A DNA stretch of 64,000 nucleotides from Rhodospirillales bacterium (lineage in GTDB: Bacteria > Pseudomonadota > Alphaproteobacteria > Rhodospirillales > UBA2165), in the NCBI GenBank assembly GCA_012960465.1, contig DUBF01000098.1, positions 4,061 through 68,060 on the forward strand, in the 5' to 3' direction. The position numbers were made by a program, and so were the translations under genes. Of the stretch, positions 1-64,000 are shown piece after piece. The notes beneath the pieces are model-generated. The model was not told where the DNA came from, ran no database searches, and was given only the letters and a program-made list of their open reading frames with translations. The first letter of the stretch is position 1; each line of letters starts with the position of its first letter.

Positions 1-2
1 AT

Positions 3-755
3 AAAGATGATTGGCAAACGGCATATTCTACACTTGGTACTGCCTATCTAATTCTGGCAATTCCAGTGGCACTTTTAGTTCGAGACTCACCTAGACGTGC
101 ATTGATTACGACCGAGGCCGCACCAGCCCAAAAAGATGGTAGCCCCTTTCCATTATCAACCACAACAGTAATATTATGGGTTTCTACCGCTGTGGTCTTC
201 TGCTGCATCGCTATGGCCATACCTGTCGTACACTTAGTCCCACTACTTACGGACAATGGCTTAAGTCCCAAGAACGCTGTAACGGTATTCCTATTTTTGA
301 TGATAGCAGGTACGTTTGGACGTGTCCTTGGCGGAAAACTGGCGGACCACATCGGGGCACTACAAAGTTATGCATGTATGTCAGTTCTTCAAACATCTGT
401 AATATTTATTCTTCCACATACTCAAAATATAATCTTAATATATATCTTAGCCATGATATTTGGATTAGCTTTCTCAGGCGTAATGGTTTCGTTCCTGGTT
501 TGTATTCGAATGATGGTACCTGGTCGCTATCTAGCACGCTCAATGGCAACCGTAGGTATGTTTGGCTGGATTGGAATGGGATTAGGAGGATGGCAGGGTG
601 GATATTTATTCGATTTGACCGGAAATTACTTCTGGTCCTATGCCAGCGGTAGTATTGCGGGCATCATAAATTTGATAATTTTATTTTTCTTTTATCTACA
701 TATCCGTAAAAATAACAAACCTCAAAAACTGGTTAAAAAGAGTGCTTTCTCATAG
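3..755 (+). CDS. MFS transporter, C-terminal half (cut by window start)
   Basis: The frame is open from the first bases of the window, so the track start at 66 is internal and the gene begins upstream. The visible 250 codons hold about six hydrophobic segments separated by short charged loops, as expected for the second half of a 12-helix major facilitator. A GRVLGGKLADHIG stretch between the second and third visible helices matches the MFS loop motif (GRxxGGxLADRxG type). The protein ends in a short basic cytoplasmic tail. The substrate cannot be told; such carriers near aromatic or organic-acid catabolic genes often import carboxylates, but that is only inference. The next gene is on the other strand and converges with a 35-base gap. 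Confidence 0.8.
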   Translation, partial: KDDWQTAYSTLGTAYLILAIPVALLVRDSPRRALITTEAAPAQKDGSPFPLSTTTVILWVSTAVVFCCIAMAIPVVHLVPLLTDNGLSPKNAVTVFLFLMIAGTFGRVLGGKLADHIGALQSYACMSVLQTSVIFILPHTQNIILIYILAMIFGLAFSGVMVSFLVCIRMMVPGRYLARSMATVGMFGWIGMGLGGWQGGYLFDLTGNYFWSYASGSIAGIINLIILFFFYLHIRKNNKPQKLVKKSAFS

Positions 756-790
756 ACCCTTGAACATAATTAATGGAAACAACACGCGTT

Positions 791-2086
791 CTAGGTTCGT
801 TTGTCTACAAAACGCGGGGCTTTAACGCTTAATTCAAATTCCTGCGCTAATGTCCCTGCTTTTATCTGAACGATAACCGGCTTTATTTCAAAAATATCTC
901 GTATTTGTTGGGATATGTTTTTAATTACAGTTTCTAGATTGAGTAATTTCTGTATTTCAATACTCAATACAAGTTCGTCCAAACCATCGGTCGCAACGAA
1001 TTCAACTTTAAAATCATTAATCTCAGGAATTCGAAAAATAAAGTCCTCAAATTCAGAGTGATTTATATTTATTCCTTTTATCTTTGAGAATCCAACCGTC
1101 CGATGAGCATGCCTCATTACCGGAAAAATGGAAAATGGGCCTTTCAAAGACGTTTCGTCTGAAACCCTGACAATATCACCCGAACTCCAACGTAAAAATG
1201 GCGTTGATGTGTTGCAAAAAAGCGGTGTGATAACCATTAGTCCTTCCTCTCCCTCAGCTACGGGAAGGCCTGTATCCTCATCAATTACCTCAAAAAGGGC
1301 TTGGTCTGTCCAAATATGGAAACCTTCGTGAACTTGACTATCAGCCCCCAAGATACCTATCTCAGTCATACCAAAAAAGTCATTTACTTCCGCGCCCCAG
1401 CAACGCTCAAGCTTTTCTCGCTTTGCATCTGATAAAGCTTCAGCGCCAACGATAACCTTACGAACTTTACTATCAACAAGATCAATGCCCATTTCCTCAG
1501 CAAGATTGGCCAAATGAAGGCCATAACTCGGCATACCCATCCAAATAGTTGGCTGCAGATCTTGTATCAACTCTAACTGAACCTTTGAGGGCGTATTAAC
1601 TCCTGAGCCCGCCCACAATACACCTATACCTGCTTGGTTCGCTGTCCTGGACCACAATTGACCCGCCGGATGAACGCCATACGGGAATGATTGGTGACAA
1701 ATATCGTCCTCCTTCAGTCCACTTACAGTCCAACAACGGCAAAGTTGAATGTATGTGTAATACATATCAGTATAAGTACGAGGATAATAAAGCGGTACGC
1801 CAGTAACCCCTCCTGAACGCCAATATTCAGCTATATTTTTCTGGTCCGCTATACAAAAGAGATCGCGAAAGTTTTCCACGCCTAAATTACGGAGCGTTTC
1901 CTTATCAATAATGGGAATTTTAGCCCATTCTTCAGGTTCATCCAGATGGTCAATATCAATCTGATCGAGCTTACCTTGATAAAATTTAGCTTTCTTTGCT
2001 TGAGCGAAAGCAACTTTCTTTTGTGTCGACTGGATGCGGGAAATTTCTTCTTTGGAATTAGGAAGATGAAGGTCTAGTTTTTCCAT
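791..2086 (-). CDS. Phenylacetate-CoA ligase-like adenylate-forming enzyme
   Basis: An ATP-dependent acid-CoA ligase of the PaaK family, which makes an acyl-adenylate and then a CoA thioester. The adenylation core is visible: a glycine/threonine-rich phosphate loop (SGGVTGVP), an FGMTE motif equivalent to the YGxTE element, and SSGDIV carrying the ribose-binding Asp; a small C-terminal lid domain follows. I chose the ATG at 2086 (MEKLDLH, 431 residues) over the track start at 2128 because the latter overlaps the upstream gene, and an AAGG-containing stretch precedes 2086. The start lies 20 bases after the stop of the MetE-like gene, suggesting co-transcription. The substrate is unknown; an aromatic or small organic acid is likely from the family. 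Confidence 0.8.
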   Translation of the reverse strand: MEKLDLHLPNSKEEISRIQSTQKKVAFAQAKKAKFYQGKLDQIDIDHLDEPEEWAKIPIIDKETLRNLGVENFRDLFCIADQKNIAEYWRSGGVTGVPLYYPRTYTDMYYTYIQLCRCWTVSGLKEDDICHQSFPYGVHPAGQLWSRTANQAGIGVLWAGSGVNTPSKVQLELIQDLQPTIWMGMPSYGLHLANLAEEMGIDLVDSKVRKVIVGAEALSDAKREKLERCWGAEVNDFFGMTEIGILGADSQVHEGFHIWTDQALFEVIDEDTGLPVAEGEEGLMVITPLFCNTSTPFLRWSSGDIVRVSDETSLKGPFSIFPVMRHAHRTVGFSKIKGININHSEFEDFIFRIPEINDFKVEFVATDGLDELVLSIEIQKLLNLETVIKNISQQIRDIFEIKPVIVQIKAGTLAQEFELSVKAPRFVDKRT

Positions 2087-2105
2087 TAAAAGTAACCTTA
2101 TTAAT

Positions 2106-3221
2106 TTATCCCCAAACGTCGTTAGCAACCTCGAGAACTAGTTCAAGCTTACGCCTCGTATCATCGTGAGTTACAACCTGTCCGCCACCACCACCCGATG
2201 AAAACCCGCATTGGGGACTAATCGCGAGTTGTTCTAACGGTACAAATTTTGAAGCCTCATCAATCCGGCGCTTTAAACCATCTTTATCTTCGAGCTCAGG
2301 TGTCTTCGTACTGACTATACCAAGGACTGCTACCTTACCAACTGGCAAGTATCTTAACGGCTCAAAGTCCCCGGACCGCTCATTATCGTATTCTAGAAAA
2401 AATGCATCAATGTTAAGCTCATTAAATATTTGATCAGCAATCGGCTCATAACCGCCTTCTGCCATCCAAAGTCCTTTCAGATTACCTCGACACATGTGCA
2501 TTCCTGCAAACATATTACTTGGCCTATTTGAAACTGCTAAATTGATTGCTTTTACATATATATTGGTTAACTCATCAGGGTCTTCGCCGCGCGCTATAAT
2601 AGTTTTACGAGCATCAAGATCACAATTACACGGCAGTGCCGTATCGTCTAACTGTATATAAGTGCATCCAGCTGCTGCAAGTTCAACAATCTCCTCCTGA
2701 TAGGCCTTTGTAAGGTCGGCGAAGTACGCCTCATTTGAATCATAAACTTCTGGATTATAGCTATCTCTCCCAAGGAAAAAATGCATCACGGGTGGAGAAG
2801 CCATAGTAACCTTTGGATGACCTTTCGGCTTTAAAGATTTAACAAATTTAAAGTCATCCGTTACAATATTGTGTTTACGACGAAGCTTCCCCTCTGCATA
2901 CGGAGATGGTGGCATCAACACGTCACCTTCATCACTTTTAAAAGTTAAAGTTCCAGAATCTTTTATACTCATACCTACAAGTGCGTCGCTCACACCACCC
3001 GACCAAACACGGCGTCGAAATTCCCCATCAGTTACCGATGGCATCCCAATACTATCCTGGAAAGAAACAATATCTGCAATTGCTTTATTTTTAATTTCTT
3101 CAAATGTGGCTTCATCAATTTTATTAGTCTTATGGGAACGAGCAGCATTTAATAGCTGGTCGGGTCGAATAAAGCTACCAACATGTTCAGCCCGGTAAGG
3201 GGGTTTTCTGGTTTGAAGCAT
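2106..3221 (-). CDS. MetE-like (cobalamin-independent methionine synthase family) protein
   Basis: A 371-residue protein of the MetE C-terminal catalytic-domain family, a TIM barrel that moves methyl groups onto thiols by zinc activation. It lacks the N-terminal half of true MetE, which is about 750 residues. The N-terminal AEHVGSFIRP and DGEFRR segments are typical. The expected zinc ligands are present in order: His and Cys in MHMCRGN, Glu in FFLEYDNE and Cys in PQCGFSSGGGGG. Stand-alone proteins of this type are common in alphaproteobacteria and are often not the main methionine synthase; some may take methyl groups from other donors. It is followed closely by a PaaK-like ligase on the same strand. 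Upstream it is separated from the M24 gene by a terminator. Confidence 0.8.
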   Translation of the reverse strand: MLQTRKPPYRAEHVGSFIRPDQLLNAARSHKTNKIDEATFEEIKNKAIADIVSFQDSIGMPSVTDGEFRRRVWSGGVSDALVGMSIKDSGTLTFKSDEGDVLMPPSPYAEGKLRRKHNIVTDDFKFVKSLKPKGHPKVTMASPPVMHFFLGRDSYNPEVYDSNEAYFADLTKAYQEEIVELAAAGCTYIQLDDTALPCNCDLDARKTIIARGEDPDELTNIYVKAINLAVSNRPSNMFAGMHMCRGNLKGLWMAEGGYEPIADQIFNELNIDAFFLEYDNERSGDFEPLRYLPVGKVAVLGIVSTKTPELEDKDGLKRRIDEASKFVPLEQLAISPQCGFSSGGGGGQVVTHDDTRRKLELVLEVANDVWG

Positions 3222-3303
3222 AATAGGTCCTTACGATTAAAAATCTAAACACCAATAACCTTAACCAAAATTAAACATAACACCAAGAAATTTAAATTTG
3301 TTC

Positions 3304-3340
3304 AAAAAAAACACTACAGATTTCTCTGTAGCGTTTTTTT
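3304..3340 (-). terminator. Rho-independent terminator after the M24 gene
   Basis: An 8-bp stem (CACTACAG / CTGTAGCG, one G-T pair on the transcribed minus strand) with a 6-base loop is flanked by an A-run on the left and a T-run on the right, so it can act in both directions. On the minus strand it lies just past the stop at 3362 and ends in eight T residues. It separates the M24 gene from the MetE-like gene. Confidence 0.8.
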
Positions 3341-3361
3341 AAGTAAAATTTCTATAGAGTT

Positions 3362-4690
3362 CTAATGATCTCTACCATCAACACTCGAATGATGGAAGTC
3401 GCCAACACGATAATCGGCCGTCGCTTCTATCATATGTTCCATCTTGGTGAATATAACTGGACCATTTTTACCAACAAGGACATTCTCCTCGAGACGACAC
3501 GTCTGCGGCAAACCGGGATGACCTGCAAAAGTTTCAATAGCAAAATACATATTCTCTTTAATCTCGGCAGGATATTTCAATGAATATGCTCGTGACATCC
3601 ACATCCCTTCATACAAAGTAATACCAATTGAATGTGCAAACTGCTGTAGCGTTACTGTACCGTATTTATCATCATCATATTCTGGAAATTTAGAAACCAC
3701 ATCGGCAGAAGTATTACCCGGCTTTAAATTTTCCATTCCAGCGTATAGGGAATCATACGTTTCGCGATACAAATCAATTTCAGCTTGGGTCATCTTCGCA
3801 GCACACTTAATTGTACGTACAAAGTCTATATAATAACCACCAGGACCAACCGCATTAATATCGATAATGATTAAATCGCCCTGTTGAATTAATTTATCTG
3901 TCGCCCAACGACGATAAGGAGACGTGTTGCCGCCCGAGGCGACTATAATATCATAAATAATTTCACAACCACGATCGAGCATGAATTCATGCACCTTAGC
4001 TTCGATTTGACGCTCAGTAATTCCGGGTTTTAGCCATTCATGCTTTATATACCACATCGCAGCATCGCCAATTGAAGAGGCTTGTTTTAAAAGCTCTATT
4101 TCGTCGCGTGTCTTAACGGTGCGGGCACGCGAGAAGGCTGGCCAACCATTTACAACATTGATGCCTGCTTTTTCAAAAGCATGAAGGGCAGGCAAATCAA
4201 AGTTATCAACTCCGATTTTTTCCTTCTCAACGCCGTTCTCTTTGAGAACTTCAAGAATGCCAGAAACCATCTTATCAGCCATTTCACCAACAGCACCTTC
4301 CGCCCATTGCCATGTCATAGCTGGACGAATACGATCTTTCATCCATGGTAAATCAATAATTGCGCATTGCATATCTGAACCGGCAGTTTCAAACAATACC
4401 GGTTCTGCATCACGGCACAGAACAGCGTAACGGATATTGATGTTATACTTCCAGTTACCTTGATAAGAACCCGTAATGTAGCGAATATTTGCACCTGCAA
4501 AAACAACTAATGCACCAAGGTCATCATGGGCCATTTCAGCACGTGCGCGCTCTAAGCGCTCAGAGCGAAGACGCTCGTGATCAACACGCAACTGCCAATC
4601 AGCGCCAGTCGTTGAATACAGACGGCGTGGATTTGTGTGATGCTCCTCTTGAAGGAACGTTGTATCCATTTCATAACCGGTATACCCCAT
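3362..4690 (-). CDS. M24-family (creatinase / Xaa-Pro peptidase fold) metalloenzyme
   Basis: A 442-residue protein with an N-terminal creatinase-like domain and a C-terminal pita-bread catalytic domain. The metal-ligand pattern of M24 is visible: first Asp in IIIDIN, second Asp in YIDFVRT, His in AHSIG, Glu in AIETFAG and Glu in RLEENVL. The start at 4690 is fixed by a strong AAGGAG six bases upstream; the track start 35 codons earlier has no such support. The N-terminal region resembles the DMSP lyase DddP in general layout, since both are M24 proteins of about 445 residues. However the extra Asp two residues after the first metal Asp that I recall for DddP is Asn here, so I keep the general call. 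It is monocistronic, with a terminator downstream. Confidence 0.75.
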   Translation of the reverse strand: MGYTGYEMDTTFLQEEHHTNPRRLYSTTGADWQLRVDHERLRSERLERARAEMAHDDLGALVVFAGANIRYITGSYQGNWKYNINIRYAVLCRDAEPVLFETAGSDMQCAIIDLPWMKDRIRPAMTWQWAEGAVGEMADKMVSGILEVLKENGVEKEKIGVDNFDLPALHAFEKAGINVVNGWPAFSRARTVKTRDEIELLKQASSIGDAAMWYIKHEWLKPGITERQIEAKVHEFMLDRGCEIIYDIIVASGGNTSPYRRWATDKLIQQGDLIIIDINAVGPGGYYIDFVRTIKCAAKMTQAEIDLYRETYDSLYAGMENLKPGNTSADVVSKFPEYDDDKYGTVTLQQFAHSIGITLYEGMWMSRAYSLKYPAEIKENMYFAIETFAGHPGLPQTCRLEENVLVGKNGPVIFTKMEHMIEATADYRVGDFHHSSVDGRDH

Positions 4691-4888
4691 TGGTATCTCC
4701 TTTTTAGGCGGAAAAATCATAAAATTATTTTTTTTACAGACCGTATGTAGTCTTATAGAAGACGTGTTAATATGATAATTGATAGTATGAATCAAGCAAC
4801 AAAGCGTAGCATACGCAGTTTCATTGCATTGAAAGTGGGATCATCGCCAGAGAAAATACTTTGTAGTAAGAGCAATCCCAAAAAACAC

Positions 4889-5884
4889 TCAAAGATTTAT
4901 GGCACGACCACTTTTCACAGAATTACAAATAGCTTCAAAAACTGCGATATTTTCAATATTTTGCTCGTAGGTGAATGGATAATCAGCAATCCCTGAAACT
5001 GCATCTGCCCAAGCCTCAAAATTGACCTTCACTGTATCGATATTCTCATAAAATGTTTTTTCAATCTTATTTTCTTTCCGGCAAATAAAGAAATCTGTGG
5101 TTCCTACCTCACTGGGATGACAATAATCACGCGCCTCCACCCAAGCTTTAGAACCAAAAACTGCATATCGAATATACAAAGGCGTCTCTAAAACTGAATT
5201 AAAGGCACCTGTCGCACCACTTTTGAACCGCATATTAAAATTCAAAATATCACCGTTCTTATTAGCTGGATTACGCGTTGCCGTCATAGCAAATATTTGT
5301 TCAACGGGACCAAACATATTGACATAAGCATCCGTTATATGAATCCCAGTTGCGGTCATGGCAGCGGCGGGACTTTCCGTTGGCGATACACGCCAATTAT
5401 CTGTTTCCAAATTAGCCAGTTTATCATGGCTAAAATTAGCCTCTACATGCATAACCTCTCCCAGTTCACCATTTTCAATCAACCGGGTAATTTCCTGCAT
5501 AGCTGGCTCAAATCGTCTTTCGTGACCAACCCCCAGGACAACTTTTGCCTCTTTACACGCATCAACAGATCGTTGAGCGCTTGCCAGCGTCAGCGCTAGT
5601 GGTTTTTCACAAAAAACATGTTTGCCTGCTTTAGCGGTCGCAATGATTTGTTCTTCATGCATACTGTGTGGCGTTGCCAAAACAATAGCTTCAAGCGCCG
5701 GATCATTAAGTACATCAGCAAAATCAGCGGTTACCTGAATACCTTTGCTCCGAGCAAATTCTAACTTCGTATCTGGCTCGATATCAACAGCTCTTAAAAA
5801 ACGAATTTTATTACTTTTACCTTGCAGCGTATTAACGATGTGGGTTCCCCACCAACCGAGTCCAATTATTGCAGCATTAATCAA
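4889..5884 (-). CDS. Gfo/Idh/MocA family NAD(P)-dependent oxidoreductase
   Basis: The N-terminal Rossmann fold carries GLGWWGTHI (the GxGxxG dinucleotide loop), followed by the family EKP motif in FCEKPLALT, whose Lys is catalytic in this family. The C-terminal half fits the alpha/beta substrate domain. The protein has 331 residues, normal for the family. The only in-frame start that keeps the Rossmann strand is a TTG at 5884, with AGGA/GGAAAA sequence just upstream. Members oxidise or reduce sugars, inositols and various cyclic substrates; nothing here fixes the substrate. It stands alone, divergent from the MFS gene that follows. Confidence 0.85.
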   Translation of the reverse strand: MINAAIIGLGWWGTHIVNTLQGKSNKIRFLRAVDIEPDTKLEFARSKGIQVTADFADVLNDPALEAIVLATPHSMHEEQIIATAKAGKHVFCEKPLALTLASAQRSVDACKEAKVVLGVGHERRFEPAMQEITRLIENGELGEVMHVEANFSHDKLANLETDNWRVSPTESPAAAMTATGIHITDAYVNMFGPVEQIFAMTATRNPANKNGDILNFNMRFKSGATGAFNSVLETPLYIRYAVFGSKAWVEARDYCHPSEVGTTDFFICRKENKIEKTFYENIDTVKVNFEAWADAVSGIADYPFTYEQNIENIAVFEAICNSVKSGRAINL

Positions 5885-6166
5885 TTAATTTTCCAATTCC
5901 TAACTTAGTTAAATTGATCTTATTTCAAGGGAATACTTGTTTAAACTACTTGTATACTTATAAATTATTCTAACTGTGAATCTAAACTTTCCTAACCAAT
6001 AAGGATAGGTGAAATTATTAGGTCACGCCAGCTTTCAATATTGGTTGCCGCTGTGGTGCACGAACAGTTATACTTCCTTCGCAGAGATTATGGTTTTGCC
6101 CAAGGCTATATAACAAATACAGATAAGAAATTTCCCAAGTTTCCATTTTAATTGGCAATCCTTCTC

Positions 6167-7387
6167 ATGAATTACTTCGACTTTATCAAAAAAAATTGGC
6201 GGTTTTTATGCTTTGGCATTGTTCTTAATTTTTTTTCGAGTACCGGCCAAACTTTTTATATCTCCATTTTTGGAGGAGAATTTCGCAGAGATTTTAATCT
6301 AAGCGAGGGGGATTTTGGCTTTATTTATATGATCGCAACTTTGTTTAGTGCAGGCAGTTTAATTTGGCTTGGCCGGTTGATTGATCAAATGGATCTGCGT
6401 TTCTATACGCTATTGATTTGTCTAGGTAGCATTCTAGCTTGTTTTTTAACTTCATCTGTCACCTCGGCCTTTATGCTCACTTTAGCTTTTTACTTATTAC
6501 GCTTAATGGGACAGGGTTTAATGAACCATGCCGCTGTAACATCAATGGGTAGATATTTTACCATGCAACGGGGTACGGCAATCGGGATAATCACGCTTGG
6601 AAGCACTTTAGGTTTAGCTGTTTACCCATTGGTTGGCGTGACACTGATTAAATTATATGGCTGGAGTAATAGTTGGCTTATTCTAGCGGTTATTTACTCA
6701 ATTATTTTAATACCTTTAATATTGTGGCTATTAAAAGAGCAAAAAATTCGTCATCACAACTATCTCATTACGCGTGACCAAAAAACATCTTCAATCGTTT
6801 CTGACAATCACTATTCTGTAAGAGCAATGTTAACTGAATGGCGGTTCTATCTAATGACGCCCACTTTACTTGCATCACCCTTCTTGTTAACAGGATTACT
6901 TTTTCATCAAGTTTCCATAGTCGAGAGTAAAAATTGGTCGATATCTATTTTTGCAAGTGGGTTTATTGGGTTGGCGACTGCATCGTTCTTAACCTCGCTA
7001 GCACTTGGTCCTCTTGTAGATAAATGCCGAGCAACAAATTTACTCCCATTTATCTTGTCCCCTTTAGTACTAGCTCTTATCGTACTTAACTATTTTGAAG
7101 CCGAGTTCTTTGGGTTTATTTATTTAATTTTACTCGGGATTTGCTTTGGTATGAACTTTACGATTTCAGGGGCTATCTGGCCAGAATTGTATGGAACTAA
7201 AAATCTGGGTGCAATTAAATCTTTAATGAAAGCGATAATGGTGTTTGCCAGTGCTCTTTCACCATGGGTATTTGGGCTATTTTTTGATGCTGGCTTTGGT
7301 ATTACAGAAATCAGTTATTTGAGTATATGTCTCATTATCTTAACAGCAATTTTAGCTAAAATCTCACAAAATTTTAATAGGACATAA
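6167..7387 (+). CDS. MFS transporter
   Basis: A complete 406-residue carrier with about 12 hydrophobic helices in two halves joined by a polar loop near the middle (around residues 195-225). The loop after helix 2 (GRLIDQMDLR) and the GLALGPLVDKCRA-like loop in the second half are positioned as in MFS motif A. I prefer the ATG at 6167 to the TTG track start five codons earlier. The 160 bases after its stop contain no gene and lead into the CoA-transferase pair, so co-transcription is possible but not shown. The substrate is unknown. Confidence 0.8.
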   Translation: MNYFDFIKKNWRFLCFGIVLNFFSSTGQTFYISIFGGEFRRDFNLSEGDFGFIYMIATLFSAGSLIWLGRLIDQMDLRFYTLLICLGSILACFLTSSVTSAFMLTLAFYLLRLMGQGLMNHAAVTSMGRYFTMQRGTAIGIITLGSTLGLAVYPLVGVTLIKLYGWSNSWLILAVIYSIILIPLILWLLKEQKIRHHNYLITRDQKTSSIVSDNHYSVRAMLTEWRFYLMTPTLLASPFLLTGLLFHQVSIVESKNWSISIFASGFIGLATASFLTSLALGPLVDKCRATNLLPFILSPLVLALIVLNYFEAEFFGFIYLILLGICFGMNFTISGAIWPELYGTKNLGAIKSLMKAIMVFASALSPWVFGLFFDAGFGITEISYLSICLIILTAILAKISQNFNRT

Positions 7388-7543
7388 GAAAAACAGCAAA
7401 ATAAATTCTTATATATTATTATAAATGTCCTGAAAAAATATAGATAAGCGCTAAGTTTTAAATATATATTTATTAAATCTGACAATAAATGGGAGGTAAT
7501 TTTCTAGATTGACGGGAGATAAATAGCCTTTTAATGAAAATAT

Positions 7544-8209
7544 ATGATCAATAAAGAAGTTCAAAATATAGCTGCAGCCGTTTCTTATATTAATGACGGA
7601 GCCGTCATACTTAGCAGCGGATTTGGTGATGCCGGTGCACCCATCAGTCTTTTGGAGGCGCTAGCTAAAACAGATGTAAAAAACCTTACTATTGTTTCTA
7701 ACAATGCTGGCGAGGGTAATTATGGTTTAGCAGCATTGATAAAATCGGGCAAAGTAGCAAAAATAATCTGTTCCTATCCAATAAGCGCAGGCTCAATAAT
7801 ATTCCAGAACCTTTATAATCAAAAAAAAATCCAACTTAACGTCGTCCCTCAGGGCACTTTAAGTGAACGAATGCGAGCTGCAGGAGCCGGAATAGGCGCT
7901 TTTTTTACCCCAACTTCTGCAGGGACAAAATTAGGGGAAGGTAAAGAGACAAGAATTATAGAAGGAATTGAGCATGTCCTAGAATATCCTTTAAAAGGAG
8001 ACATAGCCCTCATTCTTGCAAAAAAAGCCGACCGCCTAGGTAATATTATTTATGACAAATCAGCACGTAATTTTAGCCCTGTTATGGCAATGGCAGCAAC
8101 AACCACTATTGTTCAGGTGGAGGAGTTAGTTGAAGTCGGTGAAATGGACCCAGAATTAATAATAACACCAGGTATTTTTATAGATCGCATATTCGTGCAT
8201 AATAAATAA
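7544..8209 (+). CDS. pcaI: CoA-transferase subunit A (3-oxoadipate CoA-transferase alpha-like)
   Basis: The alpha subunit of a two-subunit class I CoA-transferase, which moves CoA from succinyl-CoA to a 3-oxo acid. The SGFGDAGAP segment near the N-terminus and the SNNAGEGNYG and GAFFTPTSAGT segments are typical of the PcaI/ScoA/AtoD group. Its 221 residues are the normal size. The partner subunit starts 27 bases downstream. Because the window also encodes a complete pcaHGBDC operon ending at 3-oxoadipate, 3-oxoadipate is the most economical substrate, but acetoacetate (ScoAB type) cannot be excluded from sequence alone. Confidence 0.75.
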   Translation: MINKEVQNIAAAVSYINDGAVILSSGFGDAGAPISLLEALAKTDVKNLTIVSNNAGEGNYGLAALIKSGKVAKIICSYPISAGSIIFQNLYNQKKIQLNVVPQGTLSERMRAAGAGIGAFFTPTSAGTKLGEGKETRIIEGIEHVLEYPLKGDIALILAKKADRLGNIIYDKSARNFSPVMAMAATTTIVQVEELVEVGEMDPELIITPGIFIDRIFVHNK

Positions 8210-8236
8210 TGGAACGATAAAGGATGGATAAATTAT

Positions 8237-8929
8237 ATGGCAACTATAGCTAAGACAGTTGGTCTCAACAGAAAACAAGTAGCTTGGCGCATTGCGCAAG
8301 AAATTCCAGAAGGTAGCTATGTTAATCTTGGGATAGGCAGTCCTGAAATGGTTGCTAACTATATCCCAGACGGCCGGGAAATTTTTTTCCATAGCGAAAA
8401 TGGTATTCTTGGAATGGGGCCGGCCCCAAAACCCGGCCAAGAGGATGGTAACCTAATTAATGCGGGTAAAAAGCCTGTTACGTTATTGCCAGGCGGTAGC
8501 TATTTTAATCACACAGATTCTTTTGCAATGATTCGAGGCGGCCATATTGATATTTGCGTTTTAGGGGCTTACCAGGTAGCTGAAAATGGCGATCTTGCAA
8601 ATTGGGCAACGCTGGATACCACAAAGCCTCCAGGGGTCGGCGGGGCAATGGATCTAGCAGTTGGTGCAAAAAAAATATATATAATGATGGACCACTTAAC
8701 AAAAGATGGTCAGCCCAAACTTATGACGAGTTGTACATACCCGCATACGGGATACGGTGTCGTTAGAACTATTTTTACTGATCTAGCTGTGATCGATGTG
8801 ATCGATAAAGGATTTGTTGTTCGAGAATTAGCAAAGGACATGTCTCTGGAAGATTTACGTTCTAAAACTGATGCTTCACTTACTTTAGCTAAAAACTGGT
8901 CAGTACTTAATCCACCTGAAATGAATTAA
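8237..8929 (+). CDS. pcaJ: CoA-transferase subunit B (3-oxoadipate CoA-transferase beta-like)
   Basis: The beta subunit of the same class I CoA-transferase. The catalytic Glu that forms the glutamyl-CoA thioester is in the SENGILGMGP motif around residue 54, and the GSPEMVANY and GGHIDICVLGA segments are characteristic. It has 230 residues, normal for PcaJ/ScoB. It is translated directly after pcaI on the same strand. Its TAA stop lies in a TTAA that also supplies the stop of the convergent dehydrogenase gene, so the two genes overlap tail-to-tail by 4 bases. Confidence 0.78.
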   Translation: MATIAKTVGLNRKQVAWRIAQEIPEGSYVNLGIGSPEMVANYIPDGREIFFHSENGILGMGPAPKPGQEDGNLINAGKKPVTLLPGGSYFNHTDSFAMIRGGHIDICVLGAYQVAENGDLANWATLDTTKPPGVGGAMDLAVGAKKIYIMMDHLTKDGQPKLMTSCTYPHTGYGVVRTIFTDLAVIDVIDKGFVVRELAKDMSLEDLRSKTDASLTLAKNWSVLNPPEMN

Positions 8930-9888
8930 TCAAAAATTTCTCGGATTGGCTTACCGTTTAGCCAGGCTTCAATATTTTCAATCATCTGTTCAAATCCCTG
9001 TTTATAATTCTCCTCAACGACGTAACCAAGATGCGGCGTTAAAACTGTGTTTTCAAGTTGACGAAAGGCATGATCTATAGGTAATGGTTCAACATTAAAA
9101 ACATCTAAACCCGCCCCACCAATTACTTTTCTTTGAAGAGCACTTATAAGAGCTGTTTCGTCGACAAGCGGGCCTCGGGATGTATTTATTAGAAAGGCCG
9201 AAGATTTCATTAACTCAATCTCTTTTGCCCCCACAATACCCTTCGACCGATTACTTAAAGGCATATGTAGCGTTATAAAATCAGCCTTCGAAAATAAATT
9301 TTTCTTTGTTGCCAACTCCGCATCCAGCATAGCGGCGCGGTCTAGAGTTAAATTTGGGCTCCAAGCGAGGACTTTCATACCAAACGCTTGGCCAATTTTT
9401 GCCATGGGCGCGCCTAATCTTCCTAACCCAACGATCCCTAATGTGCGCCCTTGCAAACTTTTTCCGATAGTTGTTTGCCAATACCCACCTTTACGAAGTA
9501 ATAGATCTTCTTTTGGGATTTGCCGAGCTAAGCTAAGAATTAACCCCCACGCCAATTCTGGTGTCGAAGAGGATGCCATGTCAGTTCCACAAACAGTCAC
9601 TCCTCTTTCATTGGTGGTTGCCATATCAATTGAAAAGTTCCTGTGGCCACTTGTAAGCAGCAACTTGAGATTTGGTAATTTTTCTATTTGGGAACGCAAG
9701 AACGGTGTACGCTCGCGATTTATTAGCAGTATATCAAATTCAAAGAGCCGATCAGCAATATCATCTACATCAATCAGATGATCATTAAAGAACACAAACT
9801 CCACTCGATCCCCAAGCTTGCTCCAATCAACCATTCCCGGCGCTACATTTTGATAATCGTCCAATATAGCGGCTTTAAGCATTTGCAT
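8926..9888 (-). CDS. D-2-hydroxyacid dehydrogenase (NAD-dependent)
   Basis: A member of the D-isomer-specific 2-hydroxyacid dehydrogenase family. The NAD-binding Rossmann motif GIVGLGRLGAP lies at about residues 147-157, NTSRGPLVDE carries the substrate/cofactor Arg region, and LTPHLGY carries the catalytic His in the expected C-terminal place. At 320 residues it is full length. A second in-frame Met two codons in (MLKAA) could be the true start. No metabolic partner is adjacent on this strand: it converges with pcaJ and is followed upstream by yacG, 41 bases away. The substrate is unknown. Confidence 0.85.
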   Translation of the reverse strand: MQMLKAAILDDYQNVAPGMVDWSKLGDRVEFVFFNDHLIDVDDIADRLFEFDILLINRERTPFLRSQIEKLPNLKLLLTSGHRNFSIDMATTNERGVTVCGTDMASSSTPELAWGLILSLARQIPKEDLLLRKGGYWQTTIGKSLQGRTLGIVGLGRLGAPMAKIGQAFGMKVLAWSPNLTLDRAAMLDAELATKKNLFSKADFITLHMPLSNRSKGIVGAKEIELMKSSAFLINTSRGPLVDETALISALQRKVIGGAGLDVFNVEPLPIDHAFRQLENTVLTPHLGYVVEENYKQGFEQMIENIEAWLNGKPIREIFD

Positions 9889-9929
9889 CCCACCTATATT
9901 CTTTTAAATAATTGCCGAAGACCCGCTCG

Positions 9930-10130
9930 TTAATTTTCCTCATCTAAGAATTCCTCTTCATCAAAATCGTCAATCTCAACAACAGGGACACGGTAATTTT
10001 CGTTCAACCATTTAGATAGATCTAGCTGGGAGCAACGAGAAGAACAAAATGGCCTGAATTTAGCGACCGCTAACTTTTCACAATTAGGGCATTTCTTCAG
10101 AATACTTTTTGATGGTTTCGTAATAGCCAT
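9930..10130 (-). CDS. yacG: YacG zinc-binding protein (DNA gyrase inhibitor family)
   Basis: A 66-residue protein with a CPNC ... FCSSRC zinc knuckle and the following SQLDLSKWLNENYRVP segment, both diagnostic of YacG (DUF329). In E. coli the family member binds GyrB and inhibits gyrase. The acidic C-terminal tail (EIDDFDEEEFLDEEN) is common among alphaproteobacterial members. It follows rng by 15 bases, as the last gene of the housekeeping block. Confidence 0.92.
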   Translation of the reverse strand: MAITKPSKSILKKCPNCEKLAVAKFRPFCSSRCSQLDLSKWLNENYRVPVVEIDDFDEEEFLDEEN

Positions 10131-10145
10131 ATTAAAATCTCTATA

Positions 10146-11585
10146 TTAAACCATTCGAAATTCAAAGTGATTCTGTGGTGAGTCAGAAAATTCCTCTAAA
10201 GAGATAATTGGACCTGTCCGCTCAAGCAGTTCAGCCCAAATTATTTTCATGTCACCTTTCAAACAAACATATATTGTATGACTACATACAACCGTTAGTC
10301 TTTTACCAGGATTACGATTAATCTCGCGTAAAACAGCTCGGATCATATCGATAACAATTGCCCTAACGGTCTTGGCATGTCCTTTTTTTTCTAGAAACCG
10401 AGATAGCAAACTTTCCCCGATCCGCTGCCGGGTCATTTCTAACAACCCCAGCCTGGAAAATCCGTAAATATTACAGTCACCTACTTTTACCAATAGATTA
10501 GATAATATAGTCTGAATATAATCTCTATTTTTTTTTCGTTTCATTGGCAAAAAATCTATTACTATTTGCCCTGATAAATTCCTTAAAACTAATTGACGTG
10601 CCAACTCAATCGCAGCCTCTTCATTAACAGACAGGGCAAAGGACTCTGGATTACGATCACGGTCATGCTTCCCACTATCAACGTCAACTGCAACTAAAGC
10701 TTCTGTTTCTTCTATAATCAATCTCCCACCAGACGGTAAGGCTATGGTGGGCTCAAATAAATTCGCAATTTGCTGTTCTAAATCATAGTTATCAAATAAA
10801 GCAACAGGATCATCTGCAAACTCAAAAATCTTTTCTAATTCTGGAACATAATCTGACACATATTCGGTAATTCTCATCAATGCTGCACGGTCATCAACAA
10901 CAATACGGCGCCAATCTGCGCTACCGAAGTCTCTCAAGAAATTTAAAATCTGATCTGACTGTTTATAGAGACAAGCCGGTGGTTTAATTCTTTTCTGTCC
11001 AGAATTAATTTTCAAAACCTGATCTAAAAGATTTTCGGCTTCCTTTTGTAAATCTTCAGATGAAACAAATTGAGCATTTGTGCGAACAATTAAGCCCGTT
11101 ATAGAAGTTTCAAGATCTCCTAATGCGGATCTAAGACGTTCACGATGTACTTTATCGCTAACACGCTTTGAAATTGAGATCCCCGTCCGGCCCAATACTG
11201 CTACGACTGTGCGTCCAACCAAATCAATACGTGTCGTAAGTTTTGCTCCTTTGCGGTCAGATTCATCGCGAGTAACTTGCACTAAAACTGCATCACCTTC
11301 TTTAAATAGTGTATTTATCAATTTTGGCTTTTCTTTATTTAGGTCAAATATTTGTCCATCATTAGCTGCTAAGAATCCAGACGCGCTTCGGCCGATACCA
11401 ATAAATGCGGCGTTCATTCCAGCAACTACCTTTTCAACTCTACCCAGATAAATGTTACCAATTAAAGATTCGTCATCATCACACGTTATGATCAAATCTT
11501 TTAATCTTCCATCTTCAGTGAAGGCCAACCGCGTTTCACCTGGCACTCTATTGATAAATACTTCCAGAAGGGAAGTTACACTCAT
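10146..11585 (-). CDS. rng: Ribonuclease E/G family endoribonuclease
   Basis: An endoribonuclease for rRNA maturation and mRNA decay. The order is an S1-like RNA-binding region early (GNIYLGRVEKVVAGMNAAF), the RNase E/G central region, then the catalytic metal-binding block with DVDSGKHDRDRNPESF and VIDFLPMKRKKNRD, followed by EMTRQRIGESL. At 479 residues without a long acidic tail it is RNase G-sized and not the large RNase E scaffold. Its ATG overlaps the maf stop as ATGA, so the two are translationally coupled. A maf-rng-yacG order is common in alphaproteobacteria. Confidence 0.9.
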   Translation of the reverse strand: MSVTSLLEVFINRVPGETRLAFTEDGRLKDLIITCDDDESLIGNIYLGRVEKVVAGMNAAFIGIGRSASGFLAANDGQIFDLNKEKPKLINTLFKEGDAVLVQVTRDESDRKGAKLTTRIDLVGRTVVAVLGRTGISISKRVSDKVHRERLRSALGDLETSITGLIVRTNAQFVSSEDLQKEAENLLDQVLKINSGQKRIKPPACLYKQSDQILNFLRDFGSADWRRIVVDDRAALMRITEYVSDYVPELEKIFEFADDPVALFDNYDLEQQIANLFEPTIALPSGGRLIIEETEALVAVDVDSGKHDRDRNPESFALSVNEEAAIELARQLVLRNLSGQIVIDFLPMKRKKNRDYIQTILSNLLVKVGDCNIYGFSRLGLLEMTRQRIGESLLSRFLEKKGHAKTVRAIVIDMIRAVLREINRNPGKRLTVVCSHTIYVCLKGDMKIIWAELLERTGPIISLEEFSDSPQNHFEFRMV

Positions 11586-12169
11586 CGGCTAAAACCTATG
11601 CCTTCAAGTAACTGTGATGTTTCAAATAAAGGCAAACCAACTACATTACTGTAAGAACCATTAATAACTCGAACAAATCTGGCTGCTAGGCCCTGAATTG
11701 CATAGGCTCCGGCTTTATCTTGCCACTCACCGGAAGCTAGATATAAATCTAAATCTTTTAACGAAAGGCGTTTAAATGTTACATGGGTCTCAACAATACG
11801 TTTATAAATCTTACCATCTGGCGAAATAATCGCCAATCCACCAACAACCTTATGGCGGCGGCCTGATAAAAGTTCTAAAAAAATACGAGCTTGCTCTGGT
11901 GTTTCTGCTTTTGATAAAATTCGCTTACCACAAGCCACAACAGTATCAGCCGCCAAAATAAAAGAACCGGAATTTTCTTCGGAAACTGAAATCGCTTTAC
12001 CAGCTGATAACCTCGCCACCAACTGACGCGGTAATTCGCCATTTAGCGGGGTTTCATCAATATAAGCTGGGATTATGTGGTCGGGCACAATACCTATTTG
12101 ATACAACAAATCAACACGGCGGGGCGATGCTGAAGCTAATACTAAATTGGGAGAATATTTTTCTAGCAT
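11582..12169 (-). CDS. maf: Maf-like nucleoside triphosphate pyrophosphatase
   Basis: A Maf/YhdE family nucleotide pyrophosphatase that hydrolyses dTTP/UTP-like or modified nucleotides. The N-terminal LASASPRRVDLL motif is the family signature, ADTVV carries the catalytic Asp, and the SGRRHKVVGG and WQDKAGAYAIQG segments follow in the usual order. It has 195 residues, normal length. The stop overlaps the start of rng. Which Maf subfamily (dTTPase or 7-methyl-GTPase) applies cannot be settled by eye. Confidence 0.92.
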   Translation of the reverse strand: MLEKYSPNLVLASASPRRVDLLYQIGIVPDHIIPAYIDETPLNGELPRQLVARLSAGKAISVSEENSGSFILAADTVVACGKRILSKAETPEQARIFLELLSGRRHKVVGGLAIISPDGKIYKRIVETHVTFKRLSLKDLDLYLASGEWQDKAGAYAIQGLAARFVRVINGSYSNVVGLPLFETSQLLEGIGFSR

Positions 12170-12210
12170 CGGAGTAGTCCTTTGCCAGGATGAAAACTGG
12201 GTTTAAAACA

Positions 12211-12429
12211 TTATTTAAAGCGAAACGTAATACGACCTTTAGTCAGATCATAAGGTGTCATCTCAACGTTCACCCTGTCTCCAGCCAAAACACGAATTCT
12301 ATGTTTTCTCATTTTTCCTGCCGTATGGGCAAGTATTTCATGATCATTATCCAACGTAACGCGAAACATTGCATTAGGGAGTAGTTCCATCACTGTTCCT
12401 TCAAACTCTAGTAACTCTTCTTTTGCCAT
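12211..12429 (-). CDS. infA: Translation initiation factor IF-1
   Basis: A 72-residue single OB-fold protein. [13 protein letters not shown], the [14 protein letters not shown] central loop and [18 protein letters not shown] at the end are the standard IF-1 sequence. It binds the 30S A site during initiation. It sits 41 bases upstream of maf on the same strand. The 124 bases on its other side lead to the phosphatase gene and hold no clear hairpin. Confidence 0.97.
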
Positions 12430-12553
12430 TTTCCACCATTTGTTTTATTAGGCGTAATGAAATAGGTCTTCTTGGCCCTTTTGGTCAAGTCATTTTCACG
12501 CAGTCAGGTATTTTTTAGCAAAAAATAGGCCTTTAAGTCTAATATTTATATTT

Positions 12554-12997
12554 TTATTCAGTTTCCGGCAAAAACTTAGCTTCAATCTTTTCAATCAAGT
12601 CATCCCGAATTTGACGAAAGCCGACTAGCCTTAATTCTCGTTTTCCTCTTATAGCATCAGGATCAAACGTAGGCCAATAAACTAATTCACATGACATCCA
12701 CCTCGTAAGCTCTACAGCAGCATGTTGCGCTTCAGGTGACAACGAAATTATCATATCAAATGATGTATCATCGAGTGATTCAAAACTTTTTGGGCAATGA
12801 TTGGAAAGATCAATCTCGATTTCTGCCATTACTTGGATCATATAGCCATTTTTTTCCCCAGCTTTTTTTCCTACAGAATCAATATAAATTTGCTCGCCGT
12901 GTAATTTCTTTAGAATACCTTCTGCCATCGCGGAGCGAACTGAATTCATAGTACAAGCAAATAAGACAGAAGAAGGTAGATCACTTATTTTAGACAT
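12554..12997 (-). CDS. Low-molecular-weight protein tyrosine phosphatase / ArsC-like family
   Basis: The P-loop CTMNSVRS near the N-terminus matches the CX5R(S/T) active site of the LMW-PTP/arsenate reductase fold, and the general acid Asp of the DP motif appears in TFDPDAIRG. The protein has 147 residues. In alphaproteobacteria a member of this family commonly lies between UPF0262 and infA in the hisD region, as here. It is spaced 6 bases from the UPF0262 gene, so it is in the same operon. Whether it acts on phosphotyrosine or arsenate is not evident; the context argues against an ars function. Confidence 0.85.
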   Translation of the reverse strand: MSKISDLPSSVLFACTMNSVRSAMAEGILKKLHGEQIYIDSVGKKAGEKNGYMIQVMAEIEIDLSNHCPKSFESLDDTSFDMIISLSPEAQHAAVELTRWMSCELVYWPTFDPDAIRGKRELRLVGFRQIRDDLIEKIEAKFLPETE

Positions 12998-13003
12998 TTC
13001 AGA

Positions 13004-13474
13004 TCACCTAGAATGTAAAACACACAACAACGTAAAGAGTTGGCGTCCGGTATCAAAATCAACTTCGATATTTTTTTTTAATCGTTCAACTAAAATTTGA
13101 GAGCCATCGTTGTGAATACCACGCCGCGCCATATCAATAGCTTGGATCTTTGAAGGACTAGCAATTTTAATAGCGCTGTAATAACTCTCGCATATCAAAA
13201 AATAGTCTTTGATAACTGAGCGAAAATAAGACAAAGCTAGATCGAAATTAAATATTTCATTATCGGCCTCATCACAGACAGACACACTCAAACGACCGTC
13301 TTTGATGCCAAGGTGAAGAATAAAGGGCCCAAGTTCACCATTAATTGGGGCAAAGTAATTCTCTTCAAGAAGGTCAAAAATAGCAACAACACGATCGTGC
13401 TCGATTTCTGGACTACGACGACCTAAGGTTTTCTCATCTAAAAAAATATTTACAATCCGAAAGCGTTCGTCCAT
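13004..13474 (-). CDS. UPF0262 family protein
   Basis: A conserved alphaproteobacterial protein of unknown function. The recognised segments are DEKTLGRRSPEIEHDR near the N-terminus and the FILHLGIKDGRLSVSV strand region, and its length of 156 residues is standard. It is located directly between hisD (5-base gap) and the LMW phosphatase, the family's usual position. No catalytic motif is apparent and no signal peptide or membrane segment is present, so it is likely cytoplasmic. Confidence 0.88.
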   Translation of the reverse strand: MDERFRIVNIFLDEKTLGRRSPEIEHDRVVAIFDLLEENYFAPINGELGPFILHLGIKDGRLSVSVCDEADNEIFNFDLALSYFRSVIKDYFLICESYYSAIKIASPSKIQAIDMARRGIHNDGSQILVERLKKNIEVDFDTGRQLFTLLCVLHSR

Positions 13475-13479
13475 AACAT

Positions 13480-14784
13480 TTAATCGCTATCCATCTCTGA
13501 TAAACGCAGCTTTACTGAAAGTGCGTGTGCTTCTAACCCTTCAGCTTCAGCTAATGTAACCGCAGCGGGACCAATCGACTTAATTGATTGCGTCGAAACC
13601 TCTAAAAGGGTGGTTCTTTTCATAAAGTCAAGGACCCCGAGGCCGGAAGCAAAACGTGCAGAACGACCAGTTGGTAAAACGTGGTTTGGTCCACCAATAT
13701 AATCACCAAGAGCCTCAGGTGTGTGGCGGCCTAAAAATATGGCGCCTGCATTGAAAATATTAACTGCTAAAACGTTGGGTTCTTCAATTGCTATTTCCAA
13801 ATGTTCTGGTGCAATTCGATTAATTAATGCAGCAGCCTGTTCCATAGTCTCAAGAGTAATAACTGCACCAAATTCTTTCCAACTTTCACTGGCAATTTCT
13901 TTACGCGATAAACCCTGTAATTGGGTTTCGATCGCCTGGCAAACTTGGTCAGCAAACTTATCATCATCGGTAATGAGAATAGCCTGTGCTGTTACATCGT
14001 GCTCAGCTTGGGCTAATAAATCAGCAGCAATCCAGGTTGGATCATTTTTATTATCGGCAACAATTAGAATTTCTGAAGGTCCTGCAATCATATCAATGCC
14101 CACTATGCCAAACACTTGTCGCTTAGCCGTCGCAACGTATGAGTTGCCAGGTCCAACAATTTTATCAACCGGTCGAATACTGTCACAACCGTAAGCTAAT
14201 GCACCGATGGCCTGCGCACCGCCAACCCTATAAATTTCATCGACGCCGGCAACACTTGCTGCAGCGAGAACCAGCGGATTAATTATACCATCAGGGGTTG
14301 GCACAACCATTACCAGACGCTTAACACCAGCAACTTTAGCGGGTATAGAATTCATTAATACCGTAGATGGGTATGAAGCTAATCCACCGGGAACATAAAT
14401 TCCAACTGCCTCAATTGGATTCCATTTTAATCCCAGCTGTACACCATCATTATCTTCATAAGCTAAGTCTTCGGGAACCTGTTTTAGGTGAAACGCACGG
14501 ATACGTTTTGCAGCTAGTCTTAGGGCTTTTAATTGTTTTTTGTTACATTCTCTAAGCGCCATTTCAGCTTCTTGCGTAGATATACAGATTTTGTCAGCTG
14601 TCAACTGAAATCGATCAAAGCGAGAAGTGTATTTAAACACAGCTTCATCACCACCAATACGCACATCATTAAGAATGTTAGCAACAACCATTTCGACATT
14701 GATTTGCACTTCGCGTTTAATGTTCAAAAAATCACTAAACTCTTCCGCAAAATTTGCTCCCGATGATCTAAGCCTTAACGGCAT
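13480..14784 (-). CDS. hisD: Histidinol dehydrogenase
   Basis: Catalyses the last two NAD-dependent oxidations of histidine synthesis (histidinol to histidine). Diagnostic segments are YVPGGLASYPSTVLMN, VGPGNSYVATAKRQV, AGPSEILIVAD, QAEHDVTAQ and RIAPEHLEI, holding the zinc and general-base histidines. I chose the ATG at 14784 (MPLRLRSS, 434 residues) because HisD proteins normally begin there and an AGG lies upstream; the track start adds 36 non-homologous residues. This start overlaps the end of hisG by 17 bases, indicating coupled translation. Confidence 0.93.
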   Translation of the reverse strand: MPLRLRSSGANFAEEFSDFLNIKREVQINVEMVVANILNDVRIGGDEAVFKYTSRFDRFQLTADKICISTQEAEMALRECNKKQLKALRLAAKRIRAFHLKQVPEDLAYEDNDGVQLGLKWNPIEAVGIYVPGGLASYPSTVLMNSIPAKVAGVKRLVMVVPTPDGIINPLVLAAASVAGVDEIYRVGGAQAIGALAYGCDSIRPVDKIVGPGNSYVATAKRQVFGIVGIDMIAGPSEILIVADNKNDPTWIAADLLAQAEHDVTAQAILITDDDKFADQVCQAIETQLQGLSRKEIASESWKEFGAVITLETMEQAAALINRIAPEHLEIAIEEPNVLAVNIFNAGAIFLGRHTPEALGDYIGGPNHVLPTGRSARFASGLGVLDFMKRTTLLEVSTQSIKSIGPAAVTLAEAEGLEAHALSVKLRLSEMDSD

Positions 14785-15436
14785 CGACGGCCTCACGGAA
14801 AGTTTTAATCCAGTAATTAATTTCATTGGGACGTGTTTTAAGCGCCGCACGGTTAACGGCCAAACGCGATGTAATTTGCGAAATTTCTTCAACCTCGATC
14901 AACCCATTAGCCTTCAAAGTTGAACCTGTAGATACCAAATCAACAATCCTAGAACAAAGACCCATCGATGGGGCAATTTCCATAGCACCGTTAAGTTTTA
15001 TGCACTCAGCTTGAACACCGCGTGAAGCAAAGTGACGCTTTGTAATCTCCGGATATTTTGTTGCAATACGTATGTTGCTCCAGCGCTTTGGATTATCATC
15101 AGGCGCCATATCACTAGGCTCCGCGACTATCATACGGCAATGTCCTACGTTAAGATCGACTGGAGCATAAATCTGGGAATTATCAAATTCCATTAACACG
15201 TCTTGACCAGCAACACCAAAATGCGCCGCGCCAAAAATTATGAAGGTAGCTACATCAAAACTTCGAACCCGAACAATATCAAGGTTTGGGTGGTTTGTAG
15301 AAAAGCGCAATTTACGAGATGAAATTTCATCAAACGCAGCTTCAGGCTCAATGCCTGCGCGTTTAATCAGAGGCATTATCTCTTCAAGAATACGACCTTT
15401 TGGTAACGCAAGAACGAGATTATCATTAGATAACAC
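14768..15436 (-). CDS. hisG: ATP phosphoribosyltransferase, short form
   Basis: The first enzyme of histidine synthesis, joining ATP and PRPP. The LALPKGRILEEIMPL start, GQDVLMEFD, and DLVSTGSTLKANGL (the PRPP-binding loop) are characteristic. At 222 residues it is the short form, which lacks the C-terminal regulatory domain and needs HisZ for activity. No hisZ is in this window, so it should lie elsewhere. It overlaps hisD by 17 bases. A short gap of 115 bases with no gene separates it from murA. Confidence 0.93.
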   Translation of the reverse strand: MLSNDNLVLALPKGRILEEIMPLIKRAGIEPEAAFDEISSRKLRFSTNHPNLDIVRVRSFDVATFIIFGAAHFGVAGQDVLMEFDNSQIYAPVDLNVGHCRMIVAEPSDMAPDDNPKRWSNIRIATKYPEITKRHFASRGVQAECIKLNGAMEIAPSMGLCSRIVDLVSTGSTLKANGLIEVEEISQITSRLAVNRAALKTRPNEINYWIKTFREAVDAVKA

Positions 15437-15551
15437 TAATTTAACTCCACAAAGCGCCGCATTAATAAATGTTTTTCTGCAGGAATGCTACTATTTTGTT
15501 CCGATCAAGCCGCTCTGTATTCGATACCTCTTTAAAAAAGGGTTTAAATAA

Positions 15552-16838
15552 TTATTCTTCAACTCGCTCAATCACAGCCCCGCAAGCTGCGAGTTTTTCT
15601 TCAACGCGCTCGTACCCGCGATCTAAATGATAGACACGGTTAATTATAGTCTCACCTTCTGCTGCAAGAGCCGCTAGAACGAGAGAGATCGATGCCCGTA
15701 AATCAGTCGCCATGAGTTCAGCACCAGAAAGTTTTTCAACACCTCTGACTATCGCCGATGAACCATGGACGTTAATATCGGCTCCCATGCGACAGAGCTC
15801 GGGTACATGCATAAACCGATTCTCAAAGATTGTCTCGGTTATCATTGAAGCGCCTTCAGAAACAGCTAATAGAGCCATCATCTGCGCCTGCATATCGGTT
15901 GGAAATCCTGGATATGGTTCAGTCATTACATCAATCCCCTTTACACGACCAGAAGTGTTGGTAATTCGGATGCCTTCTTCAACTTCACTCACGTCTACTC
16001 CAGCACTGGTTAGAGAGTCCGCTACTGACTTGATCAAGTCAAGGCGAGTACCTTTCAACATAACATCACCGCCAGTAATAGCTGCTGCAACAGCATAGGT
16101 AGCCGTTTCAATTCTGTCAGGGATCACTTGATAATCTGCGGCATATAAACGTGGTTTACCTATAACAGTAAGTGTATCGCTCCCAACGCCCCCTATCTCA
16201 GCACCCATTTTTTGCAAACAATAAGCTAGATCAGAAATTTCTGGTTCCCTCGCCGCATTCGAGATAGTTGTTTTGCCATCAGCCAGCGTAGCTGCCATCA
16301 AAATATTTTCGGTTGCTCCTACAGAAACAGACGGAAATAAAACATTTGCCCCTTTAAGACCATCCGGTGCAAAAGCACTAATATAGCCCTCTTTGAGTTC
16401 TATCTTTGCTCCAAGTGCCTGCAAACCTTTGAGATGAAGATCAACAGGCCGTGTACCGATTGCACATCCACCTGGCAACGATACTTTTGCCTCACCCCAC
16501 CGCGCGAGTAATGGTCCTAGGACCAAAATAGAAGCGCGCATTCGACGTACTAAGTCATAAGGTGCCGTTTTAATTCTTGGCTCGTACCCGTTTAATCCAA
16601 AAACGCGACCTACGTGTCCACCATCTGGCGCATTACCGTTCATAACAACCTCAACGCCAAGCTCAGACAATAAATGAACCATTGTCGTGATATCTGCGAG
16701 ATGAGGAAGATTCGAGAGACTCAAAGTTTCTGAACTTAATAAAGACGCCGCCATCAGAGGTAGAGCTGCATTCTTTGCCCCGCCAATCTGAATAATACCA
16801 TTAAGCGACTTACCGCCGGATATACGAATTCTATCCAT
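15552..16838 (-). CDS. murA: UDP-N-acetylglucosamine 1-carboxyvinyltransferase
   Basis: The first committed step of peptidoglycan synthesis, transferring enolpyruvate from PEP to UDP-GlcNAc. [17 protein letters not shown] carries the Lys-Asn pair at the active site, [15 protein letters not shown] carries the fosfomycin-reactive Cys, and the [15 protein letters not shown] and [13 protein letters not shown] segments near the C-terminus are typical. Its 428 residues match the family. The catalytic Cys is present, so no intrinsic fosfomycin resistance is suggested by this gene. The murA-hisG-hisD order is common in alphaproteobacteria. Confidence 0.96.
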
Positions 16839-16896
16839 AAGTTCCGTTAATAAATCAACCGAGTAGGGTGAGCAAACTATAATGACTAGATTTTAA

Positions 16897-17055
16897 TTAC
16901 TTAGGGGTTTCTGGATCTACTTTCCCAGACATTTTTCTGCGCTTTAGGTTCTCACGCAGCGCAGCGCCAAGCCGTTTTTCACGTTCGGCAATTATTTTAC
17001 CTTGAGCCTCAGTAATATTTGTAATTTTGTTTGATTGCTTTTGATTGTCCTTCAT
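16897..17055 (-). CDS. Small conserved basic protein upstream of murA
   Basis: About 52 residues if begun at the Met at 17055 (MKDNQKQ); the track start is 12 codons longer. The C-terminal RLGAALRENLKRRKMSG segment resembles a short basic helix that I recall in small hypothetical proteins next to murA in other alphaproteobacteria. It is predicted to be one helix with a basic face and has no cysteines or membrane segment. It lies 58 bases upstream of murA on the same strand. No function is claimed. Confidence 0.6.
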   Translation of the reverse strand: MKDNQKQSNKITNITEAQGKIIAEREKRLGAALRENLKRRKMSGKVDPETPK

Positions 17056-17170
17056 AGAAAGTTTGTCGCCGATTATACCCCCTCTAGTCAAGGTATGAGC
17101 AGTATAACAACAAAAACAAGCTTGCTCGATTTGATTTTGGGGTATAAATAATTTCCTTCCGACAAACTAA

Positions 17171-17245
17171 GCCGCTATAGCTCAGGGGTAGAGCGCATCA
17201 TTGGTAATGATGAGGCCGATAGTTCGATTCTATCTAGCGGCACCA
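17171..17245 (+). tRNA. tRNA-Thr (anticodon GGT)
   Basis: A full cloverleaf can be folded by eye: acceptor GCCGCTA / TAGCGGC, D arm GCTC...GAGC, anticodon stem CATCA / TGATG around the loop TTGGTAA (anticodon GGT), and a T arm GATAG TTCGATT CTATC. The CCA end is encoded. A T-rich run follows within 15 bases and may help termination. Confidence 0.95.
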
Positions 17246-17457
17246 TTTCTTCTTTTTTTTCATAGGGTTATAGAGAATCCCATTTAGGGAGGTTCTTCTA
17301 TCGTGATCTATTGATACACTCTTCTTAAATAATAGCGTTATTTTGTAATGTCCGCTTTTAACCGGGAGCGATCTCGAGGGCTTATGCCCTGAGGTCTTTA
17401 CAGCTAACAAAATTTTCTTGTAATCTTTCGAATACTAGACGAGGAGATTATCAAATT

Positions 17458-18498
17458 ATGAAATTTGGATTATGGGACCATGTTGATATCAATGATAGAC
17501 CATTTGCGCAACTTCTGAACGAGCGAGTCAAATTCGTCAAGGCTGGCGAAGAAGCAGGTTTTTACAGCTATCATATCTCTGAGCATCATGCGACACCGCT
17601 AAACATGGTGCCGGTGCCTGGTGTCTATCTCGGGGCCATAGCACAGGCCACATCACACATTCGAATGGGACCACTCGGGTATTTGCTACCTCTCTATTCG
17701 CCGCTACGCCTGATTGAGGAAATTTGCATTCTCGATAACTTGAGCCATGGTCGATTGGACGTTGGTGTAGGCCGTGGCGTGTCGCCGTTTGAGCTAAAAT
17801 TTCATGACGTCGATCCCAAAACGTCACACGGCATATTTCACGAATGCCTGGAAGTAGTTCTCAAGGGCTTAAAAAACGAAAAACTCAACCATTCAGGAAA
17901 AAATTACACCTATACTGAAGTTCCAATGGAATTACGCCCCCTACAAAATCCGCATCCGCCAATATGGTATCCCACCACAAGCGTTGAAGGCGCAACGTTT
18001 GGAGGTAAAAATGGCTACCATTTTGTCACCTTGGGAGGCATTGAGTATGCTAAACCGTCAATAGAGGCCTTCAAGGAAGCTTTAGCCAAACGTGGGCAAC
18101 CCGGCGAGGGCGCAAATGATGATTTTTTTGGTGGCGCGGCGATCGGAATTATGCGCCATCTTGTTATAGCTGCAACCGATGATGAGGCAACAAAAATTGC
18201 CCAACCAGCCTATCAAGCTTGGGAGGCAAGTCTGACGAAGCTGTGGCGAGTGAACAACGTACCGGGACCAAGCATCGCCGAATTTATACCGCCTACTTTA
18301 GAGGAGGCTATCCAACGTGGTTCCGTCATTGTCGGATCGGCCGCCAAAGTGCGGGATAAGCTTGCCGAAGATATACTAGCGGGTGGACTGAACTATATGG
18401 TGACGGCATTCTATTTTGGAAATATTAGTCACCAACATGCAATCAATTCAATGGAGACCTTTGCGGAAGAAATTATGCCGACGTTGAATGATTTGTAA
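17458..18498 (+). CDS. LLM-class flavin-dependent oxidoreductase (luciferase-like monooxygenase)
   Basis: A TIM-barrel flavin monooxygenase of the bacterial luciferase group, using reduced FMN supplied by a separate reductase. The early HISEHHATPLN segment, the SPLRLIEEICILDNLSHGRLDVGVGRG block and the NPHPPIWYPTTS segment are family hallmarks. It has 346 residues and a GAGGAG ribosome site upstream of the ATG. It stands between tRNA-Thr and the LigJ-type gene with about 270 bases of non-coding DNA on the far side. The flavin reductase at 56.2 kb could serve it, but that is speculation. The substrate is unknown. Confidence 0.85.
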   Translation: MKFGLWDHVDINDRPFAQLLNERVKFVKAGEEAGFYSYHISEHHATPLNMVPVPGVYLGAIAQATSHIRMGPLGYLLPLYSPLRLIEEICILDNLSHGRLDVGVGRGVSPFELKFHDVDPKTSHGIFHECLEVVLKGLKNEKLNHSGKNYTYTEVPMELRPLQNPHPPIWYPTTSVEGATFGGKNGYHFVTLGGIEYAKPSIEAFKEALAKRGQPGEGANDDFFGGAAIGIMRHLVIAATDDEATKIAQPAYQAWEASLTKLWRVNNVPGPSIAEFIPPTLEEAIQRGSVIVGSAAKVRDKLAEDILAGGLNYMVTAFYFGNISHQHAINSMETFAEEIMPTLNDL

Positions 18499-18765
18499 AT
18501 ATTGACGTTACAACTCACACCACCACTATTTAACGCCGATAACTATTTAAAAAACCCAAAAATGTTTTTAATAATACCGCAAGTATTAATATGATTTGTA
18601 TTCATAAATCCGTACCAACTAATATTGATGCAAATGAAATTCTAGATATTAACGAATTTTCCAGATATGTATAACACCCCAAATACGAAGTAAAATAACG
18701 AACCTGTTATGAAACACCAAGCTATGTTTGATAATCTTTAGATGTTTCCTAGGTTGTTTGAACTA

Positions 18766-19779
18766 TCAAAGCTTAGCTGCCAAACGCGGGTAAACATTTG
18801 TGACATTCTTCATGAATACTTCGTTACGCTGTTCATCGCTAAGATTAGGTGTATTATCAATATAACGTTTCGTATCGTCATAATTGTGGCCAGTCTCCGG
18901 ATCCACTCCCCTAACAGCACCTACCATCTCCGATGCAAATAGGATATTCTTGATCGGAATTACTTTGGTCATACAATCGATACCCGCCTGATGGTAGACG
19001 CATGTATCAAAGAATACATTATCCAACAAATGCTCACCCAATAAAGGCTTGCCCATATCCTGCGCTAGGCCTCTATAACGACCCCAATGAAATGGAACCG
19101 CACCTCCGCCATGGGGAATAATAAATTTTAAGGTCGGGAAATCTTTGAACAGATCACCCTCAATGAGTTGCATAAAAGCAGTCGTGTCTGCTGCAATATA
19201 GTGTGCACCCGTGTGATGGAAGTTAGGATTACAGGAACCGCTTACATGGATCATAGCCGGCACATTGAGTTCACACATTTTCTCGTAAAGTGGATACCAC
19301 CACTTATCGGTTAGCGGCGGATCTGACCACATAGCTCCCGATGGATCCGGGTTTAGGTTGCAACCAATAAAACCCAGTTCATTAATTGCTCGCTCAAGCT
19401 CTGGAATACAATGTTTTGGCTCGACACCGGGGTATTGGGGTAAAGCACAGACGCCAATAAAATTCTGCGGATACATGTTTACTACACGATTGATCATGTC
19501 ATTTGATAACTGCGTCCATTCCATGCTAGTTTCTGCCGTACCCAAGTGGTGACCCATTCCCACAGCCCGAGGTGAAAAAATAGTTTTATCGGTACCCCTC
19601 TCCCGTTGAAACTTTAATTGGTTATTTTCAATACCTTCGCGGATGTCAGTATCTTCAATGTCCAACAGAGCACGGGTCGGTTTAAAATCTCCATTTGCTA
19701 CGAGTTCGAGTTGGTCCTGACGCCATTGACGCATCTTCTCAGGTTCAGTGGTATAATGGCCATGACAATCAATAATCAT
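18766..19779 (-). CDS. ligJ: LigJ-type 4-oxalomesaconate hydratase (amidohydrolase superfamily)
   Basis: A 337-residue amidohydrolase-fold protein. The start MIIDCHGHYT carries the HxH metal motif, further metal ligands fit HVSGSCNPNFH and IPHGGG, and FASEMVGAVRGVDPETGHNYDD near the C-terminus holds the Glu-Met-Val-Gly-Ala block I associate with LigJ of Sphingobium. LigJ hydrates 4-oxalomesaconate in the protocatechuate/gallate 4,5-cleavage pathway. An HpaI-type aldolase starts 16 bases upstream on the same strand, which fits a hydratase-aldolase pair ending in pyruvate and oxaloacetate. Related 2-amino-3-carboxymuconate decarboxylase-like proteins share the fold, so the exact substrate is an inference. 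Confidence 0.72.
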   Translation of the reverse strand: MIIDCHGHYTTEPEKMRQWRQDQLELVANGDFKPTRALLDIEDTDIREGIENNQLKFQRERGTDKTIFSPRAVGMGHHLGTAETSMEWTQLSNDMINRVVNMYPQNFIGVCALPQYPGVEPKHCIPELERAINELGFIGCNLNPDPSGAMWSDPPLTDKWWYPLYEKMCELNVPAMIHVSGSCNPNFHHTGAHYIAADTTAFMQLIEGDLFKDFPTLKFIIPHGGGAVPFHWGRYRGLAQDMGKPLLGEHLLDNVFFDTCVYHQAGIDCMTKVIPIKNILFASEMVGAVRGVDPETGHNYDDTKRYIDNTPNLSDEQRNEVFMKNVTNVYPRLAAKL

Positions 19780-19795
19780 AATGCTGTTTCCTTTA

Positions 19796-20710
19796 TTAAC
19801 TTCTATTTGTAAGTTCTAGACCTTTTTCAAGGCCCGTATAGGACTGACCCGGTCCAGACATGATAAACCTAAATCCTTCATCCAGAAGACGTTGCATATT
19901 ACTGGCATTAGCATGAGGATGCCCAACAACTACATCGTATCTGTTGCAAGTTGCGACGATTTCCGACATGGCTTCAAGTAAAATCGGATGGTCATATTGA
20001 CGAGGAAAACCCAATTCCTGACCTAGGTCTCCCTCGCCGATCAGAACCACACCAATACCTGGCACATCCTTTAATATATCGGGTAAGTTTGCAATCCCCA
20101 CAGTGTCCTCTATCTGAATTACCACCAGGATTTCTCCATTCGGATTGAGTGGCCAGACATCTGCCTTGGAATAATACTCCTGTTGGCTGAGACCCCAATA
20201 ATGACACGCCCGTCCCGGGCCATCGCCACGAATACCTCGTGGTTCATATAACGGCACGCTCTCCAGACGGGGATACCTACAGGCAGAAACAGCATTGTAA
20301 GCCTCTTCAACCGTACTGATATGGGGCCAAACCACCCCATAAACACCGGTATCTAAAGCCTGTTTTGCATGCCACTGACCCTGCTCAACACCATTTACGG
20401 GTACACGGACCAGGGGGGTGACTGGTGGTGCAATTGACCCCGACGTCGCAATTTTACGGCGATCTAACATATATTGTAAACAGTTGCCAAGTTCAACGAT
20501 ATCCCAGGGACTGTGCTCACCCTCATAAATAACACCATCGAACTGGGAGGCGGCCATAATCTTTGCCATAGAGATATCCATTGATGCGAAAGCCGAAAAT
20601 GCCACGTCACCACGCTCCAACGCTCCGATCATACCATTTAGTCGAGGAAGGTCAGTCACGTGTTCGTTCCTCCGATATGGAGCTCTCTCATAAACATATC
20701 CCCTATCCAT
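19796..20710 (-). CDS. HpcH/HpaI family aldolase
   Basis: A class II pyruvate aldolase of the HpaI family. Recognisable are the N-terminal MIGALERGDVAFSAF strand, EGEHSPWD with the metal-region Glu, VRVPVNG, VWPHISTVEEA (family: P.v.taeea) and QIEDTVGIANL, whose Glu is a metal ligand. I prefer the ATG at 20710 (304 residues); the track start at 20833 adds 41 residues not seen in the family. It is in an apparent operon with ligJ. It could cleave 4-carboxy-4-hydroxy-2-oxoadipate, the LigJ product, in place of the usual LigK, or 4-hydroxy-2-oxoheptanedioate for the hpa genes 3 kb away. Confidence 0.75.
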   Translation of the reverse strand: MDRGYVYERAPYRRNEHVTDLPRLNGMIGALERGDVAFSAFASMDISMAKIMAASQFDGVIYEGEHSPWDIVELGNCLQYMLDRRKIATSGSIAPPVTPLVRVPVNGVEQGQWHAKQALDTGVYGVVWPHISTVEEAYNAVSACRYPRLESVPLYEPRGIRGDGPGRACHYWGLSQQEYYSKADVWPLNPNGEILVVIQIEDTVGIANLPDILKDVPGIGVVLIGEGDLGQELGFPRQYDHPILLEAMSEIVATCNRYDVVVGHPHANASNMQRLLDEGFRFIMSGPGQSYTGLEKGLELTNRS

Positions 20711-21127
20711 TAATACGAATAATATTCTATACGCAATTAATTGCTTATCAAACAAGGCTTGAGAAATTTCCAGATCAAAAATCTGTGTTGTCAAGTTACT
20801 CTGCTTAAACGCCGTAAAAAATAATTTTAGCAAAACTTAAATCATTCCAATGGCAAAGAACCTTTATCTAAAGCTTACCATTGGAATATACGTGAATATA
20901 GTCGGAAAGTCAGATTGACATATAGAGTGTGATCTACCTCAATATTGATAATCGGAAATACATTATATTTTCCATATGATAGTAACCAGTCATTTAATTT
21001 TCTAGACGGAGGCCAAATAATCAGTGTAAACACCTTCTTTACTAAATTTGAAGCAATCTAGGTATAGAAACATATAACTTTTTAAACTCAATTAATCCCA
21101 GTTGAAAAAGAATTTTGGAAAATAAAA
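20711..21127. promoter_or_regulatory. Divergent intergenic region with a 10-bp inverted repeat
   Basis: 417 bases without a gene between the leftward aldolase-ligJ pair and the rightward aminotransferase gene. It contains perfect 10-bp arms ATTCCAATGG (20844-20853) and CCATTGGAAT (20878-20887) separated by 24 bases. The arms could be paired half-operators or a hairpin. If the aldolase starts at the longer track position, the repeat lies just upstream of it. The rest is AT-rich and shows nothing else I can name. Confidence 0.4.
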
Positions 21128-22234
21128 ATGAATGACAAACCAGAGACACAACCCATTCGCACTAATTTTCAAAACCTTCCTTTTTGGAACCCGACAAAAA
21201 TCTACGATCATGAAGTTAATAAAAATATTCATCGTATGGATCTAAATGAATGCCCCTACCCACCATCGCCAAACGTAATCAAAGCTATCCAAAATGTTGC
21301 TCATACGCTTAACCGCTATCCCGATGGAACCTGTCCAGAGCTTACACCCCTAGTTGCAGAACGCTTAGACGTGCCCGAAGAAACAATCACCTGGGGTGGC
21401 GGTAGCACACAGTTGCTGACCAGTATTGCAGAAATATCTGTCGCACCTGGTCAAAACCTTGTAACTCCGCAATTAGTCTGGAAACGTTTCGAGGGTATTT
21501 ATAAAATTGTTGATGCTAATGTAACATCTGTGCCGAATAAATCCAATGGCGCCATTGACATAGAAGCGATGACGGATGCAATTGGTAATGATACTCGTTT
21601 ACTAATCTGCGTTACTCCCAATAATCCGACGGGCATGATGCTAACGGAACAAGAAATTCGTCATATAAGTGAAAATACTCCTGAAAATGTGCTACTCTTT
21701 ATGGACGAAGCTTACCACGAATTTGCTATTCACGCAGGCGGTCCAGACGCATTAGAAATTTTAAAAGATCGAAAAGGACCATGGGCTGTAACACGAACAT
21801 TTTCCAAAGCGTACGCCTTAGCAGGCGTTCGTCTCGGTTATGCGATCTGTAGCTCAGTAGAAATTGTAAACGCCATCCGCATGGTCGCCAGCACCTTCAG
21901 TCTTAATGGTATTGCTGAAGCGGCAGCGGTCGCCGCCTGGAATGAACCCGAGTATACCCAATTTATTTTAGACCAAAATGCTAAAGAACGGTCTCGCGTT
22001 GTAAATGGCCTTCAAGATATGGGCTATAATCCAATGGAGTCCGTGACTAATTTTGTCTCATGCGATATTAAGCATCCTGCAACAGACATCGTCAAAGCCA
22101 TGCGCGCGCGCAGCGTCAGAATTTCAACCGTCGGCGGAAATGAATTTGTAAATCACATTCGTCTTTCAATGGGAACACCAGAAGACACCGACGCATTTCT
22201 AGATAATCTTAAGAAAGTTCTGGATACTTTTTAG
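21128..22234 (+). CDS. HisC-like class I/II aminotransferase
   Basis: A PLP-dependent aminotransferase of the histidinol-phosphate aminotransferase subgroup. The elements are DLNECPYPPSP near the N-terminus, TPNNPTGMML (the Asn/Pro PLP region), FMDEAYHEF with the PLP-binding Asp and Tyr, and RTFSKAYALAGVRLGYAI, whose Lys is the Schiff-base residue and whose Arg binds phosphate or carboxylate. It has 368 residues and a GGAAAA ribosome site. It is not next to his genes; it lies inside the aromatic island, 10 bases tail-to-tail from hpaR. It may serve an aromatic or other amino acid, or be a second HisC. Confidence 0.8.
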   Translation: MNDKPETQPIRTNFQNLPFWNPTKIYDHEVNKNIHRMDLNECPYPPSPNVIKAIQNVAHTLNRYPDGTCPELTPLVAERLDVPEETITWGGGSTQLLTSIAEISVAPGQNLVTPQLVWKRFEGIYKIVDANVTSVPNKSNGAIDIEAMTDAIGNDTRLLICVTPNNPTGMMLTEQEIRHISENTPENVLLFMDEAYHEFAIHAGGPDALEILKDRKGPWAVTRTFSKAYALAGVRLGYAICSSVEIVNAIRMVASTFSLNGIAEAAAVAAWNEPEYTQFILDQNAKERSRVVNGLQDMGYNPMESVTNFVSCDIKHPATDIVKAMRARSVRISTVGGNEFVNHIRLSMGTPEDTDAFLDNLKKVLDTF

Positions 22235-22243
22235 AAAATAGAT

Positions 22244-22714
22244 TTAATTTTTATCCAGTTTTACCATCAAGGTATCTAGCTTTCTATGCAGTTCTTCAAG
22301 CTCGTTGGAGCCTAGCGCTGCAGAAATCTCTTGATATATTGCTTCAGAATTGGGCCCAACTTTGGAAATTAAATCACGCCCAATGGTGGTAATTGAGACG
22401 ATAGTTCGCCGATGGTCCTGCGTATCGAGACTTTTTCTTAGAAGCGACCTTTTCTCCATAGAGCGAATAATACGTGTAATACTCGGCTTCAATAAACAGC
22501 ACATGTCAGAAAGCTCACCCAAATCCTTCTTGCCATGATCAAACAAGGCGCGCAATACGCGCCATTGCTGGTCGGTTAGATTATGTGCCCTTAAATTAGG
22601 ACGAAATCGCTCCATAACAGTCTCTCTTGCACGCAAGAGAGCCATTGGCAACGAGCGTGAAAAATTGCGCAGATTTTCTCTCTCATTTAGCTCTCGGATT
22701 TGTGAACCCTTCAC
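22244..22714 (-). CDS. hpaR: MarR-family regulator HpaR (homoprotocatechuate operon repressor)
   Basis: A 156-residue winged-helix MarR protein. The N-terminal LRNFSRSLPMALLRARE and LTDQQWRVLRAL segments are the features I recognise from HpaR, the repressor of the 4-hydroxyphenylacetate/homoprotocatechuate genes. The DNA-recognition helix (KPSITRIIRSMEKRSLL) and wing (DTQDHRRTIVSIT) follow. It begins at a GTG that shares its G with the TAG stop of hpaG, so translation is coupled. It is thus the last gene of the hpaG operon and likely represses the divergent promoter pair at 24.55 kb. Confidence 0.85.
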   Translation of the reverse strand: MKGSQIRELNERENLRNFSRSLPMALLRARETVMERFRPNLRAHNLTDQQWRVLRALFDHGKKDLGELSDMCCLLKPSITRIIRSMEKRSLLRKSLDTQDHRRTIVSITTIGRDLISKVGPNSEAIYQEISAALGSNELEELHRKLDTLMVKLDKN

Positions 22715-23580
22715 TAAATTACACTTTCATCAACAAACGTATTTTGGAGCTTTCCAACCTTGGGTACTTCAATTTCAAGGCTATCACCAGGCTTTAGCCA
22801 GACTGGAGGATCAAATCTCGCCCCTGCTCCTACCGGTGTGCCCGTTGCTATCAAATCTCCGGGCTTTAATTCGAAAAATGTAGATAGATAACTTAACAAA
22901 TATGGAAATTTAAAAATCATATTAGAAATTGAATCGGCTTGTCTAACCTCATTATTAACACGCGTTTGAATAGATAACTCATCCAAATCTCCAACCTCTT
23001 CAGTAGTTACCATCCATGGACCGACTGATCCACTAGAGACAAAATTCTTCCCTTGGGTAACATTAAATTTAGCGTGCCGCACCCAATCTCGGATAGTTCC
23101 CTCATTCATTATTGAAAGACCAGCTATGTGCTGCAAATAATTCTCTTTTTTTATGCGTCTACCGCCTTTACCAACTACCAGAACAATTTCGCCTTCATAA
23201 TCAAGTTGATCTGATTCAGGTGGGCGTAAAATATCTTGATTATGCCCGACAAAAGATCCTGGGGTACGTAAAAATACGCTTGGAAACTCTGGAGCATCCG
23301 AACCATCTTTATATTCATCATTACGATTGCTGTAATTTACGCCAATGCAGATTATTTTTTCGGGTGAAGGAACTGGAATTTGGAGAACAACATCATCCAT
23401 CAAAAAATCGGGCTCTTGACCCTTAATTTCCGAGTGTATTATATCAATTGCATTTGCCCGTAAAACATCAATCAACGCTGGAAATTCTGACCCTAAGCGG
23501 GTTCCCAAATCGATAATACCGGAATTAATCACTACGCCATAACTAGCTAGCCCATCTTTCTCAAAACTGGCAATTTTCAT
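22714..23580 (-). CDS. hpaG: Fumarylacetoacetate hydrolase family protein (HpaG-like)
   Basis: An FAH-fold enzyme of 288 residues. In the homoprotocatechuate pathway HpaG decarboxylates and isomerises the ring-cleavage product. The C-terminal FAH domain (from about residue 75) has CIGVNYSNRNDE, DYEGEIVLVVGKGGRRI with the metal-ligand Glu, SIMNEGTIRDWVR and LKPGDLIATGTPVGAG, all in normal order. It has a GGGAA ribosome site before its ATG. It lies between the DapA-like gene (27 bases) and hpaR (1-base overlap). FAH proteins vary widely in substrate; the hpa assignment rests on the neighbours. Confidence 0.78.
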   Translation of the reverse strand: MKIASFEKDGLASYGVVINSGIIDLGTRLGSEFPALIDVLRANAIDIIHSEIKGQEPDFLMDDVVLQIPVPSPEKIICIGVNYSNRNDEYKDGSDAPEFPSVFLRTPGSFVGHNQDILRPPESDQLDYEGEIVLVVGKGGRRIKKENYLQHIAGLSIMNEGTIRDWVRHAKFNVTQGKNFVSSGSVGPWMVTTEEVGDLDELSIQTRVNNEVRQADSISNMIFKFPYLLSYLSTFFELKPGDLIATGTPVGAGARFDPPVWLKPGDSLEIEVPKVGKLQNTFVDESVI

Positions 23581-23607
23581 ATTTTTTCCCTTTCTCGCAA
23601 ATTTTAT

Positions 23608-24501
23608 TTATAACAGGCCCGCACGCTCAAGGACGCCATCCAGTCTTTTTTCAAGCTCTGGTTCAGCAGGCATCATGGGCAGTCGATGGTGGTTTTCTGG
23701 AATTATACCCAGTCTTTTCATCATATACTTAATGGGAATGGGATTAGTGTCATAAAAAACACTCTGATTAATCTCGAGTAAACGTTGGTGAATCTCTTTA
23801 CCCCGAGAAAGATCATTATCCCAAACCGCTTGGCACATTTCAGCAAGCAAATCAGGCCTAAGATTACCAACTGCATTCATTAAACCCACGGCTCCAATTG
23901 CCATTTCTGGAAAGCTAAGCTCCTCGAGGCCAACAAAGACCAAATAATCTGGAAAAGCATCAATACATTCCGAAACAAATGCAAGATCATTGACGGCGTG
24001 CTTCATACCTATAAAATTTGAAGATCGATCTTTTAGCTCTTTAACGGTTTCAAGCGTTATGGAGACCGCAGCGCGACCTGGGATATGGTATATCATCCAA
24101 GGTGTATCAATACCGTCCATTACATCAAGATAATACTGAACTAAACCACGCTGAGGGGGACTAATGTAATACGGCGTCACGATTAATAAAGCATCCACAC
24201 CCACCTCTGCTGCATAGCGCGTTAGCATTCTAGACTCTGCCAAAGACTGCGATCCAGTTGCTGCTATAATAGGTAGACGCCCATTATTCGTCGCAATTGC
24301 CGTATCTATTGTTTTGTTGCGTTCATCGGCCGTAAGTGTCGATGGTTCAGCCGTCGTTCCATTGACTAAAATACCGTGAGAGCCTTTACTAATCTGAAAT
24401 TCAACTAGACCAGCATAAGCCTCATAATCTAGTTGGTCATTTTTAAAAGGGGTGATGATAGGAGGAATAGATCCTTTTATTTTTGAAAGGTCATAGGTCA
24501 T
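23608..24501 (-). CDS. Dihydrodipicolinate synthase/N-acetylneuraminate lyase family aldolase
   Basis: A 297-residue TIM-barrel Schiff-base aldolase. NGTTAEPSTLTADE is the pyruvate-carboxylate-binding loop (family GTTGE variant), YHIPGRAAVSI carries the conserved Tyr, and IGMKHAVND carries the Schiff-base Lys. It is the first gene of the leftward hpa operon and has a near-perfect AGGAGG site. Members in hpa-type clusters could replace the HpaI aldolase or hydratase, which are not otherwise in this operon; that is inference. Ordinary lysine synthesis is less likely given the operon. Confidence 0.8.
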   Translation of the reverse strand: MTYDLSKIKGSIPPIITPFKNDQLDYEAYAGLVEFQISKGSHGILVNGTTAEPSTLTADERNKTIDTAIATNNGRLPIIAATGSQSLAESRMLTRYAAEVGVDALLIVTPYYISPPQRGLVQYYLDVMDGIDTPWMIYHIPGRAAVSITLETVKELKDRSSNFIGMKHAVNDLAFVSECIDAFPDYLVFVGLEELSFPEMAIGAVGLMNAVGNLRPDLLAEMCQAVWDNDLSRGKEIHQRLLEINQSVFYDTNPIPIKYMMKRLGIIPENHHRLPMMPAEPELEKRLDGVLERAGLL

Positions 24502-24528
24502 GATTTCCTCCTTGAAGTATTCCTGCTA

Positions 24529-24582
24529 TTGACACCATATCTAATTTAGTTAACATGTTAATCAATAAATATCTGCTGTCAA
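24529..24582. promoter_or_regulatory. Mirror-symmetric divergent promoters around a 12-bp palindrome
   Basis: The perfect palindrome TTAACATGTTAA occupies 24550-24561. On the plus strand TTGACA (24529-24534) is followed after 16 bases by TAACAT (24551-24556). On the minus strand TTGACA (24582-24577) is followed after 16 bases by TAACAT (24560-24555). Both pairs are symmetric about 24555.5, and the similarity extends beyond the -35 boxes (10 of 12 bases). The rightward promoter would serve hpaF-hpaE-ligB and the leftward one the dapA-like-hpaG-hpaR operon. The palindrome covers both -10 elements, so one HpaR dimer there could close both. Confidence 0.65.
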
Positions 24583-24642
24583 TTCAATTATAAGGGCCAA
24601 ATTAATTATGAACTGCAGAATATTTATAAATGGAGCTATAAA

Positions 24643-25038
24643 ATGCCGCACATCATCATTGAATATTCTGATAATATTGAAAAAAAAATAAAACTAGAAA
24701 CCCTAATAGAGAAAGTCCATGCAACGGCTATTGATACGGGGGTCTTTCCGCTTGGCGGGCTCCGCGTCCGCGCTGCAAAACGTGAACACTATAAAATCGC
24801 CGATGGCCATCCAGATAATGGTTTCATACATATTGAGCTTAAAATTGGACCAGGTCGAGACAAGAAAACTAAAATATCAGCACTAAAACAGATTTTCGCT
24901 TCAGTCGAAGCATATCTAAAACCAGTCCATGAGAATGGCCCACTCGCAATGTCAGCGGAGCTCAATGAATTTGATTCAGAACTCCGTATTAACCAGAATA
25001 ATATGCATAAGTATGTTGAGGAGCGGACAAATGCTTGA
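24643..25038 (+). CDS. hpaF: 5-carboxymethyl-2-hydroxymuconate delta-isomerase-like (tautomerase superfamily)
   Basis: A 131-residue member of the CHMI branch of the tautomerase superfamily. After Met removal the N-terminal Pro of PHIIIEYSDNI is the catalytic base, and the LGGLRVRAAKREHYKIADG and FIHIELKIGPGRD segments match HpaF, which isomerises the ring-cleavage product after HpaE. It is the first rightward gene after the divergent promoter region, about 80 bases from the predicted transcription start. Its TGA overlaps the start of hpaE by 8 bases. Confidence 0.85.
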   Translation: MPHIIIEYSDNIEKKIKLETLIEKVHATAIDTGVFPLGGLRVRAAKREHYKIADGHPDNGFIHIELKIGPGRDKKTKISALKQIFASVEAYLKPVHENGPLAMSAELNEFDSELRINQNNMHKYVEERTNA

Positions 25039-26569
25039 CGACCTTAATATCTCAAAAGATTTAGAAAAAAATATTAATGCTGCTAAAGATTATTTACAGC
25101 AGTTCAAGACTGGTACGATGGGGCACTTTATTAATGGCAAGAGAGCCAACGGTCAGTCAGATCAAATTTTTAAAAATACTTCTCCCGTAGATAGTAGCGT
25201 TTTAAATGAAGTTTACAGCGGTAGTACAAACGATATCAACGAGGCGACTAAAGCCGCATTGATCGCATTTCCAGCATGGAGGGATATGAGTGGAAACAAA
25301 CGTCGTAAAATTCTCCATGACGTTGCTAACAAAATAGTTGAGCGAGCCGAGGAAATTGCCTTTGTCGAATGTATGGATACCGGACAACCACTACGTTTTA
25401 TGAGTAAGGCAGCGCTTAGAGGTGCAGAAAATTATCGTTTTTTTGCCGATAAGGCTGCAGAGGCTACAAGCGGCCATTCAATGCCCGCCCTGGATCATAT
25501 AAACTATTCAATTCGTCAACCGATAGGACCCGTTGGTATCATTACGCCGTGGAACACTCCCTTTATGCTTTCAACCTGGAAAATTGCCCCAGCGCTAGCG
25601 GCGGGCTGTACCGTAGTTCATAAACCAGCTGAGTGGAGCCCTTTAACAGCTATGCTGCTGACCGAAATAATGCACGATGCGGGTATCCCGGAAGGTGTTA
25701 TAAATCTCATAAATGGGAATGGTGAGACGACGGGCAAGGCATTAACCGAGCATCCTGATATTAAAGCGATCGCTTTCGTCGGCGAATCAAAAACGGGAAG
25801 TATGATAATGCGCCAAGGATCCGAAACATTAAAAAGAGTACATTTTGAACTTGGGGGTAAAAATCCCGTAATTGTTTTTGATGACGCCAATCTTGAGCGA
25901 GCTTTAGATGCGGTTATTTTTATGATTTATAGCCTGAATGGTGAACGCTGCACGTCTTCAAGCAGGTTGCTTATCCAAGAATCTATACACGACGAATTTG
26001 TTGATAAGCTGTCAGAGCGTATATTAAAACTAAAGGTTGGTCATCCACTTGATCCGACAACCGAAGTTGGTCCTCTCATACACCAACAACATTTTGACAA
26101 AGTGTGCAGCTATTGGGATGTTGCTAAAAAAGATGGTGCGGAAATAAAAGTAGGAGGACATATAACAAAAGCCATAAGTGGTGGCTTGTTTGTTGAACCA
26201 ACGTTATTCACCAATGCAAAAAATACTATGCGTATTGCACAAGAAGAAATCTTTGGACCTGTTCTCACTGCCATACCCTTCAACACGGAAGAAAATGCGA
26301 TAGAGATTGCAAATGACGTTAAATACGGCCTAGCTGGTTATGTTTGGACCGGCGATGTTGGCAGAGCCCACAGGCTTGGGCGCTATTTAGATGCCGGAAT
26401 GATCTGGATAAACTCAGAGAACAATCGACACCTCCCAGCTCCTTTTGGTGGAATGAAATCAAGCGGTATGGGCCGCGATGGTGGAGATTATAGTTTTGAA
26501 TTCTACATGGAAACTAAGAATATCTGTGTAGCCTTAGATAATCACAAAGTTCCATCGTTGGGAGTATAA
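25031..26569 (+). CDS. hpaE: Aldehyde dehydrogenase, HpaE-like (5-carboxymethyl-2-hydroxymuconate semialdehyde dehydrogenase)
   Basis: An NAD-dependent aldehyde dehydrogenase. Markers are TPWNTPFMLSTWKIAPALAAG, FVGESKTGSM (cofactor loop), HFELGGKNPVIVF with the general-base Glu, and NGERCTSSSRLLI with the nucleophilic Cys; EEIFGPVLTAIPF and PFGGMKSSGMGRDGG close the fold. I use the ATG at 25031 (MLDDLNI, 512 residues), which overlaps hpaF as ATGCTTGA and has GAGGAG upstream; the longer track start runs through hpaF. By position and by the HpaE-like RC-TSSSR active site it should oxidise the semialdehyde made by the extradiol dioxygenase. Confidence 0.85.
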   Translation: MLDDLNISKDLEKNINAAKDYLQQFKTGTMGHFINGKRANGQSDQIFKNTSPVDSSVLNEVYSGSTNDINEATKAALIAFPAWRDMSGNKRRKILHDVANKIVERAEEIAFVECMDTGQPLRFMSKAALRGAENYRFFADKAAEATSGHSMPALDHINYSIRQPIGPVGIITPWNTPFMLSTWKIAPALAAGCTVVHKPAEWSPLTAMLLTEIMHDAGIPEGVINLINGNGETTGKALTEHPDIKAIAFVGESKTGSMIMRQGSETLKRVHFELGGKNPVIVFDDANLERALDAVIFMIYSLNGERCTSSSRLLIQESIHDEFVDKLSERILKLKVGHPLDPTTEVGPLIHQQHFDKVCSYWDVAKKDGAEIKVGGHITKAISGGLFVEPTLFTNAKNTMRIAQEEIFGPVLTAIPFNTEENAIEIANDVKYGLAGYVWTGDVGRAHRLGRYLDAGMIWINSENNRHLPAPFGGMKSSGMGRDGGDYSFEFYMETKNICVALDNHKVPSLGV

Positions 26570-26579
26570 GAAATTTAAG

Positions 26580-26888
26580 ATGAGTCTCTATTATGTTTAA
26601 AACTAATCTATGAATAAAATCGCGATCCAAATACCAGTAAACGCTTCAAAGAAAATCTCGAAGAGTTAATTACAAATTATGATTTGACGGAGGAAGAATT
26701 GACTGCCGCCTGCCAACCACAGATATCAAACCGCTGTATGGTTTAGGTGTTAATGGGCAAATACTAATGATTATGCCGGCTTATGGAAAATGCCATAGGA
26801 CAATTATATACAAGCTATGCAAGATGGAATAAAAGAGCACAAACCACTAAGAAGCGGTCTCTATGCACAAAAAGGGGTGATTATTTAA
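26580..26888 (+). pseudogene. Frameshifted LigA-like (extradiol dioxygenase alpha subunit) remnant
   Basis: No single frame is open, but LigA-like peptide segments run in the right order through shifting frames. MSLYYV opens at 26580. RFKENLEELITNYDLTEEEL is read from 26642. DIKPLYGLGVNGQILM is read in the next frame from about 26725, and YIQAMQDGIKEHKPLRSGLY in a third frame from about 26800. The last ends in a TAA that overlaps the ligB ATG as TAATG, the usual coupling of a ligAB pair. At least three frame changes and one or more internal stops are needed. All neighbouring genes are intact, so decay is more likely than sequencing error, though errors in A/T runs cannot be excluded. The family call is from memory of small LigA-type chains. 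Confidence 0.72.
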
Positions 26889-27709
26889 TGACATTAGTAT
26901 TTGCAGGAGCCTGCTCTCATGCACCCGGAATTACTGGCCGCGCTGAACGCGGCGATCCTATACAACGCGAAAACCTGCTTAAGAATTTTGACCGCATGAG
27001 ACAAGAAATAGAAGGAGCGGGTACAGAAGCTTTAGTTGTTGTTGCTGCTGAGCATTTTGCAAATTTTTTTATGAATAACATGCCTGCATATTGTGTCGGC
27101 ATGGCGGACTATTACGAAGGTCCGATAGAAGACGAAGAGTGGCTTGCAATTAGGCGTGTTCGGGTGCCTGGCAATTCAGAATTATCAGAACGTTTAATTA
27201 AAGTTATTATGAATGACATAGACGTTGCCTATTCTCAAGAGTGGAAATTTGACCATGGCATCAGTGTTCCGCTTAATTTTTTAACACCTGACTATGGAAT
27301 TGAAATCGTGCCTGTAAATATAAACTGTCAGGGTCCCCCCCTTACGCCACTTGGCCGAGCTTATAAATTTGGTCAGGCCCTTCGTAAAGCATGCGATTCA
27401 GTGCCTGAAAAAATTGCGATAGTTGGTACTGGCGGTATTTCCCATTGGCCATGCACGCCTGATTCTGGGAAAATAAATGAGGATTTTGATCGCGAATTCC
27501 TAGATTGTTTTATAAAAAACGATAAAGAGCGCATGTTATCCTTCACAGATAAGTATACATACGAGAATGGGGGTCAAGGAGCATTCGAAATTCGCACATT
27601 TATAGCGATTGCAGGAGCCTGTGAAGGGGCTAAAGGAAATTTGTGGTGTTACGAGCCAATCCCAAATTATGCGGTTGGCTGCACTGTAGCTAAAATGGAA
27701 ATTAAATGA
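26888..27709 (+). CDS. ligB: LigB-type class III extradiol ring-cleavage dioxygenase
   Basis: The catalytic subunit of a Fe(II) extradiol dioxygenase of the protocatechuate 4,5-dioxygenase beta type. The His of GACSHAPGI, the His of AAEHFANFF and the Glu of GAFEIRTF fit the iron facial triad. The His in GTGGISHWP fits the catalytic acid/base, and DHGISVPL and IPNYAVGC match LigB. The true start is the ATG at 26888 (273 residues), after an AGGGG site; the track start lies in the decayed ligA. In this cluster it takes the position of HpaD. Actual substrate (homoprotocatechuate, protocatechuate, gallate or other catechol) is open. If ligA is really dead, this chain must work alone or with another alpha chain. 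Confidence 0.82.
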   Translation: MTLVFAGACSHAPGITGRAERGDPIQRENLLKNFDRMRQEIEGAGTEALVVVAAEHFANFFMNNMPAYCVGMADYYEGPIEDEEWLAIRRVRVPGNSELSERLIKVIMNDIDVAYSQEWKFDHGISVPLNFLTPDYGIEIVPVNINCQGPPLTPLGRAYKFGQALRKACDSVPEKIAIVGTGGISHWPCTPDSGKINEDFDREFLDCFIKNDKERMLSFTDKYTYENGGQGAFEIRTFIAIAGACEGAKGNLWCYEPIPNYAVGCTVAKMEIK

Positions 27710-28461
27710 AAATGGAAAAAGAACTCATTGGACGCACTGCGTTTATTACGGGAGGTAGTAATGGAATTGGTGCGGCAACCGCTCGCATGTTAGCCGTCGC
27801 TGGCGCCCAAGTTATCATTGGCTATAATAGGGGCGTTGAACGTGCTAATTTGCTGTTAAAAGAATTACCCGGTGAGGGACACTCAGTTCAACAGTTAACT
27901 TTAGAAAATAGCAGTTCCGTGAAAAAAGCTGCAAATAAAATAAAATTAAACCATTCAAAGCTCGATATTCTAATAAATTCAGCCGGTTTCACAAAACCAA
28001 TCCCCCATAATGATTTAGATGCTCTTGACGATGACTTAATGGATAAAATGCTTATCGCTAATGTACGCGGACCGTTCGCAGTGATTAGAGAACTGCGGCC
28101 CCTCCTTAAAGTTGCCGGTGATAGCGTCATAGTTAATCTTTCATCAGTATCTGGTTTTAAAGGTACCGGTAGCAGCATAGCCTATGTCGCGTGCAAAGCT
28201 GCAATTGATACTATGAGCCTTGCGCTAGCGCGTGTGTTAGGCCCAGAAATTCGGGTAAATTGCGTATCGCCAGGTGCCGTGGCAACCGACTTTGTTGAGG
28301 GAAGAGATCGTGCGAAACTAAAAAAACTCTCAGAAAATTCCCCCTTGCAAAAAGTTGTTGAACCCGAAGACGTGGCCCTAGCTATCATGGCCTATATTAC
28401 CCACCTAAAACACTCGACAGGGGCTCGAATGGTCGTAGATAGCGGTAATTTTTTGAAATAA
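27706..28461 (+). CDS. SDR family oxidoreductase
   Basis: A 251-residue classical short-chain dehydrogenase. TGGSNGIGAATARML is the NAD(P)-binding loop, NSAGFTKP is the variant NAG motif, the catalytic Ser is in NLSSVSG, YVACK is the YxxxK motif, and SPGAVATDF follows. Its ATG overlaps the ligB stop as ATGA (27706-27709), so it belongs to the same operon. A role such as dehydrogenating a diol or side-chain alcohol to feed the dioxygenase is plausible but not shown. Confidence 0.85.
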   Translation: MKMEKELIGRTAFITGGSNGIGAATARMLAVAGAQVIIGYNRGVERANLLLKELPGEGHSVQQLTLENSSSVKKAANKIKLNHSKLDILINSAGFTKPIPHNDLDALDDDLMDKMLIANVRGPFAVIRELRPLLKVAGDSVIVNLSSVSGFKGTGSSIAYVACKAAIDTMSLALARVLGPEIRVNCVSPGAVATDFVEGRDRAKLKKLSENSPLQKVVEPEDVALAIMAYITHLKHSTGARMVVDSGNFLK

Positions 28462-28533
28462 TTCCTTGGGGAGATTAATGCCATCTGCGTAAGGTTAATG
28501 CTACAAATTAAAAATATTTCATTGCAATAAAAT

Positions 28534-29490
28534 TTATTTTGTTCTACTACCTCTTTCAGGGGTAGCTCGCGTAATTGCAAAAACACCCAACATGATAATT
28601 CCAAATGCAATAAAGTGAAATAACTCTAAACGCTCTCCTAAAAAAATAATCGCCATAATGGTAATCATGATAAGTCGAAGATGAATAGTGCCGCTGGCTT
28701 TATTCGCTCCTAATTTGAGATTAGCATAATTCCAAAGACCAACAGCAGCCACAGCAACCATAATCCCCGCCCATAAAACAGAGATAACAGTTACGTTATT
28801 TAAATCCATTGGTTGGGAGTATAAAAATTCCCATACATAGAACGGCAACAGTAAAATTATGCCTAAAAACTGTATCACATTTAATGTTAGAATAGCTGGG
28901 ACAGATGAAGGTAATTTTTTTAACAGTACAGCATACAAAGAAAACCCAATAACAGATACAACCATCCAAATATCTCCGGGATTTGGTCTTAGGGTAATTA
29001 ACGCTGCAAAGTCACCCCTTGAGATAATATAGAGGATTCCAACAACAGCTATTCCCGCGCCGGCAATTTGTCCTTTTGTCACAAATTCACGATAAAGAAT
29101 CCAAGATAATGCGAAAGTAACAGCGGGCTGAACTGAGGATACTATAGCAGCGTTTATCGCTGTTGTATAATTTAGAGCAATATAAATAGTAGTATTGCCA
29201 AGAACAATTAGACAGAAGGATATGCCTAAATAAATCCGCCATTCCTGGATAATTATCGGTCCAAATTTTCTTATATATTTAATTGTAAATGGTAGAACAA
29301 CGAGTGTTGCTATGATCCAACGCCAGAATGATAAACCAATGGGCGGAACTGCTCCTTCAATTAAACGTCCCATTATTTGATTGCTACCAAATAAAGCTTG
29401 TGAAACCAATAGCAGGGCTATAGTCCACACCAAAACTCCGCCGGTTAATTCTTTTTTTCTTAGAGAGTTTGGGCTCTCGATATTAACCAT
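28534..29490 (-). CDS. DMT-superfamily EamA transporter
   Basis: An inner-membrane carrier of the drug/metabolite transporter superfamily. It has about ten hydrophobic helices in two EamA repeats (roughly residues 20-150 and 165-305), with the SFWRWIIATLVVLPF and FLGERLELFHFIAFGIIMLGVF segments typical of repeat ends. It has 318 residues. It converges on the SDR gene and stands alone on its strand. Substrates of this family (amino acids, metabolites, drugs) cannot be predicted here. Three separate DMT genes occur in this window. Confidence 0.85.
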   Translation of the reverse strand: MVNIESPNSLRKKELTGGVLVWTIALLLVSQALFGSNQIMGRLIEGAVPPIGLSFWRWIIATLVVLPFTIKYIRKFGPIIIQEWRIYLGISFCLIVLGNTTIYIALNYTTAINAAIVSSVQPAVTFALSWILYREFVTKGQIAGAGIAVVGILYIISRGDFAALITLRPNPGDIWMVVSVIGFSLYAVLLKKLPSSVPAILTLNVIQFLGIILLLPFYVWEFLYSQPMDLNNVTVISVLWAGIMVAVAAVGLWNYANLKLGANKASGTIHLRLIMITIMAIIFLGERLELFHFIAFGIIMLGVFAITRATPERGSRTK

Positions 29491-29585
29491 TATGGATCTC
29501 GCCTTATTTAAGCGACGGAAAGTTCAAAATATTAAGTACTATCGGAAAAGTTAGAACCTAGCCTATACCTATATGAATAAATTTT

Positions 29586-30566
29586 TTAAATTGCTTTCAT
29601 TAAATAAATACAGAAAAAATTTTCTACATCGCTCCAGCTCTTTAGCAAGCCAAATCCTGATTTTTTAGCTAATTCAGCAAATTCTTTTGTTGAATATTTA
29701 TAAGAATTCTCAGTGTGTATACTTTCTCCTTTTTCAAAAGAAAAATCTACATCATCAATTCGAATCATTTGCTGAATATCACTAACAAGATGCATTTCAA
29801 CTCGTCCAAGAACTTCATTATAAAAAGCATTATGAGAAAAATTTGAGATATTTAACTCAGCATCCAATTCATTCTTCATCCTATGTAAGAGATTACAATT
29901 AAAATCAGCTGTAAAACCCGCTGCGTCATTATAAGCTCGATCAAGGATCTTAATATCTTTTTTCAAATCAACGCCAACTAAAAAAAAGCCCTCATCACCA
30001 ACCATATGCCGAACATATTTCATGAATTGACCAGCCTCGCTGGGAATTTGATTACCGATAGTCGAACCAGGGAAAAAAGCAAGCCGCTTGGAAGATTTTA
30101 AAGAAGCCTTTTCTGGCCAATCAATAGGCTCCAGAAAATCTGCGCAAATTGCTCCAACAGAAATATTTAAATAATCTGAAGCTATTTCTTTTGCCGTCGC
30201 AATTAAATGTGATTTTGAAATATCTATTGCAATATAATGGGATGGGTCAGGTAAGGCCGACAAAAGTGCTTTGATCTTTATACTCGATCCACATCCATAT
30301 TCCACGACAACTGAGCCTGGCTCAACAACAGAATAGATTTCTTTTTTAATATCATTAAGTATGGCGATCTCGGTTCGGGTTACATAATACTCTGGAGCTT
30401 CACAAATCTTATCGAAAATCTTCGAGCCTTTTTCATCATAAAAGAATTTTGGTGATATAGATTTTTGCGGCAACGACAAACCCCGCAAAACTGCCTCATG
30501 AAAGTCCTCTTTTTTAGGTTGAAGATCAACAAAATAGTCAAGGTCTGCAATGCCTTCTTCATTCAT
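29586..30566 (-). CDS. egtD: EgtD-like L-histidine N-alpha-methyltransferase
   Basis: A SAM-dependent enzyme that trimethylates histidine to hercynine, the first step of ergothioneine synthesis. The N-terminal SPKFFYDEKGSKIFDKI and EAPEYYVTRTE segments are specific to the EgtD/DUF2260 family, EYGCGSS is the SAM-binding loop, and FFPGSTIGN and the late FEKGESIHTENSYKYS substrate-domain segments follow. It has 326 residues, normal length. The usual partner egtB is not adjacent or elsewhere in the window. Ergothioneine therefore needs an unlinked egtB, or the product here is hercynine. Confidence 0.9.
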   Translation of the reverse strand: MNEEGIADLDYFVDLQPKKEDFHEAVLRGLSLPQKSISPKFFYDEKGSKIFDKICEAPEYYVTRTEIAILNDIKKEIYSVVEPGSVVVEYGCGSSIKIKALLSALPDPSHYIAIDISKSHLIATAKEIASDYLNISVGAICADFLEPIDWPEKASLKSSKRLAFFPGSTIGNQIPSEAGQFMKYVRHMVGDEGFFLVGVDLKKDIKILDRAYNDAAGFTADFNCNLLHRMKNELDAELNISNFSHNAFYNEVLGRVEMHLVSDIQQMIRIDDVDFSFEKGESIHTENSYKYSTKEFAELAKKSGFGLLKSWSDVENFFCIYLMKAI

Positions 30567-30666
30567 AAAAATAATACTCCAAACCTAAAAAATTATTCTA
30601 TATAAATTCCTTGCTTACACCTTGATGTCAAGCGAGGTTCCTAAAGATCAAATAATGCTTATAGAT

Positions 30667-31590
30667 TTAATGGGACCCCCGCCGAGCAAAATAAATCCCT
30701 AAAATTACAACCAACCCACCCATTACCTGCATCGCACCAAGATTCTCATCAAAAATAATCCAAGCAATAATTGTAGCCAATGCAGGCTGTAAAAGTAATC
30801 CAACCGATCCAAAGGCAGCTGGTAAATGCGCAAGTGAAAAGGCAATCAAACTCTGTCCAGCCGCGTGTGAAATTAATGCTAGTCCGAATAACACTGCCCA
30901 ACCGTATAATGTGGGAGCGATAAAACTTTCTCCTGAAAGGTAGGTTATTGGAACCATACATATACAAGTTGCGAACCCGGACCATGTAATAACGGTCACG
31001 GTCGAGAAATCTTTACGCAAACGACTGACCGCCAGTAAGTATGCCGCGTAAAATACCGCTGCGATCAAACCAAATACATCACCAACTAGGTGACCAAAGT
31101 GAAAAACAAAACTATCACCAAGTAAAAGTGCTACTCCCAGCATCGACAAAATCATTCCACCTAAAAAAATACGGTTAAATCGCTCACCAAATAAAAAGAA
31201 GCTACCTAAAGTAATAAATATTGGTGCAAAATTTGCCAGTAGAGTTGCATTCGCAATTGAAGTTAATTTTATCGACCAATGCCAAAATGAGAGGTCCCCA
31301 GCAAAGAAAATTCCTGCAAGCCCTAAACGAGCATAATCTTTTAGTGAATTTGGCTGTCGATGAATGTTGTCATGCTTCTTATCATAAATCATCCACAGTA
31401 TAAAAACCGGTACGGCAAATAAAACTCGATAAAAGGCTGTCGCGCTTGGCCCTACTTCACTTAGGCGAACAAAAATAGGGGCTAAAGAAATAGCTGCCGC
31501 ACCTAAAAGTAAAAAAACAACTGCTCTTTGACTAAGTCCATCTGCTACTATTGATCTTGCAGTAATTTTACTTTTGTTAAAAATTTGCAT
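30667..31590 (-). CDS. DMT-superfamily EamA transporter
   Basis: A 307-residue membrane protein with about ten helices in two EamA domains. The N-terminal half has the GPSATAFYRVLFAVPVFILW segment and LFGERFNRIFLGGMILSMLGV, and the second half ends in FDENLGAMQVMGGLVVILGIYFARRG, both family-typical. It lies 100 bases upstream of egtD on the same strand. Co-transcription with egtD is possible, and a hercynine/ergothioneine export role would be pure speculation. Divergent from the formylglutamate-hydrolase-like gene. Confidence 0.85.
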   Translation of the reverse strand: MQIFNKSKITARSIVADGLSQRAVVFLLLGAAAISLAPIFVRLSEVGPSATAFYRVLFAVPVFILWMIYDKKHDNIHRQPNSLKDYARLGLAGIFFAGDLSFWHWSIKLTSIANATLLANFAPIFITLGSFFLFGERFNRIFLGGMILSMLGVALLLGDSFVFHFGHLVGDVFGLIAAVFYAAYLLAVSRLRKDFSTVTVITWSGFATCICMVPITYLSGESFIAPTLYGWAVLFGLALISHAAGQSLIAFSLAHLPAAFGSVGLLLQPALATIIAWIIFDENLGAMQVMGGLVVILGIYFARRGSH

Positions 31591-31701
31591 AAGACCGGTT
31601 TATACAGACAACCTACCCCGACAGCCATACTGAAATTATCTTATTATAAGTTTTAAATATTAAAGCTCGAAACGATTTGAAAAATTTAATAATCTCAATC
31701 G

Positions 31702-32487
31702 ATGAGAAACAAGCCATTTGAAATTCTGAACATAGAGGGTACTGAACCCATAATCTTGATTTGTGATCATGCTAGTAATTATATACCTCCTGAATATAAT
31801 AATTTAGGCCTAAAAACGAAGCAACTTAATCAACATATTGGCTGGGACATAGGTGCTGCAGAGTTAACCCGAGAACTAACAAAAGAAATTAATGCCACTT
31901 CAATTCTGTGTGGTACATCAAGATTAATCATCGACGCCAATCGATCTCCTGATGACAATGATTGTATACCAGGGGTCAGCGACAATATTGTCATCCCCGT
32001 TAATCAAAATATAAGTAAAATCGATCGTATTGAGAGAACCGAAAAGTATTTTTGGCCTTATCATAATGCAATCTCAGGCGTGATCGGGAATTACAGAGAA
32101 CGGTCTAAATACCCCAAAAATATCCCTATAATTTTCTCAATACATACTTTCACGCCAATAATATCATCACAAAAAGAAACCAAAAGACCCTGGCATGCCG
32201 GTGTATTATGGAACCGCGATCCACGAGTTTCAGGACCCTTAATTCAATTACTTCGAGATCATTCTGATAATTTAATAATCGGCGACAATGAGCCTTATTC
32301 AGGAAAAGAATTCTATTATTCTTTAGATTTTCATGCAGGTAATGCCGGATTACCCCATTGCGCTATTGAAGTTCGGCAAGACCTGGTTACTACAACCGCG
32401 GATGCGATTTATTGGGCAGACATTATCTCCAAATCATTAGGAGATATTCTACGCTCCCAGAAACTTCATGAACTTAAATATTATTAA
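31702..32487 (+). CDS. N-formylglutamate amidohydrolase family protein
   Basis: A zinc hydrolase-fold protein of 261 residues. LICDHASNYIPPEY near the N-terminus, HIGWDIGA, SRLIIDANRSPDD and FSIHTFTP are the usual FGase motifs carrying the predicted metal and substrate residues. The C-terminal DFHAGNAGLPHCAIEVRQDL segment is also conserved. No hut genes are adjacent, so true histidine-pathway N-formylglutamate hydrolysis is uncertain; related proteins act on other N-acyl amino acids. A second, divergent paralogue lies at 39.7 kb. Confidence 0.82.
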   Translation: MRNKPFEILNIEGTEPIILICDHASNYIPPEYNNLGLKTKQLNQHIGWDIGAAELTRELTKEINATSILCGTSRLIIDANRSPDDNDCIPGVSDNIVIPVNQNISKIDRIERTEKYFWPYHNAISGVIGNYRERSKYPKNIPIIFSIHTFTPIISSQKETKRPWHAGVLWNRDPRVSGPLIQLLRDHSDNLIIGDNEPYSGKEFYYSLDFHAGNAGLPHCAIEVRQDLVTTTADAIYWADIISKSLGDILRSQKLHELKYY

Positions 32488-32591
32488 ATTTTATTTCCCA
32501 AATTTATAATGTGAACTTGCAGCCAGTCTAAAGGCTCGCTACAACAATATTCTATTTAGCAGTTAATAAGACTTAAAGTTTAGGAAAAGAA

Positions 32592-32837
32592 ATGGCAGAT
32601 GTCGGCGGTATAGCAAGCGAACGGCTCAGAACAATAATTGAACGAATAGAACGACTTGAGGAAGAAAAAGCAGCTCTTGCCGAAGACATCCGAGAAATAT
32701 TCTCCGAAGCGAAAGCTGCTGGTTTTGACGTAAAAATCTTACGCCAAGTCATTCGCTTGCGAAAATTAGATAGCTCAGATCGTCAAGAACAAGAAGCAAT
32801 CCTTGATTTATACAAACGTGCTCTTGATATGTCTTAA
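32592..32837 (+). CDS. gapR: GapR / DUF2312 nucleoid-associated protein
   Basis: An 81-residue protein nearly all helical: a first coiled-coil segment with RTIIERIERLEEEKAALAEDI, then FSEAKAAGFDVKILRQVIRLRK and EQEAILDLYKRAL. These are the conserved blocks of GapR, which in Caulobacter binds overtwisted AT-rich DNA ahead of replication forks and transcription and stimulates topoisomerases. It is essentially confined to alphaproteobacteria and so supports the taxonomic call. It has a GGAAAAG ribosome site and is monocistronic. Confidence 0.93.
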   Translation: MADVGGIASERLRTIIERIERLEEEKAALAEDIREIFSEAKAAGFDVKILRQVIRLRKLDSSDRQEQEAILDLYKRALDMS

Positions 32838-32847
32838 ATTGAACGTA

Positions 32848-33546
32848 TTAAAAACTCTCTACCCAAGGTCGGACTTCTATTTCCCACGTCCAGGCTGATC
32901 GATGCTGCGTATGTAAGTGGTAATAAGTATCTGCAATCGCATCAGGCAATAACCAGCTATCTTTAGCCCGGCCAGAAAGATCGCCTTTTTCCTCTGAACG
33001 GATACCGCCATCTACAACTACATGAACAACATGTATATTTTGAGGATGAAGCTCCCGCGCCATGCTCTGAGCCAATCCACGCAAACCAAATTTTCCCATT
33101 GCAAACGTCGCTGATTTAGCAAAACCTTTGACCCCAGCCGAAGCCCCGGTAAACATTATTGTTCCCCTACCAGCCTTTAACATTATTTTAGAGGCTTCTT
33201 GTCCAACCAAAAACCCCCCATAACATGTTGTCAGTATAGCATTTCTAACTTCGTCCACATCAATTTCGGTAATCTCACCCCTAACCCGTTTACTTGCATT
33301 AAAAACAACAACTTCCGGATCACCTAGATCTGTCTCGATTGATGAAAATAAGTCCTTAACACTCTTTGGATCTGATGTATCACAACGGTATACTGCAGCA
33401 TCGAGTTCATCGACTAAATTAGACAATTTTTTAGTGTTCCTTGCAGCCAAAGCAATTTTCATACCCTCTCCAGAGAATTTTCTTGCCAAAGAGGCACTTA
33501 AACCCAACCCTGCTCCAACAATAAGCCCAATTTTTTTCTTAGCCAT
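32848..33546 (-). CDS. SDR-fold protein with Phe in place of the catalytic Tyr
   Basis: A short-chain dehydrogenase-like protein of 232 residues. The N-terminal loop is GAGLGLSASLARKF rather than TGxxxGxG. FNASKRVRG stands at the NAG position and FTGASAG carries the Ser. The YxxxK position reads FAMGK, so the Tyr is Phe; the GLRGLAQSMARELHP helix after it is well conserved. I recall a subgroup of SDR proteins with this FxxGK variant, so it is probably a subfamily trait and not decay. The start at 33546 is backed by GAAGGGTG; the track start seven codons earlier lies in the poly-K stretch. Converges with gapR, 10 bases apart. Confidence 0.8.
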   Translation of the reverse strand: MAKKKIGLIVGAGLGLSASLARKFSGEGMKIALAARNTKKLSNLVDELDAAVYRCDTSDPKSVKDLFSSIETDLGDPEVVVFNASKRVRGEITEIDVDEVRNAILTTCYGGFLVGQEASKIMLKAGRGTIMFTGASAGVKGFAKSATFAMGKFGLRGLAQSMARELHPQNIHVVHVVVDGGIRSEEKGDLSGRAKDSWLLPDAIADTYYHLHTQHRSAWTWEIEVRPWVESF

Positions 33547-33781
33547 AACACCCTTCTTTTTTTTCAATTTAAGTCAATTTAACGAAAAATAATAAACCGC
33601 CTTAATATACTTTTTAGGTACATGTGACACCCATCACACCAACTTATACCAAATCCTATTATAATGGGGTTACTATTTTTATTAAATTGTTGTTTACTCC
33701 ATAGTAATATTTAGTTTGGTAGAATGGATGCAGTTAAAACTCGTCAGGATTATATATATTCCTGCATAATTTGAGGTCACG

Positions 33782-34897
33782 ATGAGTAATATTGATGGTA
33801 TTGTAACCGCACAACTTTCAAGAAATGAAGTGATGGGTATGAGTTCTCTGGTATCAATTACTGAGAAACTTGTCGAACGTATGAACGAGAACAAAGCCTC
33901 TAAAGCCGTTGATTTTGAGAATAATAGCAGCTATCGCCGCGGTAAACGTCAAATCGGACGACTCCTAAATTTTAAAAATCAAATTTCTGATAGTGTAACA
34001 GCCGCCTCCAAAGCCCAAATCGCTTTGGGATTTATTGAACAACATATGGATAGTATGCGAACCGAACTGCAATCTATTTTAGGATCAGCCTCCCAAGAAG
34101 ACAGAGAAAGTACGGCAACCGAATTCAATAAGCTTTGGGTTAATATCAATGCTAGGGCCGACGGCGCTAATCACACCGTAAACTATCGCGATACAAACTT
34201 AATAGGCAACACTGCAGGTCCTGACTGGAAAACCGAAGACATTTACACGCGAACCAGCCAAAAAGGTGGTTTTACAACGATTGAGGGAGCTTACGTGGGC
34301 TCCAACTTTGAACTAATAGATGCTGACGGTTACTCGTGGCGGATAGCTGAGAATAAAGAGGTTTACAAACAGTATAATAGCACAGGTGCAGAAACAGGTA
34401 AAAAAATTTCGTCAGAGAACATTGCGATCAGTAGCTTTGATGCTTCGAATAGCACCAATGCTCTCACTTTAAGTAATGGTGATGAGACTATCAGTGGGAC
34501 GCTCAACCGAGGTGGTTTAGGGATTCTGCAGTCTCAATACTATAATAACTTCATTGATGATAATTCCATTCAAAATGCAATTAATGATATAGATAAAGCT
34601 ATCGTCTACTTTGATACTAAAGCCGCCCGGATCAGAGGTAATACCACGCTTCTCCAAAGCAACAATGATCTGATTAAAGAACAAGTCTCACAGCTAGAAA
34701 AAGAAGTCGCCGATATAGTAACTCTCGAAATAAAAGAAAATGGAGCAAAAAATAGAGCTGAAGGTTTAAAATTGGCCATAACGATGAACAACATGAACCT
34801 TATATCCCAGAACAATCAGGCTTTAATCCAGAATATGTTGCAAGCCGCTCAGGGACCCGGCCCCGCGATGGGTATATTTGGATTAATGGGTTACTAG
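33782..34897 (+). CDS. Flagellin-like filament protein (tentative)
   Basis: A 371-residue protein without a signal peptide or membrane segments. The first ~125 residues are predicted helical and Q/N/S-rich (FKNQISDSVTAASKAQIALGF), the middle (~130-255) is beta-rich with G/T/S/N composition, and the last ~110 are again helical, ending near NNMNLISQNNQALIQNMLQ. This helix-beta-helix layout with an ANQ-like end resembles flagellin and HAP3 proteins, whose termini pair to build the filament. Identity to true flagellins is low by eye. No flagellar gene is adjacent. It could be a second flagellin, a related surface-filament protein, or an unrelated coiled-coil protein. Confidence 0.45.
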   Translation: MSNIDGIVTAQLSRNEVMGMSSLVSITEKLVERMNENKASKAVDFENNSSYRRGKRQIGRLLNFKNQISDSVTAASKAQIALGFIEQHMDSMRTELQSILGSASQEDRESTATEFNKLWVNINARADGANHTVNYRDTNLIGNTAGPDWKTEDIYTRTSQKGGFTTIEGAYVGSNFELIDADGYSWRIAENKEVYKQYNSTGAETGKKISSENIAISSFDASNSTNALTLSNGDETISGTLNRGGLGILQSQYYNNFIDDNSIQNAINDIDKAIVYFDTKAARIRGNTTLLQSNNDLIKEQVSQLEKEVADIVTLEIKENGAKNRAEGLKLAITMNNMNLISQNNQALIQNMLQAAQGPGPAMGIFGLMGY

Positions 34898-34931
34898 GGC
34901 TTTTTTCAAATTAACAAAGACTAATAATAAG

Positions 34932-36224
34932 TCAGTATGGGGGTTTTAAACCGCCTGTAGCCCAATCTAATAATTCAACAGTGTGAACAACTTGCAGGTC
35001 AGTCCCACTCGCGAACTGCATTAAACAGCCTATATTACCAGTAGCTAAGATGCTTACTTTATTAGAATCAGAAACTTCACCAATCAGAGCCAATCTTCGA
35101 TCTTTTAACTCGTTAGCCATCGTCGGCTGTAATAAATTATAACTTCCAGCCGACCCGCAGCAAAAGTGTCTACCTGGAATTTCGACAACCTCAAAACCAG
35201 CAGATTTTAAATGTTCGCGGGGTTCTAACCTGATACCTTGACCATGTATTAAGGAGCATGCATCGTGATATATTATATTTGGCTGATTTGACAGTTTAAC
35301 GGTGGGTAATTGATGTTCTGATATTAGTTCGGATATATCTCTGGTTAAATCGGATATTTTTTGCGCTTTTCCTTTGTAGGCTGGATCATCCTTAAACATA
35401 TAGGCGTAGTCTTTGACCTCTGTACCGCAACCGGCTGCATTGATAATGATATTATCAAGCCCGCGCTGATCAAACTCTTTTAACCAGGCATCAATATTAG
35501 TTTTGGCCGAATCTCGTGCTATATCATTTTTTCCTATATGATGACTAAGGGCTCCACAACAGCCAACCCCATCAGAAACAACAACCTCCATACCCATGCG
35601 CGTCAGCAGACGAATAGTTGCTTCATTGACCGAAGGACGTAGAACATTCTGTGCGCAACCCATCAACAAACCGACACGCTTTATCCGGATCCCTTCTGCT
35701 GGATAAATTCTCGCCTCATTGGTTATTTCTGCTGTTTTAAGTTTAGTTGGAGCCATACTAATCATGTTTGAAATTTTTAGACCAAAAAACCTAGAAAATG
35801 GCTTGGCAAGCTTAGCAACCTTGAGTGCAATCTTAAAAACTTTTGCATGGGTGATTGTGTAAACAAGCAGCATACGCATAAACCGCTCAAAACCACGACG
35901 CTGGTGATGATTTTCAACATAATGGCGCGCATAATCAATATAGTGTTGATAATTAACACCCGATGGACATGCCGACATACAAGCTAGACATGATAAGCAA
36001 CTATCAATATGAGTAACAATTTCTTTATTTGGCGCGCCCTCTCTCTCCAACATATCTTTAATCAAATATATACGACCTCTGGGGCTTTCACGCTCATCAC
36101 CTGAAACTGAATAGGTTGGACAAGAAGGCAAACAAAAACCACAATGAACACATTTTCGAAGATTTTCCTCCATCATCGCCATTAAAGGATTAGATCGTTG
36201 ATCTGCAGTAAAATTAGTTTTCAT
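34932..36224 (-). CDS. glcF: Glycolate oxidase iron-sulfur subunit
   Basis: The Fe-S/CCG subunit of glycolate oxidase, passing electrons from the flavin subunits towards quinone. Two 4Fe-4S motifs lie near the N-terminus (CVHCGFCLPSCP and CLSCLACMSACPSG), and two CCG domains follow with GVGCCGALSHH and FCCGSAGSYNL. It has 430 residues, normal. It is the third gene of glcD-glcE-glcF, and its ATG overlaps the glcE stop as ATGA. It allows use of glycolate, a phytoplankton exudate, consistent with a marine habitat (inference). Confidence 0.92.
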   Translation of the reverse strand: MKTNFTADQRSNPLMAMMEENLRKCVHCGFCLPSCPTYSVSGDERESPRGRIYLIKDMLEREGAPNKEIVTHIDSCLSCLACMSACPSGVNYQHYIDYARHYVENHHQRRGFERFMRMLLVYTITHAKVFKIALKVAKLAKPFSRFFGLKISNMISMAPTKLKTAEITNEARIYPAEGIRIKRVGLLMGCAQNVLRPSVNEATIRLLTRMGMEVVVSDGVGCCGALSHHIGKNDIARDSAKTNIDAWLKEFDQRGLDNIIINAAGCGTEVKDYAYMFKDDPAYKGKAQKISDLTRDISELISEHQLPTVKLSNQPNIIYHDACSLIHGQGIRLEPREHLKSAGFEVVEIPGRHFCCGSAGSYNLLQPTMANELKDRRLALIGEVSDSNKVSILATGNIGCLMQFASGTDLQVVHTVELLDWATGGLKPPY

Positions 36225-37444
36225 ATACCCTCGTACATCCGGCCAGGGTTAAGTACGCGGCCTGGATCAAAATTATCTTTGACGGACTTTGTCAGACGAT
36301 AAAGCGCTGGCTCTTGGGGCTGAAAAACATCAGAGGTCAAACGCAGTTCTGAACTACCCCGCAGTAAAGTCGCATGCCCTCCCGCAAGTCGTAGAGCTGA
36401 CCGAATAATCGTACCTACTCCCTCTAATTTTCCGTCCGTAGCCAACCAAATTAAACCACCACCCCAATCAAAAAAAGTTTTGCACTGGATATCACTTCTT
36501 ATCTTTGCAACCAGATCCGCCCCCTCGGAAGGGGGCACAGAAATTCGCCAAATTTGATTCGACTGATTATTTAACAAAGAACCAATATCCCTGATTTCAC
36601 TCCATAGGCCGTCCGAGTTGTGACTGTGAAGTTCTTCAAACCCCTCATAACATTGCCATAAAGCTTTCACGCCTTGGCAGCGCTTTTCAACAGATATAGC
36701 TGGGCCTTGAAGTCTGACAGCTGTCACAGATTGTCCTTGAGTATTAATCCGAGCTATTGATGAATTCTTAGCAATCCCAGCGGGTAAATGCGCTGCAGCA
36801 TTGACCTCAAAAGGGCCTTGTAAGGTCTCTGATAATGCCTGAATTCCCATTTTATCGTCCAATCCAAAGACCAGTGCTGTTCGCGTCTTTTCGGGGCTTG
36901 GTAAGACTTTAATAGTCACAGAAACCATTGCTGCCAAAGTCCCAAAGGATCCTGAAAGAAGTTTCGACAAATCAAAGCCTGTAACATTTTTTACCACACG
37001 ACCACCCGATTTAAATTCTTCTCCTCTACCGCTTATAGCCACAAATCCAAGACAGTAATCTCGTGCGGCGCCGGATTGTATGCGCCTAGGACCAGATAAA
37101 TTTGCGGCAACCGTACCACCCAGTGTTCCGGTATTTTTGGAACCTCCATAGAGTAGTGATAAATCTGGTGGTTCAAATGCTAAATGCTGGTGATTCTCGG
37201 CAAGTATCTGCCGAACATCCTCCATCCGAGTTCCAGCATCTGCTGTCATCACTAATTCTTGTGGTTCATACAAGGTGACAGTGGATAATTTTGATAAATC
37301 TAGCAACTCAGACGTTTGATATGGGCGTCCCCAACCGCGTTTGGATCCAGCTCCAATAATCTCGATAGATGCTTTATCATTTATTGTCGCACGGATAATA
37401 TCCAAGACTTCTTTTTTAGTATGGGGAATAAGGCTTTTATTCAC
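36221..37444 (-). CDS. glcE: Glycolate oxidase FAD-binding subunit GlcE
   Basis: A 407-residue FAD-binding PCMH-fold protein, shorter than GlcD. IEIIGAGSKRGWGRPYQ is the first FAD loop, MTADAGTRMEDVRQIL and GTLGGTVAANLSGPRRIQSG the second FAD region, and KNVTGFDLSKLLSGSFGTLA is the diagnostic GlcE segment; the C-terminus ends in FDPGRVLNPGRMY. It is one of two flavoprotein subunits needed for glycolate oxidase activity. It lies 9 bases after glcD and overlaps glcF by 4 bases. Confidence 0.92.
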   Translation of the reverse strand: MNKSLIPHTKKEVLDIIRATINDKASIEIIGAGSKRGWGRPYQTSELLDLSKLSTVTLYEPQELVMTADAGTRMEDVRQILAENHQHLAFEPPDLSLLYGGSKNTGTLGGTVAANLSGPRRIQSGAARDYCLGFVAISGRGEEFKSGGRVVKNVTGFDLSKLLSGSFGTLAAMVSVTIKVLPSPEKTRTALVFGLDDKMGIQALSETLQGPFEVNAAAHLPAGIAKNSSIARINTQGQSVTAVRLQGPAISVEKRCQGVKALWQCYEGFEELHSHNSDGLWSEIRDIGSLLNNQSNQIWRISVPPSEGADLVAKIRSDIQCKTFFDWGGGLIWLATDGKLEGVGTIIRSALRLAGGHATLLRGSSELRLTSDVFQPQEPALYRLTKSVKDNFDPGRVLNPGRMYEGI

Positions 37445-37453
37445 CGAAAACCT

Positions 37454-38953
37454 CTAAAATCGCGGGATATCAGGAAAAGGGGTTTGCCCATGATGAATAT
37501 GCACGCGGCCAAGCTCTGCACAACGATGGAGGGTCGGAAATACTTTACCGGGATTCAATAAGCCATTTGGATCAAAAGCACATTTAAGGCGTTGTTGTTG
37601 TTTCAGGTCCTCCTCTGTAAATACCTTTTCCATAAGATCGCGTTTTTCAACACCTACTCCATGTTCACCAGTTAAGACACCCCCCACTTCAACGCAAAGT
37701 ATTAGAATCTCAGTACCAAATTCTTCTGCCCGCTCAAGCTCCCCCAACTTATTAGCATCATACATGATCAAGGGATGGAGATTTCCATCTCCTGCATGAA
37801 AAACATTAGCTACCCGGAGTTTATATTTTTGAGACATTTTGCTAATCCGCATCAGTACTTCCGGAAGACGCGCCCTCGGGATCGTACCATCTACACAATA
37901 ATAATCAGGCGTAATTCGGCCTATAGCCGGAAAAGCAGCCTTGCGGCCTGCCCAAAATTTTTCTCGCTCGGTCTCAGATTCACTCACACGAATATAACCA
38001 GACCCTAATCCATTCACAATATTTTGCACCCGCGCAATAAGGTCAGTTACCTCATCTAAGGGGCCATCTAATTCGACAATTAATAATGTTTCAATATTAG
38101 ATGGATAGCCTGCATGAACAAATTCTTCCGTTGCTTTGATTGCAAGCTTATCCATCATCTCCATACCACTTGGTATGATACCTGAACCAATAATAGCCGC
38201 CACACAATCACCAGCCAAAGCGGCATCATCAAAACCGATCAGCATAGCACGCGCAGTTTCAGGTTTTTTTAGAATTCGTAACGTAACTTCAGTAATTACA
38301 CCAAGCAAACCTTCTGACCCTGTCATAATTCCCAAAAGATCATAACCTTCAGAGTCCAAGTGTTTGCCACCTAGCTTTATGATGTCACCATTCATTAATA
38401 CTATTTCTAGTCCAAGTAAATTATTCGTGGTAAGGCCATATTTTAGGCAGTGTACACCGCCAGAATTTTCGGCGACATTGCCACCAATAGAACAAACAAT
38501 TTGACTGGATGGATCAGGCGCATAATAAAAATCGGCGGCGGATACAGCTTCGCTAATCGACAAATTGGTTACACCAGACTGCGTCACAACCGCCCGATTG
38601 GCATAATCAATGTTCAAAATCTGATTAAATTTACCAAGCCCTAACATAACTGCATCTGCGAGTGGAAGCGCGCCACCAGAAAGTGATGTTCCTGCTCCTC
38701 GAGCAACAACTTTCACGCCAGTTTCATTGCAATATTTTAGTATTTTTGAGACCTGTTCAGTGGTCTCAGGTAAAACAACAACTAAGGGTAGTTGTCGGTA
38801 GGCTGACAAACCATCACATTCATATGCGCTTAAACCTGCAGAATCAATAATTACATTCTCACCAAAAGCCCCTCGAGGAACAATTTGTTGCAGACGCTCA
38901 ACAATAATGGAACGTTTAGAAATTATCTTTGCATCTGGGGTTGGCATACGCAT
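37454..38953 (-). CDS. glcD: Glycolate oxidase FAD-linked subunit GlcD
   Basis: The catalytic flavin subunit of glycolate oxidase, 499 residues. The PCMH FAD domain has VVARGAGTSLSGGALPLADAV, APDPSSQIVCSIGGNVAENSGG and GLEIVLMNGD, and the C-terminal domain has FHAGDGNLHP with the active-site His and GEHGVGVEKRDLM. It is the first gene of the glc operon. No glcC regulator is adjacent. D-lactate dehydrogenase-like proteins share the fold, but linkage to glcE and glcF makes glycolate oxidase the best call. Confidence 0.92.
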   Translation of the reverse strand: MRMPTPDAKIISKRSIIVERLQQIVPRGAFGENVIIDSAGLSAYECDGLSAYRQLPLVVVLPETTEQVSKILKYCNETGVKVVARGAGTSLSGGALPLADAVMLGLGKFNQILNIDYANRAVVTQSGVTNLSISEAVSAADFYYAPDPSSQIVCSIGGNVAENSGGVHCLKYGLTTNNLLGLEIVLMNGDIIKLGGKHLDSEGYDLLGIMTGSEGLLGVITEVTLRILKKPETARAMLIGFDDAALAGDCVAAIIGSGIIPSGMEMMDKLAIKATEEFVHAGYPSNIETLLIVELDGPLDEVTDLIARVQNIVNGLGSGYIRVSESETEREKFWAGRKAAFPAIGRITPDYYCVDGTIPRARLPEVLMRISKMSQKYKLRVANVFHAGDGNLHPLIMYDANKLGELERAEEFGTEILILCVEVGGVLTGEHGVGVEKRDLMEKVFTEEDLKQQQRLKCAFDPNGLLNPGKVFPTLHRCAELGRVHIHHGQTPFPDIPRF

Positions 38954-39084
38954 TTAAACTATCTCTAAAAGTGATTATTAGTAGATAGAATACAGGATAG
39001 TAATGTCCATAAAAAGCAAAACTGGAAGTTTTAGCAAAAGACCAGAGAAATAATAGCGTTATCAGTATTTATAAGTTCTAAATT

Positions 39085-39210
39085 TTAGCCCTGGCGAGCC
39101 TTGAACCTCGGGTTCTGCTTATTTATCACATACAGGCGCCCGCGACGACGAACAATACGACAGTTTTTATCTCTCGCTTTGGCTGATTTAAGTGAACTAC
39201 GCACTTTCAT
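39085..39210 (-). CDS. rpmJ: 50S ribosomal protein L36 (zinc-less type)
   Basis: A 41-codon gene absent from the ORF track. The product starts [20 protein letters not shown] and ends [12 protein letters not shown], the standard alphaproteobacterial L36. It has a single Cys, so it is the non-zinc (C-minus) form of 41 residues. An AAAAAGGACG ribosome site precedes the ATG. It stands alone, 132 bases from glcD. The 298 bases between it and tRNA-Val hold nothing recognisable. Confidence 0.95.
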
Positions 39211-39508
39211 TTTGTCGTCCTTTTTATTCTGTCAAGATTTACAGATTGCCAGAGGCCGGAAAATAAGCATCAAAGTACCTTCTGTCAACGCCTACCACAA
39301 CTTTTTAGTTTTTTTTGCTTTATTTCCCCATAATCATTAATTAATTAGTTTTAAATGACTAACGTTTAATTATTGTGGATATGACAAATCAGACTTGGAA
39401 TTAAATTTAAGTGATAGCAAAAATAATAATTATTTCCCATCGAACTTGCCAATTACTTATTATTTGTAGCGATGGGCACGCGACCAAAGGTCGCGTCGGA
39501 CAAAAAGC

Positions 39509-39583
39509 TGGTGGGCGTGGTAGGGATTGAACCTACGACCCCCTCGATGTCACCGAGGTGCTCTCCCGCTGAGCTACACGCCC
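39509..39583 (-). tRNA. tRNA-Val (anticodon GAC)
   Basis: On the minus strand the cloverleaf is clear: acceptor GGGCGTG / CACGCCC, D arm GCTC...GAGC, anticodon stem CCTCG / CGAGG around GTGACAT (anticodon GAC), and T arm GTAGG TTCAATC CCTAC. The CCA end is encoded at 39511-39509. Confidence 0.95.
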
Positions 39584-39730
39584 ATCTTTGTAAACGAAGG
39601 CGATTTATATTGATTTTTTTATATTGTGCAAGCACCAGATCAAAATGATTAATTGAACAATTAACAAATAATATTCTTTATTGGGAGAAAATTTGAACCC
39701 TCAACCCCACACCTTCCCCCCGGAAAATTG

Positions 39731-40591
39731 ATGGACAAACCAGTAAATAGCATCTTTGAATTAGATCGTCCAAATACTCAAACGATACCGTTCGTTTTTT
39801 CCTCACCCCACAGTGGTACAAACTACTTAGAATCCTTCGTTACGAACTCAAAATTAGATCCCCTAACACTCCGCGGTTCAGAAGATAGCTTTGTTGATGA
39901 TTTATTTGCAGAGGTACCAAATTACGGTGCCCCTTTCTTGAAGGCGTTGTTCCCGCGCGCATATCTAGACCCTAATCGCGAAGCTTATGAGCTTGATCAA
40001 AAAATGTTTCTAGAACGTTTGCCCGAGTTCGTTAACACAAATAGCCCACGCGTATTTGCCGGTCTCGGCACAGTCCCACGTGTAATTACAAGTGGAGCTG
40101 AAATATACCAAAGTAAACTTCCATTTGAAGAAGCTAAGCATCGCATTAATTCTTGCTACCTTCCATACCATGCCGCTCTAAAAGACCTGATTAAAGAAAC
40201 TAAACTTAAATTCGGAAAATGCATTTTGATAGATTGCCACTCGATGCCCTCCGTCAGCGCGTCAATTAATAACGATAATTATAATAAAAACGTCGATATA
40301 GTATTGGGCAACAAACATGGTAAAACATGTGCGCACGAACTAATGCAATTTGTCGAAAGTCATTTAAAAAATCTTGATTTAAGTGTCCGCCGAAATCACC
40401 CTTATGCAGGCGGATACACGACGAAACATTACGGAAATCCAGATAATGACGTCCATACACTGCAAATAGAAGTTAATCGAGCTAGTTACATGGACGAAGA
40501 AACAATAACGCGTAAACATGGATTTATAATCATGAAAAATAAATTATCAAATCTAGTACAGGCCCTTGCAGAAGCTACATTTAATTTTTAA
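39731..40591 (+). CDS. N-formylglutamate amidohydrolase family protein (second paralogue)
   Basis: A 286-residue FGase-fold hydrolase. FVFSSPHSGTNY near the N-terminus, LRGSEDSFVDDLF, YLDPNREAYELD and LIDCHSMPS are the metal- and substrate-site motifs of the HutG-type subgroup, and the C-terminal NHPYAGGYTTKHYGNP and LQIEVNRASYMDE segments match. The ATG at 39731 is preferred over a TTG three bases earlier. It differs from the 31.7 kb paralogue in nearly every motif detail, so the two belong to separate subgroups. No hut genes adjoin it. Confidence 0.85.
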   Translation: MDKPVNSIFELDRPNTQTIPFVFSSPHSGTNYLESFVTNSKLDPLTLRGSEDSFVDDLFAEVPNYGAPFLKALFPRAYLDPNREAYELDQKMFLERLPEFVNTNSPRVFAGLGTVPRVITSGAEIYQSKLPFEEAKHRINSCYLPYHAALKDLIKETKLKFGKCILIDCHSMPSVSASINNDNYNKNVDIVLGNKHGKTCAHELMQFVESHLKNLDLSVRRNHPYAGGYTTKHYGNPDNDVHTLQIEVNRASYMDEETITRKHGFIIMKNKLSNLVQALAEATFNF

Positions 40592-40683
40592 ATCTATTTG
40601 ACTATTAAATTGGCACATTTTTTGCGTTTATAAAATAAAAGCCAGTGAATGGCTATAAAACTGTATGATAATAGGTGTTAAAA

Positions 40684-41622
40684 ATGGCGCGAATTACACT
40701 ACCCATTTCTTCAATTATTGCGGCAATGTTAATCTCCGGCGGAATATCAATCGCGGCGGAAACAATAGAAAATCCAAAAGAAAATAAACAAAACAACGAG
40801 TTAAGCTCTACCGACCATCTTTTATGTGAAAAACAAACCCGTGGTTTTGAAACAGCTCTTGGTATTCCTTCAAATTTACTCACCGCTATTTCTCTGGCGG
40901 AAACTGGTCAATGGAACCAAAAAAACAAGGTATTATTTGCCTGGCCATGGACGATAATGGCTAAAGGAAAAAGCTACTACATGCCTTCCAAACAAAGTGC
41001 TATCTCGAAAGTCCGTTCACTACAGGCCCAAGGTCTTCAAAATATTGATGTTGGCTGTATGCAAGTAAACCTGTTTTATCACCCGAAAGCTTTTGAAACC
41101 CTAAATGCAGCTTTTGATCCTGAGAGGAATGTCGGTTATGCAGCAAATTTTCTTGCAGCACTTAATCAATCTACACTTTCATGGGCACAAGCTGCTGCTA
41201 ATTACCATTCAACAACGATATCAAAGAACCAGATTTATCTCAATAAAGTACTGGGTTTATGGCAAAAGGTTAGTAACAAAAGTATCCAATATTCTGGATT
41301 TCGCCGGTCACCAGATTCAGCTTATTCTGATCCAATAGGCCGCTCAGCCCAGACGGCTCTCCTAAAATCAAGGTTTCGGGCACGCCTAAGTGCTGAGCAT
41401 AACGCAAAAAAACCTGATAAGAAAAAACACGACCTTGATGCCTGGCGTCGTGGTCGGTTTGACAAAAATTTATATCAAACGACAATGGCACTTCAAAAAG
41501 CTGAGCGAGCGCGCACCGATAAAGATTTCCTTAAAAAAGGGAAAAAAAGTTTTTTGCAAAGACGACAGTCTCAGCTTTCACTATGGCGAAAAAATCGGAA
41601 CGGTTCAGCCTTTAGAGACTAA
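40684..41622 (+). CDS. Lytic transglycosylase-like protein with SLT domain
   Basis: A secreted or periplasmic muramidase-like protein, 312 residues from the ATG at 40684. The first ~27 residues form a signal peptide (ISSIIAAMLISGGISIAAE). The SLT domain spans about residues 55-190: AISLAETGQ carries the catalytic Glu, GCMQVNLFYHP is the GxMQi motif, NVGYAANFLA is the N.....A..yL motif, and ANYHS corresponds to the YN/YH element. The last ~100 residues are rich in Lys/Arg and lack family similarity; they may bind the wall or a partner. The track GTG start adds three residues. Function in wall remodelling or assembly of an envelope machine is inferred. Confidence 0.82.
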   Translation: MARITLPISSIIAAMLISGGISIAAETIENPKENKQNNELSSTDHLLCEKQTRGFETALGIPSNLLTAISLAETGQWNQKNKVLFAWPWTIMAKGKSYYMPSKQSAISKVRSLQAQGLQNIDVGCMQVNLFYHPKAFETLNAAFDPERNVGYAANFLAALNQSTLSWAQAAANYHSTTISKNQIYLNKVLGLWQKVSNKSIQYSGFRRSPDSAYSDPIGRSAQTALLKSRFRARLSAEHNAKKPDKKKHDLDAWRRGRFDKNLYQTTMALQKAERARTDKDFLKKGKKSFLQRRQSQLSLWRKNRNGSAFRD

Positions 41623-41822
41623 TTAGTTAGTAATTGGTAGAGTTGATTTTAACTTTCATTTACATCCAGCATAAAATTACCTTTAACAATGAATACCAGC
41701 GCTAGATGAAAACTCATAATTGCGTTAATATCGGGCTAGTTATTAGGATGACTGCGCAATTAATGGATTGCAAAGCCCATCCTAAAACCTATTGTTTCTC
41801 ATACTAAGTTTTCTAATCAAAA

Positions 41823-42305
41823 GTGGAGTTGTTTAACTTGTCTAACTCAAATATTGGCGCTGAAACTGTTAAAATGAAACTTTCCGCAACCTGCCCCAGC
41901 CATGCTAGAGCAGATATTCGTGTAGGCGATCACGAGATTATTACGGATGAACCAGAGGCACGAGGAGGCTCGAATTTAGGGGCTGCGCCAGTACAAACGT
42001 TTATGGCTTCGTTAATTGGCTGCACAAACGTGATTACGAACAAATGTGCACGTGAATTAGGCGTTGAAATTAACTCAATGCAAATTGAGATGGAAGTTGA
42101 ACTTGACCGCCGCGGTATGATGCTAACAGAAGCCGTTCCGGTACCATTCCCAGCCATAAAACTTAATATTGATGTAAAAACTAATGCTACAGATGCCCAA
42201 TGGAACGAAGTTACAGATTATCTTCATAAATTCTGCCCTATCGCTGTAGCTCTGCGAGCTGGTGGAACTAAAATCACCGAAAATTGGAATTTAATCCGAG
42301 ACTAA
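41823..42305 (+). CDS. OsmC family protein
   Basis: A 160-residue OsmC/Ohr-fold protein. GGSNLGAAPVQTFMASLIGCTNV holds the first conserved Cys and FCPIAVALRAGG the second, the pair that reduces organic hydroperoxides in the Ohr/OsmC family. Some members of this wider group have other roles. The start is a GTG at 41823 or a nearby in-frame alternative; I keep the track value. The methyltransferase gene starts 5 bases after its stop, so the two are co-transcribed. Confidence 0.82.
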   Translation: MELFNLSNSNIGAETVKMKLSATCPSHARADIRVGDHEIITDEPEARGGSNLGAAPVQTFMASLIGCTNVITNKCARELGVEINSMQIEMEVELDRRGMMLTEAVPVPFPAIKLNIDVKTNATDAQWNEVTDYLHKFCPIAVALRAGGTKITENWNLIRD

Positions 42306-42310
42306 AAAAG

Positions 42311-43021
42311 ATGATCCCTATGAAGCCTAATTGGCAAGATAGCCCAAAACGTTCACATACAGAAGTAATAGAAGAGTTACTCGAACCCGCAAATGCAAAG
42401 ATTATTGATGTTGGCTGTGGCGCAGGCCAAATTACACGTACCCTGACAGAGATGGGAGCCGAAGTAATAGGTATTGACCCCGGCAAACGTCAACTTGAAC
42501 GTGCAAGAGCGGCAGAAACTGTAGGCAATGAAATTTATATTGAAGGTACGGCAGAAGACCTTCCCTTTGAAGATGAGGCGATGGATATTATCCTATTCTT
42601 CAATAGTTTCCATCATGTTCCCAGAAAGGAGTTTACTAGAGCTATAAAAGAATCACAACGAGTTCTGCGGCCCGGAGGTAAATTATTTTTTACGGAACCG
42701 ATTGCAGAAGGACCCCAATTCGAGCTAAGTCGATTAATTAATGATGAAACAGAGATCCGAGCACTAGCCTACGAAAGCATACTTTCTTTGCCTAATAAAG
42801 GCTTTCGGGCAATATTAGAAGTAATGTATATAACTGAAACTCGACATAAAAACTTTGAGCGCTTCAGGTTTAATTCAACCTCTATAAACCCAGCACGAGA
42901 ACGCATTTTTGAGAAGCACAACATAGAAATCCGAGAAAGATTCGAAAATTTTAGCACCAAAGACCATGGCTATTTTGTCTTTCAACATCCCATTCGCGGT
43001 AATTTATTCGAGCGCCTTTAA
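42311..43021 (+). CDS. Class I SAM-dependent methyltransferase
   Basis: A Rossmann-fold methyltransferase of about 236 residues. IIDVGCGAGQITRTL is motif I, VIGIDPG the acidic loop after strand 2, EDLPFEDEAMDIILFFNSFHHV the motif around strand 4, and RVLRPGGKLFFTEP the strand-5 region of the UbiE/COQ5-type group. I prefer the ATG at 42311 to the TTG track start, which overlaps osmC. Substrate unknown; small-molecule methylation is likely from the domain type. Confidence 0.8.
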   Translation: MIPMKPNWQDSPKRSHTEVIEELLEPANAKIIDVGCGAGQITRTLTEMGAEVIGIDPGKRQLERARAAETVGNEIYIEGTAEDLPFEDEAMDIILFFNSFHHVPRKEFTRAIKESQRVLRPGGKLFFTEPIAEGPQFELSRLINDETEIRALAYESILSLPNKGFRAILEVMYITETRHKNFERFRFNSTSINPARERIFEKHNIEIRERFENFSTKDHGYFVFQHPIRGNLFERL

Positions 43022-43076
43022 ATCAACCTAAACTGGTTCATTACCAACTAAGTCTTCATAAAGATGTTTATTTAGG

Positions 43077-45179
43077 TCAAACAAATTGAAAATCTTTAAA
43101 ACCTTTTCCTTCTTCCGCTAGTCTTTTAAGTAGATTTGAGGGCTCCACCCAATCCCCATATTTTTTATTCAAATCACAAACCTTTTTATATACCTCGGGC
43201 AACCCAATGAGATCAGCATAAAACATTGGGCCACCCCAGTACCTTGGGAAACCATAACCATAATGCCAAATGACATCGATATCACTTGAACGTATTGCCA
43301 AACCTTCTTCAAGCACTTTGGCTCCAGTATTAATCATCGAGTATAAATACGTTTCCAGAATCTCTTTGTTAGAGAATTTACGTCGCTCATAGCCGAGTTC
43401 AGCCGAGGTTCTAATGATTAAATCTTCGATAATTTGATCAGGTTCGCCTTTGCGGATACCATCAGCATACTTATACCAACCAGCACTTGTTTTCTGACCA
43501 TAACGTCCAGTTTCATAGACCCTATCAATAATGACTGACTGACGGCGACTACCGTATAATTTCTTCTGTTCTTGACGAATAAGAAAACGTACATCAACAC
43601 CGGCTAAATCATTCATTGCGAAAGGTCCCATTGGAAATCCAAAATCATATATGACTTTATCGACCTGCCAAGGAAGAGCTCCTTCTTCAACCATAAACTC
43701 AGCAATGCGAGCTGAAATATGCAACATACGATTACCAACAAAACCATCACCAACCCCGACTAGAACGCCAGTTTTTCGAATTATTTTAGCAAGTCCCATA
43801 ATGGTAGCAATGGTCGCTTTTGAACTTTTTTCGGTCCGAACGTTCTCAAGTAATTTCATTATATTAGCAGGGCTGAAAAAGTGAGTTCCACAAACCTTAT
43901 CAGGACGCTTAGTCACGCTTGCTATTTCATTTATATTTAGAGTAGAGGTATTGCTTGCAAGAATAGTTTCTGGCTTGCAGACCTTGTCTAGCTCAGTAAA
44001 AATTTTCTTTTTTAAATCCATATCTTCAAAGACGGCCTCGATTACAATATCAACGTCCGCTATATCTTTATAATCTGTTGTACCCGAAATTAAGTTAAGG
44101 CATTTATCCATATTATCTTGCATAATTCGGCCGCTTGAAACCGAACCAGCATAATTATTTCGAACCTTCTCAAGGCCAGCCGCAAGTGAAACTTGATCAA
44201 CATCAACAACAACAACAGGAATACCAGCATTAGCAAAATTCATTGCAATCCCGCCGCCCATTGTTCCACTCCCAATAATCGCAGATTTATTAATCTTTTG
44301 AATTGGGATATCTTTTGGAATATCTGGAATTTTTGCAACCGTACGCTCCGCAAAAAACATATAGCGCATAGATTTTGCTTCATTACTATCCCGCAAACGT
44401 ACAAAGACTGCCCGCTCATTTTCTAAACCGGCTTTAAAATCCATTGTCGTCGATGTTTCAACTGTATTGATGCATTCAAAAGGTGATTCCATATTACGAG
44501 ATTTCTTAGCAATTTTTTTACGCCAATCTTCAAATATTTGTGGGTCAATATTCGTTACTTTTTCATTTAATTCGGACGTACGACGTGGCTCCTGACCGCT
44601 ATCCGCTTTTTCCTCAGCAAATTCAATCGCTCTAGCCAACAAATCGCCTTCTACGATTTCATCAATCGCGCCCGCTTCAAAGGCCCTCTTTGCATCTATC
44701 GGTTTTCCGATAACTATCATTTCAAGAGCCAATTCTACTCCAACCAAACGAGGTAGTCGCTGAGTACCGCCACCGCCAGGAATAAAACCAAGATTAACTT
44801 CTGGCTGACCAACCTCTATAGTTGGCGCTGCCAATCGATAGTGACAGCTCATAGCGAGTTCCATCCCACCTCCCAGAGCTAGGCCATTCATTGCAACGAC
44901 AACAGGCTTTGGTGATTGTTCGATATCTTGGATAAGATCTTCAAGTTCCGGGACACCTTCAGGTGTCTCCTTGCCAAATTCACTTATATCTGCACCCGCT
45001 ACAAATATACGGCCCTCGCCAGTAATAACGACAGCTTTACAATCTTCGTCATTCATACATGCTTTCAAATATTGCGAGAGCCCCTTCCTAGTCGCAAAAC
45101 TTATGGCATTTGCCGGTGGATTATTTATAGTAATAACGCCTATACCGCCTTTTTCTTCAAAATTAATAACATCGGTCAT
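43077..45179 (-). CDS. fadJ: Bifunctional enoyl-CoA hydratase / 3-hydroxyacyl-CoA dehydrogenase
   Basis: A 700-residue fused beta-oxidation enzyme. Residues ~1-190 are a crotonase domain with VITGEGRIFVAGADISEF (oxyanion-hole loop), LALGGGMELAMSCHYRLA and QPEVNLGFIPGGGGTQR carrying a catalytic Glu. From ~295 an NAD-binding domain has IIGSGTMGGGIAMNFANAG, and SNTSTLNI and GTHFFSPANIMKL surround the catalytic His. A C-terminal 3HCDH domain ends near 690. The partner thiolase is not adjacent. It may process dicarboxylyl-CoAs from aromatic degradation or fatty acids; the symbol marks the FadJ/FadB class, not a specific orthologue. Confidence 0.88.
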   Translation of the reverse strand: MTDVINFEEKGGIGVITINNPPANAISFATRKGLSQYLKACMNDEDCKAVVITGEGRIFVAGADISEFGKETPEGVPELEDLIQDIEQSPKPVVVAMNGLALGGGMELAMSCHYRLAAPTIEVGQPEVNLGFIPGGGGTQRLPRLVGVELALEMIVIGKPIDAKRAFEAGAIDEIVEGDLLARAIEFAEEKADSGQEPRRTSELNEKVTNIDPQIFEDWRKKIAKKSRNMESPFECINTVETSTTMDFKAGLENERAVFVRLRDSNEAKSMRYMFFAERTVAKIPDIPKDIPIQKINKSAIIGSGTMGGGIAMNFANAGIPVVVVDVDQVSLAAGLEKVRNNYAGSVSSGRIMQDNMDKCLNLISGTTDYKDIADVDIVIEAVFEDMDLKKKIFTELDKVCKPETILASNTSTLNINEIASVTKRPDKVCGTHFFSPANIMKLLENVRTEKSSKATIATIMGLAKIIRKTGVLVGVGDGFVGNRMLHISARIAEFMVEEGALPWQVDKVIYDFGFPMGPFAMNDLAGVDVRFLIRQEQKKLYGSRRQSVIIDRVYETGRYGQKTSAGWYKYADGIRKGEPDQIIEDLIIRTSAELGYERRKFSNKEILETYLYSMINTGAKVLEEGLAIRSSDIDVIWHYGYGFPRYWGGPMFYADLIGLPEVYKKVCDLNKKYGDWVEPSNLLKRLAEEGKGFKDFQFV

Positions 45180-45218
45180 TATTTAGCAATCTTTCTTTTA
45201 TGAATTTTATATCTATTT

Positions 45219-46196
45219 TTATGCAAATCGGTCACGATTATGCGGTTGATTAAAATTAAGTTCCGGACCTTTAGCGACAATACCGCTGGGATTTACATTT
45301 GGCATAAGATGGTAGTAACCTCGCTTAATTTGCTCAAAATTAGTCACTCCTGAGATCCCAGGATATTGATACAGCTCCAAGGTAAAATTCCAAAGATTTG
45401 GATATTCATATATATGTTTTTTATTACATTTAAAATGACCAAAATAAACAATATCAAAACGCAGCAACGTAGAGAATAAGCGCCAATCCGCTTCCGTCAA
45501 TCGATTCCCAATCAAATAGCGGTTGGAATTTAATCTTTCTTCTAACAGATCTAAGGTTGAAAATAATTTGTCATATGCTTCTTCATAGGCCTCCTGGGTT
45601 GCAGCAAAGCCAGTTCGATAAACCCCATTATTTATATTGAAATAAACTATATCATTGATTTCATCAATTTCTGCTCTCAAATCATCGGGGTAAAAATCTA
45701 CTTTATTTTTGGTCAATCCATCAAAGGCGGAGTTGAACATCCTAATAATCTCGGCGGATTCATTATTCACAATTGTTTGTGTTTTGATATCCCAAAGTGT
45801 TGGAACGGTTACCCTACCCGTATAAGAGGGATCAGCTTTAGTGTATAACTCATGTAAGTGATAAATGTTATTTATAGTATCGGGAACAGCCCCCGGTTCA
45901 TCATTAAAGGTCCATCCCTCATCCTTATAACTGGAACCACCAATAGAAATACTGATGATATCCTTTAGTTTTTTCAATTCGCGGAAAATAATTGACCGAT
46001 AGGCCCAGGGACAATTGTGAGTTATATAGAGATGATAACGACCAATTTCCGCCTTATATCCTGATTTTCCCGATGGCCCAGCTGCGCCATCGTATGTCAC
46101 CCAGTTTCGAAAACTACTTTCAGGGCGGACAAACTTTCCATCTTTATTTCGAAATTGATCATCATTTGACCATTTTCCATCAATGAGCATACCCAT
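45219..46196 (-). CDS. Glutathionyl-hydroquinone reductase-like GST (Xi class)
   Basis: A 325-residue protein of the YqjG/PcpF type. HNCPWAYRSIIF near residue 56 holds the nucleophilic CPWA Cys, which removes glutathione from glutathionyl-hydroquinones. The N-terminal thioredoxin-like domain then passes to a helical domain with YLIGNRLTEADWRLFSTLLRFD, and the ending fits the family. It lies 39 bases upstream of fadJ on the same strand. In an organism that makes hydroquinones or catechols from aromatics it would handle quinone conjugates; that role is inference. Confidence 0.88.
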   Translation of the reverse strand: MGMLIDGKWSNDDQFRNKDGKFVRPESSFRNWVTYDGAAGPSGKSGYKAEIGRYHLYITHNCPWAYRSIIFRELKKLKDIISISIGGSSYKDEGWTFNDEPGAVPDTINNIYHLHELYTKADPSYTGRVTVPTLWDIKTQTIVNNESAEIIRMFNSAFDGLTKNKVDFYPDDLRAEIDEINDIVYFNINNGVYRTGFAATQEAYEEAYDKLFSTLDLLEERLNSNRYLIGNRLTEADWRLFSTLLRFDIVYFGHFKCNKKHIYEYPNLWNFTLELYQYPGISGVTNFEQIKRGYYHLMPNVNPSGIVAKGPELNFNQPHNRDRFA

Positions 46197-46250
46197 TACA
46201 TAATCTCCAACAAATAACCTAAAAAAGTATATAAAGAAGCTTATAATTTT

Positions 46251-47159
46251 TCATGTTTTAGAGCCCACTATTTTTCGTTCTTTACGCTCACGCCGGGCGA
46301 TATAAACAACGGAGGATAGAACGATGGAACCACCTATAAGTGTATAGATATTTGGCTCATCACCAAATATAAAATAACCGACAATAGCTGCCCAAATCAG
46401 ACGCGTAAAAGTGATTGGTTCGATAACACCAATATCAGAAAGTTTAATAGCCCAAGTAACTGCAAAATGATTCATGATTGTGATGACAGACAATCCTATA
46501 ATCCATAAAAATTGTTCCCAATTAGGTGCCTGCCAAAAATAAAATGCGACCGGGAAAGCAACAACAGTAACCCAGAAAGCTTGAGAAAATACGATCGATC
46601 CAGGTGGGTCTGTCCTTGTAATAACTTTAACTAATAATTTAGTGACGGCAAAACAAAGAGCAGAAAAAATAGCTGCCAAAACTCCAGGTGGAATACCTTC
46701 GACGGTCGGTCTAATAATTACCAGAGCCCCAACAATACCAACAATGAGAGCACCCCACCTCCAGGGTTCCGACTTCTCCCCTAAAAAAATAATCGCTCCC
46801 AAAACAGCAAATATCGGAGCCGTAAATCCTACAGCGGTATTTAAATCTAACGGTATTCGGGGTAAAGCCCAAAACCACCCAAATAGTGCCAAGGTAAAAA
46901 AAAACCCGTTAATAAAATGCAAGCCAGGCCGATTTGTTTTTATGCCTGTAATACCTTTGCGCAAAATCCATGGCAAAAGAAGTAAAACCATAAAAAATGC
47001 CCGGATAAAGGTTATGAAGAATGGATGGAGTTCTTGGCCAAGTTGTTTACCAATAGCCCCATTCACACTAAGCATTAGGCCCGAAATAATTACTAATGCT
47101 ATACCAATAAAACTATTTGAGTATCTACCAAAGTAATTATTTTTACTTGAAATTAGCAA
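46251..47159 (-). CDS. DMT-superfamily EamA transporter
   Basis: The third DMT carrier in the window: 302 residues, about ten helices in two EamA repeats. FITFIRAFFMVLLLLPWIL and IFLGEKSEPWRWGALIVGIVGALVIIRP lie in repeat one, and FTRLIWAAIVGYFIFGDEPNIYTLIGGSIVLSSVVYIARRERK closes repeat two. It sits 54 bases upstream of the GST gene on the same strand. Substrate unknown. Confidence 0.85.
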   Translation of the reverse strand: MLISSKNNYFGRYSNSFIGIALVIISGLMLSVNGAIGKQLGQELHPFFITFIRAFFMVLLLLPWILRKGITGIKTNRPGLHFINGFFFTLALFGWFWALPRIPLDLNTAVGFTAPIFAVLGAIIFLGEKSEPWRWGALIVGIVGALVIIRPTVEGIPPGVLAAIFSALCFAVTKLLVKVITRTDPPGSIVFSQAFWVTVVAFPVAFYFWQAPNWEQFLWIIGLSVITIMNHFAVTWAIKLSDIGVIEPITFTRLIWAAIVGYFIFGDEPNIYTLIGGSIVLSSVVYIARRERKERKIVGSKT

Positions 47160-47326
47160 AATTGATTGTTTTCCATTTATATGATTATTCAGCAGATTTG
47201 AAAGATTTCAAACAAATTAAAACAATGAATACTGCTAAAATTTATAATCACTATTTAACTTATTTATATAGCGTATAGCTAGGATCTTAATCTTGGGTCA
47301 TATTTGTCCAGATTGCAAAGCTCAGT

Positions 47327-47698
47327 CTATAGGCTATTGAAAACATCCTGAGCCCAGTGAAATGCCGAGTTAGCAGCAGGTACGCCAGCGTAAATAGCGC
47401 TTTGCAATATAACTTCCTTAATTTCATTCTTTGAAAGTTCATTGTTCAGCGCAGCTTTAACGTGCAGTTTGAATTCATCTTCGCGATGAAGTGCAATCAT
47501 CATAGCTAGGGTAATGCAGCTTCTTGTTTTTCTCTCCAGACCTGGCCTAGTCCAAATTTCACCCCAGGCATATCGTGTAATTAAATCCTGAAATTCTTCC
47601 GTAAATTCATCTTTTTTACTTTCAGCTCGATCTACGTGCTTTTCACCTAAAACTTCCCGTCGAACTTTCATTCCGTTATTAAAAATTTCTTTTGCCAT
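47327..47698 (-). CDS. pcaC: 4-carboxymuconolactone decarboxylase
   Basis: A 123-residue member of the carboxymuconolactone decarboxylase family, making 3-oxoadipate enol-lactone. MKVRREVLGEKHVDRAE is the PcaC-type N-terminus, and DLITRYAWGEIWTRPGLERKTRSCITLAMM is the diagnostic block for the protocatechuate branch. HVKAALNNELSKNEIKEVILQSAIYAGVPAANSAF is the active-site region. It is the last gene of pcaHGBDC, 12 bases after pcaD. Confidence 0.94.
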   Translation of the reverse strand: MAKEIFNNGMKVRREVLGEKHVDRAESKKDEFTEEFQDLITRYAWGEIWTRPGLERKTRSCITLAMMIALHREDEFKLHVKAALNNELSKNEIKEVILQSAIYAGVPAANSAFHWAQDVFNSL

Positions 47699-47709
47699 AT
47701 TAATAATCC

Positions 47710-48492
47710 TTACTCTAGAAGAAAATCCATAACAGCGTTATTAAACTCGAGCGGCTTTTCGATATTCGATAAATGGGCAACCCCTTTTATAATAGTCAAC
47801 CTTGACCCGGTTATTTCCTGATTAATTAATTCACTATGCAAAACTGGCGTTGACGGATCAAGTTCACCAGCAATTATCAAAGTTGGGTTATTTATTTTCG
47901 CCAATTGACGGGTAAGGTTCATATCACGGACGGCTGCACAACATCCTGTATATCCCGAAATCTCGCAGGTAGTCATCATCGATTTTAACAATCCAATTTT
48001 TGGAGAATTTTTTTCTCTAAATTCTTCCGACAAAAATCTTGCAAGTCCAGCATCCACAATGGAAGCCATCCCTTTGGTCTTAACCGTATCAATCCGTTCT
48101 TGCCACGGATCTGATGGACTCAAATCAGAAGAAGTATTACAAACCACCAATTTATCAACTCGATCCCCAGCATGGATCCCTAGCCACATAGCAACCATTC
48201 CTCCCAGAGAAATACCACAGAGACTTGCTCTACTAATCTCTACATGATCCATAAGTGAAAGAATATCATTCCCAATATCATCTATCGAATACTCCCCCTC
48301 GGGTGAAGATGAGCCCCCATGCCCACGATTATCATATCTCAGGACCCTGAAATGATCAGTAAAACTTAAAACCTGCTCTTCCCATAATTGTAGATTGGTA
48401 GTCAAGGAATTTGAAAGTATTAGTATTGGCAAATTCTTATTACCATCCCAGCGATAGTTGATATCAGCACCATTAATATGAGCTAAAGGCAT
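47710..48492 (-). CDS. pcaD: 3-oxoadipate enol-lactonase
   Basis: An alpha/beta hydrolase of 260 residues that opens the enol-lactone to 3-oxoadipate. YDNRGHGGS marks strand 4, CGISLGGMVAMWLG is the GxSxG nucleophile elbow with the catalytic Ser, AGELDPSTPV the Asp, and KGVAHLSNIEKP the His. I use the ATG at 48492 (MPLAHING), preceded by GAGGGG; the track start 16 codons earlier overlaps pcaB. It lies between pcaB and pcaC. Confidence 0.93.
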   Translation of the reverse strand: MPLAHINGADINYRWDGNKNLPILILSNSLTTNLQLWEEQVLSFTDHFRVLRYDNRGHGGSSSPEGEYSIDDIGNDILSLMDHVEISRASLCGISLGGMVAMWLGIHAGDRVDKLVVCNTSSDLSPSDPWQERIDTVKTKGMASIVDAGLARFLSEEFREKNSPKIGLLKSMMTTCEISGYTGCCAAVRDMNLTRQLAKINNPTLIIAGELDPSTPVLHSELINQEITGSRLTIIKGVAHLSNIEKPLEFNNAVMDFLLE

Positions 48493-48508
48493 TTCGTTTT
48501 CCCCTCGA

Positions 48509-49822
48509 TTATTTAATGGCAGATGTTCCCAAATATCCATCTAAGACCAGCATTTGATCCAACTCATCTACTGAAATTTCATTCATAATGCGTTTATCTG
48601 ACTTAAGTATTTCTGATAGGTGTGTGTTTTGAAAAGAAGCTTTGTTGCATGCTTCGTCAATAATCTCACTAGCCTTTGCCTTACCAACTTTCTTTGATAA
48701 TTCAAGCATCACTCTTTCCGACATGAATAGACCATTTAACGCATCAAGGTTATATTCCATCTTTTCTGGATTTACCTCTAAACCCTCACACATATCGGCT
48801 ACGGCTGATATTGAGCCAGCAGCTGCCTCAAATATAGCAGGAATTGTAACCCATTCTACTTGCCACCCGCCAAGGGCTCTCTCATGCTCGTGCGGCATAG
48901 CATCGAGAAGGGTCGCTAGTAAATGAGGCGTTCGTTTGGCTCCTGCTAGAGCTACAAGACAATTCACGGGGTTTCGCTTATGAGGCATTGCAGAAGATCT
49001 ACCCCTGCTTGAATCTGATTTCTCTGAAACCTCACCAACCTCGGCCTGCAGTAAAAGCGAAATATCCAGAGCTATCTTTCCGAGTCCGCCAACTAATATT
49101 GAAACGGAAGAGCATAAGGCCACAATCCGATCGCGATGGGTATGCCATACGTCATCAGGTAAACCCAGCTCTAATATCTCGGATAGAGACTCTCTGACCC
49201 TTTGGCCATCAGGTCCTAGTGAAGATAAGTTTCCTGCCGCTCCACCAAACTGCAGCACAGAAGCCTCAGTCGCATTAATCTCAATCCTTTTCCAGTTCCG
49301 TAGTAACGCTGACTTCCATCCCAGAACCTTCTGCCCAAATGTTATGGGAACCGACGGCTGGAGTAGAGTGCGTCCAATCATAATTTGATTACCATACTTA
49401 TTTATAAGATTTTCCAATGCAGAAACTAGGCGTTGGACATCCCTTTCGAGTATAACTAATGCTTTTTTCAACTGAATTATTATTGCGGTATCAATTACGT
49501 CTTGGCTCGTTGCTCCATAATGGACCCAACCAGAAGCAGGCTTATCTTTAACTGCAACTAAGTTGGTAAGGTGTTGAACAAGCGGTACAACGATGGTTCC
49601 ATGCTGGCTAGCTAACTCTGATAAGTCAGGAATAGAGAACTTAGAAACTTGACAATACTTTGCTATGGCGTCAGCTATAGCTGGTTCAAATATATTACAC
49701 TTGGACCCAGCCGCAGCTAAAGCTTTCTCAAAATCAAGCATAGCTTGCAACATTCCTATGTCATCAAATATAGACATCATCTGAGGCGTAGTAGTCATTC
49801 TTCTAAAGATTTGGTTTGTCAT
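48509..49822 (-). CDS. pcaB: 3-carboxy-cis,cis-muconate cycloisomerase
   Basis: A fumarase/argininosuccinate-lyase superfamily enzyme of 437 residues, which lactonises 3-carboxymuconate. Conserved regions are SGWVHYGATSQDVIDTA (region 1), GRTLLQPSVPITFGQK (region 2) and GRSSAMPHKRNPVNC (region 3 with the mobile signature loop), followed by the PcaB-type ERALGGWQVEW segment. It is 44 bases downstream of pcaG and 16 bases from pcaD. Confidence 0.95.
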   Translation of the reverse strand: MTNQIFRRMTTTPQMMSIFDDIGMLQAMLDFEKALAAAGSKCNIFEPAIADAIAKYCQVSKFSIPDLSELASQHGTIVVPLVQHLTNLVAVKDKPASGWVHYGATSQDVIDTAIIIQLKKALVILERDVQRLVSALENLINKYGNQIMIGRTLLQPSVPITFGQKVLGWKSALLRNWKRIEINATEASVLQFGGAAGNLSSLGPDGQRVRESLSEILELGLPDDVWHTHRDRIVALCSSVSILVGGLGKIALDISLLLQAEVGEVSEKSDSSRGRSSAMPHKRNPVNCLVALAGAKRTPHLLATLLDAMPHEHERALGGWQVEWVTIPAIFEAAAGSISAVADMCEGLEVNPEKMEYNLDALNGLFMSERVMLELSKKVGKAKASEIIDEACNKASFQNTHLSEILKSDKRIMNEISVDELDQMLVLDGYLGTSAIK

Positions 49823-49866
49823 TTCGTTCAGTTTTTTATGGAAAGAAAAGATCTGTAGCTCTTCAT

Positions 49867-50448
49867 TTAAACATCAAAGAAAACTGTCTCCATCTTACCT
49901 TGCAAGTGAATATCGAAAGTATATTCAAGGATTCCATCATTACCTTCTTTGCGCTGCGCGATGAGTGTGTTCCGGGCAGAATCATCATCGATTGAATTAA
50001 GTACGGAATCCTCAGTATTAGCTTTTACCTCGTCTGAGAAATAAATACGTGTCACCTGTTGTTTTAGCATACCACGGGCAAACACATTCACAGATACATG
50101 GGGAGCCTGAAGCGTATTACCGCGACCAGGAACCCGACCTGGTTTTAATGTTATAAAAAAGAAATGACCATCTTTATCTGTACAAGACCTGCCAAAACCA
50201 GAAAAATCATTTATTATTTCGAAATCTGATGTGTCTTCTGGATGATCATATTTCCCAAATATATTTGCCTGCCAAATTTCGATTACTGCATCCGGAACCA
50301 CCTGACCTTCTCCATCATAAACACGGCCAGACAGCTTCAGAGCACCTTCCACCGTTTCAGGGACAATATATTCCTGACCATCCGCTTTAAGTGCAATGGT
50401 AAGAAATGGACCCACAGTTTGCGAAGCTGTTATACCTAATTTGCTCAT
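49867..50448 (-). CDS. pcaG: Protocatechuate 3,4-dioxygenase alpha subunit
   Basis: The 193-residue structural alpha chain. It starts ITASQTVGPFLTIAL, has DGEGQVVPDAVIEIWQAN and the FGRSCTDKDGHFFFITLKPGRVPG segment at the place where the beta subunit has its iron ligands, and ends in a short DIHLQGKMETVFFDV strand. It forms the intradiol dioxygenase with PcaH, cleaving protocatechuate to 3-carboxymuconate. It starts 2 bases after the pcaH stop. Confidence 0.95.
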   Translation of the reverse strand: MSKLGITASQTVGPFLTIALKADGQEYIVPETVEGALKLSGRVYDGEGQVVPDAVIEIWQANIFGKYDHPEDTSDFEIINDFSGFGRSCTDKDGHFFFITLKPGRVPGRGNTLQAPHVSVNVFARGMLKQQVTRIYFSDEVKANTEDSVLNSIDDDSARNTLIAQRKEGNDGILEYTFDIHLQGKMETVFFDV

Positions 50449-50450
50449 GG

Positions 50451-51161
50451 CTAATCCTGACCTTCAAATGGTGTGGCTTCACGACCACGCAAAACAAAAT
50501 CAAATTTAAAACTTAACGCAAAATCAGGTTCGGTGGTATCCAGATCAAACTTTGATATCATCCGCTTCCTGACAGCCTCGTCAGAAATTGAATTAAAGAT
50601 AGGATCAAATGCGAAAAGCGGGTCATCGGGAAAGTACATTTGAGTGATTAAACGAGTAGCAAACGCAGGCCCAAATAAGGAAAAATGAATATGAGCAGGT
50701 CTCCATGCATTATAGTGGTTTCCCCAAGGGTACGCTCCAGGTTTAATAGTGGTAAACTTGTACTCCCCTTTTTCGTTAGAGACTATACGTCCCTTTCCAG
50801 TAAAGTTTGGATCAAGTGGAGCCGGATGCTGGTCAACCGCATGTTTATATCTACCAGCAGCATTACATTGCCAAATCTCAATTAAGGTATTCGGTACAGG
50901 CTTCCCATCCTCATCCAACACCTTCCCACTAACATAAATTCTCTGACCCTGAGCCTCTTGCCCATCAACAATTGATAAATCACTCTCACCAGCATCTATT
51001 TTTTCATTCTTAAAAAGAGGACCTGTAACCTCAGTTAAAGTATGCTCAATTTTAATAGGTTTTCTCTGAGGAGACCTATGAACAGTACTCTTATAACCTT
51101 CATATCGAGCGGGCGGATGATCATTTTTGCTCTTCCTCGAATATTCTAATGGTTCACTCAT
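50451..51161 (-). CDS. pcaH: Protocatechuate 3,4-dioxygenase beta subunit
   Basis: The 236-residue catalytic beta chain. The four Fe(III) ligands of the family are in place: Tyr in AGRYKH, Tyr in KPGAYPWGN, and the two His of WRPAHIHFS. YKSTVHRSPQRKPIKIEHTL near the N-terminus and the TQMYFPDDPL segment are PcaH features. It is the first gene of pcaHGBDC. No pcaQ/pcaR/pcaU-type regulator is adjacent. Confidence 0.96.
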   Translation of the reverse strand: MSEPLEYSRKSKNDHPPARYEGYKSTVHRSPQRKPIKIEHTLTEVTGPLFKNEKIDAGESDLSIVDGQEAQGQRIYVSGKVLDEDGKPVPNTLIEIWQCNAAGRYKHAVDQHPAPLDPNFTGKGRIVSNEKGEYKFTTIKPGAYPWGNHYNAWRPAHIHFSLFGPAFATRLITQMYFPDDPLFAFDPIFNSISDEAVRKRMISKFDLDTTEPDFALSFKFDFVLRGREATPFEGQD

Positions 51162-51341
51162 ATCCTACTCCTCAATAACTAAACCTAGCCAGAGACACCT
51201 AACCCAAATTTACCCTAGTAATAAACGTATGCACTTGCAATATAACGGCAGTTAGCCAACAAATCTTTTATAAATCTAAAGCTTCCTTGAAATTCATATC
51301 TGTAATATGCAAAGAGCAACTCCAATTAACACTCACGAAGA

Positions 51342-52112
51342 TTAATTTAAACCAATAAAACCGTCATACAACAGCTTTATACCGGTCGCAAATAAGAGTG
51401 TCATAATGGCACGATAGAAAAGGACATCATCAATTCTACGCTGAATCCAAAGACCAATAAAAATCCCGATCGGGACAATCGGAAGTAGTATAAGTGACGT
51501 CGAAAGATTAGTAATATTAAACTGACCTAACCACCAATAGGGACCAATTTTTGCGTAATTAACGTATGTATAAAATATTGCTAGCGTTCCCATGTAGATC
51601 GATTTATCAAGGCGCTGCGGGATCATGTATACATTTAGGGGCGGCCCACCCGAATGAGCAACAAAACTCGTAAAGCCACAAACTGCGCACCAAAAACCAC
51701 CCTTAATGATATTGGGCCCAACGGGTGGAGGCGGAATTTTCTTACGTAAATAGTCAATAAACTTTAATGAAGAAAAAATAACCGCAATACTGCCAATAAT
51801 TAGCTTAATAAATGCAGGGTCTAGATATTTAAAGCTAAGAGTTCCAACAATTACACCGATAGTCGCGCCAGGGATCATTATCGACAGGTTTTTTCGGTCC
51901 CAGGTTCTACGGAATGCCCAAATCGCAAAGATATCTGCAATACATATACTCGGTAATAACAAGGCAGCGGCTTGAGGTACAGAAACAACTAATGCCATTA
52001 AAGGAGTAGCGAGACTCCCAGTTCCTCCAATCCCCGCTTTAGAGATCCCAATAGTTATTACCGCGGGTATTGCAACTAAATAGAATAGTGGATCGGTTAT
52101 TAAGACTATCAT
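51342..52112 (-). CDS. TauE/SafE family sulfite exporter-like carrier
   Basis: A 256-residue inner-membrane protein with about eight hydrophobic segments. GISKAGIGGTGSLATPLMAL near the N-terminus, FGFTSFVAHSGGPPLNVYMIPQRL-like sequence in the middle and LLPIVPIGIFIGLWIQRRI are conserved TauE/SafE features. It overlaps the DUF336-like remnant by ATGA and lies 180 bases upstream of pcaH on the same strand. The family moves sulfite or organic anions; a link to aromatic acids or their sulfonates is inference only. Confidence 0.85.
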   Translation of the reverse strand: MIVLITDPLFYLVAIPAVITIGISKAGIGGTGSLATPLMALVVSVPQAAALLLPSICIADIFAIWAFRRTWDRKNLSIMIPGATIGVIVGTLSFKYLDPAFIKLIIGSIAVIFSSLKFIDYLRKKIPPPPVGPNIIKGGFWCAVCGFTSFVAHSGGPPLNVYMIPQRLDKSIYMGTLAIFYTYVNYAKIGPYWWLGQFNITNLSTSLILLPIVPIGIFIGLWIQRRIDDVLFYRAIMTLLFATGIKLLYDGFIGLN

Positions 52113-52309
52113 TTCTTATCTAACCTAGAACCATCAATGAGAACAGGAATTAACTTCAGTTTCCAGACGATAGCCTTGGCTAACTTAACACTGATCGAAG
52201 TATCATCCAGCACAACTGTAGCCACGGGCTTCAAACCTTCCGAAGCAGCCGTAGCTAAGACGCCATCGTTGATAGCTTCAGCTTGGTCAAGTACAATTTT
52301 TGTCGTCAA
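52109..52309 (-). pseudogene. Truncated GlcG/HbpS-like (DUF336) protein or remnant
   Basis: A 66-residue ORF whose first ~35 residues (IVLDQAEAINDGVLATAASEGLKPVATVVLDD) match the beginning of the HbpS/GlcG heme-binding-like domain, normally about 135-150 residues. After the VVLD strand the expected GG-x-(L/V)VA-x-KR region is missing, and the sequence runs KLAKAIVWKLKLIPVL to an early stop. It probably is a deleted remnant, though an intact short ORF coupled to tauE by ATGA remains. DUF336 genes are frequent companions of TRAP and aromatic catabolic operons. Confidence 0.5.
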
Positions 52310-52417
52310 ATTCTCTCTATAGATTTTAGCTTGTAAGGGCTATCCCACCTAGATGCTATCCATGAAAAATTCCTGACTGACTATGCCACGGAGCTTTTTG
52401 TTGCGTTAAAATTTTTC

Positions 52418-53773
52418 CTAACTGGGCGCAAATAACTTCTCTGGCAACCAAGTGGCAATTTCAGGAAAATTAATGATCAAAATCATACCAAGCAACATAA
52501 TCATCCAATAAGGGGTCGAACTTTTAAAGATTGTCATTACATTAATGTCTGGATCAAACTGCTGGATCGCCGACTTTACAGTATAAACCAATAGTCCAAA
52601 TGGCGGGGTATAGAGACCCGCTTCGATAGCGATGATACCTATGATAGCAAAAGCAATCGGATCAAAACCTAATTTTACCGCAATTGGCGCAAAGATGGCC
52701 GCGGTCAAAAGCATGATCGATATAGAATCAATAATCATACCAAGGGCAAACCAGATCGCCACCATAACCGTAATTACCATCCAAGGTTCCATCCCAGAAC
52801 CAAGGAATACGCCTTCAATCGCATTGGCCATACCAGTCATCGCTAATGTACGAGAATAAAGTGCTGCCGTAACAAGAAGAAGTAGGATTGGCGCCGATGT
52901 CTTTCCCACAGAAAGGATGGATTCAACAATATCCTTATAACGCATGCCTTTTATAAGACCCAACATCAGACCAATAAATGCACCCGCGCCCGCGCCTTCC
53001 GTTGGTGTAAAAAAGCCAAACCAAATACCGCCGAGCACAGCAACAATGACAAGAATAATACCAAACAAGCTTATCAGGAATTGACCGGTTGATACTTCGG
53101 CAACTTCTTCGATTGCAAGGTTAGCTTTTACGCCGCCACCGACCAGGCTCGGGTTCATAATAGCCCTAATAAAAACATAAATAATGAATAACGACGCCAA
53201 CATGAGGCCTGGAATTACGCCGGCAGCAAAAATTTGGCCAATCGATTGCTCAGTCAAGATGCCCCATACAATCATTAAAACGCTCGGAGGAATAAGCATG
53301 CCCAGGCAACTTGATCCGGCTATCGCGCCGAGCGCAAAACCTTTATGATAATTAAACCGTCGCATTTCTGGATAGGCGATGCGAGAAAAAGCTGCAGCCG
53401 AAGCAATACTAACGCCAGTCACAAAAGAAAATAGCGCATTACCCAAGACCGTTGCAATTGCGAGGCGGCCCGGAATTTTTCTCAAAAGCCGGTTAATTCC
53501 ACGGTAAACATCGGTAACTGTTCCTGACTTACCAATGAACTCACCCATAAGCATAAATAATGGAATAACCGCAAAAACATAATCACGGATTGCTTCATAT
53601 GCGGTCGCAGCCAGCATCGATTGCACGGTATGGAATGCATTCATATCCGCACCGGTTACCAAAAAAATACCAAGTGCACTTGTCATTCCAAGCGCAATCG
53701 CAATATGAACGCCAATAGCAACAAGACCAATTAGGCAGACAACCAGCAAAACGGCAATATTTACTTCAAACAC
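52418..53773 (-). CDS. dctM: TRAP transporter large permease (DctM)
   Basis: The 12-helix ion-coupled permease of a tripartite TRAP transporter, 451 residues. VFAVIPLFMLMGEFIGKSG, GSSCLGMLIPPSVLMIVWGILTEQSIG and FFTPTEGAGAGAFIGLML are the hallmark TRAP large-subunit segments. It follows dctQ by 31 bases and completes dctP-dctQ-dctM. It imports an organic acid using a sodium gradient. Its position upstream of tauE and pcaHGBDC on the same strand suggests an aromatic or dicarboxylic acid, which is inference. Confidence 0.93.
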   Translation of the reverse strand: MFEVNIAVLLVVCLIGLVAIGVHIAIALGMTSALGIFLVTGADMNAFHTVQSMLAATAYEAIRDYVFAVIPLFMLMGEFIGKSGTVTDVYRGINRLLRKIPGRLAIATVLGNALFSFVTGVSIASAAAFSRIAYPEMRRFNYHKGFALGAIAGSSCLGMLIPPSVLMIVWGILTEQSIGQIFAAGVIPGLMLASLFIIYVFIRAIMNPSLVGGGVKANLAIEEVAEVSTGQFLISLFGIILVIVAVLGGIWFGFFTPTEGAGAGAFIGLMLGLIKGMRYKDIVESILSVGKTSAPILLLLVTAALYSRTLAMTGMANAIEGVFLGSGMEPWMVITVMVAIWFALGMIIDSISIMLLTAAIFAPIAVKLGFDPIAFAIIGIIAIEAGLYTPPFGLLVYTVKSAIQQFDPDINVMTIFKSSTPYWMIMLLGMILIINFPEIATWLPEKLFAPS

Positions 53774-53804
53774 TGTTTTAATCCCTATCTATTTGCTGAT
53801 GATA

Positions 53805-54335
53805 TTAATGTTGATTAATATCGAGATCAGTCTCTAAATCCACTATATCAGGCCGAAAAACGTCGACATAGGCCATTACAATATAATTGATCATTGCAAG
53901 GGCGCTACCGATCAATACGGTCCAACGTGCTGGCCACGAAGGCACCCTCAGTGCGCCTTCGCCCTCAAATTCGTTCTCCACGTATGACAAAATACTTTCT
54001 TCCCAACCTCCAGTGATGATCATCAGAAAAAAAGCAGCGCCTAAAAGATAACCAATACCCAATAAGCAACGCTGCACCCCACCCGAAAAGCGTGAGACGA
54101 GAAAATCTGCTTTGAGCATCGAGCGACTACGAATAGCATAACCAGCTTGTAAAAAGACAATAATGACAATGGAAGCAGCTACAATCTCAGCCGTACCGTG
54201 AATGGGTGTATCAAAAACACCCCGCCCAATAATGGCGGCCAAAACCAAAAATGCGAGGCCAAACGCCCAAGCTGCTGCTACCACCATAAGAAATTTTGAT
54301 AATTTATCGCTGAATGTAATTATCGACATCAGCAT
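53805..54335 (-). CDS. dctQ: TRAP transporter small permease (DctQ)
   Basis: A 176-residue four-helix membrane protein. GRGVFDTPIHGTAEIVAASIVIIVFLQAGYAIRSRSMLKADFLVSR holds the usual DctQ block with the conserved Arg/Ser loop after helix 2. It docks the binding protein on DctM. It is separated from dctP by 104 bases that contain a strong stem-loop, so its expression is probably lower than that of dctP. Confidence 0.9.
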   Translation of the reverse strand: MLMSIITFSDKLSKFLMVVAAAWAFGLAFLVLAAIIGRGVFDTPIHGTAEIVAASIVIIVFLQAGYAIRSRSMLKADFLVSRFSGGVQRCLLGIGYLLGAAFFLMIITGGWEESILSYVENEFEGEGALRVPSWPARWTVLIGSALAMINYIVMAYVDVFRPDIVDLETDLDINQH

Positions 54336-54377
54336 TCCCTCTAGAATATTTTTTTTAATAATTGAGTGTAAGAAATA

Positions 54378-54416
54378 ATTACCGGCTGAAAACAGCTTAT
54401 GTTTTCAGCCGGTAAT
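54378..54416 (-). terminator. Intercistronic stem-loop between dctP and dctQ
   Basis: A perfect 16-bp stem (ATTACCGGCTGAAAAC with GTTTTCAGCCGGTAAT) around a 7-base loop. On the transcribed minus strand it is followed by TTATTTCTTACAC, an interrupted and not a straight U-tract. It most likely acts as a partial terminator or as a 3-prime stabiliser that keeps dctP mRNA more abundant than dctQM, as often seen after genes for binding proteins. Confidence 0.8.
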
Positions 54417-54439
54417 AAACTCAGATAACAACTAAGCCG

Positions 54440-55525
54440 TTATTTAACGACGTAGCGCACTGGCCATTTATAACCAACTTTCTCAGCCGCATCCAAAGTT
54501 GCATTCAAGATAGCTTTTGCAGGCATACCTTCTTTTTCCAAAGTATTGGCATGCATTTGTGGCCATTTAGCCAGTTTTTTTGCCCAAGCTAAACGCGGTC
54601 CTGGTCCAAGCTCTTTAACGGTAATGTTCTTACGCAACCAAGCCATATCTTTTTCATAGCCCTTTTTGTTGAATGTACCGGTAAGAACGCGATAACGATC
54701 AGCAACTTCCATGAAGATTGGCTTAACTTCTGCTGGCAAACCTTTCCAGAAACGGTTGTTAACCGTCAACGCGTGCCAGGTGATCGAGCCAAAGCCGATA
54801 GTCGTGTAATATTTTCCAACTTCATGAAGCTTAAAGACTGGACCCCAAGCACTTGGGAACATTATGCCTCCTTCAGCAACACCAGTTTTAATTTTCTGAT
54901 ACCAGCCAGGAAGACCATCCGTTACTGGAATGATACCGATACCAGCTTGTTTCATCCAGTTAAGGTTCAAGCCTGCGCCCAAAATCTTATGACCTTTAAG
55001 ATCACCAACGGAGTTCCAATCAAAGTTTGTTCCGAGATTATAGCCGCCATCTCCAATGATCGCTAGCAGCGTCTGGTTAAATTTTTGGAATCGTTTAGCA
55101 AGACTAGGAAACTGCTTATAAACAGACGTTGCTATGGCAACAGACTGAACTGGGTCCATAGTGCCAAAAGGCAACATGATTTGGAATGCATGCATTTTCA
55201 ACTTAGATGCTTCGAAGCAATAACAGAAGCCTCCAACGTCAATAACACCGTTTTGCACACCCTCAAAAACTTCAAACACTTTGACGATTGATCCACTATA
55301 ACCTTCAATAAAGTTAATTTTATGGCTGGTTTTAGCTTCCACAGCTTTTTTCAATTCTGTTTGAAAAAAGTTTTTCATCAATCCTGCATAGACGACTGTC
55401 GGCGGATGTCCAGATCCTATTCTAACATTGATGGTTTTAGCATCAGCGCCAGGCGCAGTTGCTAATGATCCAGCTACAAAACCTATTGCTGCTAGACCTA
55501 GTAGAGATTTCTTTAATAAATTCAT
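54440..55525 (-). CDS. dctP: TRAP transporter substrate-binding protein (DctP)
   Basis: The periplasmic receptor of the TRAP system, 361 residues from the ATG at 55525. A GGGAGGAA site supports this start; the track ORF runs 60 codons further upstream. The first ~30 residues are a signal peptide (KKSLLGLAAIGFVAGSLATAPGADA). FEVFEGVQNGVIDVG, the GLPGWYQKIKTGVAEGG segment and the long C-terminal helices are DctP-family features. The Arg that normally grips the ligand carboxylate cannot be placed with certainty by eye. Substrate unresolved. Confidence 0.9.
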   Translation of the reverse strand: MNLLKKSLLGLAAIGFVAGSLATAPGADAKTINVRIGSGHPPTVVYAGLMKNFFQTELKKAVEAKTSHKINFIEGYSGSIVKVFEVFEGVQNGVIDVGGFCYCFEASKLKMHAFQIMLPFGTMDPVQSVAIATSVYKQFPSLAKRFQKFNQTLLAIIGDGGYNLGTNFDWNSVGDLKGHKILGAGLNLNWMKQAGIGIIPVTDGLPGWYQKIKTGVAEGGIMFPSAWGPVFKLHEVGKYYTTIGFGSITWHALTVNNRFWKGLPAEVKPIFMEVADRYRVLTGTFNKKGYEKDMAWLRKNITVKELGPGPRLAWAKKLAKWPQMHANTLEKEGMPAKAILNATLDAAEKVGYKWPVRYVVK

Positions 55526-56160
55526 ATTATTTCCTCCCAAAGGGATTTTACTATTTGGGCCAAAGACTAATCCTCTGGCCTCGTACGTCAACATTTGCGT
55601 AATATTAGTTACACAATTTCTAACTCTTATAAAAGACTTAATTGATATATGCCAAACTCTCGTTCGAATAACGGTATGAATACTTCTGTTAAGATATATA
55701 ACCATTCACTTTGCACGATTGAATCCAGCAAGAGCGCTCGTGCCAGATCAACACAATACATACAAAACTTCAACACCGCTTTTTAGAGAGCTAATCTCTT
55801 TTATCCGCGAAGTACTAATTTTATCTTCTGTGTCGAAAGAATTTAAATGTCTAATCTACTTCTCATTAGCGTCTACCTCTCATTAGCGCGTTTATTACGC
55901 CACTTAGTAGCACCATTAGCTAAATATTTTTAACGAAACCGGGTCAATTTTTTAATTTGTACCTAGGATCCAATTGATCCCACCTTAAAGCTTTTGTGAA
56001 ACGAAAATTTGTAATTCAGCAGGAAAAAAACATGTCTTAATTGACTCTTCTTTTTGTGTAAAATGCATATAAATAATAACGAGCTATTGCTTTTCACCCC
56101 ATACAAAATAAGATAAATGCCTTTAAGGACGGAAAATACAAAAGTTAAATGGGGGGACTC
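55526..56160. promoter_or_regulatory. 635-base divergent intergenic region
   Basis: No gene is visible between dctP (leftward) and the flavin reductase (rightward). It is AT-rich. An 11-bp direct repeat TCTCATTAGCG occurs at 55861-55871 and 55878-55888 (17-base period), and a shorter CATTAGC copy lies at about 55914-55920. The repeats could be binding sites for a regulator of either gene. No clear hairpin or known riboswitch was found. Confidence 0.35.
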
Positions 56161-56676
56161 ATGAATAATTCGGTGGGTATATCAGAATATGATTTTAAGA
56201 TCGGTATGCGACAACTCGCCGCTGCAGTAAACATTATAACAACAACTCATAATGGGGAAAAAGAAGGATTAACGGCAACCGCCGCTTGTTCTGTTTCTGC
56301 AGAGCCTCCACAATTACTTGTTTGCGTAAATACTGAAGCGGGTGGCCATGATCTTATAAAAATAACAAAAAAATTTGCTCTTAATGTTTTGAGACGAGAT
56401 CAGGAACATATTGCGGCTCGCTTTGCAGGTATGGATGGTGCCGACCGAACTGATCGTTTTGGATTGGGTAAATGGTCTGAAATTATCACGGGAGCCCCAT
56501 GTCTTGATGGAGCTTTAGTCAATTTTGATTGCGAAGTTATCCAGCATGTATCCGCAGGCACACATTCAATTTTCATAGGCCATATAATTGGCAGCAGGAC
56601 TGAAAACGAAGGCGGCCCACCTTTAATGTACGGCGGGGGAGTATTTACCGGCCTAGCTAATCGTGAAAATGTCTAA
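56161..56676 (+). CDS. Flavin reductase-like domain protein (HpaC-type)
   Basis: A 171-residue split-barrel flavin reductase, which supplies reduced FMN/FAD to a separate monooxygenase. GMRQLAAAVNIITTTHNGEKEGLTATAACSVSAEPPQLLVCV is the family N-terminal block, then FALNVLRRDQEHIAARFAG and GAPCLDGALVNFDCEV; the usual C-terminal G[D/H]-type loop is present as IFIGHIIG. The ATG at 56161 follows a run of Gs (GGGGGGA) as ribosome site. No oxygenase partner is adjacent; the LLM enzyme at 17.5 kb is one candidate. It is the first rightward gene after the long divergent region. Confidence 0.88.
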   Translation: MNNSVGISEYDFKIGMRQLAAAVNIITTTHNGEKEGLTATAACSVSAEPPQLLVCVNTEAGGHDLIKITKKFALNVLRRDQEHIAARFAGMDGADRTDRFGLGKWSEIITGAPCLDGALVNFDCEVIQHVSAGTHSIFIGHIIGSRTENEGGPPLMYGGGVFTGLANRENV

Positions 56677-56719
56677 AGTTTCGGCGTTAGACCCTACGAT
56701 CAATGCGCAGGTAATAGGG

Positions 56720-57061
56720 CTATTTTGATGGGTATGGCATAATGACGAGAATTGTAGCAATTTCGTTTGTGTTATTAATTATAGAACGCCCCTCGTCGGG
56801 TTCCAAATAAATTGAATCTAGGTTGCTCAACGTAACCTCATCGCCATCTGTTTTGATAGTAATATTTCCACCCACGCAAACATAGCATTTCTCTAATGGG
56901 GTTGCTGTATGCGTTGTGCCTCCACCGGGCAAAAAATATGAAAGACCAACCCAGAAATTTTCAGCGTCACTGGCATCGTGACCTTGAAGGCGAAAACCTT
57001 TCATATCAAAATGTCCGCCAGCTTCATATGGCATGACGTCGCTCAATCGGTTAACTTTCAT
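56720..57061 (-). CDS. Cupin domain protein
   Basis: A 113-residue single-domain cupin. GGTTHTATPLEKCYVCVGGNITI corresponds to cupin motif 1 (metal-binding His/Glu region, here with H..., E), and DSIYLEPDEGRSIINN to motif 2. The ATG at 57061 follows GGGAA; the track start adds 13 residues. Conserved metal ligands are only partly present by eye, so catalysis is uncertain. It lies on the opposite strand between the flavin reductase and the molybdopterin enzyme and is divergent from the latter. Confidence 0.78.
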   Translation of the reverse strand: MKVNRLSDVMPYEAGGHFDMKGFRLQGHDASDAENFWVGLSYFLPGGGTTHTATPLEKCYVCVGGNITIKTDGDEVTLSNLDSIYLEPDEGRSIINNTNEIATILVIMPYPSK

Positions 57062-57481
57062 TTCATTTCCCAAGATTATGATAAATTGATCCGATAACAC
57101 TATCGATGTTTTTTTTCACCGTCAACGACACAAAATAAAGCGCAGACAATGCTTTAACACTTCACATTAAAATTTTATGTTAGCGTTCAAAGTTGTCGAA
57201 AGCTAGTCTAACAAGGCAAAGCATACCGAGAGTTTAAGCGAGAAGAGATTTTTCCTGAAGGCATTACGACGAAGGTCATTGTTTAATGAAATTATGTCAA
57301 TACGCACCTTGCGTTTGAACCGCACGTTTGTAATTAATAAACTATTAGTATAAATCTCAAATTACAGGATTTAATTTAAAAATTTTTACTGATAAAATAA
57401 AATAAACCTGAAAAAATTAGGTGTGGAAAACTGCTGTAAGTGCAACATTTTTCATTATGTAATTCATCGGAGAAAACAGAT
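57062..57481. promoter_or_regulatory. 420-base divergent intergenic region
   Basis: No gene is visible between the cupin (leftward) and the molybdopterin large subunit (rightward). It is AT-rich and must hold promoters for both. A GGAGAA ribosome site lies just before 57482. A short open stretch near 57290-57315 encodes CQYAPC-like residues but has no support as a gene. I found no convincing operator or hairpin. Confidence 0.4.
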
Positions 57482-60460
57482 ATGGGGTCTTTGAAGTTCT
57501 CACTTATTTTATATGGCTTGCGCATCCTTTTATGGCTACAAGCTCTTCGTTATCAAGCTTTTAGGGATCGTTTAAAAGAGAAAAACTTCACAGCTCAAAT
57601 GAAGACCAAAGACAATTCAATTGGACGTTGGTTTACCTTTAAAGATGGAAGCGTTTCTTCTGGTCGCGGAATTAAAATCGATGCAGACATCATATTAACT
57701 TTCAAAACATCTGAGGTTGCTGCACGACTTCTAATGCCACCAATTAATCAATTGGAGCAGATAAATGCGATGAAGGACTTCCTCTTAAGCCTGGAAGGTC
57801 CGGATAATCTTGCCTTATGGTTCACGCAAACTGTAATGCAAACTCAAACTATCGGCTGGAAATATGGTATAGATATGGGTGGTGGCATCACTCGTTTTAC
57901 CAATATGACCAATGGTGGCCCAGTTTTTCTATATGTCAAAGACAATAAACTCATCCGCATAACACCGATTGATTTTGATGATAGCGATCCAGACACCTAT
58001 ACAATTAAAGCACGCGGTAAAACATTTAAACCCCCACGCAAAACAACTCTCGCGCCACATGGTATGAATTGGAAGAGCATGCTCAATTCACCTGATCGCT
58101 TGCTTTACCCAATGAAGCGTGTCGATTTTGACCCTAATGGGGAACGCAACCAACAGAACCGCGGATCATCTGGTTATGAACGTATAAGCTGGGATAAAGC
58201 ACTGGATATTGTAGCAGGTGAGATCAAGCGAATAAAAAAAGAGCACGGCCCAGGTGCTATCGCGAACTCACATGGCTCGCACCACACCTGGGGTAACGTA
58301 GGATACTATTTAAGTGCCGACTTTAAATTCATTAATGCCGTTGGTATGACGCGCGTACTGCATAACCCGGACAGTTGGGAGGGCTGGTACTGGGGCGCCG
58401 CCCACCATTGGGGCGGCTCACTACGAGTTGGCCAGTCTGAGACTTACGGCACCGTTGAAGATTTACTTAAAGAAGCGGAAATGGTTGTTTTTTGGTCCAG
58501 TAACCCTGAAGGAACTAGCGGGGCCTATGGATCTTTAGAGGGTACTGTACGCCGTAAATGGTTGAAAGAACTCGATATCGATATTGTGCACATAGATCCT
58601 TATTATAATGACACAGCACAATTTCTTGGTGGTAAATGGTTGGCCCCAAAACCAACCTCCTCGCCAGCTCTGTCCATGGCGATCGCGAACGTTTGGATTG
58701 AAGAAGGCCTCTATGATAAAGACTTCGTTGCAAAACGTACGACAGGTTTTGACAAATGGAAAGTCTATTTGATGGGTGAAGATGACGGGGTTCCGAAAAC
58801 ACCCGAATGGGCCGCGGCAGAAACCAACCTCAAAGCGAAAGATATTCGAGCACTTGCACGCAAATGGGGTAACCGCAAAGTTTATTTGGCAGCGGGGGGC
58901 TGGGGTAACGGTCACGGCGGTGCCTGCCGAAATGCTACTGGTATTCAATGGGCACGTTCACTTGTTTGTTTAATGGCTATGCAAGGAATTGGTAAACCCG
59001 GCGTTAATATGGGTAATCTACAATGGGGAACCCCGGTTGATACCACTTTTTATTTCCCGGGCTATGCTGAGGGGGGCATGTCAGGTGACCTGCACCATAC
59101 GGCAATGTCAGTTGAGCTTTATCAAAGGATGCCTCAACTACCGAGCCTTAATACCGTAGAACAAGTAATACCTAGACTATGGCTACCGGAAGCAATTCTT
59201 GAAGGCAAAGCTGAAGGCTATGCTTGGGATGGTAAAAGCATTGAAGCCCAATTTAACAAAATTTCTTACCCAAAACCGGGTTATTCACCAGTTAAAATGC
59301 TCTACAAAATTGGTGGCTCCATTTTTGGCACAATGGCAGATACTAATCGTCACGTAAAAATGTATAGTTCACCCAATCTGGAGTTCTGCGTTAGTCAGGC
59401 AATGTATAATGAAGGTGAAACTAAATTCGCCGATATTATTTTGCCCGCCTGCACGAATTTTGAACGCCCAGATATTAGTGAATGGGCGGCACTTGGAGGT
59501 TATGCACACCACGGACAGACACAACTTAACAACCGAGTTGCAGTATTCCAGCATCAAGCCATAAAACCAATGGGTGAGTCAAAATCTGACTATACAATTT
59601 TCTCAGAAATCTGTGAGCGCCTGGGGCTTAGCGCATATTTCACTGAAGGTATATCGGAGCTCGATTGGGCAAAGCGTATCTTTGATGCTTCCGATTTGCC
59701 GCAAATAATCTCATGGAAAAAATTCATAAAAAAAGGCTATGTAGTCATCCCACCCGAGAAAGAAGAACTCCGTGATCCACTTTCATGGAATTGGTACTAC
59801 GAGGGACGTAAAAAAGATGTACCGGAACCGATGCCTCTACCCTCTGATTACAAAGATGGGTATTTGGAAGGTATCCAAACCCAATCTGGTAAAATCGAGT
59901 TCGAAGCGCAAAGCCTAAAACGGTTTGATTCTGAAGATCCAGAAAGACCGCCAGTGGTTAAATATACTCGGCCTTTTGACCCAGAACGTGAGGCAAAATA
60001 TCCACTTCGGATGCTAACACCACATCCCCGTTTCTCTTTTCACACGCAAGGTGACGGGAAAGATAGCTATATTAATAATATTAAAGATCATCGGATTGAA
60101 GTTGATGGTTATTACTACTGGATCATTCGGATTAACGCCAAGGATGCCAAAGAACGTAACATAAAAATGCATGACTTGGTTAAAGTCCACAACGATCAAG
60201 GTGGTGTTGTTTGTGCTGCTCTAGTCACTGAGCGATTACCCCAAGGCTCGGCGCACGGCTACGAATCTTGCGCAACCTATGATCCACTTGGTGAGCCAGG
60301 TAACTCTGTTGACCGTGGCGGAATTTTGAATCTTTTAACACCGAAGAAATCCCAGATAAAGAAGGGGCACTCTATGGGAAGCTCGACGGCTTTGGTTGAA
60401 ATTGAGTTGTGGGATGGCAAGGCTGAACACAAAGTTGCAACCGCCGTAGCCGCAGAATAG
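57482..60460 (+). CDS. Transhydroxylase-like molybdopterin enzyme, large subunit, with N-terminal SCP2-like extension
   Basis: A 992-residue DMSO-reductase-family protein close to the large subunit of pyrogallol-phloroglucinol transhydroxylase (Pelobacter, ~875 residues) and resorcinol hydroxylase. From about residue 145 the two run in parallel: [24 protein letters not shown]-type and YERISWD segments, [28 protein letters not shown], and late [13 protein letters not shown]. There is no N-terminal CxxC cluster motif, as in transhydroxylase. His267, Asp297 and Ser298 align with His144, Asp174 and the Mo ligand Ser175, but Arg153 aligns with Tyr276. Residues ~7-20 form a hydrophobic helix and ~30-125 look like an SCP2 fold. 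The ATG at 57482 follows GGAGAA; the GTG track start adds 14 codons. No Tat signal, so cytoplasmic. Confidence 0.85.
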
Positions 60461-60493
60461 TTATAAGAGAATAACAAAGAGAGAAATAAGACT

Positions 60494-61333
60494 ATGTCTA
60501 AATGGAACCTTATCATAGATATTGAGAACTGCACGAATTGCAATATGTGTGTACTCGCTTGCCAAGATGAACATGTCGACAATTCTTTCCCTGGCTATGC
60601 CGAGGAAATGCCAAAGCACGGTGCTCGTTGGATTGAGATAATGAGAAAAGAACGCGGTCAAGCTCCAATGATAGATGTCGCTTACATGCCAGTAATGTGT
60701 CAGCATTGCGATGATGCCCCATGTATCAAAGCCGCGGACAACTCTGCTATTACAAAACGTGCCGATGGCATCGTAATAATCGATCCTATAAAAGCTAAAG
60801 GCCAAAAACACATAGTTGAAAGCTGTCCATATAATGCAATTTGGTGGAATGAAAAATTGCAACTTCCTCAAATTTGGATTTTCGACGCCCATTTACTTGA
60901 TGAGGGTTGGAAACAACCACGAGCTGCTTCAGTTTGTGCGACAGAGGCTATTATCGCAAAAAAAGTCAGTGATACCGAGATGCAAAAAATAGTCGAATCT
61001 GAGAGCCTAGAAATTCTTCATCCCGAATTCAGTACAAAGCCTCGAGTTTATTATAAAAACCTTCATCGATATAATAAATGTTTTATAGGTGGTAGTGTAG
61101 CAGCGGAAAAAGGCGGTACTACCGATTGTGTAAAGGGTGCTAATGTTAAGCTCAGCCAAAACTCAATCATAATTGCCGAAGGTACGACCGATGTTTTTGG
61201 CGATTTTAAATTTGATAAGCTAGATGAAAAAAGTGGCTCTTATGAAATTGAAATTTCAGCTGAAGGCTATACTTCAAAATCCATTAAAATAGAATTGAAA
61301 GCGAGTATAACATTAGAAGATATTTATTTGTAA
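60494..61333 (+). CDS. Transhydroxylase-like iron-sulfur subunit with C-terminal Cna-B-like domain
   Basis: A 279-residue partner of the large subunit, 33 bases downstream. Ferredoxin-like motif I is C13-x2-C16-x2-C19-x3-C23, motif II is C69-x2-C72-x4-C77, and C111 and C148 are the later single ligands. The motif that should read CTxC ... PRC (residues 128, 131 and 144) is instead Trp, Asp and Ala, so the second cluster of the chain cannot form in the usual way. Two 4Fe-4S clusters remain likely. STKPRVYYKNLHRY and the following region match transhydroxylase beta. Residues ~208-279 form a Cna-B/carboxypeptidase-regulatory-like beta domain (FGDFKFDKL), also as in transhydroxylase beta. Confidence 0.85.
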   Translation: MSKWNLIIDIENCTNCNMCVLACQDEHVDNSFPGYAEEMPKHGARWIEIMRKERGQAPMIDVAYMPVMCQHCDDAPCIKAADNSAITKRADGIVIIDPIKAKGQKHIVESCPYNAIWWNEKLQLPQIWIFDAHLLDEGWKQPRAASVCATEAIIAKKVSDTEMQKIVESESLEILHPEFSTKPRVYYKNLHRYNKCFIGGSVAAEKGGTTDCVKGANVKLSQNSIIIAEGTTDVFGDFKFDKLDEKSGSYEIEISAEGYTSKSIKIELKASITLEDIYL

Positions 61334-61510
61334 AATATCTCGAGGCTGCTTATTGCAAAATTATTTTTTACAGACCCATGTTATTTGGTAATTAATTTAA
61401 ATTTTAAACTAATGAAGATATCGGTTATAATTTATTAAAATAACGTAATATTTAATGAACTAATAACATCATGCAAATTTAAAACTGATAAAACGAGGGG
61501 GATCACCGCA

Positions 61511-62371
61511 ATGAATTTTGTAACAAATATTATTTTACCATTAGCGCTAGCTTTCATCATGTTCTCTCTTGGGCTTGGATTAACCTCAAAAGACTTTGCC
61601 CGCGTTGTCCTTCAACCAAAGGATTTTTTCGCGGGTCTCCTATCTCAGGTAATTTTACTGCCGATAGTCGGTTTTGTTCTAGTATCAAGCTTCACAGTAT
61701 CACCTGAAATTGCACTTGGTGTAATGATCATTGCCGCGGCACCCGGCGGCGTTACTTCAAATATTCTAACCTCTTTTGGTCGTGGTGACGTTGCGTTATC
61801 TATCTCTCTTACCGCTGTCATTAGCCTATTAAGTGTCATTACAATACCATTAATCGTTGGGTTATCTTATGCACATTTCTTTGGGCAAACCGTAAAAGGT
61901 GACATATCAATTACACGGATTGCTATTAGTGTATTTGCCATCGTCACAGTACCCGTCCTTATTGGTTTATGTGTTCGACATTTTGCTGAAAACTTTGCTA
62001 GCCGTTTTGCTGAAGTAAGCAAGAAAATATCCGCCGTTCTTTTTACACTTGTTCTGCTAGGTGCTATATTTCAGGAACGTAATAATATCGCCGAATATTA
62101 CGCAGATACAGGCCTGATCACGTTTACTCTGAATATAGTAATGATTGCACTTGCCTGGGGTATAGCTTCAGTATTTGGTTCAGGAACACAACAAAAAATT
62201 GCCATTTCAATAGAATGTGGTTTGCAAAACGGTACCGTAGCTATCGCCGTTGCAACGCTTTTATTCAATGGTGGACCGACTGTAATTCCAGCTGCGACTT
62301 ATAGCCTAACAATGTTTCTTACAGCACTAATATTTATTTACATCTTGCGCCGTAATTATAATCCCAGTTAA
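61511..62371 (+). CDS. BASS-family bile acid:sodium symporter-like carrier
   Basis: A 286-residue membrane protein with about nine to ten helices. MFSLGLGLTSKDFARVVLQPK, ILLPIVGFVLV, AAAPGGVTSNILTSFGRGDVALSISLTA and ECGLQNGTVAIAVATLL are conserved BASS segments with sodium-site residues (Gly-Gly-x-x-Ser/Thr-Asn and Glu-x-Gly-x-Gln-Asn). It lies 177 bases after the transhydroxylase-like pair on the same strand, with a GAGGGGG site. Import of the enzyme's aromatic or other organic-acid substrate is plausible but unproved. It converges with the AOR gene. Confidence 0.88.
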   Translation: MNFVTNIILPLALAFIMFSLGLGLTSKDFARVVLQPKDFFAGLLSQVILLPIVGFVLVSSFTVSPEIALGVMIIAAAPGGVTSNILTSFGRGDVALSISLTAVISLLSVITIPLIVGLSYAHFFGQTVKGDISITRIAISVFAIVTVPVLIGLCVRHFAENFASRFAEVSKKISAVLFTLVLLGAIFQERNNIAEYYADTGLITFTLNIVMIALAWGIASVFGSGTQQKIAISIECGLQNGTVAIAVATLLFNGGPTVIPAATYSLTMFLTALIFIYILRRNYNPS

Positions 62372-62435
62372 CAATAATAGCTGATTTAATTTTTATAAAT
62401 AAATCAATTGGTTAAAACTTAGTTTTTATTTTTAC

Positions 62436-64000
62436 TTATTTTTTTCTTATGTCACGAAATGCTGCATTAACTTCTGTTGTATGATGCCGTGCAGCGACCT
62501 CTTTACCAGAAAGTATTTCATCATAGAAAAACTGCGGTAATTCATCATCATCTTCCGTAAATCCGGCATCTTTGTTAAATTGCCATTCCATAGCAAGAGC
62601 TTCTCGTCCAAGCTCTTTCATGAAACCTTCTGAGAGCTCAGTACCATGAGCATTATTCAATGCATCTGCAATAAATTCTTGTTGGACGTTAGTCACTGAA
62701 CGACCAAATAAACAAAGGCCAAGAGAGTCTGCTGCCGCACAATCTTCTTGTATATCCAGACTAGCTGCAGCCAATTCTTCGGTGGTTTTATCTTTACACT
62801 GAAATGTTGGAATATTACCTGCGGTGTGATCCGCGCCTTGAGCTGTCACCATCATTGAAATACCCGTCACTTCAATCTCCCGAGGATCATAAGCACTTAT
62901 AGCCTGCTTCTTAATCGCAGGAATACGTGCAACATTATAGTGTTCCCCTACCCGAGCTGTTCCCTGGGCATACAGCCGCCCTTTGTCAGTGCCGTCTCGA
63001 ATATCCTCCAACACCTGGGCCATAAATTCAAAATCACCAAAATCACCTTCTCCCGCCTCCATCAAAACACCAATCGTAGCGCCCATCTCAATTGTATCAA
63101 TTCCAAGATCATTTGCGACATCGTTTAAGCGAGCTACATGGTCTGGATCTGTCAATCCACAGTTACTACCGACTAGCCCGAGAGTTTCATATTCTAGTGG
63201 AGAGCAAATTTCCTCTCCATCTGTATCTGCGTAAATATTACTGCACTTAATCATACAGCCGGGCATACAGGCGTGCGTTGTCTCGCCCCCTCGTTCCAAA
63301 TTTTGTTTTCTTATGAATTGACCTCCCAACTTAAAGGGACCCTCATCCGTATCAACAATCGTTCCAGCGCTAAAGTTACGCGTCGGCAAACCGCCAATTT
63401 TATTCGTAAAATCACCAACCATAGCTGTTCCCAACTTTCGAAAGTTATCAATAGCTGGATCAACATCAAGCATTTTAGTGTACTCTTTTACAGAGCCCAT
63501 ATATTTCTTACGGTCACTAAACTCTGGCATTTTATTACGTTCCACAACAATTGCTTTGACTTTTTTGGAGCCCATAACAGCGCCAACCCCGCCACGTGCT
63601 GCAATTCTAGTCGGTCGTTTTTCTGGATCGGTAAAGGAAATACCTGCCATCAAACCACCATATTCGCCAACTGGGCTACAGATGCCAAGACTTACTTTAT
63701 CCCCATATTTTTCAAAAAGCATCTGAGCTACTTCAAAATTACCTTTACCAAGATAAGGTGCTGCTTCGTCAAAGGTTATATTCCCTTCCTTAGGTATATG
63801 AATAATTACCCAATCATCAGATATTCCATTAAGCGTGAAACCAGCCATACCCAGTTGACCAAGCGCAAAAGCAAATGTACCCCCAGAATTTGCCTCTTTA
63901 ATCCCCCCAGTTAGAGGACTTTTGCAACCCACACTAAGACGGTTCGCATTGGAAAAGTTAGAACCCGCGAATGGTCCCGCAGAAAAAATCAAAGGATTAT
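62436..64000 (-). CDS. Aldehyde:ferredoxin oxidoreductase family enzyme (cut by window end)
   Basis: A tungsten- or molybdenum-pterin oxidoreductase of the AOR family. The frame stays open to the end of the window, so the TTG track start at 63992 is internal and roughly the first 70-90 residues are missing. NPLIFSAGPFAG, RGGVGAVMGSKKVKAIVV (pterin binding), GGLPTRNFSAG, HACMPGCMIKC (three Fe-S cysteines) and a later Cys in DSLGLCLFG match AOR. It oxidises aldehydes to acids with ferredoxin in strict anaerobes; in aerobes the electron acceptor is usually unclear. It is convergent with the BASS gene. Confidence 0.9.
   Translation of the reverse strand, partial: NPLIFSAGPFAGSNFSNANRLSVGCKSPLTGGIKEANSGGTFAFALGQLGMAGFTLNGISDDWVIIHIPKEGNITFDEAAPYLGKGNFEVAQMLFEKYGDKVSLGICSPVGEYGGLMAGISFTDPEKRPTRIAARGGVGAVMGSKKVKAIVVERNKMPEFSDRKKYMGSVKEYTKMLDVDPAIDNFRKLGTAMVGDFTNKIGGLPTRNFSAGTIVDTDEGPFKLGGQFIRKQNLERGGETTHACMPGCMIKCSNIYADTDGEEICSPLEYETLGLVGSNCGLTDPDHVARLNDVANDLGIDTIEMGATIGVLMEAGEGDFGDFEFMAQVLEDIRDGTDKGRLYAQGTARVGEHYNVARIPAIKKQAISAYDPREIEVTGISMMVTAQGADHTAGNIPTFQCKDKTTEELAAASLDIQEDCAAADSLGLCLFGRSVTNVQQEFIADALNNAHGTELSEGFMKELGREALAMEWQFNKDAGFTEDDDELPQFFYDEILSGKEVAARHHTTEVNAAFRDIRKK

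Follow-up and report, generated by a model that had tools for sequence, protein, structure and literature searches.

How might two operons that point away from each other be switched by a single DNA element? A published study describes bidirectional promoters as common, with little known about their control (PMC12825309). We addressed this question at a mirror-symmetric promoter pair in a 64,000-nucleotide stretch of Rhodospirillales DNA (the window). The original prediction held that two hpa-type operons diverge from this pair and that hpaR closes the left one, and profile searches support both points. The genes concerned are, in window coordinates:

22244-22714, minus strand: hpaR, MarR-family repressor, final gene of the left operon (TIGR02337, 149.2 bits, cutoff 121.2)
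22714-23580, minus strand: FAH-family protein (HpaG-like), left operon (TIGR02303, 169.6 bits, under the cutoff of 276.4)
23608-24501, minus strand: DapA/HpaI-type aldolase, first gene of the left operon (TIGR00674, 254.6 bits; TIGR02313, 283.9 bits, cutoff of 396.7 not reached)
24643-25038, plus strand: hpaF-like isomerase, first gene of the right operon (PRK15031, 92.1 bits, under the cutoff of 215)
25031-26569, plus strand: hpaE, 5-carboxymethyl-2-hydroxymuconate semialdehyde dehydrogenase (TIGR02299, 786.6 bits, cutoff 638.35)
26783-27709, plus strand: LigB-type class III extradiol dioxygenase, right operon (PRK13364, 138.8 bits, under the cutoff; TIGR02298 HpaD merely 28 bits)
27706-28461, plus strand: SDR-family oxidoreductase, right operon (profile search; relatives retain the gene order)

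Only HpaR and HpaE pass the curated hpa cutoffs, and the names of the aldolase, FAH, HpaF and LigB genes, which score below them, should be read as family resemblance. The regulator gene is linked to homoprotocatechuate meta-cleavage genes, with hpaE above its cutoff and the remaining enzymes of matching families. The left operon is closely packed: the start of hpaR overlaps the stop of the FAH-family gene, and the aldolase gene has a purine-rich ribosome site immediately upstream. Beyond hpaR lies a HisC-like aminotransferase gene (21128-22234), convergent with hpaR and adjoining it in most members of the genus, which may supply tyrosine or a related amino acid to the hpa-type pathway.

The promoter features between the two operons are as follows:

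24529-24534, plus strand: -35 box TTGACA of the rightward promoter (sequence and promoter scan)
24551-24556, plus strand: -10 box TAACAT of the rightward promoter (promoter scan; A2 and T6 present)
24550-24561, no strand: central palindrome TTAACATGTTAA (TTAA-CATG-TTAA), predicted HpaR operator, spanning both -10 boxes
24555-24560, minus strand: -10 box TAACAT of the leftward promoter (promoter scan)
24577-24582, minus strand: -35 box TTGACA of the leftward promoter

Direct reading and an independent promoter scan both confirmed the predicted arrangement, namely TTGACA-16-TAACAT on each strand, mirrored about 24555.5 over a 12-bp palindrome whose own symmetry is complete (12/12). The two opposed -10 boxes, 24551-24556 on the plus strand and 24560-24555 on the minus strand, share their sequence and overlap by 2 bp inside TTAACATGTTAA. 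Among spacings of 15-18 nt, the rightward TAACAT is the sole -10 box that yields both A2 and T6. All 54 bp of the element form an inverted repeat, and the 28-nt inverted-repeat arms are 71% complementary overall. A further claim, that similarity extends past the -35 boxes, proved overstated: it holds for one base per side (A24528/T24583), and no more than 6 and 5 of the 9 genomes have these bases. While the -35 boxes are perfect, the -10 boxes match the consensus at 4/6 positions and the 16-nt spacer is short, so both promoters may be weak. Judging from the -10 boxes, rightward transcription would start near 24563, about 80 nt ahead of hpaF, and leftward transcription near 24548, about 47 nt ahead of the aldolase gene.

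A chance origin of the mirror promoter was ruled out by a surrogate test, in which none of 200 first-order Markov surrogates of 64 kb contained a mirror pair matching the promoter at 10/12 positions or more on both strands (0.135 pairs per surrogate at 9/12). On composition, one window should contain about 2e-6 perfect TTGACA mirrors with a 12-bp palindrome, and the window holds no second mirror pair of the same geometry with at least 9/12 on both strands. Exact TTAACATGTTAA occurs once in the window and twice in the 3.74-Mb genome. Palindrome counts alone reveal little, because a whole-genome scan allowing up to one mismatch gave 22 sites against 14 for a reversed control, mostly background.

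We consider it very likely that this element is a bidirectional sigma-70-type promoter built around a single HpaR operator. RNA polymerase would bind in either orientation, and because the -10 boxes overlap there would be room for only one polymerase at a time. When inducer is absent, both -10 boxes would lie under a single HpaR dimer bound to the palindrome, and both operons would be blocked, hpaR included, which would constitute negative autoregulation. Release of the dimer by an aromatic inducer, as known from other HpaR systems, would then open both operons jointly.

The regulator in this scheme is very probably HpaR. The best solved relatives of the window protein are the HpaR structure 7el2 and the MarR-family structure 5aip, and the recognition-helix region is alike in the window HpaR (LLKPSITRI) and 7el2 (ILKPSLTGI). 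The original prediction had proposed that the palindrome could be the site for an HpaR dimer, and its form supports this: TTAA-CATG-TTAA over both -10 boxes fits the TTAA-N4-TTAA footprinted in Yersinia, where HpaR protects two 15-bp sites of this form at hpaG1p, one of them centred at -8 over the -10 box (PMC7180172). The same motif stands upstream of hpaG, as TTAATATGTTAA in an E. coli genome and as TTAATATATTAA in Salmonella. Our search for literature on HpaR operators, structure or regulon returned nothing further beyond PMC7180172, and hpa genes go unmentioned in the main text of a Proteobacteria regulon survey (PMC5343134).

A search for the palindrome in the hpa regions of related genomes had been suggested beforehand. 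We compared the divergent locus in nine genomes: seven of the genus, the window included, and two from other genera of the family. The same divergent order, with hpaR ending the aldolase-FAH side, is found in all nine, and their HpaR relatives at these loci are 55-76% identical to the window HpaR. The 12-bp palindrome is invariant (9/9), as is TTGAC on the left (9/9); the right-hand TGTCAA is identical in all but G012, where the box, exact in 8/9 genomes, has degenerated to TTGTTA when read on the minus strand. The distances from box to palindrome show no length change on either side. With the window row counted, mean identity to the window across the nine genomes falls from 1.00 in the palindrome through 0.93 and 0.96 in the -35 boxes and 0.68 and 0.66 in the spacers to 0.51 and 0.36 in the leaders. 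Part of this conservation is inherited, close genera sharing ancestry. In a tenth and more distant genome, G080, the order is retained and the centre has decayed to TGAACATGTTAA.

The exact half-promoter TTGAC-N17-TAACATGTTA was found in 12 of 297 genomes, every one in the family of the window, and in 8 of the 12 it stands on both strands about one centre. All 12 carry hpaR, and the half-promoter is missing from all 12 family members in which hpaR was not detected (Fisher p 7e-7, treating genomes as independent, which those of one family are not). The association is also partly trivial, because most of the genomes lacking hpaR lack the whole cluster. A contig search with HpaR gave only three distant loci, since these patterns need close relatives. 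Taken with the one-sided loci described below, conservation and co-occurrence all fit one operator serving two promoters, and the prediction that a single HpaR dimer would co-repress both operons is well supported.

The shared -10 region could instead be kept mainly so that each operon excludes the polymerase of the other, fixing their ratio, an effect that could also add to HpaR repression. We regard this as rather unlikely. That the polymerases exclude each other follows from the geometry, the overlapping -10 boxes precluding simultaneous occupancy, and the near-perfect -35 boxes are kept on both sides. However, the shared operator alone would explain the overlap, and in the five E. coli bidirectional promoters that have been tested, transcription at the basal level did not suffice for competition, which was seen only upon strong activation (PMC12825309). 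The window promoters, with perfect -35 boxes, 4/6 -10 boxes and 16-nt spacers, could lie on either side of that threshold. Of the earlier proposal that exclusion balances the operons, the exclusion therefore stands, while the balancing remains speculative given the negligible basal competition in the published promoters.

It is improbable that the operator belongs to a different regulator, such as another MarR-family protein of aromatic catabolism. MarR-family sites look alike, the binding of HpaR to the window site is itself a prediction, and outside the cluster a ThDP-enzyme gene is preceded by another exact copy of the palindrome. These points are outweighed in our view by the linkage of hpaR to the site at 9/9 divergent loci, by the co-occurrence across the family and by the match to the footprinted motif. 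More telling than overall co-occurrence are the genomes that have hpaE and lack a detectable hpaR. Three family members are of this kind, and the palindrome is absent directly upstream of hpaE in both of the two with readable upstream DNA. In one of these two, G014, a related TTAACGTGTTAA does occur at L111:3764-3775, where it precedes another small gene at a distance of about 1 kb from hpaE; this counts against our preferred reading, and we cannot explain it.

A slightly less probable reading still treats the TTGAC arms as an extended inverted repeat, one long operator for one or more regulator dimers, with the true promoters elsewhere. Such an operator would agree with the inverted repeat that runs through all 54 bp and with the conserved, fixed distance of the arms, but the arms are exact sigma -35 consensus and the spacers joining them to the palindrome are less conserved (68% and 66%). 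One-sided loci disfavour it further in its pure form. In three same-family genomes, of genus g11, hpaE is separated from FAH-hpaR and retains TTGAC-N17-TAACATGTTA upstream, with the mirror hexamer reading ATCGGC or ATTGGC, not TTGACA. The second exact TTAACATGTTAA of the window's own genome (G000:C123:22381-22392, or L047:8382-8393) likewise has TTGACA-16-TAACAT toward a gene for a ThDP-dependent enzyme (NF006122 family) and no mirror box. At the three hpaE loci and at C123, then, the palindrome is kept and the side with no gene to serve has lost its arm. The palindrome and one -35 box thus form a unit, with a second -35 box only where a second operon needs one, and the -35 boxes therefore act as two promoters sharing one operator and not as parts of one long operator.

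The proposed layout of one HpaR operator shared by two promoters has a counterpart in E. coli bioA/bioBFCD, where one palindromic operator overlaps two divergent promoters and represses both; the BirA repressor and its ligand are unrelated to those expected here. The predicted window operator also resembles Yersinia pseudotuberculosis hpaG1p and the E. coli W hpa-meta promoter in placing TTAA-N4-TTAA over the -10 box, with repression of meta-cleavage genes by a MarR-family HpaR (PMC7180172). HpaR represses the hpaG1 operon in Yersinia, a control likened by the authors to that of E. coli W, and in E. coli W it also controls hpaR (PMC7180172). Gene order differs: in the loci examined from E. coli and Salmonella, it is hpaR that diverges from hpaG, with the palindrome close to hpaG, whereas in the window hpaR comes last in one operon and a single central operator stands between two catabolic operons.

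The bidirectional promoters of E. coli (Warman, Forrest, Stringer, Wade, Grainger; PMC12825309) share with the window opposed promoters, a shared -10 region, exclusive polymerase binding and pseudo-symmetry. In contrast, the window -10 boxes overlap by their AT ends, both -35 boxes are perfect, a repressor palindrome lies on the symmetry axis, and the starts deduced from the -10 boxes would be about 15 bp apart, compared with the common bidirectional distances of 18, 10 and 23 bp, from which small variations are allowed. The closest case in regulatory logic is E. coli acrA/acrR, a bidirectional promoter at which the repressor of both genes is encoded in one direction (PMC12825309). It differs in that AcrR is of the TetR family and competition was studied under SoxS or MarA induction, while the window is predicted to have a MarR-family repressor exactly on the axis.

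The ingredients are thus known: an HpaR operator that covers a -10 box, opposed promoters that have -10 sequence in common, and one regulator repressing both arms (AcrR). What is new is the exact, conserved superposition of the operator on the symmetry axis, which together with the start separation of about 15 bp expected from the -10 boxes and the one-sided derivatives makes this a good model case, not a new kind of promoter. It is conceivable, though we hold it doubtful, that some bidirectional promoters make up a class of their own, where a repressor palindrome forms both -10 boxes, repressor specificity and promoter symmetry constrain each other, and the parting of the operons leads to one-sided promoters through loss of a single -35 box. 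Such a class, if real, would yield simple switching rules for bidirectional promoters. The locus offers a near-perfectly symmetric natural case with one predicted axial operator and one-sided versions both in relatives and in the same genome. Here one could ask cleanly whether a single repressor dimer shuts down the two directions to an equal degree, and whether polymerase competition matters after derepression. With this locus the predicted HpaR operator, and a candidate regulon for HpaR, also reach a lineage whose hpa gene order is quite unlike that of enterobacteria.

Regarding that regulon, the C123 site is a suggestive second target of HpaR, with another FAH-family gene further down its neighbourhood. 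The candidate membership is held at that strength because the exact site is not conserved across the genus: before the orthologous ThDP-enzyme gene, other species of the genus have degenerate forms at best. A ThDP-enzyme gene also starts directly after hpaR in two relatives (L100, G005:C75:2685-4310; L106, G008:C281:16040-16879), encoding enzymes about 41-43% identical to that of C123. This suggests that the three enzymes may share one pathway with the hpaR cluster.

In genus g11, FAH-hpaR has its own TTAACAAGTTAA directly following a TATAAT. In distant relatives (L042, L043 and L045), two hpaR-like genes are near neighbours. The stretch that separates one of them from an aldehyde dehydrogenase gene has TTAACAAGTTAA or TTAACACGTTAA, and TTAACATGTTAG precedes the other; these paired regulators may use slightly different operators.
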